Position numbers and translations under genes: made by a program. The notes below the pieces were generated by a model. The model ran no database searches, was not told the DNA's origin, and worked only from the letters and a program-made list of their open reading frames with translations. DNA of 64,000 nt from assembly GCF_000319365.1 (NCBI RefSeq), contig NC_021007.1:124001-188000 (forward strand), read 5' to 3'. Below, in pieces: positions 1-64,000 of this stretch. Each line of letters begins with the position of its first letter. Position 1 is the stretch's first letter. Source of the DNA: Candidatus Mycoplasma haematominutum 'Birmingham 1'. GTDB lineage: Bacteria; Bacillota_I; Bacilli_A; Mycoplasmatales; Mycoplasmoidaceae.

Positions 1-845
1 TGCAACATTCTAATATTTACTCCCAGAGAGTGTGCTTGATCAAAACCTAGTTCAGCTAAATTAAGACTCTTAGCTAGACATCTAGTAAACAAAAAAAGAA
101 GCACTGTGATAGGCATTGCATATTGCAGTAATTGAAATTGAGAGGGAAATAATTCAAATATATTTTCAGCCCCTCCAAGTGCCAGCGCAAAAGAGGTATT
201 AACTGAGGTAACACTATAGGCTTTTACAAGATGAGTAGCTGTTCTGAAAAAGATATTGAGTACAAGTCCGAAGAGAATAATGAGTGTGCAGATATTTTTT
301 CTCTCTCAGGAAACATTGCTGTTGAATATAAAAAGGATAAGCATAAATACAAGGAAAGCACAAAAAAAAGCCATCAGGAAATGCGCAAAATAAAAATTTC
401 CTATTTCAGCACCCAAAAACACTTTTAATAGCATTAGTCCAAAGGCAGCACCATCAATCATTCCTAGTGTAGAGCAATCAGCTAATGGGTTTTGAAGTAG
501 TGACTGAGAGATATTTCCAGAGATAGCAAGTAAAACCGCTGCAAGTATAGAGGCAATAGAAATTCATACTATCTTCTGATAAGGTTCATAATTTGGACTT
601 TCACTGCCTGAATTTTGAGTTGGTCTAGACCCAAAGAGAGGGCCTAAGAATTCCTCCAGCTCCCACTTGGGGAGCTGTCTAAGGAGATTAACTACAAGTA
701 ATAGGAGAGTAAGACCAAATAGGGAAAATAGTATTAATCTTTTTCTAGTAAGTAGTTGTAAAAATAGGGAAGAAGGTCTCGAATTTTCCCTTGCCTCATA
801 TAAGGGTATAGGGGGATTGCAAGCAAGTGCACAGCTACTAGACAT
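1..845 (-). CDS. FecCD-family iron/siderophore-type ABC transporter permease (partial, runs off window start)
   Basis: Integral membrane permease of the FecCD/BtuC family, which imports iron chelates, heme or corrinoids. The sequence shows a cytoplasmic N-terminus, a first TM segment near residues 38-54, the family signature NPLADCSTLGMIDGAAFG near residue 120, further hydrophobic segments, and the cytoplasmic-loop motif LNLAELGFDQAHSLGV near the window edge, matching the loop that docks on the ATPase. TGA codons read as Trp are needed. The ATG (843-845) overlaps the end of the FMN reductase gene by 8 bases, so the two are almost certainly co-translated. No binding protein or ATPase is visible in the window; they may lie to the left. 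Family assignment is firm; the substrate is not known. Confidence 0.88.
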
Positions 846-1323
846 ATACTCGTAATTTTTCTACTAGTTTTTGCATAGAGCTTTCTTTAGTAGTATTTAC
901 AAACTTTATCTCTTCTGCTCCCAAAGAATTAAAGGTATTTACACAAACTTGTTCAAATTCTCTAGTACCTATTTCAGTGGAACTCACTCCAATAAGTATT
1001 ACCCTTTTAGCATAGAATATGTTTCTAGAGCTAAGACTACATCAATCTAGTACATTTTTAAAAAACGCTGAAAAATTGTAGTTATATTGCGGGAATACAA
1101 AAATTAAATTATGATGGGTTTTAATTTTTTCTACCAAAAAAGAAATTGAAGCAGGAAGTTCTTTTTCTGCAATTACCTCATTACTCAATATCGGAATTAT
1201 TTCAGTGGGATTAAAGTAGAGCGCTCAAATCGAGAGCTCTCTTGAAAGGCCTTCTGTTAATTCCTTGCTTTTAGACTGTTTACTATTGCTACCACATATG
1301 ATTATTGTGTCGCGCTTATTCAA
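838..1323 (-). CDS. NADPH-dependent FMN reductase family protein
   Basis: Flavodoxin-fold reductase of about 161 residues. The N-terminal IIICGSNSKQSKSKEL is the phosphate-binding loop region, followed by LPASISFLVEKI and IFVFPQYNYNFSAFFKNVLDW, which match the conserved P-x-Y-N motif of NADPH:FMN and azo/chromate reductases. No ATG exists in frame; the TTG at 1321-1323 is the only canonical-type start after the in-frame TAG. The stop overlaps the ATG of the FecCD permease. The context suggests reduction of ferric chelates or of flavin used for that purpose, but this is inference from position. The family call is good; the electron acceptor is unknown. Confidence 0.8.
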
Positions 1324-1324
1324 A

Positions 1325-2212
1325 TTAGGTAGAAAATTTTTCTATAGTTCTTGCTACTGCCTTTCCATCAACATTAGAGGTGTAAAAGTTTATTAAGTTA
1401 GGATCATACTTAAAAGTTATCTCTGGTGAAAAATCAACTGCTGCTCCAAAACCGCAGCCCTCAATCATACTTACGTCATTTTGTTCATTTCCTATTCCGC
1501 AACATTCCGATAAAGCTCACCCCTCTCTTCTTATTATTTCCCTAATTGCTGAAAATTTATTTATTTTTCGATCTATTACCTCAAATAGTCACGCGCCGTG
1601 AGTGGCTACATAAAATTCAGAGAACTTAGTCTCTATTAGCACCCTTAGTTTATCGGAATTTTTATGTAGTGTAATGAAGACTACTTTTTGAATTTTGCCT
1701 CACCCATTTCTGTAATTTTCAACAGTACTAATTTTGAGTACAGCATCATATTTTTTCGCAAATTTTCTGCCCACAATAAGTGAAAGGCTCTGATCATCTG
1801 TATATAATTCTTTATCTTCAGTCAAAATTAAAAAAATCACTACATAGTGTCTCCTTAAATATTGAATTAAGCTCAAAAGTTGAGAGCATCTAAAACTTTG
1901 AGAGTAAATTACCTCTTTTGATCTATTGTCAAAAAGCACTCCTCCATTAAGGCAGATAAGGTATGGAATTTTATATCCTCCTAACCTATACTCTAACCAG
2001 TTGGAGATTGCTAGTGCCCTTGAAACATTTCTTCCTGTAGCAAGTATAAAGTGATGCTCTCCATCTTCCAGAAATTTACTTATAGTGGATAGAGTGTAAG
2101 TTCTTATTTTTCCCCAGAATCATTTATGCGGAGATAAAAGTGTCCCGTCAAGGTCACTAAAGATAATTTTTATCTGAGGTTTGCATAAATATTTGAGTTC
2201 TTTTTCTGACAA
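1325..2212 (-). CDS. HAD-superfamily (Cof-type) hydrolase
   Basis: Cytoplasmic phosphatase-like protein of 295 residues. Motif I FSDLDGTLLSP lies near residue 17, motif II ILATGRN near residue 50, the CLNGG element near residue 76, and the late motif CCGIGNEQNDVSMIEGCGFG supplies the Mg-binding aspartate of Cof/YidA hydrolases. These enzymes dephosphorylate sugar phosphates, nucleotides or FMN; the substrate cannot be read from sequence. The start is a TTG two codons after an in-frame TAG, right behind gmk (3 bases). Placement upstream of a flavin reductase allows, but does not show, a role in flavin phosphate handling. Confidence 0.82.
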
Positions 2213-2215
2213 TAA

Positions 2216-2788
2216 CTAGCTATTTAAACCTAATTCCCTAGAAAATATTTGAGTTAATTCGCGTAATGCTTTATCTACAAAGTCATTTAGCACCTTATAT
2301 TTGAACTGGGAAATTTCCTTTAATTCAGATTCAGCCTTTTGAATTCTCTCCTTAATTTCTTGCTCATTTTCAGTGCAGCGTGCCTCTAGCCTTTCCTTTA
2401 ATTTACTCGCAGAAGGAGGATAGATAAATATAGAGACAAAGTCTTTTAACTTCTTCTTAAGTTGCTGAAATCCAATAATTTCTATTTCTAGAATTACATT
2501 TTTTCCCGAGTTAAGCAGCAGTTCTAGTGGAGCTTGTAGAGTGCCGTAATACTCTCCAAAGAAGTAAGCATATTCCAGAAATTTCTCTTCTTTTATTAAC
2601 TCTTGAAACCTCTTCTTAGTAATAAAGTAGTAATCTTTTTGATCAATTTCCCCTTCCCGGGGGGCTCTGGATGTGCATGAAATATTAACGTGAAGATTTA
2701 ATTTTGTATTCTTTACCAATCTAGAAAGTAGAGTTTTTTTCCCAACACCGCTAGGACCACAGACAACAAAAAGTTTTCCCTGGACCAA
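2216..2788 (-). CDS. gmk: Guanylate kinase
   Basis: Phosphorylates GMP to GDP with ATP. The 190-residue protein has the P-loop VVCGPSGVGKKTL at residues 8-20, the GMP-binding ISCTSRAPREGEIDQKDYYF segment and the lid/GMP-site EYAYFFGEYYGT. Length is close to the family norm of about 200. The TTG start at 2786-2788 abuts an in-frame TAG, so it is the only reasonable start. It heads a four-gene minus operon and is divergent from ileS across 60 bp. Confidence 0.95.
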   Translation of the reverse strand: MVQGKLFVVCGPSGVGKKTLLSRLVKNTKLNLHVNISCTSRAPREGEIDQKDYYFITKKRFQELIKEEKFLEYAYFFGEYYGTLQAPLELLLNSGKNVILEIEIIGFQQLKKKLKDFVSIFIYPPSASKLKERLEARCTENEQEIKERIQKAESELKEISQFKYKVLNDFVDKALRELTQIFSRELGLNS

Positions 2789-2848
2789 CTAGAGAAGAGT
2801 TAATACACTAGTCTAACCTCTCGATTTATATAACTTAAATTTTCATAA

Positions 2849-5608
2849 ATGGTTAAGTTCAAAGATACTCTTTTTTTACCTAAGACAGATTTTCCAATGA
2901 AGGCTAATTTAGTGGCTAAGCAAGAGAGGTTTTGAACTTTTTGAAGGGAAAATTCTATTTACCATAAAAGGTTATCCCTAAATGAGGGAAAACCTAAATA
3001 CAGGCTTTTAGATGGACCTCCTTACGCTAATGGTGCTATTCACATGGGTCATGCTTTTAACAAAATATTGAAAGATTTTGTAGTACGTTGAAAAAATATC
3101 TCAGGTTACCAATGCAGTTTTATTCCCGGTTGGGACGTACACGGCCTACCCATTGAAAATAAGGTAGAAAAAGATGTCAGGGGTTTTAAAACCCTACCGG
3201 AGTCAGAAAAACTGAGAGTCGCTCATGAGTTCGCACTCTCTCAGGTAGAGCTGCAAACTAATCAGCTATCTCAGTTAAATCTCTGTTTTTCGTTGGATAA
3301 AAAATATCTCACCTCGGACAGAAAATTTATAGAAAATGAGTATTCCCTCTTTACAGAATTGTGATCAGCAGGGTTAATCTACAGAGAATTAAAACCTGTA
3401 GCTTGATCTTATTCTTCAGAAACAGCCTTAGCTGAATCTGAATTAATTTATAGGGAAGTAGAGTGTGAAAGCATTTATTTTTGCTGAGAGATAGTAGACT
3501 CTCCTAATACTCAGTTAAAGGGGGTCAAATTAATCATTTGGACTACCACCCCCTATAGCCTAGAGGCAAATCTTGCAGTGGCTTTTAACCCTAAATTAAG
3601 CTACTCCACCTTTAAATATCAGCATCAAACATATTTAGCTTCGGAAGAATTCATTTCCAAGGCAAGCTCTCTTTTTAATTGTGCAGATTATCTAATCACT
3701 AGTGAAGACAAGGTAGCTGCTGCAGAATTAGAAAACTCTCGATATCTAAATAATCTAACTGGGGAGATTAATCCCATTTTTTCCGCCTCTTTTCTGGAGG
3801 GAGGAGTTGGCAGCGGGCTAGTCCATTTGGCACCAGGTTTAGGTGAAGAAGACTACTTAATTTGCAGAGAGCATCAGCTTTCACCTTATTGCGTGATTAA
3901 TGAAAAAGGATATTTTCAGGAAGAGGCTAAATTTTCTCCAATTTCCGGAAAATTTTATCAGGAGGCTTCTAAAACAGTTATTGAATTTTTAGAAGCTTCG
4001 AAAAATTTGATTTTAGTTCAGACCATCAAGCATAAAAATGCAACTGATTGGAGGACAGGCACCCCTACCTTTTATAGGGCTACGCAGCAGTGATTTTTAA
4101 ATTTGGAAGCATTAAGGGAGAAATTAGCAAATTCTCTCAAAAAAGGAAATTGAATATCACAACCCTCTTGATTAGCTGACAAATTAGGAGAGACTATTCT
4201 CTCCAGAAAAGAATGATGTTTATCTAGACAACGCAGCTGGGGAGTTCCAATTCCAGTAATTTTTAAAGATGGAGAAATTTATGGAGGGCTTAAACAATTA
4301 AAGAAAAATATTTCAATCTTAGTTGAAAGGGGAATTGAGGCTTGACATATTCTCCCAATTGAGACATTTTTAGGAGAAACTCTGACGCAAGAGGAGTTAA
4401 GTTACTTTAGTAAATGCACTGACATTTTGGATGTTTGATTTGATTCAGGAACAGCTTTTATGCAGATGGGCGATTTTCAATCAGCTCTCTATGTAGAGGG
4501 ATGTGATCAACTGAGGGGTTGATTTAATTCCTCCACTATATTGTCAGTATTTCAGAGAGGAAAACTGCCCTTCCAAAGATTAGTAGCCCATGGCTTTATA
4601 CTAGATGAGAAAGGTTATAAAATGTCTAAATCTCAGGGAAATGTAGTAGATCCTCTTCAAATAGTTTCAAAAGTTGGTAGTGACATTTTTAGGCTTTGGG
4701 TAGCTTCTTCAAATTTTTATAAAGATATTCGATTTAGCTGAAACCAGTTAAGCTCAATTGAGCAGCAATATAGAAAATTTAGAAATGTTTTGTTTAAATT
4801 TTCCCTCTCTGTATTGCCTAATTTTGACTGAAGTGCAGTAAAGATTTCAGCTTTAAAACCAAAACAATTAGGGAATCAATATATTCTGCATTTTTTTGTA
4901 AATACACTAAGCGAAGCGCACCGCAAATGCGAATGTTTAGATTTTCAGAAAATTATTAAGTTATTTTCAGAATTTGTAGAGTTATATTCTGCTTGATATC
5001 TAGAGCTGGCAAAACCCATTCTCTATTCTCGAGAAAATGAGAATAATCTCAAGTCCGAAATAATAGATACTATTGCTGCAATTTTTAAATATTCTCTGCA
5101 ATTACTCTCTATTTTTATTCCGCAGACAGCAGAGGAAGTCTATAGCCATTTAAACTTTCCCTCTAAAAAAGAATCTCTCTGATTGGAGGATTACAAGATA
5201 GAGGAGATCAGGAATTTAGTACCGGTGGATGAAGCAGCATGAAATCATTTTTTTAAGGTAAGAACGGACATTTTAATTCAATTAGAAGAAAAATATTCTT
5301 CAAAAGAGTTGACTAGTATTAGGGAGGCAAGAATACACATTCCTTCCGAGGAATTGAAATATTTTGATACTGACACTTGAGCTCATCTGCTGGGAGCTGC
5401 AGAAGTAGCTAAAACTTCTGAAAAAAAAATTCAAATATTTAAAACACAATTACAGAAATGTCCTCGTTGTTTGCTCTATTCTCAAGATAACGAATGCACC
5501 GAATTAAATTGGGAAGGAGATCCCGTATTATTGTGTAACTCCTGCTCTATTGTCCTTAGAAATTATTGGAATAACGCATGCAACAAGAATATATGTCAAG
5601 ATAACTAA
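2849..5608 (+). CDS. ileS: Isoleucyl-tRNA synthetase
   Basis: Class I synthetase of 919 residues. HIGH-type motif HMGH is at residues 65-68 ([13 protein letters not shown]), KMSKS at residues 591-595 in [10 protein letters not shown]. The CP1 editing domain appears kept: [18 protein letters not shown] and [16 protein letters not shown] match the two editing motifs, with a H-to-L change in the usual GHG. The C-terminus carries a CPRC ... CNSC zinc-binding module. ATG start at 2849. Its last 81 bases overlap the convergent antiporter gene. Confidence 0.96.
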
Positions 5609-6685
5609 GCCACCCCAGAGAATTACCTGATTTTCCTTTCTGGAGTTTCAGACATAGCTTCTACTTTCCACACTATAGAAACCTCGAAAGAAGAAAAGAT
5701 TTATCAATAGAATACTTGAGAGTCAGATCACTATAGAAATTTGTTCACTATAGTCAGAGGAAAGTGGCTCAAATAATCAACCCCCTTTAATTGATTGAGT
5801 AAGTACAGGTAACACTAGATTAAATAATGCAGAGCCAAGAAATCCTGCACAGGCAGTTTTGTAACACTTAGCTAAAAATAGGAATGTAAATGATGCGAAT
5901 TCAGGAAAAGAGGTAATTAGACTTAGTAGCGTTCCGAGTCCAATATTTTTAGGAATAGAAAACACTTTTTCGAAATTAGAAACTAAGTTGAAATTGAAAA
6001 AGGCTAATGCCGTAAAAGCGAAAAATATTAGTGAAAAAAGACATAGAAATTGGCCATTTCTGTATTTTTCAAATATATTAGTGTAGTTAGGAACAGTCTC
6101 CACTTGTGTCTCTGAATTAGTTTTTTTAGCACAAAGCAGGTAGATAATTCAGAGGATTAAGAAGAGTAAGGGAATAAGGTTATACGCACCTATACTGATA
6201 TTTTTGGAGATATCAGGGAAAATAAAACAAATAGCGAGAATTGCAATCTCCACAGTGGAGATAGCCCAAAGTGTAATTTTGTCCTGAAAAATGGCGCTCG
6301 TGAATGCCCTATACTCTTGTCTTGCATTCCTAGTCTGAGCCAATCTGCTCTTTCGAATTACAGCCACTAGAGATAGAAATACCAATTGGACCGAAATAGC
6401 TCCAGTTAGGTTATAGAAAGAATCTAGGGAGTACTTTACTCCCTCAGTGCTCTCCTTCTCTGAAACTCGATCGTAAATACCTGCTGTGATAGCATTAATA
6501 GCTTCAGCTAGGGAAGTTCCAGCAGCCAATAAGCTGGAACCTACAAAATTTTCAGCCAGTCTAAATCTACTCAATACAGCTTTGATAGCTTCTGTAAATA
6601 AAAAGGAAAGATACAGAATGCCAGCACTAGTTATTAAGAAAAAAAATAGAAGTAAGAAGGAATTTTCAAAGAGAGAGGGTAGCAC
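5528..6685 (-). CDS. Sodium/calcium exchanger (CaCA) family membrane antiporter
   Basis: Polytopic membrane protein of 385 residues with about ten hydrophobic segments in two halves. Each half carries the family alpha-repeat signature: GSSLLAAGTSLAEAINAITA near residue 50 and GTLLSLITSFPEFASFTFLF near residue 220, followed by GSALFNLVLPVL. These resemble the GTSLPE / ALFN motifs that bind Ca2+ and Na+. A hydrophilic loop separates the halves. The start is GTG directly after an in-frame TAA. It is last in the long minus run, after two tRNA genes and a hairpin. The 3' end lies inside ileS on the other strand. Exact ion specificity is not known. Confidence 0.8.
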
Positions 6686-6702
6686 TTAAGAGAGGCTCCA
6701 GT

Positions 6703-6721
6703 ACCTCCCCTGAAGGGAGGT
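6703..6721 (-). terminator. Hairpin between tRNA genes and antiporter gene
   Basis: Perfect 7-bp stem ACCTCCC/GGGAGGT with a 5-base loop, between tRNA-Trp and the antiporter. It lacks a clear U tract on the minus transcript, so it may be a processing or attenuator stem rather than a full intrinsic terminator. Confidence 0.45.
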
Positions 6722-6800
6722 AGGAGTATCCCTCTGTTTTATCTAATTAAATGAAGTAGTGAAGACAAAATTATATCTTTTAAAAAGTAATTACATATTA

Positions 6801-6876
6801 TGGCGGGGGTGGCAGGACTCGAACCCGCAACACTCAGTTTTGAAGACTGATGTTCTGCCAATTGAACTACACCCCC
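6801..6876 (-). tRNA. tRNA-Trp (anticodon UCA), reads UGA and UGG
   Basis: 76-nt cloverleaf on the minus strand. Acceptor GGGGGTG pairs with CACCCCC; the discriminator G and an encoded CCA follow. The anticodon stem TCAGT/ACTGA closes the loop CTTCAAA, giving anticodon TCA. The T arm carries GGTTCGAGTCC. This is direct evidence for UGA-to-Trp reassignment in this genome. It lies 30 bp downstream of tRNA-Ser in the same orientation. Confidence 0.97.
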
Positions 6877-6906
6877 AGAAATCTAGTATAGATTACTGAG
6901 ATATTT

Positions 6907-7000
6907 TGGCGGAATAGAGAGGATTCAAACCTCCGCATAGAGATATACTCTATCTAACAGCTCTCCAAGCTGCCCTCTTAAATCACTTGAGTACTATTCC
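6907..7000 (-). tRNA. tRNA-Ser (anticodon GGA)
   Basis: 94-nt class II tRNA on the minus strand. Acceptor GGAATAG pairs with CTATTCC, and CCA is encoded. The anticodon stem GCAGC/GCTGT closes loop TTGGAGA, anticodon GGA (UCU/UCC codons). The long variable arm AGATAGAGTATATCTCT is typical of serine tRNAs. It starts only 19 bases after the DHH gene stop, so it is probably processed from the same long transcript. Confidence 0.95.
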
Positions 7001-7019
7001 AGTGAGAGAAGTCCCTAAT

Positions 7020-8126
7020 TTAACTCTTTCGGAAATTTAATTTTTGGGACAGTTTCCGATAAGTCGGGAGAGCATAAGTTCTCCCGAATTTCTCTCCTCC
7101 CGAACTATTAGCATATCCAAATTTGATTAAATAATCGTCTAGTAAGTTTAACAATTCTCAGTATTCTCATTTATGTTTAAACAGGACAGCTGCACTTTTC
7201 TTGTGTCCGCCCCCCTTAAATTGTTGAGCAATATTATCTATTGGCAATTCCTTAGATCTGATAGAACATTTTCACCTCTTGATTGATTTATCATAGATAA
7301 TTATTACCCAAATTTCGATTCCTGCAATATTTTCTAGATTAGAGATGGCAGGCAAATAATCTTGGATTGAATATTTTTGGAGAAGTCTATTAGTCACTAT
7401 AGAGAAAGCAAGACCATTAGGAGTGATTCTTATATTTTTCACTACTTCTTGATCAAATAATTTTTGATCCAAAGAATTTTCCACAATTAAATCATTTATT
7501 GACTTTCTATTTATACCTTTAGAGAGTATTCTTCACAGAATATAGAAGGTGGAGGGAGTCACATTATCCTTTAGGTGATTGCTGTCTGTAATTATTCCTA
7601 CATATAGATATCTAGATAGGTGAGTTTCAAAAATGTATTTTTCATTTTGTTCTTCTAAAAATAGGAAGAGTTCAGCTAATATTTCTGATGTAGAAGAGTA
7701 AGAGTGATTTACAAATTCCAACTGTGAGAATAAGTCCATTTTTGGATGATGATCAATAATAATAGTCTCCCTACAAAGTGTATGTTTTTGAGATAGTACC
7801 CTCTCTTGAATAGGAGTATCTACTATTATTCCAAGACTTTCTTTTAATTTTTCATCAGGAAGTTTAGTTTTGATTTTCTCAGTTCAGTGAAATAATAGTT
7901 TTTCATTTTTAGTTAACTGTGCCGGTTCTATTCAGATAATGACCTTTTTTTTCGGAAAATTATTTTTTAATCATTTGTGTAATGCAAACACAGAAGCATA
8001 GGAATCACAGTCAGGTTTAACGTGTAAAAATAGACAGATATACCTATATTCTTTAATTTTTTGTAGAAATTTGAGTCCAAAAGTTTCAATTACCCTCCTG
8101 GTTTGAGGGAGTTTGGGCTCAGACAC
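7020..8126 (-). CDS. DHH/DHHA1 phosphoesterase (NrnA-like oligoribonuclease / pAp phosphatase)
   Basis: 368-residue Mn-dependent phosphoesterase. Motif HVKPDCDSYASVFAL near residue 30 replaces the usual HxxPDxDxxGS, the DHH motif IIDHHPK is near residue 125, and the DHHA1 motif FKGGGHKKSAAVLF is near the C-terminus. NrnA-type proteins degrade short RNA oligomers and dephosphorylate pAp, giving Mollicutes a substitute for Orn. GTG start one codon after an in-frame TAA; it begins 4 bases before the nuclease stop, so the two genes overlap slightly or are coupled. A c-di-AMP phosphodiesterase is a less likely alternative because no PAS/GGDEF part is present. Confidence 0.87.
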
Positions 8127-8129
8127 TTT

Positions 8130-8993
8130 TTAAAGTGCAGGAAAACCAAATCGGATTCAGTTAAGATCCTGGGGAGTCATAGGGGGGCTTACCCCCTTTA
8201 TAACGTGTCTTCTATATCAACTCTCAGCCTCTGCAATTACCTGAGAAAATTTTTCTAAATCTATATTCATCTCATCAATTATTACTATCTGAGGATTAGT
8301 TTTTCCCAATTCAGCTTTAGGCCTGGCAGTAAAAGTTTCAGGTTTTAGATAGTGAGAAGTATTTAAGAAACCAATGCAGAAATATCCCTTTTCTATCTGA
8401 CGTAAATATAGATATAGCGCTAATTGATACTGATATTCTTCAGGAATTCTTAGCTGGTTTTCAGAGAAAGCAAATCATTTATGTATATTTCCCTTGTATT
8501 CTTTTACCTTAGGGATGCCCTCCTTGTCTTTAACTAGTCTCAATTCATTGTCCTTAAAGGTATAAATATAACTGTCAATAGGTGTAGTTTTAATTTCAAT
8601 TACTGATTGCACTTTTTTACCCACAATTTCTTCTCCATCAGGAATTCCCCCAAATATTTCATGATCCGGAAAAGCATCATACCCTATTTCTTTAGAGTCA
8701 TAAGATTTGAAACTTTTATTTAATTCTTTCTTTGCATATTCAAGCAATACTTTTTCAATCACAGTACCAGCATTAGAAAAATACGGCTCGATTTCACTTT
8801 CAGTGAATCCAAGGATATCACATCATACCTGAAAAGGAGAGTGATATTTATTTCTTCCAATGACTGCAGCAATTCTTGAGCCTGTAATTTTTCTCCGAAA
8901 TCTTGTGGATTTTATTCTGCCTAAATTAGTCAGAATAATTTGATTATTTGCGAAGTAAAAATCTTCAGGATAGAGATAATTTTTAAATTTCAC
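8130..8993 (-). CDS. YqaJ-like PD-(D/E)XK nuclease
   Basis: 287 residues. GSRIAAVIGRNKYHSPFQVW near residue 36 matches the opening motif of YqaJ/phage recombinase-type exonucleases, and GGIPDGE ... VIEIKTTP near residues 112-131 supplies the D ... ExK catalytic set. YQYQLALYLYLRQI follows as the conserved Q-x-x-x-Y helix. Relatives degrade one DNA strand from ends; chromosomal copies are known in mycoplasmas without a prophage. GTG start 4 bases after the leuS stop. No phage genes are near, so a host repair or nutrient-DNA role is likely. Family call is good; the role is inference. Confidence 0.75.
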
Positions 8994-8997
8994 TCTA

Positions 8998-11193
8998 TTA
9001 TTTTGTAATTAAATTGATTACCCTGTGAGGAATCACTATATACTTTTCAAGAGTTTTATTTAGTATTAAATTTTGGTATTCTGGAGTTTGAGAAAAATGT
9101 GCAAAAATTTGCTCTGGAGTCTTCAATTTTCTCGGAAGTTTTATGGAGAGTCTATATTTGTTATTTAGTTGAATAGAGTAGTTAGAAACTTTTTTGGTAT
9201 CTGATGCTGCAATTGTAGGTCAGGTCGAGAGATATACAGATTCTCGTTGATGTAGAATTTCTATTCAAATTTCTTCAGCCACTGAAGGCGCTAGATAGGA
9301 AAGTACCTGAATAAATGATTTAGCTTCAGTTAAATTTTTTAATTCCTTATTTTTAAGATATTTGAAGTAAATCATTAGCTCTGAGACCAACATATTGAAT
9401 TTGAAAGAGGTAATATTAGATTCAATTTTTAAGAGAAAAGCTGCCAGTGTATTTTCATCTAGACCATGATTGCTAATTACTGACTTAATTGAGACGAAGT
9501 AGGAGTATATTTTTTCCAACCACGTTTGAAAACTATGTAATTGTCTGTTATCTCAAAATTGGGTTAACTCTAAAGGGCCTAAAAAGGCAACACTTAACCT
9601 AATTTCATCAGCTCCGTATTTCTCCAGCAGACCTGAGACAGAAACATAATTTTTTTTAGATTTAGACATTTTTTTTCCATCTTCTCCAAGTATCATTCCC
9701 TGATTAACTAAATATTTAAAGGGTTCTGGTAGAGTTTTTAAATTAAGTATTTCACATATAACCTTGTATCAAAAACGAGCATAAATTAAATGCATTGTTG
9801 CGTGTTCTTGACCCCCAATATAGAGGTCTACTGGCATTCACCTTTCAATTAATGTTCTAGCCTCTCTAGACCAGAGGGGGAGATAACCTCCCCCCTCTTT
9901 TTTAAGTAAATATGCTAGGAAATATCAGGAGGAGGCAGCTCAATTAGGCATAGTATTAGGGTCTCGTTTAAAACCGGGAGATTTAATCATTCATTCTTCA
10001 TAGTGCTCTAATGGAGCCGAATATCCTTCTTTCCGTTCAATAACTTTATATGGAGGCAGCTTTAAGGGAAGCTCCTCTTCAGTGAAAATATGACCATCGC
10101 TGTCATAATAAATAGGAAAAGGCTCTCCCCAGTACCTTTGTCTCGAGAAAATTCAGTCTTGTAATTTAAAGGAAGTCTCTCTAGGCAACATTTTTCAATC
10201 AATGTAGTAGGGTAATTGTTTTTTACTCATAAATTTTTTATAGATTGGAAATAATTCTTGGTCAGAGGGAGGTTCTCCAACTTTAAACTGAATAGGTATT
10301 TTTACAATGGTTTGAGCATCGTTGTAGTAAAAGAGAACTTCCCCATCTTTAGGAGTATTGGATAAATTTAGTAATTTATATATTTCAGATGTTTGATAGA
10401 TATAAAAACCAGAAATGGATCGCAATTGATCAAGATCAGACTCAAAATGATAGAATTCTCTTCCTTTAAGTTTCAAGGTAAATTTGTAGACTTTTTGTAG
10501 ACCGATTCACTCATTCTGAATTGTTTTAATTCTTTCAGGCCAATCCAGTAATTTCAAATCTTCACTTAAAGCCTTAGCATACCTAGTAATTTTGAGCACT
10601 CATTGGTTTAATTTTTTATGTTCTACTGGAAAATTTCCCCTTTCGGAATAGTATTTACCATCCTCACCTAGATAAATCTCTTCATTAGCTAAAACAGTAT
10701 GTAATTCTGCTACCCAGTTAACTTTTTGTGACTCTATTGCCGCTAATCCCCGGAGGTATAGTTGGATAAAAATTCACTGAGTTATTGCATAGTATTTAGG
10801 GTCAGTACTATCTATCTCTTTTGAGAAATCATAGCTAAAAAATAGGGATTTCAATTCTGCTCGAAAGTTTGAGATATTTTTCTGTGTAAATGTATTTGGA
10901 TCAGATTTATTTTCGTTCGCAAACTGTTCCGCAGGCAGACCAAAGGCATCTCATCCAATGGGATGTAATACAGAAAATCCCTTCATCTTTTTGTACCTTG
11001 CAATAATATCCGTAGCTAGATATCCTTTTACATGACCAACATGCAATCCCACCCCCGAAGGGTAGGGAAACATATCTAATACATAGTATTTAGGTTTAAG
11101 AAGATCGTCTTGAAATTTATATGTATTTTCCCTCTCTCACCTATCCTTTCACTTGTGCTGTATCTCAGATAAAACTTTTTTTCCCTCAGAGAT
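8998..11193 (-). CDS. leuS: Leucyl-tRNA synthetase with reduced editing domain
   Basis: Class I synthetase of about 731 residues, shorter than the usual 800-880. HVGH ([12 protein letters not shown]), KMSKS ([12 protein letters not shown]), the LNQWVLKIT element and the signature [18 protein letters not shown] are all present. The CP1 editing insertion between NEWIG and that signature is only about 110 residues and lacks both the threonine-rich TTRPDT motif and the GTGAxMAVPAHD motif. No ATG, GTG or TTG occurs between the in-frame TAA (11209-11211) and the conserved region; ATC at 11191-11193 gives the expected N-terminus, so the start is uncertain. It follows aspS directly. Confidence 0.93.
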
Positions 11194-11213
11194 GTCGTTA
11201 AAGAGAGATTAAA

Positions 11214-12833
11214 TTAATTAACTGGTTTGTAGGAACTCATTGAACATACTCCATGAGAGTTTTTAGGGAATGCAATTACATCTCTAATTGAGGAAAGATG
11301 TAAGATCGTTTGAATGAATCTCTCCCACCCTATAGCTATTCCTAGATGAGGAGGAACACCATATTGGAGAGCTTCTAGAAATCATCCAAAGTTTTCCTGA
11401 ATTTGTACATCAGTTAAACCTAAAAGTTGGAATATTCTCTTCTGGAGATTGCGGTCTGTAATTCTTTCTCCTCCAGAGGCAATCTCTACCCCATTAAGCA
11501 CTAAATCGTAACCACAAGAGTTTCATTTCAGGTGATCTTCTTTCACCTCTTCTGGAATATTAGGTAATGTGAAGGGATGATGCATCACCTTAAGTTCCTT
11601 CGTGTCACTCAATTCAAAATAAGGTCATTCGACTATTCAGACAAATTTAAGCTCTCTGCTCATTGTAAATACTGCTGATTGCTCTCAGATTACCTTTCTC
11701 AACTCACCCAATTTTCTGAGCTGAGAAATGTAGTTTTTATCATCGCTAGCGAGATACAAAAGCGTTTTATCTCTCGAAAAATTTAATTTATTGAGGTAGG
11801 AGAGAATCCACTCTTCATAATTTCCTTCCCTCTTCCCTTTATCATTGGTTTGAATCCAATTAATGTTTGAATCCAATTTTGCGAAAAATTCTGATGTGAG
11901 TTGATAGGAATTATCAAGTAAAATGCAAAAGCAATATTCTCCACTCTTTAGAGAATCGCCCACTTTTTCATATAACTCAAAAATTTCTATGGGATTTCTC
12001 AAATCAGGGCTATCAGTACCATATTTCCAGATAGCATCTCTGTATGTAATGACAGAAAAATTTTTAGGTATTGCAACCTTTGGGAGTAATTCGGAGCATA
12101 TTTTGTTAATCAAGTTTTCAATTAACTCAAAAATTTCCTTTCTAGCGGAGAAAGATAATTCTATATCTAATTGAGTGAACTCGAATTGTCTATCTTCTCT
12201 TAATTTTTCTGCCCTAAAACTGGTTGAGAACTGAAAATATTTCTCAAATCCTCCTATCATAAGTAATTGTTTATACATTTGGGGAGACTGAGCCAGTGTA
12301 AAGCTACTAGGGGAGACTGAATTTGGAAGAGTTGAAAAAGTTTGAGCTCCCTCTTTCGAGGGAAAGGAAAGAATGGGAGTAGTAATTTCAATAAAGTCCA
12401 GAGAGTGCAAAAATGAAGAGGCAATAAATTTTGCTCTTGAATTAAATACAATAGAATTTTTGATTTTTTTTCTCCTTAAGTCTAGATATCTATATTTCAT
12501 TCGATGTCGCTCTTCACTCACTTTTTCTTCTCCCAAGTCTATAGGTATAGCTTTTTCAGCCCTCGATAATACTTGAATAGATTCTCCAAAAATTTCATAA
12601 TTCTCCTCTCCCCTTTTTTTGGAGGCAACACCCTCAATGAAAACTACACTCTCCTTACTCAGTGGAATTAATTTATCTTTTGGAAAAACTACCTGAATAG
12701 AAGAGGTGCAGTCCCTTACTATCACGAAGGCGATATTTTTTAATTTCCTAACATGTTCCACAAATCCCCCAATGACAATTTTTTGGGTATTAAATTCTCT
12801 AACTTTATCTATGGGGATTTTCCCCGAGAGCAA
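11214..12833 (-). CDS. aspS: Aspartyl-tRNA synthetase
   Basis: Class II synthetase of 539 residues. The N-terminal OB fold ([23 protein letters not shown]) binds the anticodon; motif 2 is [20 protein letters not shown]; motif 3 is [11 protein letters not shown] near the C-terminus. The bacterial GAD insertion is present but compact, making the protein a little shorter than the usual 580-590. TTG start abuts an in-frame TAA and is the only candidate. Lies 9 bases after hisS and just before leuS. Confidence 0.94.
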
Positions 12834-12842
12834 TTAAGAAGC

Positions 12843-14108
12843 CTAAGCTTCTTGGAAAGCTACCCTTCTTATTTCATTCACTAGAGAATTTCCATCAGCT
12901 AGCGAAAAGTGAATTTTGTAATTTTTCAGTTGCTGTTTTAGTATTATTTCACCTTTTGTCTTTTCCTGTTCTCCATAAATTAGAAGTCATTGAATATTTA
13001 ATTTTTCAGAGAGTCTAAAGTGAGTTTTTAATTCCCTGATATCTCAATTAGTTTCCACAATTATTCCTAGAAGCCTCATTCTTTTTATGAATAGTAAAAT
13101 TTCCAACTCAATATTGTCTAGTAAATAGCAAAGATATACTTTTATCTTTTTTCGTAATGGCCAGTTAAATGAAGTTTCATCTAGCACTTCTTGTAATCTC
13201 TCTAAACCTAAAGCCATGCCTATAGAAGATATATGATCAGCATCCTTTGCAAATCTTTGAAACATTTCATCGTATCTTCCCCCTCCTGCGATAGTTAAAC
13301 CATTGTAATTTCACTCAAATACTAGACCAGTGTAGTAGTCTAGACCGCGCACTAAAGACTCATCTCATACATACTGAACATTTAATTTAGTTAAATATCT
13401 TTTTATTTCAGCAAGATTTAAAGTTTCTATATTAGTGAGAAGATGTCTTATTTTTGGAGATGATTTAACTAATTCTGTCTGAGAGTCTCGCTTATCATCT
13501 AATATTCTTATAGGATTTTTAAATATTCTTTCTTGAGATAATTTGCTGAGTTGCTGAGGGGAAGATTCAAAATAAGTAGTTAACTGACGAGATCATTTTC
13601 TCTTGGTATCGGAATTAGATAAATAATTAATGCGCAGTTCTAGGTTTAGGTTAAATGTTTTTCTCAGCAATTCATCAAGCGATAGAATAAGTTCTATTTC
13701 ATGAAAGATAGAGTTGCATCTGATTAGCTCTACCCCAAATTGAGTAAACTCTCGAAACCTCCCCTTTTGCGGTCGTTCATATCTAAAACATTGCGAAAAA
13801 TAAAAAAACTTTAGGGGAGAGGAAGAGCGTTGTAAAAGTTTATCTGTAAAAACTACTCGAGAGATTGCAGCTGTCTCCTCTGGCTTTAAGGCATATTTTT
13901 TGCCTTCCAAATAGAATAGCTCTTTTTCTAATATACTTTCACTATCTGGCTTCTCTCCAACGAATAACTCACTGTGTTCGAATGTAGGAGTTTCTATTTC
14001 CTGAAAATTAAATTTTTCCGCCCATTTAGTTAACTCCTCCTGCAATCATCTTTTTTTCTCAAGTCTCTCTCCTAACAGGGTTTTTGTGCCTCTCGGTTGA
14101 GTTAACAT
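12843..14108 (-). CDS. hisS: Histidyl-tRNA synthetase
   Basis: Class II synthetase of 421 residues. PRGTKTLLG at residues 5-13 is the classic N-terminus, motif 2 is FRYERPQKGRFREFTQFG, and the histidine-binding motifs are LVRGLDYYTGLVFE and AGGGRYDEM. GMALGLERL is motif 3. The C-terminal anticodon-binding domain is short and divergent. ATG start at 14106-14108. It is separated from pyrG by 45 bp carrying a small GGCC hairpin. Confidence 0.95.
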
Positions 14109-14153
14109 TTAAGTTTTAAGTTTTTAAGGCCCTTGCAGGCCTCTTATTTTTAA

Positions 14154-15740
14154 TTAATAGTTTTGCTGTATTGCCGCAGATATCAGACTTGAAAATAAGG
14201 GTTCTGGAGATAAAGGTCGAGAATTAAATTCTGGATGGTACTGCACCCCTATAAAAAAAGGGTGCCCCTGCAATTCTACTCCCTCAGCAATGTTATCTGA
14301 TCAAGCAGTAACTTTTAGGGAAGATTTTTGAAAATTAGCCTCCTTTTGAGATAATTCCCAGTTAAATATATATCTATGTCGATGTCTCGCAACCTTTTCG
14401 GCCGAAGAGTATACTTTGTAAATTAGTGAATTTTCACTAAATTTAATAGTTTGGTCACCTATTCTCATTTCCCTGTTGGGTTTTCAGGAGGTAATTATTG
14501 GGTACTCAGCTGCAGAGTCAAACTCCAAACTGTTAGCTAGAGAAACATTTAACACATTTCTAAAAAATTCAATGATTGTTAACTGCATGCCTAAGCATAG
14601 CGCCAAGAATGGAATTCTTTTTTCTCTAGCATATTTAATTGCAAGAAATATTCCATCTAAAGATTTATGACCAAATCCTGGAGGAATACAAATTATCTGA
14701 GCTGATTTCAACTGACTTTCTGTAGTGAGTAAATCAGATTGAATAATTTCTATATTCAATTTAGCTGAAAGCGAACTTGCAGCAAATTCTAGAGATTGAA
14801 TAATGGAATAATATGATTCCCTCGAGGCAGAATATTTTCCCACTATGATTACATTTATAGTTTTTGAATGCTTGGACTGAAGTTGGGCATTAAAAGACTC
14901 TCAGGAAGCTATTAATTGAGTATTAGTTTCTCGTTTTTCCAATTGAAGTAAAGTTGACAGTTTAGAAAACAATTTTTCCTTTTTATAAAGATAATTGGGT
15001 ATTTCATAAATATTTAACTGATATGGAGCTGAAACTATTCTCTCACCAGGTATTGAGGGAAAATTTTGACTTATTTTGGTGAGCTCAGCCTCCGTTAATA
15101 CTGACTCTCCCTTAATAATTAGTAGATCAGGATTTATTCCTACTTCCTTTAAAAGAGATACTGAATGTTGAATGGGCTTTGTTTTAATTTCTCCATTGTG
15201 ATTTAAAGTCAAGGCAGGAGCCACATGTATGAAAATCATATCACTGTTTTCTTTTCGGGCTTTCAATTGAGAAGCAGCTATTAAAAACGGTTTCTGCTCT
15301 ATATCAAAAACAGTCCCTCCTAACTCTATTAGTAAAACGTCTGTATTTTGAGACTCAAAATGATTTATTTTAGAGATAATTTCTTGCACTAAGTGAGGAA
15401 CTACCTGCACAGTTTTTCCCTGAAATTCACCCCTCCTTTCTTTTTCGAGTAACTCATAGTAAATTTTTCCAGAGGTATAGCATGATTGAGAGCTTAATTC
15501 TAGATCCAAAAATCGCTCATAATGTCCCAAATCTAAATCAGTTTCTTCACCATCTTTAGTAACAAAAACTTCTCCATGCTGCAATGGGGATAAAAATCGC
15601 GAATTGTAATTTAAATAGGGATCAAATTTCAGTACATTACAGCTGAATCCCTCAAACTGAAGCACCTTACCTATTGAAGAGAGAAGGACTCCCTTTCCCA
15701 GTGAAGAATATACACCACCAGTCAGGAAAATTATCTTCAT
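14154..15740 (-). CDS. pyrG: CTP synthase
   Basis: Makes CTP from UTP using glutamine or ammonia. Residues 1-270 are the amidoligase domain: [38 protein letters not shown]. The C-terminal glutaminase domain has the nucleophile in CLGMQL and the partner residues in [10 protein letters not shown]. Length is 528 residues, near the usual 535. The ATG overlaps or abuts the Obg-like gene (stop at 15747-15749). Some substrate-loop residues differ from the consensus (NSRF for DPGT), so the enzyme is diverged but looks complete. Confidence 0.95.
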
Positions 15741-15746
15741 TTAGAT

Positions 15747-16907
15747 TTAGTAAATTTCAGTTTCAAGCGCACCGACCTTAAGCTTTTCCCCCCTTTTCCC
15801 CCCTGTTCTTTTTAACTGTTTCATAATTTCCTCTAACTTAACTTTTTGCTTCAACCTCTCTATATTATGTATTGTTGTCTGGGGAATCCTTTCCCCTCAA
15901 TAGGTGATGGATTGCGAATTAACCTCTCATCCTTCAGGAGTCTTTAAAACTTTTAGTTCTCCCTTTTCAGGAAAGAGTTCATCTGAATATTCCACATATT
16001 CAGCGTCTGTGTTATTCTCGGGAGATAATGCAGGAAGAGGAGAAGGAAGGGAAGCGACAAATTCAACTAATTTTTTACTCATAATTTGTTTTTGAAGTTC
16101 CTCCAGGGGGAGGGGCCATACAACTCCATATCTAGATAATATTTTTTCCCCTTTATATTCAGAGTTTTCTGACTGTATCAATATTGTTAACACTTTAAAT
16201 TTGTTAAATTTTTCTAAAAAATTTTGAGCTAACTTTATATTTTTGCTATCTTCTGATTTCAAGAGAAATATACAAGTTGCACAAAATTTTATGGCTTCTG
16301 GATAATTATTTAAGTCAGCGCTGGAAAGCCTTAAAAATTCAATCTTTGAGCTGTATAAAACGGATTTTTCAAAAATATCAGTAGGCTTACATTTGGTATC
16401 TAAAAAATTTCAAAATGCGATTAACACTGAATTTTCAACTTTTAAGAATACCTCTTTTTTTGCTCCTTTCTCTCCCAATTCATATAGTCAGGGAGATTGC
16501 AGTTTAGCATTTCTAAAAGATTTGTTGCCCCTGCCTCCTCGGCCCCCCTTACATGCCAAGTAAGTTTCTCCCGCTCTTTTTAAATGCGATAATCTCATTT
16601 TTTTAGTTGGATCGTAGATTTCAGTAGAGGGGGGAACTTTGAGAATTAAATGCGCAGCAGATTTTCCGTTTTTATTATTTTTTTGACCATTTTCCCCCCT
16701 TAAAGCTTTTAATTTTTGAGGTTGAATGTGTGCAAAATCTAATATTTTGGGTTCTACCTGAAAAATTATTGAAGCACCATTTCCCCCATCCCCTCCAGCG
16801 GGACCCATTCTGGAGTTATATCGATTTCTAGCTCAGGAGATAATTCCATCCCCTCCAGCTCCCGATTCTAATGTAAGTTTTAAATATCAAATACCTCTAG
16901 TTTCCAG
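15747..16907 (-). CDS. Obg-like protein with degenerate GTPase domain
   Basis: 386-residue relative of ObgE/CgtA, the GTPase that binds the 50S subunit. The glycine-rich N-terminal Obg domain is clear (SGAGGDGIISWARNRY, GPAGGDGGNGASIIF, CKGGRGGRGNKSFRNAK). A C-terminal OCT-like domain ends KRGEKLKVGALETEIY. Between them, where GFPNAGKST, DLPG and NKxD are expected, there is only a segment of about 115 residues with none of these motifs. The start is unusual: no ATG/GTG/TTG precedes the domain; CTG at 16905-16907 is the best guess. It sits in the translation operon downstream of a membrane protein gene. Confidence 0.82.
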
Positions 16908-16922
16908 TTGAAAATGATTGTG

Positions 16923-17783
16923 TTATTTCTGTGCAGAATCGCTTTGATATTTAAGGTCCACTATGCCTCATCCTCCAGTTAGCAATATGTATTGATAAAA
17001 CAAAAAGTTAAAAAACGCCAGTAAAAATAGTATTCCCGCAGCGAGGCTACATAACACAATAAAATAGTGAAAATATTTCGACTGATAGAGATAGTTAATG
17101 TTTATAAAGTAAAAAATTCCCAGCACAATGTAGGGAAATACTAGAGCTATTCCAGCTAGAATGCAGAGAATCAACATCGCCTCAAGTCATGAGGAGAAAA
17201 AATGAGAATGAGCACTAATACTTTTAATTGACTCCCAATTGGACAAAAAAGTTCTCGCCACCAGTAGTCCGATAATCAGCATCAATAAAGCGCCAGCGCC
17301 TCTAAGTTCAAATTTTTTAAGTTTTGCAAAATTTCCAGGAATTTTCAATGTAATATCCACAAAGGCATTAAACTCTCCCCAAGAAGCCTTAAGCTCTTTC
17401 TTGTAGTAGGCAAGATAGGTATAGAAATATCTGTAGTCAGCACCTAAAAAAGGAATATTCATTGTCATCAATTCCCCCTTTTTACGAATACTCAATCTGA
17501 ATAAGGCATTCATTTTTTTCCTAAATTCTCTCCTACTATGATAAGCTTCTAGCGCCTTTTCAAGGCTTTTTGTGATAGAATCTTTGATCCCCTCTTCTGA
17601 TTGAAGCCTCTGATAGAGCGTTTTAGAGGGAGTAGGATTCTTTTCGAAAAATTCTTCTCGAGAATGTACAAAAATATCAGAGATAAATGATTTCTCACTA
17701 CTGGTACTCTCAAAATTTTTGTGCATAAATAATTGAGCCAACTCTTGATCCTCAATTTGTTCCAAAGTTAACTTTTCAGACAT
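16923..17783 (-). CDS. Hypothetical membrane protein (3 TM) between rbfA and obg-like gene
   Basis: 286 residues. A hydrophilic, charged N-terminal half of about 160 residues is followed by three hydrophobic segments: LLMLIIGLLVA, MLILCILAGIALVFPYIVLG and YFIVLCSLAAGILFLLAFF. No known motif is recognised. ATG start 5 bases after the rbfA stop, so it is probably co-transcribed with the ribosome-maturation genes. The large cytoplasmic part could bind a protein partner, but that is a guess. Confidence 0.75.
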
Positions 17784-17788
17784 AACTT

Positions 17789-18136
17789 TTATTTTTTTAG
17801 TTCAGCTGTAATGAGATTTTCTACTTTTCTAGCTTGTTTTATAAAGTTATCTTCCTGAAAAATCAATTTACAGTAGGTAGGTAGTTTCAATTTTTCCACT
17901 AGTTGCCTCTTAAAAAAGGGGGATAATTTCCTAAGCTTTAGTAGAGTTTCTTCCTTGCTCCATTTAGGAGCAAGAGAGTCTAAATCTAGGTAAATTACTA
18001 CCTGACTTACACTTTTGTTAATTTTTATGAAATTTATACCTATGAAAGCATAAAATTGTTCGTTTAATTCACTAAGTCAAATACGTCTCAACACGGCATA
18101 AATATCTTTTGATAGCTTTTCATGCTTTAGATACAA
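17789..18136 (-). CDS. rbfA: Ribosome-binding factor A
   Basis: 115-residue KH-like protein needed for 16S 5'-end maturation. The pattern INKSVSQVVIYLDLDS (beta strand with Asp) and LSPFFKRQLVEKLKLPTYCKLIFQED matches the conserved RbfA core LRxxLxxxLxLRxxPxLxFxxD. It follows infB as in the standard nusA-infB-rbfA order. The TTG start at 18134-18136 lies 6 bases after the infB stop. The family level of identity is low but position and length agree. Confidence 0.8.
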
Positions 18137-18141
18137 TTCTT

Positions 18142-19869
18142 TTAAACTTTTCGTTCAATTATCTCATAGCTTTCTATTACATCATCAAGTTCAACATTAT
18201 TTCAATTCGTTAATACAATCCCACATTCTTGTCCCTCCAACGCCTCTTTTACCTCAAAAGTCTCTATTTTGAAAGATTTAATAGTAGTTTTAGTGAGTAA
18301 ATTTCCCTCTCGAATTAACTTGACTTTATGATTCAATTGAATTTTTCCCGACAGTACAGAGCACCCCGCAATAGTACCAATTCTGGAGTGAGATCACAAT
18401 CGAATAACCTTACATCTTCCTAAAATTTTTTCAATTTTCTCAACAATTCTATGCTTTTCTATATGATCTAAAATCTTTTCCTCTAGTTCATAAATTGATC
18501 GGATGGACCAAACAGGAATATTCAAAAAGTTCAATTGATCCTCTATTTTCCTGGAAATTTTTTGCTCAAAATTAATAATTATTGCCTTTTTAATAGAAGC
18601 TTGTTTTAAATCAGTTTCATTAATTTCTCCAGCCCCCATCGAAATTACTGAATAGTTAAATCTACCGAGAAATGCTTGTATAGCTTCAGAAGAGCCGCAA
18701 ACTCTACTCTTCACAATAAAAGAAAAATGAGTAGGATTTTCCCTTTCAGCTAATTCACTTCCCTCTTTAAAGTGGAAGGAGTCTTCACCTTCCCCCAATT
18801 CTCTGTAGTTTTGTAGCGCTTGCTCTTTGGAGACAAAAGAGAAAAAACGAGTACCGGGGGGAGGAAGAGTTTCAAAGCCAGAAATAGTCGCAGGAGTAGC
18901 GGGCGCCAATTTTGTGATTTTTTCTCTTCCTTCTCCTAGAATAGCCTTGATCTTACAGTACACTTTTTTTCCTGAAATGTAATCTCCAGCCGTTAGAGTA
19001 CCCCTAATGGTTATGATCTCAGCAATGGCTCCAAGCCCTCTTTCCATTCGCGATTCCAAGATAATTCCAATGGCAGGAGGAGAGAGTGTGGTACAGTATT
19101 CCTCCATTTCTGCAAGCAATTGGATAGTATCTAACAATTCTTCCACTCCAGCACCAGTCTTCGCAGAACCTTTTACTAACAATACATCTCCACCCCATTC
19201 TTCTAGTTCAATTCCCTCTCCCGTGAGTTGCTGTTTCAAATTTTCGATAGAGTGATCACCCCTGTCTATCTTATTGACGAAAATAATTAACTTGAGATTA
19301 TTTGATTTGTAGTATTCAATTACCTCCTTAGTTTGAGATTGCACACCATCCTCTATTGAAATTACAAGCACGATTACATCTGCAATTACCCCACCAATGT
19401 TTCTTAATTTTTGAAAAATTTCATGACCTGGAGTATCTAAAAAGGTAATAAATGCATCCTTGAACTTAATTTGGTAGGAAGAAATATGTTGAGTGATTCT
19501 CGCATATTCTCTTTCTGCAACATTTGTTTTTCTAATCCGATCTAATAATGTAGTTTTTCCATGATTTACATGACCCATCACAGCTACTACTGGGATTTTT
19601 TTCACTAACTCAACCGAATTATTTTCTCTTCCTGATAAAAGCTCAGACTCTAGCTGAAATTTACTCAATCTTTCCCTTTCTTCCTTCAAAAATTTCAATC
19701 CAAATTCATCGCACAATTCTCTACAGTATTTTTCATTTAGTCAGGAATTAAGTGTCATCTCCTTTCCCCTGAGAAAGAAATACTTAATAATTTCAACTGG
19801 CGGAATTTGAGTCGTCTCAGAGAAATATTTAACTGAAACTGCTTTATTTTGGTATTTAAATTCAGTCAT
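18142..19869 (-). CDS. infB: Translation initiation factor IF-2
   Basis: 575 residues, short compared with E. coli (890) and typical of Mollicutes; the long N-terminal region is reduced to about 110 residues. G1 is VMGHVNHGKTTLL (Asn in place of the usual Asp), G3 FLDTPGHEIF, G4 FVNKIDRGD, G5 VKGSAKTGAGVEELL. Domains II and the C-terminal fMet-tRNA binding domain follow, ending ELDDVIESYEIIERKV. ATG at 19867-19869. Operon partner of nusA and rbfA. Confidence 0.95.
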
Positions 19870-19883
19870 TTTTAGTCCTTCAA

Positions 19884-19901
19884 TCTCCCCGCGAAGGGAG
19901 A
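19884..19901 (-). terminator. Hairpin between nusA and infB
   Basis: 6-bp perfect stem TCTCCC/GGGAGA with loop CGCGAA in the 46-bp nusA-infB spacer. No U tract; could attenuate or mark RNA processing. Confidence 0.35.
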
Positions 19902-19915
19902 CTTAGAAAAAAACC

Positions 19916-21199
19916 TTAATTCGCTTCCTGTTCTTCGGAAGAGTTCTCCCTATCTGAATACTTAAATTTATGCAGCCTATATAATCTGCCCGAAATATCC
20001 GATGTTTTGGAATCCCATCCTTCATCTATAGGGATATAGTCAATTCGCTCACTCTTCGCTTCTTGAATAGTTTTTATAAATATTTTTCAACCAGTTAGAA
20101 GGGAAACCAATTTAACATTTACTCCCCTTCGGCCAATTGCCAATAATAGATTTTCAAGTGTTGAGATTAAAAGAATTGTATTTTCTTCTTCTTCCAATAT
20201 TTTGTAACCCAAAATAGTTGCATTCGAAAAAGCATTCACAATATTTTTAATTGGATCTGAATTTCAGAGAATTACATCTATTCTTTCATTCATTAATTGG
20301 GAGGAAATTACCTTTAATCTACTCCCTTTAGGGCCTATACAGCAGCCTACAGGGTCTATATTATTATTTTTCGTACTCACCAATACTTTACTTTTAATTC
20401 CAGAAATTCTAGAGATAGCCTTGATTTCTACTAATCCTTCATGTAATTCCGAGATATGTCGCTTCATTAAATATTTCACTATTTCAGGACTCGTTCTAGA
20501 TAAGAGAATAGGACACCCCGCTGAATTCTCTACAACATCTTTTACCTGGAAATAATATATTTTCCCAGGTATTAGGGTTTCATATATTCTATATCCACTA
20601 TTAGATAGAGACTGTACAAAATCCATTCTGTGCAGCACTCCCTTTGTAGTTTCAAGTTCATTTTCAGGATCAATTAGAGTTACTACAGCTTCCTTAGGGA
20701 GTTTTTCCTTAGTCTCTAGTACCCTTTCCACCATTCCCTCAAATACTTCCCCCTTACGCTTTATTCACTTGTTATATATTTTTTGATTCATGGCCTCAAG
20801 AGTCAATTTCTGGAAGTGTAGCAAAATATTTTTCACAATTTTAGAGTCAAGTTTATGAAGGTAAATAGGTTCAGAATAAATCTCTCCCTCTAATTTCTTA
20901 CCTTTAGTCTTTTTTAAGACTTTACTCATTGGAATGAAGTTTTCCGAGTCTTCCATTCCCTCTCCGAAATAATATTCATCAGAGACAATTTTCAACTGCT
21001 TAAAAATATCGATTTTGCAATTTTCTATATCGATATTTACCTCAGTAGGACATTCTGAATATTCCCTAGTTAAAACATATTTGAAAGATTCAGCCAGAAA
21101 TTCTGCAATTCCTTCTTTATCTAGAGAACAAGCAACAGATAATTTAGAAATAGCATCCAAGAAATATTTGTTATCAATTTCATGATTTAGTTTTTTCAC
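19916..21199 (-). CDS. nusA: Transcription termination/antitermination factor NusA
   Basis: 427 residues. The N-terminal RNA-polymerase-binding domain is followed by an S1-like region (ETTKGVLHRMDFVQSL), KH1 (DPVGCCIGPKGSRLKVISSQL, matching D-P-V-G-A-C-V-G-x-x-G) and KH2 (LLLAIGRRGVNVKLVSLLTGW). No acidic AR repeats, as usual outside proteobacteria. GTG start; the upstream gene's TAG ends 1 base before it. NusB and NusA lie in the same transcript. Confidence 0.93.
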
Positions 21200-21200
21200 C

Positions 21201-21677
21201 CTAATCTGCGATTAAATCTAACTTCTTCCCGGTAGCTTTTTCCAGGAAGTTGTGCACTAATTCGCGTTTATTTTTGCTATAGAATACATCGAAAGAGATG
21301 CAAAATTCATAAAGCGAAATATAGATGGTGGTAATCAACCCAAATAGCATCACAAGCCCTAAATCTATGTATCACACTCAGTCTTTTTCGGTTTTATAGG
21401 CAACCACTCAGAGAGCCAAATAGGAGCCAAATAGTGAAAAAGCAGAAACCAATCCAGAGTGAAAGTATTTTATTCTTGTAGGTTTTATAAATTCTCTCAA
21501 AGGATAGTTTTCCCTGAAAGACTGATATACATAATAGAAAAAAGCAGTTAAATATAGTGGAGAACTTACAGATAAGGTTACAATGCTGCCAGTTTCATTT
21601 GGTTTCATAGAATTTTTCGCTGCTATTGCTATTGCTATTGCTAGAGTAATTGCCGGGGCAAATACACTGAAAAACAT
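21201..21677 (-). CDS. Hypothetical small membrane protein (4 TM)
   Basis: 158 residues with four hydrophobic segments: MFFSVFAPAITLAIAIAIAA, IVTLSVSSPLYLTAFFYYV, LVSAFSLFGSYLALWVVAY and LGLVMLFGLITTIYISLY, and a basic C-terminal tail. No family recognised. The ATG at 21675-21677 is chosen; the frame stays open upstream into nusB, so an earlier start cannot be excluded. It ends 1 base before nusA, so expression is linked to it. Confidence 0.7.
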
Positions 21678-21709
21678 TCAATATCAATAACTGTGTTTTC
21701 ACCTAAGTA

Positions 21710-22117
21710 CTAATTTTTGTCCTCCTGTCTGTATTTTTTCTTAAGGTAATTATCTATGACAGCGTGTACCAATTTGTCCTCTCCACCCCCATATTCTTTC
21801 GAAATGAGAAGAGATTGATGTATTAATATCGCAGGCTCTGTCTTAAATACTTCATATTCGACAATAGCCTCCAGTATGATTGCAAGAATCGTAAGGTTCA
21901 ACCTCTGTAAGGTTCAACCAACCTTCAAAAGTTGACTAATACTATTCATAAAATATTCTTTTCTCTTAAGGTACTGTCTATATATTTTTCGCTCGAATCC
22001 TGTTCAGGAGGACTTATCATATTGAGCTTTAAGATTATCAATTATTAAATTTGCATAAATAGCTTCACATATTGAGATGCGCTTTCGAAGCCGAAAGCTT
22101 TTATCTTCGGAATTCAA
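21710..22117 (-). CDS. nusB: Transcription antitermination protein NusB
   Basis: 135-residue all-helical RNA-binding protein. RKRISICEAIYANLI matches the N-terminal RxxAxQxLY helix; LNLTILAIILEAIVEYEVF and PAILIHQSLLISKEYGGGEDKLVHAVIDNYLKKK (in parts) match the conserved C-terminal pattern of NusB. The TTG at 22115-22117 lies just after rpsB. A 13-base direct repeat (21891-21903 and 21907-21919) with a 16-base period sits inside the gene. Pairing with nusA in the operon fits antitermination. Confidence 0.8.
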
Positions 22118-22124
22118 ACACCAT

Positions 22125-22958
22125 TTAGTGAGTTGTACGCTCCTGTAGGGGAACAGAGGTAATAATTTCTAAATGTTTGGGTAGCACAATTTCACTATCT
22201 TCCTTGTATGCAATAACTGTATTTTGACCTACGGCTTCAGCAATTGCATCACACAATAAATTAGCAATTAAATATATTGACTTGGGAGAGGTGTTATTGG
22301 CTGGAATTACAAAATTAATTAATTCAGGATTATTATTACTATTTACTACTCCAACTACAGGAATTTCCATTTTATTGGCCTCTTGAATAGAAATTAAATC
22401 ATTTACTGGATTAAAAACTATAAGTACATTTGGCAATTTAGTCAAACCTTTAATTCCTGCATAATTTTTTTCAATTTTTAATTTCTTTTTCTTTAATTGC
22501 AGAATTTCTTTTTTAGTTAATTGCTTAGAAATGTCCTCTTTTTGTAGCATGTCATCCAATTCAGTTAAGATCTTTAAAGTTTTATTCACTTGCTTGAAAT
22601 TAGTTAACAATCCTCCTAGCCATCTATGGGTGATATAAAAAGCATTTACCCTCTGCGCCGCATCTCTCACAATTTCTGAGATAACCTTATTTCTAGAAGC
22701 TACCAGCATAATTTCAAGTCCAGATCTGGAAAGATCAAAGAGGTAAGAATAAATACTATCTAAATGTTGTATTGTCTTTTGAAGGGAAATAATATGTCTT
22801 TTTTTATATTTATGATTTTGAACTATAAATGGAGACATTTTAGGATTCCAGAGCCTAGATTGCATACCTAAGTGAAGATCGAATTCAACCATTTTTTCCA
22901 GCGAAATCAGAGGACGTTTAGACCTAGAGGAAGATTCTATTCCCCCACGCTCCACCAA
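22125..22958 (-). CDS. rpsB: 30S ribosomal protein S2
   Basis: 277 residues. MVEFDLHLGMQSRLWNPKMS is the conserved S2 opening, followed by HIISLQKT, THRWLGGLLTNF and the C-terminal PVVGVVNSNNNPELINFVIPAN. An N-terminal extension of about 22 residues, rich in Ser/Arg, precedes the core. Start codon TTG at 22956-22958 followed directly by GTG; either could be used. A 21-codon ORF (22964-23029) ends 5 bases upstream. It is the first gene of the 17-kb minus run; tsf is not beside it. Confidence 0.93.
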   Translation of the reverse strand: MVERGGIESSSRSKRPLISLEKMVEFDLHLGMQSRLWNPKMSPFIVQNHKYKKRHIISLQKTIQHLDSIYSYLFDLSRSGLEIMLVASRNKVISEIVRDAAQRVNAFYITHRWLGGLLTNFKQVNKTLKILTELDDMLQKEDISKQLTKKEILQLKKKKLKIEKNYAGIKGLTKLPNVLIVFNPVNDLISIQEANKMEIPVVGVVNSNNNPELINFVIPANNTSPKSIYLIANLLCDAIAEAVGQNTVIAYKEDSEIVLPKHLEIITSVPLQERTTH

Positions 22959-22963
22959 TTTTT

Positions 22964-23029
22964 CTAAGCCATATGTCGCGAAACATTGATAGATGTTCCA
23001 CTAAAATTAAAAGTTTTGAGTAAATTCAT
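22964..23029 (-). CDS. Possible 21-codon leader ORF upstream of rpsB
   Basis: ATG at 23027-23029 follows TTTAAAAGG and encodes MNLLKTFNFSGTSINVSRHMA, stopping 5 bases before the rpsB TTG. It could be a leader peptide, a translational coupler, or chance. Only position and a plausible ribosome site support it. Confidence 0.25.
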   Translation of the reverse strand: MNLLKTFNFSGTSINVSRHMA

Positions 23030-23048
23030 CCTTTTAAATTAAAACAAA

Positions 23049-23074
23049 TATAATACTCCTTAAATTATGAGTAT
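23049..23074 (+). promoter_or_regulatory. TATAAT box with overlapping dyad in rpsB / coiled-coil divergent region
   Basis: TATAAT at 23049-23054 is followed by a perfect 6-bp dyad ATACTC (23053-23058) / GAGTAT (23069-23074). It lies in the 162-bp region between divergent rpsB and the coiled-coil gene. No good -35 is seen at standard spacing. The dyad over the -10 box could be an operator, or could serve both strands. Confidence 0.35.
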
Positions 23075-23120
23075 ATTAAAGAGAAGGACTCCTCGACAAG
23101 GGCCTTTAAAAGCTTAGGCC

Positions 23121-24788
23121 GTGTCTATTTTTTACGATGCCTCCACTGGACTTTCAGCTACTACCTTAACTATAGTTCTGCTAGGAGTTGTACTTGCCGG
23201 TTGAAAACATTTCTATGTTGATAAAAAAAGAAGAACCGAGTTTGAGTTAAATGAAGATGAATTCTCCACTACTTTTCCCTCAAGCGAAAAGCTTAGGGAA
23301 TTAGAACAACTTCAAGGAGAGAAGGAGAAATTACAGAAACTGGTAAAGTTGCAACGCAGTCGATTAGTTCAGCTCATAAAGGGAAAAAAGAGTTTCGAAG
23401 AAATGTTGAATTTACAGAGACAGGGTACTTCTGAATTAGAGGCGCAGGTAAGAGAATTACAAGCTACATTGATCCAGAAAGAAGAAAGAGAATCAGCACA
23501 TTTAGAGGCTGAGAAGAAATTAAGTCTTGATATCATTAGTCACCAAAGTCGGTCTCAAGAATTGGGAGAAGCCTTAAAGAATTTAGAACTTCAATTACTG
23601 AAACTTACTACTGAAAAAGAGCAAGCAGAATCTTTTTATTGCGATAGGAATCAAGAACTAATGAGTAAACTAGCTGAAATTCAAGAGAAATTGAAATTAA
23701 CGGAAGAACAGAATCAAATATTAACTCAAAAGTTATTAAACTCTCAAATTCAGGGAGAGTCACTTGCCCAAAATGAAAAAGAAGCTATCCAAAAAATTGC
23801 AACACTGGAAGAAAAGATGCAAGGCTATAAAGAAGTGAATATAAGAATCAGTGAACAATTACTAAATACTCAACAAAACCTACAGGAAAGACTATCTAAC
23901 CAAGAGGCGCTTCAAGAAAAGTTGGATTTGGCGCTTCGCGAGCTTCAAGAACAGCGAGAAACATTGGCTAATTTAAGAGCCCAATTAAATTATTCCAAGC
24001 AAACTATTGAAAATCTAGATAGAGACAATCAAAACTTGAAATCCAAATTATCCGAAAACCAAGAGTCTTTAAATAACTCCAAACAAACGGCATCCAACCT
24101 TACCGAAAGACTTCGAAAACTTCAATCTGTAGAAGAACATACAAATAAAGAAATGAAAAGATTAAATGATGAGCTAATTATGTCTAAAGGCTCTAATGAT
24201 GCAACAACAGCGCAAATTGTGGAGTTACAAAACAAATTAGTTTCATCAGAGAAAGAATTGAATTATGCCAATAGCACCATTGAGAAATTGACTCAGAATA
24301 TTAATGCTCAAAATGTTCAACTACAACAATTGCAGGAAAGAAATAGTGAATTAGCGAAAGGAGAAGAAGCAGTTAAAAAACAGTCACAAATCATTCAAGA
24401 ATGTTTAGAGTTTTACAATGACTTAACTAAAACTCAACTTAGAAAAGATGTTGCCGAGCTTAGTAAGTATAAGGAGTTTTATCTACAAAATTCAAATAGA
24501 AATGTACCACCAAATAACGAACTTTCCAAATACATAGAAAACTATTCCCAAACATTAGCAGAGAGAGAAATAACAATAAATATGCTGAAACAAGAACTAA
24601 ATGAGGTAAAAACTCAACTAGCGCTTTTAAAGTCAAAAGATTTTTGTGATGTTAATGGAGTTAATTCACAACCCGAAACAACATTCAATAGTAATAGCGC
24701 ATCAAATCATAAAGAGCTAACAGACACAGATGTTTGAACCACTCCCTATTCTTCCCCCATTGTTATCGAGGAATTTAAAGATAATTAA
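23121..24788 (+). CDS. Membrane-anchored long coiled-coil protein
   Basis: 555 residues. An N-terminal TM segment (residues about 9-27, TLTIVLLGVVLAG) is followed by a nearly unbroken heptad-rich coiled coil from about residue 50 to 480, full of Glu, Gln, Lys and Leu, and a short non-coiled C-terminus ending FKDN. It resembles SMC/EzrA-type or cytoskeletal coiled coils only by composition. No enzymatic motif. GTG start at 23121. A role in cell shape, division or tethering is possible; function is unknown. A strong hairpin follows the gene. Confidence 0.8.
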
Positions 24789-24799
24789 ATAGTTTCTAT

Positions 24800-24821
24800 C
24801 TAGGGGGAGGAGCCCCCCTAG
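24800..24821 (+). terminator. Intrinsic-terminator-like hairpin after coiled-coil gene
   Basis: Perfect 8-bp stem CTAGGGGG/CCCCCTAG with loop AGGAGC, 11 bases after the stop codon. No U run follows, so termination may depend on the stem alone. Confidence 0.55.
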
Positions 24822-24850
24822 CATGAACTAATAATTAATTATTTATATTT

Positions 24851-25432
24851 GTGTATCCCTATAAAAAAATAAGAATAGGCTTATTTGGAGGCTCCTTCAA
24901 TCCTCCTCACGAGGCGCATATGAAGTTATCCAATTTTGCAATTAAAAAATTAAAGTTAGATTTTTTAATTTTTATTCCCACTTTCCAATCAGTAGATAAG
25001 CATAAATGTAGCTATTTAAATGGTCAGGAGAGAAAATATATGTTGGAAATTTCAAGAAACAAAAAGAAGACTATTATTTCTACTTTTGAACTTTCATTAC
25101 AGCAACCAGTTCAGTCAATAGTCACGATTAGACATTTTCGAAATTTCTTCAAAGATGCTGAATTATTTTTCCTTCTCGGTGATGATCATCTCTCTACTTT
25201 GCACACTTGAGAAAATATAGATGAGTTGGTTAACTTAATCACTGTAGTCATTCTTAGAAGATCGACAGCTGTTCAGCTGATAAAGTTACACCCAGAGTTG
25301 ACTTCAAAATTATTATTTTTAGATAATCCAATCTATATTCACTCTTCTTCAAGTGTTAGGGAGAATGTAGACTTCACTCTCCTAAATAAGAAAGTTGCAC
25401 AATATCTTAAAGATACTAAACTATTCGCTTAA
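24851..25432 (+). CDS. nadD: Nicotinate-nucleotide adenylyltransferase
   Basis: 193 residues. Joins nicotinate mononucleotide and ATP to form deamido-NAD. The nucleotidyltransferase motif GLFGGSFNPPHEAH is at residues 10-23, FLLGDDHLSTL matches the GxD motif, and IYIHSSSSVRENV matches the C-terminal ISSTxIR motif. GTG start. The gene for nicotinate phosphoribosyltransferase lies 3 kb away, so salvage from nicotinate to NAD is mostly encoded here. It converges with the MFS gene (5 bp between stops). Confidence 0.92.
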
Positions 25433-25437
25433 ATGTT

Positions 25438-26754
25438 TTATAGTCCTTGAATAGCTAATCTCCGTTGTCGCCTTCAATTCCAGAAGGTAGCAAATTCAGG
25501 CCGAGATTCTCTTAATCTGGTAGTGAAGAAATAAAACAATACTAATAAAGCAGTAATAAAAATTAAGGAATATGCAGCTCCAGCAAGTTGATTAAGGGCG
25601 GAAGAAAGGATATAGTAAAGAGTGAGGATGATATATCCAATCCCCCATAAGCAGCTGAAGAAAGTTGCAGTTTTTTGTGGGCTGTAATTTTTATATTCTA
25701 GTGGAATGTAAAGTAGCACAGATTGAACTCCTAAACCAAAAAATGAAAGGCAGAATACTCCAATTAACATCAAAATATTTGCAACCACAGATTGAGTAGA
25801 GTTGTATATAACCGCCGCTACAGTAATTAGCCCTCAAGAGGCGATGGTTAATTTAATAGCAAGACTTACTATTGAAGTTCTTCGAACGTCTTGTAAGTTA
25901 AATCTTCCCAACACATATAAACCGCAGCAAGTACCAACAAAGAAAATAACTGTATAGAGAGAACTTCAATCTAAACCAGAAAGAGAAGTTTTGATGCTAG
26001 GAATTAAATCACTTAGCCTCCCAGGAACAAAGCTAGAGAAAAGAATAGAAACTACCAACAGGAAGCTGTATGTAATTATTCAAGTTCACGCTTCTTTATC
26101 TCTAAGTAGAGTTTCATAGTTGTCCGGGATCCTAACTTTTAGCTTTTCAGAGAGCGAACTTATTTCAAAATTTCCCCCATATCTGTAAAACAATAGCAGC
26201 GGAATGAAAGACATTATGGCAGAAGTGGCCGATACCCATCGTCAGTGAGTTGTCAAGAAGGTAGAAATTGACTGAATCATAAAAAGAACATTTACTACTA
26301 ATCCGGAAATGGCGAAGGTAAATCCATTTAATGCGGCCAATTTTTTACGTTTTGCTGGCAGAGTTAATTTAGATAGAAGTGGAGAAATATAAATTATTGT
26401 GAGAGTTCCTCCAGCAGCCATAATTATCCTTCCAACAATTAACACTGTTCAGTGAGGGCTGAAAATTAAGGGCAATGCAGTAGTTGCAAGACCGCAAGCC
26501 AATAAACATGCCTTACGATAACCTAGTTTTGTCAGTATAAATGAGGCAGGAATGGTGAAAATTCCCCTTGCGGCTGTCACTGAGTAATTTACAGATTCTG
26601 CAGCAATTCCACTGGCTATTGCTGGAAATAATGCACTTCAACCCGAACTAGCCGAATCTTTTCCATTATCTCCGTTAGAAGTTCCCTTCAATTTAGAAAA
26701 CACTAATCAGTTAAAACAGAAGAGACAATACCCTAAAAAAAGGGAAATTCACAT
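25438..26754 (-). CDS. Major facilitator superfamily (MFS) transporter
   Basis: 438-residue polytopic protein with about 12 hydrophobic segments. GYRKACLLACGLATTALP and LIVGRIIMAAGGTLTIIY resemble the loop 2-3 to TM4 region of MFS porters, and a central hydrophilic loop splits two halves (KVRIPDNYETLLRDKEAW). A periplasmic-type loop early in the protein is Ser/Gly/Asp-rich. ATG at 26752-26754. It lies between nadD and the nicotinate phosphoribosyltransferase gene, so a nicotinate-type substrate is possible, but strands differ and this is only a guess. Confidence 0.75.
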
Positions 26755-26912
26755 CAAGAAAGCCCTCGGGTAGAGGGCTTCTAGACCTAAACTAAGATCT
26801 AGGTTATATTTGTAGCGTCTATCGTCTTCTCACCTGAGAAGCTTGATATTTTAAATTAGTTTTCTTTAGAGAAGAATTCGAAGGGTATCGAATTCTCTGT
26901 CCTTTCAGTTAA
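26755..26912. promoter_or_regulatory. Divergent intergenic region with several inverted repeats
   Basis: 158 bp between the MFS gene and the CPBP protease gene. It holds AAGCCCTC/GAGGGCTT (26760-26780, 8-bp stem), CTTCTC/GAGAAG (near 26827-26842) and an imperfect dyad around GAATTCG/CGAATTC (near 26873-26899). These could be operators, attenuators or mRNA 5' structures for either gene. Confidence 0.4.
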
Positions 26913-28061
26913 ATTATTAGCTTTTTTTATTCACTATTCTATTCAAATAATTGTGGAGATTTTGAACACTATCGGGTAGAGCCTAAACACCCTAAACCCT
27001 TTAATGGCCCTAGAACCCCACCACTTACACTTAAAGAATTACACGTATTTTTTTTACTACCCTTTGGATTTGAATTTTTTATATTGATATGTTCCACAGT
27101 CGCTTTTTTTGTCGAGCCCAAACAGGAAGCGGCAACAAAAGCTAGCGTTTTAAGCGCTGTATCAGTTTTTTGAAATTCACTAGCTGCTCAACAACAGACA
27201 GATCCTGTATCAAAACGATGATATATGGGGAAATATTTTTACACCCTAAACATACTCTATTTATGCTTTATCGGTGCCTATTTCGCCTTCTATTTTAAAT
27301 TTTTCAAGTGAGATCCAGCTCCCTTTGAATATAAAAAGGATAATAGAGATTTTCTAGCTGATTATTTTCTCTGATTTTTTTGCTCCATTATCTATCCACT
27401 TTTTGAAGTTTTCCTCCTACTCACACAACAAAAAATTGACCAGAAAAATCCTTCAGAACTGTATCATTTTTTCCTCCTACTCACACAACTTTCCTACTTT
27501 GGAGTCATTTTCCTCTATATCAAACAATCCTGAAGCACTTTAAGTTCTCATTTTTGAATTCTTTTTAGGAATAGTAATGGAATTGTTGATAAAAAGAGAA
27601 TTCAGTTTTACTTTACAAAGATTTTTTATTTTTTAGCAGCTGATGTCGTTTCCTCTTCAATGTTTTTAAGATTGATAGAATATTTAGTCCCAAGTCATCC
27701 CGCGAAGGGGGAAAACCAAACTACTGTTGAGACTAAGTTGAAAAGTACTGATCCCGGAAGATGATTCATTAGCGTAACTTCTACACTAGTTTTTGCTCCA
27801 GTAATTGAAGAATTAGTATATAGAAGATCTCTCTTAAGAGCAGCTTCCTTCCACCCTTCAGTTATCGCTGCTTCCGCATTTATTTTTGGAATGATTCACA
27901 TGAGAGTGGAGAGAGAGACTATTTTTAGACTTTTACCCTATGCTGTGGGAGGAGCAATATTTGCCTGATCCTACAGGAAATTTAGAAATATTTGATTTAC
28001 CATATTTATTCATTTTTTCCATAATTTCATTTCTCTTATCTTCATGTTGGCAAACTGATAG
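26913..28061 (+). CDS. CPBP-family intramembrane metalloprotease
   Basis: About 382 residues, multi-TM. All three CPBP (Abi/CAAX) motifs are visible: EELVYRR (motif 1, glutamates), FIFGMIH (motif 2) and FHNF (HxxxN, motif 3), in a C-terminal block of about 110 residues. The N-terminal half has extra hydrophobic segments. A 21-bp direct repeat (27409-27429 and 27469-27489), exactly 60 bp apart, encodes FLLLTQ twice. No ATG/GTG lies near the in-frame TAA at 26910-26912; ATT at 26913 is the earliest candidate, so the start is uncertain. The stop is 3 bases from the convergent pncB stop. Confidence 0.82.
27409..27489 (+). repeat. 21-bp perfect direct repeat inside the CPBP gene
   Basis: TTTTCCTCCTACTCACACAA plus C occurs at 27409-27429 and 27469-27489. 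The 60-bp period equals 20 codons, so gain or loss of one unit keeps the frame. Confidence 0.9.
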
Positions 28062-28064
28062 ATG

Positions 28065-29108
28065 TTATATAGAAAATTCTTTTAATTCAGCATTTTCTCT
28101 ATACCCTCGACCAGCTTTAGAGATAAAGGAATCTCCCAATTTAACTAGATCTCCAGTAAAGAAAATATTTACCCGAGTTAAAAATTGCCCCACCCCAAAG
28201 CCATCCACTTTTACTCCAGAGGATATAAATTTAGAAATGCTCTCTGGGGTAAATCCAGACGATAGATAAATTTTTACAGCTGTACCCCCAATCTCATCTA
28301 ATGCTTTTCGTAATTTTTGAATTAAGGTTATATTTACCCCTTTATATTCGTCGGTATCTGGAAATTCAGCTAGAGAAATATCCTTTATTTCTTTGCTAGT
28401 ATCTACTCTTACAGCCTTTAATTTTTTACCAAATCGCTGAAATAATTCCAGAGTTTCTTTAACGATGTTGTTGTTGAAATCTACTAAGGCGACCATGGGT
28501 AGTTTGGGAAATGTAGAAAGATAAGCTTCCATCGCTTTTAGAGTATTTCCCCTAAAAATTTGAATAGCGCCGTGCGGCAGTGAATGATATACCTTGATTT
28601 TTTCCCGTTTTTCTGCAGATAAACTCCTGTAAAACTTGTTTTTTGTAAGGTTTGGAGCGGAAAAAGATCTTATTCCTCCTATATAGTAAGATCAGCAATC
28701 AGCTTCAATATTTCGGTAGTGATCTGAACGATCAGCCATACAGATAATTTCGACTCCTTGTGATGCTTCTATACACAACCTAGCATTAGTTGCTAGTGAG
28801 CTAGACCTAGATAATATTCCATCTATAAGTCCTTCATAGATAGAAATATGTTCATATAATCCCTGAAGTTCTAGCACAACTTCTCAGGAAGAGATCCGAC
28901 GCCCCTCTTCCAAATGTCGAACTTTTATTTTTTGGCCCTTTATATCAGGAGTTAATAACTCCAAAACCTCTTGAATGCCAGAGAGAATTGCATTATCTTC
29001 TCGTTGAAAAAATTGCATAATCACTTCTTCCTTAGAGTAAGCTTTAGACAACTTTTGAGCATCAAAAAAATAAGTTGAGATAACTCTCTTTATTTGAGCA
29101 GATCTCAT
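28065..29108 (-). CDS. pncB: Nicotinate phosphoribosyltransferase
   Basis: 347 residues. Converts nicotinate and PRPP to nicotinate mononucleotide. Recognisable blocks are EGRRISSWEVVLELQG near residue 70, the SLPHGAIQIF segment, VALVDFNNNIVKETLELF, KAVRVDTSKEI, and the phosphate-binding IYLSSGFTPESI and VDGFGVGQFLTR near the C-terminus. ATG start at 29106-29108. Shorter than E. coli PncB (400) but like the short Gram-positive forms. Works with NadD in the window; a NAD synthetase is not seen here. Confidence 0.85.
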
Positions 29109-29312
29109 CGTGAAATTAGATTATTTTAAATTCATTAACCTTATCTATGGGAGTATTTTTATAGTTGACGAAAAAGTTCAACTTGCTCTGCGGCAAGGCC
29201 TTGCAGTGCCTTAAACTGTTAAAAAAACATCCAAAAAACTTAATAAATAATTTAGTCGGAAGCGGAATAAGCAGTCAACCACAAGTTCTGACTGTTTAGT
29301 TTTTAACTAAAA
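29109..29312. other. Intergenic stretch upstream of the 5S-like gene
   Basis: Part of the 342-bp gap between pncB and the DJ-1 gene. It contains a 12-bp palindrome GCAAGGCCTTGC near 29193-29204, a TAATAAAT -10-like element near 29240, a stem CAGTCA/TGACTG (29272-29294) and a 7-bp stem TTTAGTT/AACTAAA (29295-29311) directly before the rRNA-like sequence. No credible ORF is seen. The stems may be 5S precursor processing signals. Confidence 0.4.
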
Positions 29313-29407
29313 GGAAGAGGTTAAATTTCGCCGCACTCTAAATACAGAGTAAAGGAGTAAGTTAAAGAGGATTTTTCTCGGAGATGGGAGAGTAACCCAT
29401 TACTTCC
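29313..29407 (+). rRNA. rrf: Probable 5S rRNA, shortened and divergent
   Basis: About 95 nt. GGAAG at the start pairs with CTTCC at the end (helix I). The hallmark AAGTTAA (29359-29365) follows a helix III ACTC/GAGT and lies 46 nt from the 5' end as in normal 5S; AAATTT pairs with AGGATTT as helix II; GGGAGAGTA near 29386-29394 matches the conserved GUGGGAGAGUA of Gram-positive 5S. The distance between the last two motifs is about 10 nt shorter than usual. No 16S or 23S is in the window, so 5S would be separate from 23S. A different structured RNA is possible. Confidence 0.55.
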
Positions 29408-29450
29408 ACCATTGTATAGTTAAAGCTCTTTAAAATCTAATTTTTTTTAG

Positions 29451-30089
29451 ATGTCAATGCCTAAAATAGTTCGAATAGGGGTTATCGTTGCCTACAATAT
29501 GGAAGACATGGAATTAATAGTTCCCCTAGATATTTGAAGGAGAGCTAAATTTGCTGTAGAAACAATCTCTTGCGAGGTAAAAAATTCAGCATCTCTAAAT
29601 TATTCAAATTTAAAGATTAGTACAAATCTTAAATTGAAGCTCACAAATTTAGATCAATATGATGTGTTATTCTTTCCTGGAGGACCGGGCTTTAAGGCTT
29701 ATTTTTCCCCTCCAGCCACCAAGAAGGACTTGAATGAATCAAAATTACACACGACCATTAAGAAATTTTATAAGGATGAAAACAAGTGACTAGTCTCTAT
29801 TTGCGCAGCACCTGCTGCGCTAGTAACTATATTGGAGAGAGAGTTAGATGACAAAACAAGATTTACGTGCTACAACGATATTAAGTTAACTAGAGATTAT
29901 TCAAAATTATGAGTCAACAAACCTATAGTGGTAGACTTTAAAAATAAATTTATTACTGCTCAAGCAGCAGGCTGTGCTCTTGCACTAGCTTTTTTAGTAG
30001 TAGAAATTTTTTCCAGTCGAGAAACAGCCCTAGAATTGGCAAAGTCTATACACTATGATTATCAATCTCCATTATTAGAACAAGCTTAG
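29451..30089 (+). CDS. DJ-1/PfpI-family protein
   Basis: 212 residues, flavodoxin-like glutaminase fold. VLFFPGGPGFKAYF near residue 80 is the GGPG motif, LVSICAAPAALVTI near residue 120 has the conserved nucleophilic Cys in SICAAP, and FITAQAAGCALALAFLVVEIF matches the late ITSxGxGxA motif. Family members act as glyoxalase/deglycase, chaperones or oxidative-stress sensors. ATG at 29451 (or 29457). The end overlaps the giant protein gene on the minus strand by 15 bp. Confidence 0.88.
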
Positions 30090-33000
30090 TTTACTAGCTA
30101 GTCCAAATTTGTAAATTCACTCACTAACCTCCTTATTGGAGGCTAGAAGGGAAATCATAGAATGAAGAGTTTTTTCTGAAAGTTTTTCCTTTAACTTAGA
30201 TATTTTTCCTTTTTCAAAATCGAATTTATTGACCTGATATAGAAATGCCAGATAGTGTTTTGTCTTCCCCCCCTCTTCTACATCTAAAACATAGGGGTAT
30301 TGTTGACTTTGTCCGTGATAAAGATATCCTGAGAAACGATTTCACATCTTATATAGATTAGTAAAGTTTGTTGAGGCTCCCTTCGGGGAGCTCTCAACTT
30401 TTATGGCACCACTTCCTCCTAATACCTTTTTGATTTTCTCCTTTAATTCCTCAATAGTTAAATTTTCTATTTCTTTTTTCCCAGAATCCTGTTCATTTTC
30501 CTCAGAGGAAGTGATAGCTGACAGTAATTGGGGATAGGGTCTAAGATCGCTGTCAACTTCTAAATATTTTTGTATTTTTCATTTAGCTTTCAGGTTTAGT
30601 AAAAATTTTTTCAAATCCTCATTATTTTTAAAAGTTTCATCATGATTGTCTTCGAAAAAAAGACCACTTATAGTGTTGTCTGTAGAGGATGAAGTTTGAG
30701 AGGCTGACTCATCAGAATAATTAGTATTCTGGGAAGAATTTTTTAGCCAAAAAGAATTGAAAATAGCATCTTTAACTTTTGGTGGAATTTCCCTACTTGA
30801 AAAAGAAGGGGTGAAGAGTCCGGCAAAGCCCGCTAATTCTACATGACTGGGGGTTTCATGCTCTGATGTTTCTTGATTTTTTGTAGAGTATCCTTGAGTT
30901 TTAAAGAGAATATTGTCTGCTTTAAATGTCAATTCTTGAATTGCATTATTTTTTCCATCATTTTGCTGAGTGTCAGTGTTGTTTTTGATTTCTATTGATG
31001 TTTTTCCCAGTAAAAGAGGATGCAGGATATCATTGGAAATTTTGGATTCAAATAGTGGAATTAGTTTAGATTCCGTATTATTCTCAGTTTGTTCAGATGA
31101 ACTCTGGAGTGTAGATAAACCCGCTTCATCAATGTCTCGGAATCAAATAAGATAAGCATTTTGATTTTTATTACGTTTAAAAATATGATTTATCAGTCTT
31201 GGAAGATTTTCATAGTTATTTTGGGTCATTCAATACACAGCATATAGGTAAGCTAGGAAATTTCTGTATTCTTCTGACGCGCTCTCATATGCTGAGTCAC
31301 TGAGGTAATAATTTTTTAAAATTCAAGAATTTTTAGCTTTCATTGAGATTTTCTTATTGTCTATATCTTCAGAAATAGTTATAGACTTCTGATTGTCTGT
31401 GTTTTTGTTCTCATAGTTGTGTTGATAATTTCCAAAAATTGATTTCTCTCCCATAGGTAAAGTAATGTATTTTTCCAAAAATATTGTTTTTTCAATTAAG
31501 TCAGTTCATCCATTGTTTGTACCATTTTGTGAACCTGCTTCCGTTTTTAAATTGGTTGTTATATAGGAAGAAAGTGTTTCGCTGAAGTCGGAATTGTTGG
31601 ATGAATCACTGTTTTGACCATTAAATAGTATTTTCTCGGCCCACAACTTAAATAGAGAAAATTCACTGATCTCCGCACTCTCAGTCAGCTTGTCAAATTG
31701 GGCTCTTAAAAATAGATCATTTAGAAATAAATTTTTAATATCATTCGTGGTTATTTTTTCTGTTAGTTTTTGCTTCAAAGTATGTGCCTTTTCCTCTAAA
31801 GCATAGAAGTTTTCTTTAGGATTTAAAGATTTAAAAAGATGGCTGTAGAAACCATCATTCTTACTCTGTTTATTATTGGTACTTCTTTTTGTTTTACTTT
31901 GCGAAGATCTTAATTCAGAGAATTTGATTTCCTGATCTTCTGAGTTAGAGTCTGCAGTTTTCTTGAATGGTAGAGGGCTAAATAAACCTTCTGTTTCATG
32001 CAACTGTATTTTCCAATTTGAGTTATTTGATGAGCCACTGTCACCATTTTGAGTTGTCGTACTAGGCTTTAATTCTCTAAGTAATATTTTTAAGGGTAAT
32101 TTGCTGTAAGTTTTAGAAAGGTTTTTTTGCAAATCGTAAATGTTATTCATCCAGTAGAGAGATTCTCTATATTCCAGTGCAGCAGTTAGTAGATCTTGAT
32201 ATTGTTTGTAATGAGTGGAAAAATCCCACTTTCCTATACTGGAAGAGGAAGGAGGGGAGGAAGTCAAGCTTAAATTGAATGCTCCCGTTGTATCAGAGTT
32301 GGCTTGCTTATCATTCAAATATTTAAAAAAGATACTTTCGAAATTATCCTTGAGGTACTTTTCTATTTTTTGACTCACTTCCGGGGCTAAATTATCAATC
32401 ACATAGTCTACTTTATGGTGCGGTAAATAATATAAACTGATTCCCTTAGATTCTCTTGAAGCAAATAATTTTTCATTTTGTCGAAGGCTATTTTTTAATT
32501 CTCTAAAACCATACAAACAGGAATGAGTATTACTGGAAAAGAAATGATAAGAAGGCCTCTTTCAGTCATAATTAGAAATTCTCTTCGCAAAATCAGTATT
32601 AAAAATGGAATTTTTTATTAGAAAACAATCAGAAGGTTGAGCTAATTCAGATATGTTTTCCTTGGTTTCGTCTTGTTGATTTTTTCTCTCTAAGAATAGA
32701 AACAAGGGATTTTCAAGGTAGCTATCTTTTTTATCTTCATCAGTTTGAGACTGTTTTTGCAATGTTAAGGCGCTGATATTTTCTGGAGATATAGTACTTG
32801 AGCTTGCGCCCACATAAGTTAGCAGATGGAGTAGCGCTCCCAATTTATAACCATCTTCTATTTTTGTGAGCTCTGATAGTGTATATATTTTTTTGGAAAA
32901 CGCATTTAACTCTACTTTGCTTGCATTTTTAAATCGCGAGATAAATGTAGAGAATTGTTCATTATAGGAAAATTCGGGCCATAGATAGGGATCGCTAGAA

Positions 33001-33590
33001 GTTCGAGTTTTGAGTATTTCTTCTGTGTATGTTTTGGACGCGCCGGCCGGATTAGTATATTCTATATTTCATTCATATAGAGTGAGAGGCTTCTCTCGTT
33101 CAATTCAATCTTGCAAAACAAAATTTCTAAAGTCTCCATATGAAGAGAGATACAATCAACCCTTCTCCTTAAAGAAGAAATCCGTAAAGAAAGATTTGAT
33201 GAGGTCCCAAGAAAGCTCATCAACATCGTTTTTAATTTTTCAGTGACTTACCTGATAGTCAGAGAAGAATTTATTTAATTTATAGGAAATCGGATAGTAA
33301 TATTGCGGATTTTCTCAAATTTCAATAATTCAATTAACTAATAGCTGTTTGGCAGTGTTTTCCATTGCCGCTTTAGCAAAAGTTGTTAAATTAGCAGAGA
33401 ATAGTGAAGACAATTTCTTCGAAAGTTGTTCTTGAGGCACTTTTTTTAGAAGTCTCTCTCATTTTTTGGTAATTGCATCATATTCCAGTAGTTTTTCATC
33501 AGGCTCAACATAGGAAACGGCTTGTACAGTAGGTACAGTAATACCTCCTCCAAGAGCGCTAATTAACAGTAGTTTTTTTATAAATAGCAT
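30075..33590 (-). CDS. Giant secreted/surface-type protein, downstream paralogue
   Basis: 1,171 residues. The basic N-terminus and hydrophobic stretch IKKLLLISALGGGITVPTVQA look like a signal peptide or anchor with no lipobox Cys. The rest is hydrophilic, rich in Ser, Asn, Gln and Lys, with linkers such as TTTQNGDSGSSNNSN and GSQNGTNNG. No catalytic motif is recognised. It resembles the upstream neighbour: DWIERERPLTLYEW and the EF-x(6)-S-x-F-x-x-FI block align with WIEAKLPIYLW and its equivalent. ATG two bases after the neighbour's TAG, so they are co-translated. Probably exported and host-exposed; function unknown. Confidence 0.8.
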
Positions 33591-33592
33591 TA

Positions 33593-36500
33593 CTAACTTG
33601 TGTATCTACTATCTAAGTGACCTTTAAATTTCAGATCATGAATTTTTAATTTTGGTATCTCTTCAAAGAATTTATCTTGGGAGGCTTGTCTATTCATAGC
33701 TTCATCAGTTTGTTGAATTATGAATTCTCCCAATAATTCTCCCGGAAGCATTTTAAATAAAGCACACATGCGCTCATCATCCGAAAAATCAGCTTGTGCA
33801 ATTTGAATGAAATACCCCCCTTTTATCTTTCCCTGATGCCTTTTAAATAAATTCTCATCAAATTGATTTTGAGATGATGTCGCCTCTTGAGTTTGTGCAG
33901 TTGTTATAGAGGCGTTTTCTAAGAGATTGGCAGCAAACATCTTTTCAATTTCATCTTTAGAAAAAATTTTGGAAGCGTAAATGCTTTGATCTTTGTTTTT
34001 AATTTGGTAGATTAAAGCCTTTTTCTTATCCTCCAAATACAATTTTTTCTCCTGATGTACCCGTTTCGCCTTTTGATCATCTTGTTTATGGAATATCTTA
34101 TCTGCTCTATAAAAAGAGGGATAAATCTTTCAATTTAAAAGAGAAAGTTGAGTTACTAAAAGGTCCATTTCTCGATTCGACTTGACCTCTTTAATATATT
34201 GAATTAGACCTTCTATGCTGGAGAAATTAAATAAGTTTTTGTTCTTATCCGGGATTTGTTCCTGGTTAATTTTTAGTTCATTTAAAATCAGCGGAAAGCT
34301 TGTTTCTGCTGGAGATGAGTCGCCTTTCTGTTCACTAATTTGTTCAGGTTTATAGTTATCGGATGGTTTTCAATTTTCTCGGATGGAAGTTCTTAATTCT
34401 TGTCTAGATGCAAAATATTTTTGATTTCCATTTTGAGTGTTGGTAGGTAAAAATGGATGGACTGTCTTATCTTCACTATTTTTTTCTTCTATCTTTTTTA
34501 GATCAAAGAATAGATAGTGATATTTATTTTTGTTTTCTAATTGAGAAGTCATAAATTTTTTTAAATTTTCAAATTTATTCTTGGTTAGATAATCTAGGGA
34601 AAGCAAAAAGTCTAGTAGGGATTCTTTACTTTTAATATCAGTGAGTGCAAAATTTTGTCATAAAGAGAATAATTCAAAGTCAGATAACTTTTGTTGAGTT
34701 GAACCCTCTTCACTAGCAGAAGTATTATTTGTAGGACGTTTATAGTTTTCAAATTCTATTCAAAAATTGAAATAGTCACTATCTAATTTTTTGAGATAAT
34801 TTCTGAATAGATAGTTTTTAATCAATAAACTAAAAAGCTTCTGCATTTCTTGTTTTTGAGATTCAGCCTCTATTGTGTATTTGCATGTAGCGGCGACTCC
34901 ATCAGTAGATTCATTAGCTGTTTTTTGAAGATTGTTAGCTACTTCTGGTTTAGGAGGGAGCTTTAATAATGCTGATCAACCACTCGAAGGATCAAGACGA
35001 TTCTTTTCGCCCAGTAATTTATTTTTCTCAAAAAATGAACTATTCAACAACTTTTCTTCCTTTACTATATAGTTCAAAAATTCTTTTTGCGCAAACAATT
35101 TATCTAGTAAAAAATCAAATATTGGATCTTGAATAAATATTCTCTGGCTGTCTGCAAAGTTAAAACCATTAGTTCTCGTTTTGAGATTTATAGATTGATT
35201 CTCTAAAAGTTTTTTAACTTCTGCATAATATTTTTCCAGATGAGAGAGTAAATTATTTCCCCGAAGAGAAGGAGAAGCATCAGCGCTTACTTTTTCCACC
35301 TTTTTATCATTCTTAGTAAAAATGCTTAAAACATTTTCTTGTTCCGGAAATCTCATGGGGTTATTTTTTTCTGTTTTTATGGAGTAGGGGAAGATAGAAG
35401 ATAATCCATATTTGGGGGCAACCTTAGGTTTATTAATAGCAATTAAGTGAGAGGGTAGCTCCCAATCTCTACCGCTATAACGTTCAATTATTTTTTTACG
35501 AAGCTTAAACAACCTTGAATTAAAAGTTTGCTCTTTCTGAAAGGTGAATAAATTTTGTAAAGCTGATTTATAGTTGCTGAAATAGTGATGAATGGGTAGA
35601 TCTTTAAATAGTAAGCTTGTACTTCCCTTTTCTATATAGTACTCAGAAAATAGGTAGTTGAAATTATCCTTAAAAAATTTGGCAAACATCATAAATCAAT
35701 CTTGTTTGACGGAAATTAAATCTTTATGATCCATAGAGGTTTTCATAGCTATATAAGTTTGCAAGTTTCTAAAGTTGAATCAATTAGTTAAATTCTGAGA
35801 TCCCGCCCCCTTTAGACTTTTGTGCCCATCAAGCGCAATTGCGTGAACTCCCTTAGAATCTCTAAAAAATATTCATCCAGAATCAGTTTCTCGAACATCA
35901 TATGAAAATTTAGATATATGATTTTGTTTCATGATTCTTGAGTTAATTTCAATAGATTTATCTTGCTTGTCTGTATTTTCTAAAAATAGTTCAATGATAT
36001 TGTCGTAATTATTATCGGAATTCAGTGACATTTTGTTGATTAAGTTATTTGTAGAAACAGTATCTTTAGTATCGGAAGTTGTTGATTGAGAATACTTATT
36101 TACTAGATAACTTAGAGCGGAGGCCATCTCTGGAGTTTCTATTTCAAAGGCTTCAAATAACTCCATAATTTCTCCACTAGTATTCTGATCATTGTATCAA
36201 TTAGGGATATGGTACTCTTGAAGATTTAAAGAAGTACTACTTGTTGTGCTCCCATTTTGCGCACTTCCGGAAGACGAGCTGCTAGACTGTTGAATTTTTT
36301 TTATAAATTCCTTAAATTTAGAGAGAGTTTTGCCAGAAAATGCAGGAAATTCATAATTAGCACTTCTGGGCGCATGATTTCCCAGTGCTGCAAAATTGTA
36401 GATTTCCTTTAGATTGTCTTCCTTTGCATCTGTATCGTAATTTCAACTAACTTTTCAAAGATAAATAGGCAGCTTAGCTTCAATTCATTTTTTATAAACC

Positions 36501-37216
36501 CAGTTAATGAATTCAAATTTGCCTAATGTAATTTTTTCTCACATGTTTTCAGCAGATTGTACTCTTGTAGGGAAAAAACCAATTTTTGATCAATTATCTT
36601 GTTGCTCTAATTCTTGTTTTGTGGCAAATGAATACTTACCTGTAAAATATTTACTTCAATCGTTTGAATTGTTCAATTCTCCATTTCATCCACTATTGTT
36701 TTGTTTATTTATCTTGAAATCTGCCTGCTTGAAATCCATAAGGAAAGATTGTACTAATTCATGACTTTTAAACCTTAGTCCATAGGAATTCATACTCTCT
36801 TTAGAACCTCAATAGTTATCCCAAAAGTCTCTTTGGGGATTTTGCGGTTTCAATGTCTCTCAGGCTTTTTTAAATTGGGCTTCATGCAGCTCATCTCACG
36901 AACGAATTTGAGAATTAATTCAGGATTTTGGCTGGGCTAAGTATCAGCGCTTCGCCAATTCTTGCGCAAAAGATTCTACTAGCCCTTCCTGACCCTCTTT
37001 GTGTAACAGAGCTTTTTTTAGGAATGAGCCTACACTTTCGCCATCATATATATCTACTTTCGTAAAATCTTGCAATCCCTCTTTTAGGGGAGAAATAGAG
37101 CTAGAACTTCAACTAAATTCTCTAATTATTGGAGAAGTTGCCACAATAGGAGCAATTATAGCAGTACCGATAGAGCTCGAAAATAATACTTTTTTGAATG
37201 TAAAAAGAGTAAGCAT
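33593..37216 (-). CDS. Giant secreted/surface-type protein, upstream paralogue
   Basis: 1,207 residues. N-terminus MLTLFTFKKVLFSSSIGTAI continues into IIAPIVA, a signal- or anchor-like segment without a lipobox. The body is hydrophilic with aromatic-rich segments (WVYKKWIEAKLPIYLWKVSW), a Ser-rich linker (IQQSSSSSSGSAQNGS) and many Lys/Asn. Homologous to the following gene over a block near residues 235-310. Divergent from lysS with only 23 bp between starts. All TGA codons must be read as Trp; no TAA/TAG occurs over 3.6 kb, which argues for selection on the product. No known family recognised. Confidence 0.8.
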
Positions 37217-37239
37217 AAAAACTAGAAACTAAGCATTTT

Positions 37240-38661
37240 ATGATAAGAAAATTGAATGATCAAGAGATTGTTAGAAGAAAAAAACTAGAGGATTTAAGAC
37301 AATCATCGAACTGCCCTTTTTTGGTTGAGTCAATATTGACAAATTACTCCTTAGAGAAAATATTGAGCTTGGATGAGAGTTATTCCAGTGAAATTAGTTG
37401 TGGCGGGCGAATTCTCTTTATTAGACAAACTTTTTTTGTGCTTTCTGAAAATAATTTCAGATTACAGCTATATATAGATATAAAGGAAGAAAGGGGAAAA
37501 ATATTGTACAACTATTTTAAAAGGTATCTAGACATAGGGGATTATCTTTGAGTGAAGGGAACTATTTTTAAAACTAAGACTGGAATGCTGACATTGCGAT
37601 TGTCTGATTTAAAACTAGTCTCTAAAGCTTTAAAACCACTTCCGGAAAAACGATTAGGAATCACTAATGATGAATTAATGGTACGCAATAGAGTAGGTGC
37701 ATTAATTACAAATCCCACTCTTTTTAGTACCTTGCAAAAGCGGGCTGAAATAATTTTTGCGCTTCGCACCCACCTCAATAATTTAGGTTATACCGAATTT
37801 GAAACTCCCATTTTGCACAAAATTGCAGGTGGAGCACTGGCTAAGCCATTTAAAACTTATCACAACTCACTAAAAGAAGATTTATTTTTAAGAGTCGCGC
37901 CAGAGCTTTATCTAAAAAGATTAATTACTGCAGGATTTACGAAAGTTTATGAAATAGGAAGATCTTTCAGAAATGAAGGAGTAGATAATTTTCACAATCC
38001 TGAATTTAGTTCAATAGAAATTTATACAGCTTATTTTGGCCTACAAGAAACTATGAATCTTACAGAAGAATTAATATGTCATCTTTATGAGAAATTTCAT
38101 GCAGATTCAGCTCCAAAAACTCTCTCTTTTAGGAGAGTTGCCATTTGAGAACTTTTGGAGCAAAAAATAGGAGTAAATTTTTACAGTAAACAGGTACTTT
38201 TAGAGGAAGCATTATCCATCGCTGAAAAATATGGAATTCAACTCAGGGAAGATGAAAAAATAGTTGCTGAAATTTATGAAAAATTATTTGAAGAATTGAT
38301 TTCACCTAATTTGCAGGAACCTACATTTGTGTTTGGATTTAGTTCAGAATTGTCTCCCCTAGCAAAAAAAGATCCTAAAAACAATTTTTTTGCATTACGA
38401 TTCGAACTATATATCAATGGAAGGGAAATTGCTAACGGCTTTGCAGAACAAAATGATTCTGAAGTTCAAGAAGCTCAATTTAAAAAACAATTAATGCACG
38501 ATGTTGGGGAAAAAACAATTGACTATGATTACCTTTCTTGTCTAGAATATGGACTACCACCTACTGGAGGAGTAGGAATCGGAATAGATCGTTTAGTTAT
38601 GTTTTTATTACAGCAAAATTCTATTAAAGATGTAATTCCATTTCCCTTTCTTAAAGGCTAA
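37240..38661 (+). CDS. lysS: Lysyl-tRNA synthetase (class II)
   Basis: 473 residues. An N-terminal OB-fold anticodon-binding domain precedes the class II core: ETPILHKIAGGALAKPFKTYHN, motif 2 YEIGRSFRNEGVDNFHNPEFSSIE (in parts), and motif 3 GVGIGIDRLVMFLL near the end. AEQND...  reads FAEQNDSEVQEAQF, the canonical Lys-site region. ATG start at 37240. The N-terminal domain is more divergent than the core. Confidence 0.95.
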
Positions 38662-38687
38662 ACACTAAGTAGCTTAAAAGGCTAGGC

Positions 38688-41171
38688 ATGGCCAATTTGG
38701 CCTTGCCTCAGCTTTTCGTGAAATCTAGTCATTCTTTTTTTGAGTCCACTATTTCTATTGAGGAGATTATTAATTTCCATTTATCCAATAAGCATAAATA
38801 TGCAATACTTACTGAATCTCAAAAAATAAGTCATTTTCCCCTCTTTCACTATCAAGCTAGCAAAAATAATTTGATTCCTGTTTTAACCTTGCACTATGTA
38901 TGGGAAAATTCCTCAGAATGGATATTTATTCCCAAAAATTTTGTAGGATATCAATCTCTCTTGAAATTAACTGCAAATATTTCTGTAAAAGATCTTGAGT
39001 GAAATTCAATTACAAAAGTTTTCATTTCCGGAATAAAAGAGCAGAGGCCTTGAGCAGGAGAAGATTTTTTTATTTCTAATTCCGAAAAGCCGCAGGGAGT
39101 CTATCTGAGAGAAAATTTATTCCTAGGGCAAGGCGAGTATGCCAAATATTCTCTAGTTAGAGCGCTGAAGACCCAGAATACATTACAACAAGAATTGGCA
39201 CTGAATTCACACCTTCAGGATTCATATCTCCTCCAACAGGATCCCAAGAACAAGGCTTGAAAAAAAAATTTAGTCAAACTTTTAAGAGAGTGTCAACTTT
39301 ATTCTCTCAATCTTACTCAAAATTCAAAAACTAAATCTACAAGCAGGGAGGAAATAGTGAATTATTGTTATCAAAAATTATTGAAATATCTTTCTGATCT
39401 CAACATTAAACAATCACACCAATATTTAGAAAGATTTCAAATAGAAGTTAATGTTTTCAGCACTAAACAATATTGAGATTATTGTTTTATTTTTTATGAG
39501 CTCATGCAATTTATTCAAAAAACAAGAGTGTTGACTAGCGCAGGAAGAGGATCAGCCTGCAGCAGCTTAATTATTTTTTTATTGGGAGTTACTCAGGTAG
39601 ATCCACTGAAATATTCATTACTTTTTGATAGATTTTTGAATGAATCTTCCGAAAGGATTCCTGACTTAGATTTAGATATTGAAAGTGGTAGAAAATCAGA
39701 AGTTTTGCGATTTTTAGCAATTCGATTTGGAAAAAATAGCTTCGTCATTCCCTCAATAGTGAAAAAAGTCAAAAATATCAATGTTTTATCTCCACTCTTA
39801 GAGAAAGTTTTACCTGAGAAGGAAAGGAAGGATTCCCATCTTCTAAATCAATTGGTAGGACTGCCTTACGCTTGGCATCCACACCCCTCCTCTCTCATCT
39901 TTCTTCCCGCTACAGTAAAAAAAGAGTTTTTGAGCGTTCAAGAGGAGGAAGGTTCCCCCTTCCCCATTTCTCCTTTTGACTACAGTATTATTAGTTATTT
40001 AGGGCTTCAGAAATTTGATCTACTCTCTTCACCTTATTTAGATTTCATTTCTACCCTGTTATCAAAAATTGGGGAATTAAGAGGAGAAGACATTCAAATA
40101 GGCAAAATTGCTTTAGAGGATTCAAAAACTTTTGAAATAATTGGGGAATCATTAACATATGGATTATTTCATCTAGATAGTGGCGCAATTAAAAAAATAT
40201 TGAAACAATTTAAACCAAAATCCATTGAAGAATTGGCGCAATTAATTTCAATTATTCGACCAGGAATTAATAGACATATTTTTAAATTTTTAAATTATCA
40301 ATTCGATTTGCAGGACTTTGATACTGATATATATAAAATCGTTGATTCTACCAGGGGCATCATTTTATATCAAGAACAGATTATGTTGATCGTATCTACC
40401 TATGTAAATATTTCTTTGCCGGAAGCAGACCAATATAGAATTGCATTACAAAATCAACAAAAATTAGAGTTAAAAAAACTTAAGTTAAAGTTTTTTGAAT
40501 TAGCCGTTCAACAGGGCAGAGAAAATACAAAAACCGAAAAACTGTGAAGCTTTATTCTATCCTTTGGAGCTTATAGTTTCAATAAATCTCATGCTATTGC
40601 ATATGCACTTTCAGCCTATCAAGCAGCATATTTAAAGGCGAATTTTAAAGAACTATTTTATGCTGAACTTATTAAAAAAGAAGGAATATCGGATGATATA
40701 CTATCCGAATTAATTCACCTAGGATTTAAGATATTAGCTCCATCAAATTTATTGGATTGAACACTTTTAGGAAAATTTGACGAAAAGGGTAAAACTTACA
40801 CTATTGGTTTAAATTGTTTAAGGCGAAATTCAGAAATTATATTTCAAAAATTACAGAAAATTAAACGCAAGATTCAAGAGCCCCTCAAACATGATTTAGG
40901 TTCCATAGTGTTTTTATTACTATCTAACGGTTTTGTTAGAGAGGAAATAATGCAATTAAATTTTTTGAATGCATTTAAAAATTATTTCACAGAGCATCAA
41001 AACCCTTTATATTTGCATCTCAATTGAGATTACCTATTCAATAAGCTAATTTATGGAGAATTTTCAATTCAAATAGCGTCTAAAACCGGCAGCCAGAGCG
41101 AGGCAAAAAATTTTCAACGAGCAAAATTGAAAAATTTGAATATTAATTGAGAGAAATTTAAGTTAAATTAA
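38688..41171 (+). CDS. dnaE: DNA polymerase III alpha subunit (DnaE type), short form
   Basis: 827 residues versus about 1,100-1,160 usually. Polymerase motifs are kept: SAGRGSACSSLIIFLLGVT, RIPDLDLDIESGRKSEVL with the paired catalytic aspartates, LQKFDLLS with the third, and GIILYQEQIMLIV. FGAYSFNKSHAIAYALSAYQAAYLK is also conserved. The N-terminal PHP domain lacks its HxH metal motif (FVKSSHSFFE replaces FVHLHVHTEYS), and the C-terminal OB-fold/tau-binding region is missing or tiny. ATG start. The TAA abuts the GTG of the next gene in the same frame. Confidence 0.9.
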
Positions 41172-41996
41172 GTGACTAGGAGAGCCATACTGATAGATGG
41201 AAGTGCTCTAGTTTATAAGTGTTATTTTTCAATTGATCCCGCTAAGAATGATTTAGAAGATCCACAACTTAAAAAGAGGTTCTTCAGTACCTTAATTTAC
41301 CAAATCAAAAAGTGAATGAATTTAAACCACTATACTTTCGGTCTAGCCGTTTTTGATATAGATAGAAAAAGCTTTAGGAGCGAATTGTTCGCTGAATATA
41401 AAAGCAATAGAGATCCCACCCCTCCCACATTATTAGAGTGACTTCCAGAGGCTATAGAAAAAATTACAGAGCTAGGAATTAAAACAGTTTATTGTCCTAG
41501 AGGTTACGAGGGTGACGATTTGATAGGTACAGTATCGAAACAACTTACGAATTGCGATTTTAAGGTAGATATTTTTACTACAGATCAGGATTTACTTCAA
41601 TTAGTCAATTATTTAGTTTCCATCTACAAAATAAAAAATGCTTTTATGTTAGAAATTTACAATCACTTAAACTTCACAAAATTAAATGAAGGGTTAACTC
41701 CCTCCCAAATTCCACTTTTAAAGGCTCTGGCGGGCGATCAGTGCGATAATTATCCAGGAGTGCCAGGAGTGGGATTAAAAACAGCACAGAAACTAATTAA
41801 TAAATATAAAACCCTTAATAATCTACTTAATTCAGCAACTCAAATTGAACAACCAAAATTGCGTAAAAGCATTTTGGAAAATCAAGATCTTTTACTGAAT
41901 TGTTTGAAATTGTCCACAATTCAGACTAACATTAAGTTCAAATATATTCTTGATGATTGTTTTATAAAACATGAAAATAATAGTGGGCTTAGGTAA
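41172..41996 (+). CDS. 5'-3' exonuclease (PolI N-terminal domain type, stand-alone)
   Basis: 274 residues, flap-endonuclease/RNase-H-like primer removal enzyme without a polymerase domain, common in Mollicutes. Metal-site motifs: LIDGSALVYK, YEGDD-type RGYEGDDLIGT, TTDQDLLQLV and AGDQCDNYPGVPGVGLKTAQKL with the helix-hairpin-helix. GTG start directly follows the dnaE TAA in the same frame. The last 26 bases overlap pth. Confidence 0.92.
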
Positions 41997-42552
41997 TCCC
42001 GGTTTAGAATATGAACGCACTAGACATAATTTAGGTTTTTATTTTGTAGATAGATTTCTAGAAGAGAGGGGGTGTACCCCCTTCTCCCCCCTTTTAGGAT
42101 CCCAAGTGTCTTTAAATAATTCCTTAGCTTCTTATAAATTTTTACTTTGCAAACCCTTTGAGTTTATGAATGATTCGGGAAAAACGTTGCGAAGAATAAT
42201 AGATCAGCTAAAAATACCCGTTGACAACGTTCTAATAATTTATGACGAATTAGATGTATCTTTGGGTAAATTAAAAGTTACAAAAAGAAGAGAAACTCAA
42301 ATTTCTCACAGGGGAGTTAAAGATATAACTTTACACTTTCCAGAAGCAGTTTTTTTGAAAATTAAGGTAGGAATAGGGCCAGAGTATAGAAAAAACTTGG
42401 TTATCAAAAAATATGTAATGGAAAAGTTTACATTGTCAGAATGGGGCGTTATCAGTGAATTAGAAAGAGAAATATTTCAGTTATTTGAGAAATTTATTCA
42501 ATTACCTGATAAATTGCTTTCAGATCCTATAAATTATCTATTAAGGAAGTAA
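41971..42552 (+). CDS. pth: Peptidyl-tRNA hydrolase
   Basis: 193 residues. Releases peptide from stalled peptidyl-tRNA. VGLGNPGLEYERTRHNLGF is the N-terminal signature with catalytic His, KPFEFMNDSG and IYDELDVSLGKLKV supply the other active-site residues; the usual GGHNGLKS is changed to SHRGVKDI. ATG start inside the exonuclease gene. A perfect GGGGG/CCCCC hairpin (42067-42082) lies in a poorly conserved loop. A T-rich terminator follows. Confidence 0.93.
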   Translation: MKIIVGLGNPGLEYERTRHNLGFYFVDRFLEERGCTPFSPLLGSQVSLNNSLASYKFLLCKPFEFMNDSGKTLRRIIDQLKIPVDNVLIIYDELDVSLGKLKVTKRRETQISHRGVKDITLHFPEAVFLKIKVGIGPEYRKNLVIKKYVMEKFTLSEWGVISELEREIFQLFEKFIQLPDKLLSDPINYLLRK

Positions 42553-42558
42553 ATAACA

Positions 42559-42595
42559 TTTTTGACTAAAAGTCAAAAATTTATTCTTTTTTTAA
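42559..42595 (+). terminator. Rho-independent terminator after pth
   Basis: 9-bp perfect stem TTTTTGACT/AGTCAAAAA with an AAA loop (42559-42579), followed by TTTATTCTTTTTTT. This is the best intrinsic terminator in the window and ends the lysS-dnaE-exo-pth run. Confidence 0.8.
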
Positions 42596-42643
42596 TAAAA
42601 CAAGACATTAACATAATGCAGCACAATATAACGATAGCTTTAG

Positions 42644-45079
42644 ATGAGCCTTATAAAACCTTTTTTTGGATTGCAAACCGCCATATTGGCTTCCAATTCT
42701 GTTTTGACAGATACCGCCACCATTGATAGCAGTAAATTAATTTCAGAAAATCAAACAAAAAACCAAAAATATAAGGATGAAAAAAAATCTCTTTTTGATA
42801 ATCCTGATACAGAAAATGGGAAGAAATTAGATTTATTCCTTCCTGTAAATTTAGTTATTTTCGATAATTATTACAAAAGGTTATCAGAGTGAAAATATTT
42901 TGACAAATATACCTATAAGGACAGAGTATTAGTTTTTAATTCAAAAGAACATCAACAACCTTTATCCCCTTCGGATGATTTTTATAAAGATGAGTGATTG
43001 GATTCCCTGGAACATAGTAAGGAATATAAATATCAAGACACTTATATGTATCAATATCCAGAAAAAAGAGATGAAAACAATATTAGTTGAATAGATGGAG
43101 GCGCTTCTGACCATAAATTAAGAAATTTATTATCTCTTAATGCTCCCAAAAAAATTGAAAGTCCTTTTGAAACACATAAAAAATCTATTGAATTAGACCA
43201 GTCATTTTTCATGAGCCCAACCTTAAATCATTATGCTGGATATTGAAAAAAGGGAACAATGAATGCGGATAATAATTTAATCAAGAATGTTACTTACGGA
43301 AAATTAAAACACAAGTATAAAAATGCCCAGGATGTATTTTATGGAAGTTCTACCAAAACCCTTTGTGAACGGTTTGAAGATGTAAAAAATATAGACTTAA
43401 GAAATTCCAGGGAGGAAGCGGAAGAGGAGGGATTTGATGCTAAATGCGATCAAATTGACTTATTACGATTCTGATCCTTCTTTTACAATAGAAGAACTAA
43501 AAGTATTTTCTCTTCAGGATATGTAGGTCACAAAACTATTAAACCAGCTTCTTGAAACACTCACTATTATTTCTATTTTTTAGGAAATTGAGTGTTAGAT
43601 AAGCCATCATCCACTCAGGTTAATGATGAGAAGGGGGAGCAAAATTTATGATATGTAAACTTCGATAATGTTTTTGTACCAGATATTAAATATGTAGAGA
43701 ATTCCGCGACCGATGGAGCTGGAAAAAAAGGGGAGTTGCAAATGTCTATTTATATTGATTACTCAAAAATTCCCGAAAAAAATTTGGATACCTTTTTTAA
43801 AGTGGCTTCCTCACTGAAATATAAGCTAAAGTTTCGCGTTAACTCTGAGGAAAAAGAGGTAAAATTCACACTTAAAGAAGTTTTGGAGTCTAAATCATTT
43901 TCCCTGTCTATGAATACAGAATTTGTCAATCTAGAAAATAAATCAAATCTAGCTTTCTCAAATTTTGAGTTCGCCACCTATTCCGACAATTCCAAAATTC
44001 AATTAAGCTCCAGAACAGGCACAAATGAATTTAAATTTGAGGTCAATTTACAGTTAATTCAGCAACAATTTAATGTTTTTAGAAAAATAATTACACGACA
44101 GGAAGCCCTTAAGAATTTTTATTACTCAGAATTAAAGAAGAAGCAGAGATTGGATGAGATATTCTATTTTGCAGTTAAAAAACCTAAAGAGGCTGAATAT
44201 ATGTTGTATAAATTGACAGACAAGTGAATAAATTTATTGAATTTAGAGTTTTTGGGTAACGACTTGAGCTCCTCAGCTGTTGTGAAGTATTATGACTTTT
44301 TAGAGGGCAAAGAAAAACAGATTGAATCTTCTGAATTGTTAACTCTCCCAAACTTCGAACATAAAGAGTTTTCCAAAACTGAGAAATATTCATCATTACC
44401 AGAATTAGTTAGTTCCCAACTTTCCCAAACTATCGGCAAGTATTTTTGAGATAATGTTGAGTTAAAAATGGAGTCCAAAGATATTTTGGATGGAGTGGAA
44501 GAATATTCTTTGAGTTTTAAAGCCCCAGTTAAAGATGAAGATGCATGAGATGCTCACTATAAAAATACTCGCCTTAAGGTTAAAAATTCTCTCAAAAAAT
44601 ATTTAATTCCCAATGCAAATGCCTCCAATATAGGCAGCAAAATTAGTACAAATGAGTTATCTTCTTTATTTACCATAAATTCCAGTGAGGGCGATGATCT
44701 AAAATTAAGCCTTTCAGATTTTTCATTTAAAAAGGTGGGAGAAGACCAAGATTTTGTGGAAATTGAAGTAGAATACATCAATAAGCAAGAATTAACTCTC
44801 GCAAGTGAGACTTACAAAGATGTGAAGTTAAAGGGTAAAAATACTTTTAAACTTAATAAAAGAGAAAATTATGTATCTTTAAATACCAAAGACACTTCCC
44901 CTACTTATTTTTATTCCTCTGCAGTCGGGGAATTCGATAGAAATATGAACAGATCAAGCGGAGGAGTGTGGAATGACCCAGCGATAATTCCTACTATTGT
45001 TTCTAGTCTAGTGGCTGGAGGAGGGGTAACTGCAGGAGCTGGAGCCTTGCTGTCCAAAAAGTTAAAGTTTGCACTTTAA
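42644..45079 (+). CDS. Large surface-type protein with C-terminal membrane anchor
   Basis: 811 residues. A short N-terminal hydrophobic stretch (PFFGLQTAILASNSVL) may be a signal. The body is hydrophilic, with many aromatic residues in the first half and a beta-rich repeat-like second half. Near the C-terminus AIIPTIVSSLVAGGGVTAGAGALL is a clear TM anchor followed by a basic tail SKKLKFAL, a layout expected of an outward-facing anchored protein. ATG directly after an in-frame TAG. It stands alone behind a terminator. No known family; adhesin or antigen is possible. Confidence 0.75.
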
Positions 45080-45095
45080 ATCTTTTTAATTTTTA

Positions 45096-45263
45096 ATGGC
45101 AGTTTCTCCCAGGAGGGTATCTAAATCCCGAAAGGGAATGAAAAATTCACACGATGGCATCAGAGACATAGCTCCACTGATGTTGTGCCCGAAATGCGCT
45201 AGACTACTAAAGATGCATTTTGTATGCAAATGTGGTTATTATAGGAATAAAAAGATTTTTTAA
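45096..45263 (+). CDS. rpmF: 50S ribosomal protein L32
   Basis: 55 residues. MAVSPRRVSKSRKGMKNSHD matches the L32 opening (MAVPKRKTSKSRKRMRRAH) and LCPKC ... CKCGYYRNK is the four-cysteine zinc ribbon. ATG at 45096, 16 bases after the surface protein gene. Too short to stand out as an ORF but clear by sequence. Confidence 0.93.
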   Translation: MAVSPRRVSKSRKGMKNSHDGIRDIAPLMLCPKCARLLKMHFVCKCGYYRNKKIF

Positions 45264-45273
45264 ATAGGGGTAA

Positions 45274-45447
45274 ATAGAGGATAAACTTCAAAAAATATTT
45301 CCGTTATTTAAGAAGTATAGGATAGATTCTTATCTGCATAGAAAGGTTTTTGATAGACAAGAGCAGAAAGATCTGAGAATCATTTGAGCTACAATTCTTT
45401 CTACTGTTTTATTCGCTCTACTCTTGATATTTGCTTTTTTTAGATAA
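45274..45447 (+). CDS. Small single-TM hypothetical protein
   Basis: About 57 residues: a basic/charged N-terminal 35 residues (KLQKIFPLFKKYRIDSYLHR) and a C-terminal TM segment ILSTVLFALLLIFAFF. One TGA read as Trp. No standard start; the frame opens at ATA after an in-frame TAA. Sits between rpmF and a membrane protein gene on the same strand. Coding status is likely but not certain. Confidence 0.45.
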
Positions 45448-45488
45448 TGCAATTCTTTTACATCTGAGAGACTACTAGATAACTTGTA

Positions 45489-46307
45489 ATCACACAAGAA
45501 CTACAACTCAGTAGAAAGGGGAGCTTTTCAGCCCCCTACTACTGGGTTAACCCCTACAAGCTTTCTACCTTTACCGGTGCTGTTTTTTTAATAGGCTTTG
45601 GAGTAAGCCTTTATTATGAGTTTTCGCTGAGAAATTTATTTGTATTAATACGGCAGATTACGTGACAGTCTAATTTTCTAGCTTTTCTATTACCTACCGT
45701 ATATCTTTGGAAACCCTGCCTTCCTATTTTTTATTCAAACGCTTTATTTGTAGCATGTGCCGCCCTGCTTTCAACAGCATCCATTATCTTTTCCTTTTTA
45801 CTACTACCTGTGTATTTAAATTTGAATTTATTCTATGAAAGAACTTATGCAACTCCTACCGCCGTTTATGTTTTCTGAAATATTTGAAATCACTTTGTCA
45901 CTTTAATTGCATTCTTAAATTTGCTTTCCTATAGATATAACTCCTATAGACGAGAGAGATTTTTTTCTAAAACGCGATCTCTTTTGAAATATTTAACTTA
46001 TTGGGTAGTTAATGCTTTAGCAAATATTTATTTTTGTATAGATCAATCTCAAGCACTACCTTATGGAGCAATCGCTAATTGAAGTTGAGTCCGAACAGAT
46101 AATTTATCTGTTGCGAGTGCTGATAATGGCCAGAATGCTCCTATTGTTTACAATTTTCAGCTAGCATTTTTTTCATTTTTGGCTGTCTGAATCACTACTG
46201 TACTATTCTTTTTATTATTTTGAGCATTTTTTGAGTCAAAACATAAATATAACAGAGATACGGAAGAGATCAAGGCCATACGGCCTTGAACCTTAGCTAT
46301 TAATTAG
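45489..46307 (+). CDS. Hypothetical multi-pass membrane protein
   Basis: About 272 residues with five or six hydrophobic segments (FTGAVFLIGFGVSLYY, FLAFLLPTVYLW, FVACAALLSTASIIFSFLLL, FVTLIAFLNLL, LAFFSFLAVWITTVLFFLLF) and a charged C-terminal tail. No family recognised. No canonical start lies near the in-frame TAA at 45480-45482; ATC at 45489 is used as a placeholder. The C-terminal codons contain a 7-bp hairpin. It converges with nrdF, overlapping 4 bp. Confidence 0.65.
46271..46288. terminator. Bidirectional hairpin at the nrdF convergent junction
   Basis: Perfect 7-bp stem CAAGGCC/GGCCTTG with loop ATAC, located just downstream of nrdF (minus) and inside the last codons of the membrane protein gene (plus). 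Could serve both convergent transcripts. Confidence 0.45.
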
Positions 46308-47302
46308 ACTATAAAGTCTTCATCTTGTATAGTTTCTACCTGTGTAGTTTTGATATAACCGTTACCTTTAGTAGAGAAGAAGTCGTGATTTCGAGTGGAG
46401 GTATTTAATCCATTAAAAATCATTGGATTAATGTCTTTTTCTGTAATGTCATATTTGTTTCCTAAATTGAGATTTTGTAACGCTTTATTTGCGTTATATT
46501 TCAAAAATTGAATAACTTGATTATTTAATTTTATGGGTGTATAAATTTTTTGGGTATATTCTATTTCATTTGCCATTAGTTTTTCCAGCAAGTCATTCAC
46601 CTGTTTTTTCAAATTTTCTTGCACTTCCGCAGAGAATGTTTGGAACAATTGAGATGCTAAATTTCCAATGTATAATCCATGAATCGCTTCATCTCGAATA
46701 ATTAAATTAATGATTTCTCCACTATTTACCATTAATCCTTGAGCAGAAAGGTAAAGCATATAAAAAAATCCAGAGTAAAAGAGGAAAGACTCCAGAAAGA
46801 CTGAAGCAGCCATCGCCATGTATAGTGTCTCTGCACTCTTGATATTGTTATAGTGGGAAATAATAATATCAACTTTTTTTTGTAGGGACGGCTCTTCCTT
46901 GATTCATTTAAAAAGTTCCTCAATTTCTTCAGTATTTAAGAGCGTGCAAAAAATAGAGGAATAGCTTTTTGCATGCATCTGCTCCATCATAGCCATAAAT
47001 TGTAGTACAGCTTTTGTAGGAAGATCTGAAATAGAAAGGCAAATTTTATTCATTCCAATTGAACCTTGATGAGTATCTAATAGAGTCAAAGAGCCCAGAA
47101 CCTTTACATAAACCTCCCTTTCTTTCTCGCTTAACTTAGTTTGCCAAACTAATTTATCTCCACTTAAGGGTATCTCCTCATCTACTCAAAATTGTCTTAC
47201 ATTTTGGTCTCAGAAGATTTTGGTAAATTTGGAATTAATTTCATTCCAGTTGACACCCTCCCAGGTGTATTGTTCAGAAGGGTTGATGTATTTAATTTTC
47301 AC
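46304..47302 (-). CDS. nrdF: Class Ib ribonucleotide reductase beta subunit
   Basis: 332 residues. Carries the di-metal/tyrosyl cofactor that starts reduction of ribonucleotides. Metal-ligand helices are seen as VLGSLTLLDTHQG, FMAMMEQMHAKSYS, FLESFLFYSGFFYM and IIRDEAIHGLYIG. GTG start at 47300-47302. Divergent from nrdI-nrdE across 206 bp, so the three genes share a control region though on opposite strands. Confidence 0.93.
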
Positions 47303-47508
47303 TATTTAAGAATGTTTAAGGTGTATAAATCCTAAAAAATATCTAAATACAAGGAAGCATTTTATAGATAGAGTATAAATGTATTTCTTATGTTTTTAAA
47401 GGCCTTAAATGCATAAAATTTAGGTTACCTGTTTTGCTAATCAAGTTAAGAAAAACCATTAAAAAATGATCACAACATTAAGAGAGTTTTTGATTTTAAA
47501 TTTTTAGA

Positions 47509-47874
47509 TTGAACTTGTGATTTGCCAGTAGAACAGGCCAAGTTGAGCAAATAGTTTCCAAGCTTCAATTCAATAATGTATTACGAATTAACAGCGGAGA
47601 TGAAATTGCCAGTCAGGAATATATCTTGCTAACCTATACTGATGGTTTTGGAGAGGTTCCGGGAATAGTATCCAAATTTTTGGCTAAAAATCATTTATTT
47701 TTAAGGGGAGTAGCGGGAAGTGGAAATAGAAATTTTGGAAAGAATTTTTGTAAGTCAGCTTTCACTATTAGAGATAAATATAAAGTGCCTTTACTCATGA
47801 CCTTTGATTTACAAGGATCTGACAATGACCTTGAAAACTTTAAAAAAATACTACTGGAGTTTGGATTAACTTAA
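47509..47874 (+). CDS. nrdI: NrdI flavodoxin-like ribonucleotide reductase maturation protein
   Basis: 121 residues. FASRTGQVEQIV is the FMN phosphate loop, LLTYTDGFGEVPGIVSKFL and GVAGSGNRNFGKNFC are the conserved flavin loops, and VPLLMTFDLQGSDND is the family C-terminus. NrdI generates the oxidant used to build the Mn2-tyrosyl cofactor of NrdF. TTG start at 47509. Lies 7 bases before nrdE. Confidence 0.9.
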
Positions 47875-47881
47875 CTGCAAA

Positions 47882-50008
47882 ATGAATAAACCAAAAAAAA
47901 TAGTAAGTCAAGCTTTTTATGATTCTCTAATTTTGAATAATCAAGTCACTATGATGGGAGAGGATGGATTCTATTGTCTAGAGAAGGATGAATTAGCAAT
48001 AAAAGAATATCAAAAGTATATTTCTGAAACTGAAAGATATTCCCAAAAAAAAAGAGGTCACCAAAGAATTAAGTGACTAATTGAAGAGGAATATTATCTA
48101 CCAGAATTAGTCCAAAAATATAGCGAAGCACAAATAAATAAATTATCGGAAACCGTATATAATACTCCTTTTAAGTGGAAAAGTTATATTTCTATCTCTA
48201 AATTTTTTGAAAGTTTTGCGATGCGCAGTAACTGCGGAAAGTATATTCTCGAAAGTTATGAAGATAGAGTGATTGTTGCCTCCCTATTTTTAGGGAATGG
48301 AGATTTTGAATTAGCCAGTAAAATTGCTAATTTGATTATTCGACAAATTTTTCAACCCGCTACTCCAACCTTTTCAAATGCAGGAAAAAAAAGGTCTGGA
48401 GAATTAGTATCTTGTTTTTTGCTGGAAGTAGAAGATTCCATCAATTCTATTAATTATGTAATTTCCACTTCTATGCAGCTCTCCAAAATAGGAGGAGGAG
48501 TAGCTATTAATTTATCTAAGCTCAGGGGAAGAGGAGCTTCAATCAAAAAAATAGATAGTACAGCCTCAGGAGTATTGCCAGTCTTAAAGATTCTGGAAAA
48601 TGTTTTTGACTATGCAGATCAATTAGGAATGAGAAGGGGAAGTGGAGCAGCTTATCTAAATATTTTTCACTACGATCTAATAGATTTCATAGACTGCAAA
48701 AAAATTAATGCAGATGAAAAATCCAGAATTCAAACACTGTCTATAGGTTTAATAGTACCTGATAAATTTCTGGAGTTAGCCAAAGATAATAAGGATTTTT
48801 TTATTTTTGAACCTAACACAATTTATCAGAAATATGGAGTTTTTCTCTCCGATCTAAACTTTGATGAGTGATATGAAAAATTAGCTAACGATACTGAAAT
48901 TCTTAAAAAACAATTGTCCGCGAGGGCTATTTTAACCAAGATAGCTCAAACTCAATTTGAATCAGGATATCCCTATGTAATCTTTATTGATAATGCCAAT
49001 AGACAAAATCCCCTGAAAGCTCTTGGAAAAATAAAAATGAGTAATTTATGTACTGAAATTTTTCAAATTCAGGAAAGCTCTCACATTACAGATTATGGAG
49101 AGGAAGATCTCATCAGAAATGATGTTTCTTGCAATTTAGCCTCTTTAAATTTAGTGAATGTAATTGAGGACGGAAATCTAGAAGAGATTATTGAGGTGTC
49201 TATGAGAGCTTTAAGTGCCGTTAGTGATCTAACTTCTATTAAAAATGCACCTAGCGTGCGAAAAGCTAATGAGGAATACAAATCAGTAGGGTTAGGAATT
49301 CTCAATTTTACAGGCTTTTTAATTAAACATAATATAGAATACGGCTCTCCAGAGTCATTGGAATTTGCAGATGTATTTTTTGCAGCTGTTAATTATTATT
49401 CTCTGCTAGCTAGCTCGAAGATCGCCAAGGAGAGAAAAATCATTTTCAAGGACTTTGAAAAATCCGATTATGCATCAGGAAAATTTTTTGAACTTTATTG
49501 CGAACAAGAATTTTTACCCAAAAGCGAAAAGATAAGACAATTAGTTTCACATTTAAAACTCCCCACCAGGGGAGATTGAATTAAGCTAAGAGAAAAGGTT
49601 AAGAATGATGGGCTCTATAATTCCTATAGACTAGCTATCGCTCCCACTCAGAGCATTAGTTACCTGCAAGGAGCCACCGCTTCTATTCAACCCATAATTT
49701 CTCCCATAGAAACTCGAATGTACGGAAGTTCGATCACTTATTTTCCGATGCCTTTCCTATCTAAAGATAATCAACATTTATTTTGTTCAGCCTATCACAT
49801 CGACCAAAAAAAATTAATAGATATGTCAGCTACAATTCAAACTCACATAGATCAAGGGATTTCAACAATTCTTTACGTGACTAATAATTCTACCACTCGA
49901 GATTTAGTGAAATTGTATTTGTATGCTCATCATAAAGGCCTAAAGTCTCTGTATTATGTAAGAACTAAAAATTTACAACCAGAAGAGTGTGAGTTGTGTC
50001 AAGCATAG
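47882..50008 (+). CDS. nrdE: Class Ib ribonucleotide reductase alpha subunit
   Basis: 708 residues. PATPTFSNAGKKRSGELVSC holds the first redox Cys, MSNLCTEIFQ has the N-x-C-x-E radical site, and the second redox Cys follows in NDVSCNLASLNLVN. The C-terminal shuttle pair is ECELC. YYVRTKNLQPEEC carries the radical-transfer tyrosines. ATG start. A perfect CTCCCC/GGGGAG hairpin (49559-49574) is inside the gene. Confidence 0.95.
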
Positions 50009-51343
50009 TTAGAGCTGCATATGTTCATAGTATCTCGGAAAAACAGATAAATCCTTTATATTTTTTAAACCAGTGAGCAGCATTAATAGACGTTCGAAAC
50101 CCATCCCAAAACCAGAGGAGGAATGGTAACCAAATTCTCGCAGCTTTAAATATCACTCCAATTCTTTTTTATTTAGGCCCGAGGACTTAATATTCTCCTC
50201 AAGTTTAGGGAGGGATGATTCTCTCTCAGATCCTCCCGCTATTTCTCCAATATTTTCTACCAACATATCGAAAGAGTATGTAAAAATACCAGCAGGGTCT
50301 CTCTTCATGTAAAAGGGTTTCTGAGTTACTGGAAATTCAGTAATAAACAATATTTTCGAGCCAGTTAATTGACAGAGCATATTTTCATCTTCCCTTGAAA
50401 GATTGTCACCTCATTTGATAGATTTGTTTTTAGAAATCAATTCTATCCCCTCGCTGTAGGTAATAATTTTGTAGTTTTTAGAAATCAATGCTTTCAAGTA
50501 ATCCATTAAATTGTCTTTATCGCCCACCCTCTTAGACAGTTCAGTTATAGCTACATGACAATTATGGATTACGGAAGATACTAATGTTTTAAAAAATGTA
50601 TATGTAAATGCAATAATTTGAGTTAGAGAGGTAAAAGCCATTTCAGCTTCAATCATTCAAAATTCTGCTAAATGAGTTAGACTATTAGATTTTTCCGCTC
50701 TAAAAGTAGGACCAAAAGAGAAACTATTTTTGAGTCCTAGAGAGATAGTTTCGCAGTAGAATTGTCCACTTACACTCAGCAAGACTTCATCTTTGTTGAA
50801 AAAATTCGAATCCTCTCTGGAGAGGGAGAAAAGTTCAGCACCACCCTCGCAGGAATTTGGGCTCAAAATCGGAGCCATAACTGGAAAAAAATGATTCTTA
50901 TAAAAAAAACTAAATATGGTCTGTATTAACTCCCTGCGTATTTCATAAACTGCATGAAAAATAGTCGTTCTATGTCTAACTAACTGTTGAGTTCTTAGAT
51001 AATCTAAAGAGAGCTTTAAGGGAAGGAGGGGAAAATTTTCCCCTACCTTTTTTAGTAATGTAATTTCTTGAGCTCTAAGCTCGAGCTTTTGTTTTCCCCC
51101 TCTGGACATTTCCAGCGTACCGCAAATGCTCACAGCGGAACCGGGAGATAACTCTATACTCTTGCATTGTTCAGGTTTTAGAATCACCTGCAAACCAGAA
51201 ATATCACTTCCATCATTAATCACTAAAAAAATAATAGAGTTAAATTCTTGCATTGATTTAATTCATCCTTTTACCTCCACAAGATGATTGGGCAGATTAG
51301 AAGGATCATAATTTAACAAGACCTTGATGGCTTGATTTCGCAA
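50009..51343 (-). CDS. asnS: Asparaginyl-tRNA synthetase
   Basis: 444-residue class II synthetase. N-terminal OB fold (HLVEVKGWIKSMQEF), motif 1 region [20 protein letters not shown], motif 2 [23 protein letters not shown] (in parts), motif 3 [13 protein letters not shown]. The stretch after motif 2 is of AsnRS type ([11 protein letters not shown]). TTG start 2 bases after the ligA TAA. Stop abuts the nrdE stop on the other strand. Confidence 0.93.
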
Positions 51344-51345
51344 TT

Positions 51346-54492
<3,147 letters not shown>

Positions 54493-55836
54493 TTGAATAT
54501 TACTGCACTCGAGTTGAGAGATGCTTGATTGAATTTTTTCAGGGAAAGAGAGCATCAGATAGTTCCACCTCTTTCCCTAATTCCTCCCCAAGATGATAAA
54601 TCTACATTATTTATTAATTCAGGACTTTGCGCAATTAAAAAAGAGTTTATATCTCAAGATTCATCCACTCCCAAAATGTTTACTAGCGTGCAAAAGGTAG
54701 TTCGAACAGTTGATATGTCTAGTATCGAAAAAGATGTTTGGCATAGCACTTATTTTGAAATGATGGGCAATTTTTCTATTGGCGGGTACTTTAAAAAAGA
54801 GGCTATTAAATATGCAGTGGAATTTCTAAAAAATGTTTTAAAAATTGATGCATCTAAATTAGTCGTAACCATTCACAAAGATGATGCAGAAAGTGCAATT
54901 ATTTGGAAAGAACATCTCGGTGAATATGCACCTATATTGAAATTGGGGAAAGAGAATTTTTGAGAAATTGGAGACGGACCCTGCGGCCCTTGTACAGAAA
55001 TTTACTATGATCGCGGTAGAAAATATGATCAAAAGGGTTTAGGTCTTCAGTTGATTGAGAAAAATATAGATAATGCCAGATATATTGAAATTTGAAATAT
55101 AGTTTTTAGTCAATACTGAAAAAAAGGAAATGAATATATAGAGCTAGAGCGTAAAAATATAGATACCGGCGCAGGCTTTGAAAGGTTAATTACAATACTA
55201 GAGCAAGCAGAGAATATCTATCATAGTTCTTTATTTAAGCCCCTCATAGAAGGATTAGAGCGCTTTACCCATTTTAGATATTTTTCAGAAAATGACTCCC
55301 TTCCCGATCATTTGAAGTCTCATTTTCAAGTGGCTGCCGATCATTTAAGAACAGCCACAATTCTTTTGAGTGAAGGAGTTGTTCCAGATAAAAAAGGGAG
55401 AGGTTATGTAGTGCGAAAATTATTGAGAAGAGCTTTTGTATCTATCTGTATTTTGGAAATTTTAGAGGTAGAACCCGCTATAGTTTTGTTGTCTCAAATA
55501 GCGATTAAATCATTATTGCCCATACATCCCGAGTTAAAGAAAAACGTTGTTTGGTTGCAGGATCAAATGTTACTAGAATACAAAGTTTTTTTCAAAATTT
55601 TGAGAAATATGGAACATAAAATAGAAAAATCATTTAAGTCTAGCCATTTAGAAGCAGAACAAAAAATTTTTACACTCATAGAAAGAGAGGGAGTGCCCCT
55701 CCCTTTGATAGAGAAAGTGTTAGGAGAGAAAAAAATTAATTTTTCTAGAGATAAATTGGATCAATTGCTAATGCAACATCAACAAAAATCTAAAAATGAA
55801 AAATTTTCTGATGGCTTTGAACTAGCAAAAAATTAA
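54493..55836 (+). CDS. alaS: Alanyl-tRNA synthetase, minimal form lacking editing and C-terminal domains
   Basis: 447 residues versus about 870 normally. The class II aminoacylation core is complete: [64 protein letters not shown] and [25 protein letters not shown]. The helical tRNA-recognition domain follows ([34 protein letters not shown] in parts). The protein stops where the editing domain (HxxxH ... CxxxH) should start. TTG start directly after the mnmA TAA. Length matches the active E. coli N-terminal fragment of about 461 residues known from biochemistry. Confidence 0.93.
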
Positions 55837-56966
55837 TTAGAAAAATTTATTCACTCTTCCCAAACTCACTTAGGAGAATGAATATTTGAGAGAAAATTGA
55901 CTTCTTGCCTTTGCACATTTAATTTTTTTATAAAGCTTTTATATTTATCGACTTGGCCATCTGATGTTTTGCAAAAAAAATTATTTGCAATTATTTCTTC
56001 CAGTTTACTTTCCTCAGTCCATTCTTTAAAACAGGAGAGAATTCTATTCATAAATCGTATTTTTTCATAATCAGAAATTTCAAGTTTTAAAAGCTGGAAG
56101 AAATAATTGGTTTTATTTTTTTCAAACAATTCTTCTAATGTAATGGATCACTTTTCGCCAGAAAATGTATTTATTAAAGTTATTCCTTTAGCTTGAATTC
56201 CATAATAAAAATCTAGTAAATAAACATAGAGTAAGAGCTGCCAAACTCAATTGGCATCCCAACTCTTTTTTTGAAATTTAAAGTCCACGATATGTTGATC
56301 TTCAGAATTGAAGAAGTCAAATTCTCAACCCGTAACTTCGCATTCATTTTTGCAATCCTTTGATGGCTTAATAGTATACAACTTGGTAAATTTATTTCAA
56401 CTAATATAGCTTTTGCAGTGAGGTAGAAAAGCTTTAAAGTGATCCATTATTTTTAAAAAAATATGAGAATACTTATGATTTTTAAAGTTTTCTTGTTCTA
56501 GAAAAAATGCATATTTAGAACTCACTGTAGAGGAACCCCCCTCTATTAAATTCAGAAGTCAATCTAAATACATATTTTTTTGCACTCTATGAGAAAAATA
56601 TTTTTTACTTTCTTCAGTTGTTTTTTTGACCAGTTTTCAGTTTTTGCGCAAATCTAATTGATCTCACTGTTTTATTTTTTTATCTTGACAGTAATTAATT
56701 AGATTTTCCAGAAAAAACTCACTTCACTTACCTAGATAGCTACAATTTTCATTTACTTTTTGGATGGAATCTTTATCTAATTTGTTGTTAAGAGATTCCG
56801 TGATCTTCGTTTTTAATTCAAAAATTGGAAGAATCGAAGATTTATGTATTCACTTCTTGTTAATTAATTTCATTATTTGCGGTTTTATTTGTTCTCGAAA
56901 TTTTTCAGTTTGTAGGTAGTTAACTACTGTATATCCTTTTAGTCCATTTTTATTTAGATAGAACAT
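55833..56966 (-). CDS. RecB/Cas4-like PD-(D/E)XK nuclease-domain protein
   Basis: 377 residues. VTGWEFDFFNSEDQHIVDFK carries the G-x-x-x-D ... D-F-K catalytic signature, and VWQLLLYVYLLDFYYG is the Q-x-x-x-Y helix of the RecB/AddB nuclease family. The N-terminal half is helical and charged with no helicase motif, and no clear four-Cys iron-sulphur cluster is visible. It starts 70 bp from a divergent UvrD-type helicase gene, suggesting a split AddAB-like partnership. Its stop overlaps the alaS stop by 3 bases. Family call is moderate; partnership is inference. Confidence 0.7.
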
Positions 56967-57036
56967 TTAGAAAGGTCTTAAAGATAATTCAGTCACCTTA
57001 TGGAGCGGGATCTTTCGGTTTCAGAGTGTTTTAAGT

Positions 57037-64000: not shown

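Follow-up and report, generated by a model that had tools for sequence, protein, structure and literature searches.

Obg (Obg/ObgE/CgtA; TIGR02729) hydrolyses GTP slowly, yet no bacterium tested can do without it (PMC6982127). The N-terminal domain of the E. coli protein mimics a tRNA, reaches into the peptidyl-transferase centre and is regarded as the chief seat of activity; double mutation of K27 and K31 nearly abolished 50S binding, and R136/R139 in loop 3 are also needed (PMC4028186). The Obg domain of human GTPBP5 is placed likewise in the peptidyl-transferase centre (PMC8209036). Moreover, nucleotide-binding-defective ObgE alleles were reported to be viable as the sole copy in E. coli (PMC6982127). 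In eukaryotes, Tsr1 is a pseudo-GTPase in ribosome assembly. The p190RhoGAP pseudoGTPase domains and degenerate septins derive from G domains that lost nucleotide binding or catalysis and were retained for a structural or interaction role, as is proposed for the protein described here (PMC5593906, PMC10731463). All these eukaryotic examples differ from it in belonging to other GTPase families. With regard to mollicutes, the relevant passages of a 2014 survey of translation genes give ObgE as ubiquitous and a GTPase, M. suis included, and EngB as missing only in M. suis, and these passages do not mention motif loss in Obg (PMC4014445). In the full-text literature, subscription papers aside, we found no description of a bacterial Obg pseudo-GTPase or of Obg motif loss in hemoplasmas or M. 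suis.

We analysed a window of 64,000 nucleotides from the genome of 'Candidatus Mycoplasma haematominutum' Birmingham 1, which is one contig of 513,880 bp with obg present as the sole copy (Table 1). An earlier note on this window had described an Obg-like protein that keeps the glycine-rich Obg domain and an OCT-like C-terminus but has lost the P-loop, DxxG and NKxD, and both halves of this description were borne out. The motif scan found none of GxxxxGK[ST], DxPG and [NT]KxD in the haematominutum Obg, and searches with Pfam and NCBIfam models gave no G-domain match between the Obg domain and the OCT. By contrast, PF01018 matched residues 15-162 with 137.6 bits, far over its cut-off of 27, and was above the cut-off in all congeners too. 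The full-length NCBIfam Obg models matched within the Obg part of the protein alone, and the score lies under the curated cut-off of every such model matched; the TIGR02729 equivalog, for example, gave 137.7 bits versus a curated cut-off of 280.25, covering only model positions 6-154 of 329. The OCT is found in many Firmicutes and mollicute Obgs and is not universal. Its single-sequence scores are slightly below threshold here (TIGR03595, 36.2 vs 37.65; PF09269, 22.7 bits vs 27), but against the C-terminal parts of intact mollicute Obgs a profile-profile comparison by hhalign gave E 8.6e-22.

Table 1. Features of the obg locus, with positions in the window.
Feature	Position	Strand	Basis and remarks
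pyrG (CTP synthase), downstream of obg	14154..15740	-	ORF and synteny; named from sequence
obg CDS (putative pseudo-GTPase)	15747..16892	-	table 4 (TGA=W), from the ATT aligned with orthologue starts
obg stop TAA	15747-15749	-	
OCT (Obg C-terminal) domain	15759..15953	-	residues 324-388, TIGR03595; well conserved across the genus
Degenerate G-domain segment (putative)	15999..16457	-	without G1, G3, G4; switch I region deleted (motif scan and alignment)
Glycine-rich Obg domain (PF01018)	16437..16883	-	E = 2.2e-41 in genome search; 137.6 bits
286-aa protein (ORF286), immediately upstream of obg	16923..17783	-	ORF; tblastn match in 9/9 hemoplasma loci
infB (IF2), neighbouring GTPase as internal control	18142..19869	-	PF01926 E 6.5e-16

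The obg frame (15747-16907, minus strand) is uninterrupted solely in translation table 4, in which TGA encodes Trp; the standard code is ruled out by six in-frame TGA stops, and the neighbouring genes all likewise require TGA=Trp. There is no ATG, GTG or TTG in register with the starts of the orthologues. The in-register codon is ATT at 16890-16892, and an alternative start upstream in the same frame is CTG at 16905-16907, where the earlier note had set the boundary. Either an unusual start codon or an error in the sequence at this place is indicated. An AGAGG is located very close upstream of the in-register ATT (minus strand, 16890-16907).

The part between the two conserved domains differs clearly from that of the described Obgs. 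The Obg domain is similar to that of Obgs of solved structure (PDB 1lnz, 1udx, 5m04, 4csu; hmmsearch E down to 1.6e-35), whereas G1, G3, G4 and switch I are lacking; alignment with intact Obgs shows replacement or deletion at the P-loop, along the switch I stretch and at the glycine of DxPG. The G-like segment has about 152 aa versus 188 aa in M. haemofelis counted in the same way, and across the seven species of the genus the middle segment has 134-161 aa versus about 188 aa in M. haemofelis. The earlier estimate of about 115 residues was thus too small for the whole segment, though roughly right when the linkers are excluded. Comparison of the seven middle segments with intact G domains by hhalign gave a probability of 1.7% and did not link the two. 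A profile of the seven middles gave intact G domains a mean of 5.3 bits versus -0.4 bits for shuffled sequences, a weak residual similarity, and the three sequences of the haemofelis group each outscored 100 of 100 shuffles, with in-register alignments around the fourth strand and the helix after it. This similarity and the place between the Obg domain and the OCT lend moderate support to an origin of the middle segment from a G domain.

Two AlphaFold models, built on alignments of five and two sequences, add little certainty about the middle segment. Only the Obg domain is confident in the first, with the middle below pLDDT 50; the second has the middle mostly at pLDDT of about 37-66 and no confident Obg domain. 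Foldseek matches were due to the Obg domain in one model and uninterpretable in the other. Strands alternate with helices in the middle segment of both low-confidence models. This pattern, together with purifying selection on the middle in closer pairs of species (see below), would suit a protein that still binds a nucleotide or another ligand in a non-canonical pocket and is a different type of switch. Pseudo-GTPases elsewhere sometimes retain nucleotide binding. We regard such a pocket as unlikely here, however, given that none of the seven species retains G1, G3 or G4, that the switch I region is deleted, and that the few invariant columns of the middle (P180, I183, F184, C214 and F242 in the numbering of the window protein) leave little for a binding site.

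The comparison with the Obgs of relatives supports a lineage-wide loss of the GTPase motifs, as distinct from an oddity of one genome. We searched 59 genomes (haematominutum and its relatives) whole for Obg and translated 60 Obgs with TGA=W. Obg was found in all 59 and was single-copy in all but one. G1, G3 and G4 are missing, and the switch I region is deleted, in every one of the seven species that make up the genus, known as the suis group of the hemoplasmas (mycoplasmas that parasitise blood). The hemoplasma genomes compared include M. suis, M. wenyonii, 'Ca. M. haemolamae', M. parvum, M. haemofelis and M. haemocanis. Another suis-group genome (G003) is presumably that of M. ovis. In contrast, the P-loop (G1) and DxPG are retained in 53/53 other Obgs, including those of M. 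haemofelis and M. haemocanis of the sister hemoplasma group, and a recognisable [NT]KxD is present in all but four of these 53. The seven degenerate Obgs are monophyletic with support of 1.0 in a tree made from the Obg domain only. Moreover, the order infB - rbfA-like gene - ORF286 - obg - pyrG is common to the suis and haemofelis groups, so that the suis-group Obg is a true orthologue; it shares the OCT with the intact mollicute Obgs and the genomic position with the intact Obgs of the haemofelis group. Whole-genome searches revealed no second PF01018 match in haematominutum and no second, intact obg in its six congeners.

The same pattern was sought in wider samples. Among 298 genomes of the order, the Obg-domain-only pattern was limited to the seven congeners; the other 12 genomes below the cut-off comprised two fragmented assemblies in which the Obg hit is truncated (with a visible P-loop in one of these hits) and ten without a PF01018 match. 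In a sample of 120 genomes of the phylum, the Obg cut-off was missed only by haematominutum and by one 50-contig genome that has no full Obg hit. Separately, PF01018 found no match in two members of genus g44 in the same order, G278 (a single contig of 806,532 bp, 97% complete) and G233 (99% complete), and a protein search with the Obg domain of G295 from the same genus did not match either of them. The obg gene may have been lost altogether in G278 and G233.

The frames of the degenerate Obgs are open over the full length in all seven species. In closer pairs, the omega values (Nei-Gojobori count) lay at 0.04-0.21 in the Obg domain, at 0.18-0.36 in the middle segment and at 0.02-0.06 in the OCT; these are given only where dS was estimable, and are rough, indicative values with dS near saturation. 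The haematominutum protein is about 49-58% identical to the other six in the Obg domain and OCT and about 20% in the middle, which diverges fast, with about 20% identity between distant species. Invariant residues persist throughout the Obg domain and OCT. To judge from these comparisons, the suis-group Obg is under purifying selection and not decaying. The idea of a decaying pseudogene leaving a shrinking genome would suit the very small genome, the variable length and sequence of the middle segment, and the two complete or near-complete members of the order that seem to have no obg. However, it is already largely refuted by the full-length open frames, the intact synteny, omega well under 1 in all three parts of the protein in closer pairs and the invariant residues of the flanking domains, and we consider it extremely improbable. 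A single loss in the suis-group ancestor explains the pattern, and it is ancient and fixed rather than ongoing decay, because the seven Obgs form one clade, lie in the same gene order, have open frames and are subject to purifying selection. The pseudo-GTPase reading proposed in the earlier note is supported, in that neither a second intact obg nor decay of this copy was found.

To get insights into the context of the loss, we compared other GTPases and related factors. Eight PF01926 matches were found in the genome, none of them at obg; they were assigned from sequence to Der (two domains), YchF, IF2, RbgA, LepA, EF-G and EF-Tu. All these proteins have a P-loop, and in the neighbouring infB both the P-loop (GHVNHGKT) and NKID are intact. 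There is therefore no general erosion of GTPases. Transfer of the G domain of Obg to a separate gene was also rejected, as none of the eight matches is an orphan. One could suppose that Der/EngA, RbgA or YchF partners with the degenerate Obg and supplies a GTP-dependent step in trans, since Der and RbgA remain with intact P-loops, and E. coli EngA and ObgE jointly drive late 50S assembly in vitro (PMC13278734). On the other hand, the eight matches include no split-off or orphan G domain of the Obg type, and the two E. coli proteins are believed to work at separate steps, perhaps without binding at the same time (PMC13278734), so this arrangement seems very unlikely to us.

RelA/SpoT is missing from all ten hemoplasmas and present in three other family members. 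Because its absence extends to hemoplasmas with intact Obg, Obg had probably already ceased to serve in alarmone sensing before its GTPase motifs were lost. A second 50S-assembly GTPase, YsxC/EngB, gave no match above the cut-off in precisely those seven of the 13 genomes compared that carry the degenerate Obg, and is present in the six with intact Obg (haemofelis group and other family members). Since this is a single evolutionary event, the joint loss of YsxC/EngB and the GTPase motifs is a coincidence on one branch and no proof of a link. RsfS, considered as a lost docking partner, was uninformative, being absent in 13/13 genomes including those with intact Obg.

The Obg domain itself retains its glycine pattern, and the positions of E. 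coli K27 and K31 in loop 1 carry basic residues, R or K, in 7/7 suis-group proteins. The loop-3 positions R136/R139 are Q and W/Q in the suis group; they are not both retained in the intact mollicute relatives compared either, and the intact hemoplasma Obgs vary there. The departure of loop 3 from E. coli and the accompanying loss of EngB could be taken to mean that the protein has been repurposed away from the ribosome, with Obg-independent 50S assembly in this group. We find this highly improbable in view of the retained glycine pattern and basic loop-1 residues, and of a gene that still has infB, the rbfA-like gene and nusA in its neighbourhood.

Taken together, an Obg orthologue was probably converted once, in the suis-group ancestor, into a nucleotide-independent pseudo-GTPase that still docks at the 50S subunit. 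By descent the protein is an Obg; as a functional class it would not count as a GTPase. From the retained domains and the literature (PMC4028186, PMC6982127), we infer capping or chaperoning of the 50S subunit. The Obg domain, as a tRNA mimic, would enter the peptidyl-transferase centre on its A-site side in late 50S particles and serve there as a folding placeholder and an anti-association cap, while the shrunken middle segment would be a spacer or docking piece that replaces the switch. Release would take place through competition or 50S maturation and not through GTP hydrolysis. The earlier loss of (p)ppGpp synthesis in hemoplasmas may have taken away one reason for nucleotide sensing.

This pseudo-GTPase reading agrees with the viability reported for nucleotide-binding-defective ObgE in E. 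coli (PMC6982127), which is an Obg unable to bind nucleotide, as is predicted for the suis-group proteins. The E. coli alleles are single laboratory substitutions in an otherwise complete G domain, whereas the loss in the suis group is natural, ancient and extensive. We lean, somewhat less firmly, towards the broader view that in the whole lineage an Obg naturally free of nucleotide carries out an Obg-dependent step in 50S assembly, and that the core function of Obg is structural with the GTP switch as a dispensable regulatory layer. If true, evolution would here have given its first proof of a structural core function for the universal GTPase Obg, as the suis-group lineage would over a long evolutionary time have kept the essential ribosome-docking function apart from the switch. 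It would also qualify the picture of the minimal translation apparatus in which, in the relevant passages of the 2014 survey, the M. suis Obg is counted as a normal ribosome-assembly GTPase (PMC4014445). Moreover, the suis-group proteins would be ready-made GTP-free Obgs for binding, assembly and cryo-EM work.

Finally, two observations concern the genes on either side of obg. The C-terminal half of the 286-aa protein is apparently membrane-spanning, with apparent transmembrane helices, and the identity of this protein is 55-62% in the suis group and about 25% in the haemofelis group. On the other side, obg and pyrG are adjacent in five of the seven species and separated by a gap of about 1.1 kb in M. 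wenyonii and one further species (G002), in which something seems to have been inserted between the two genes.
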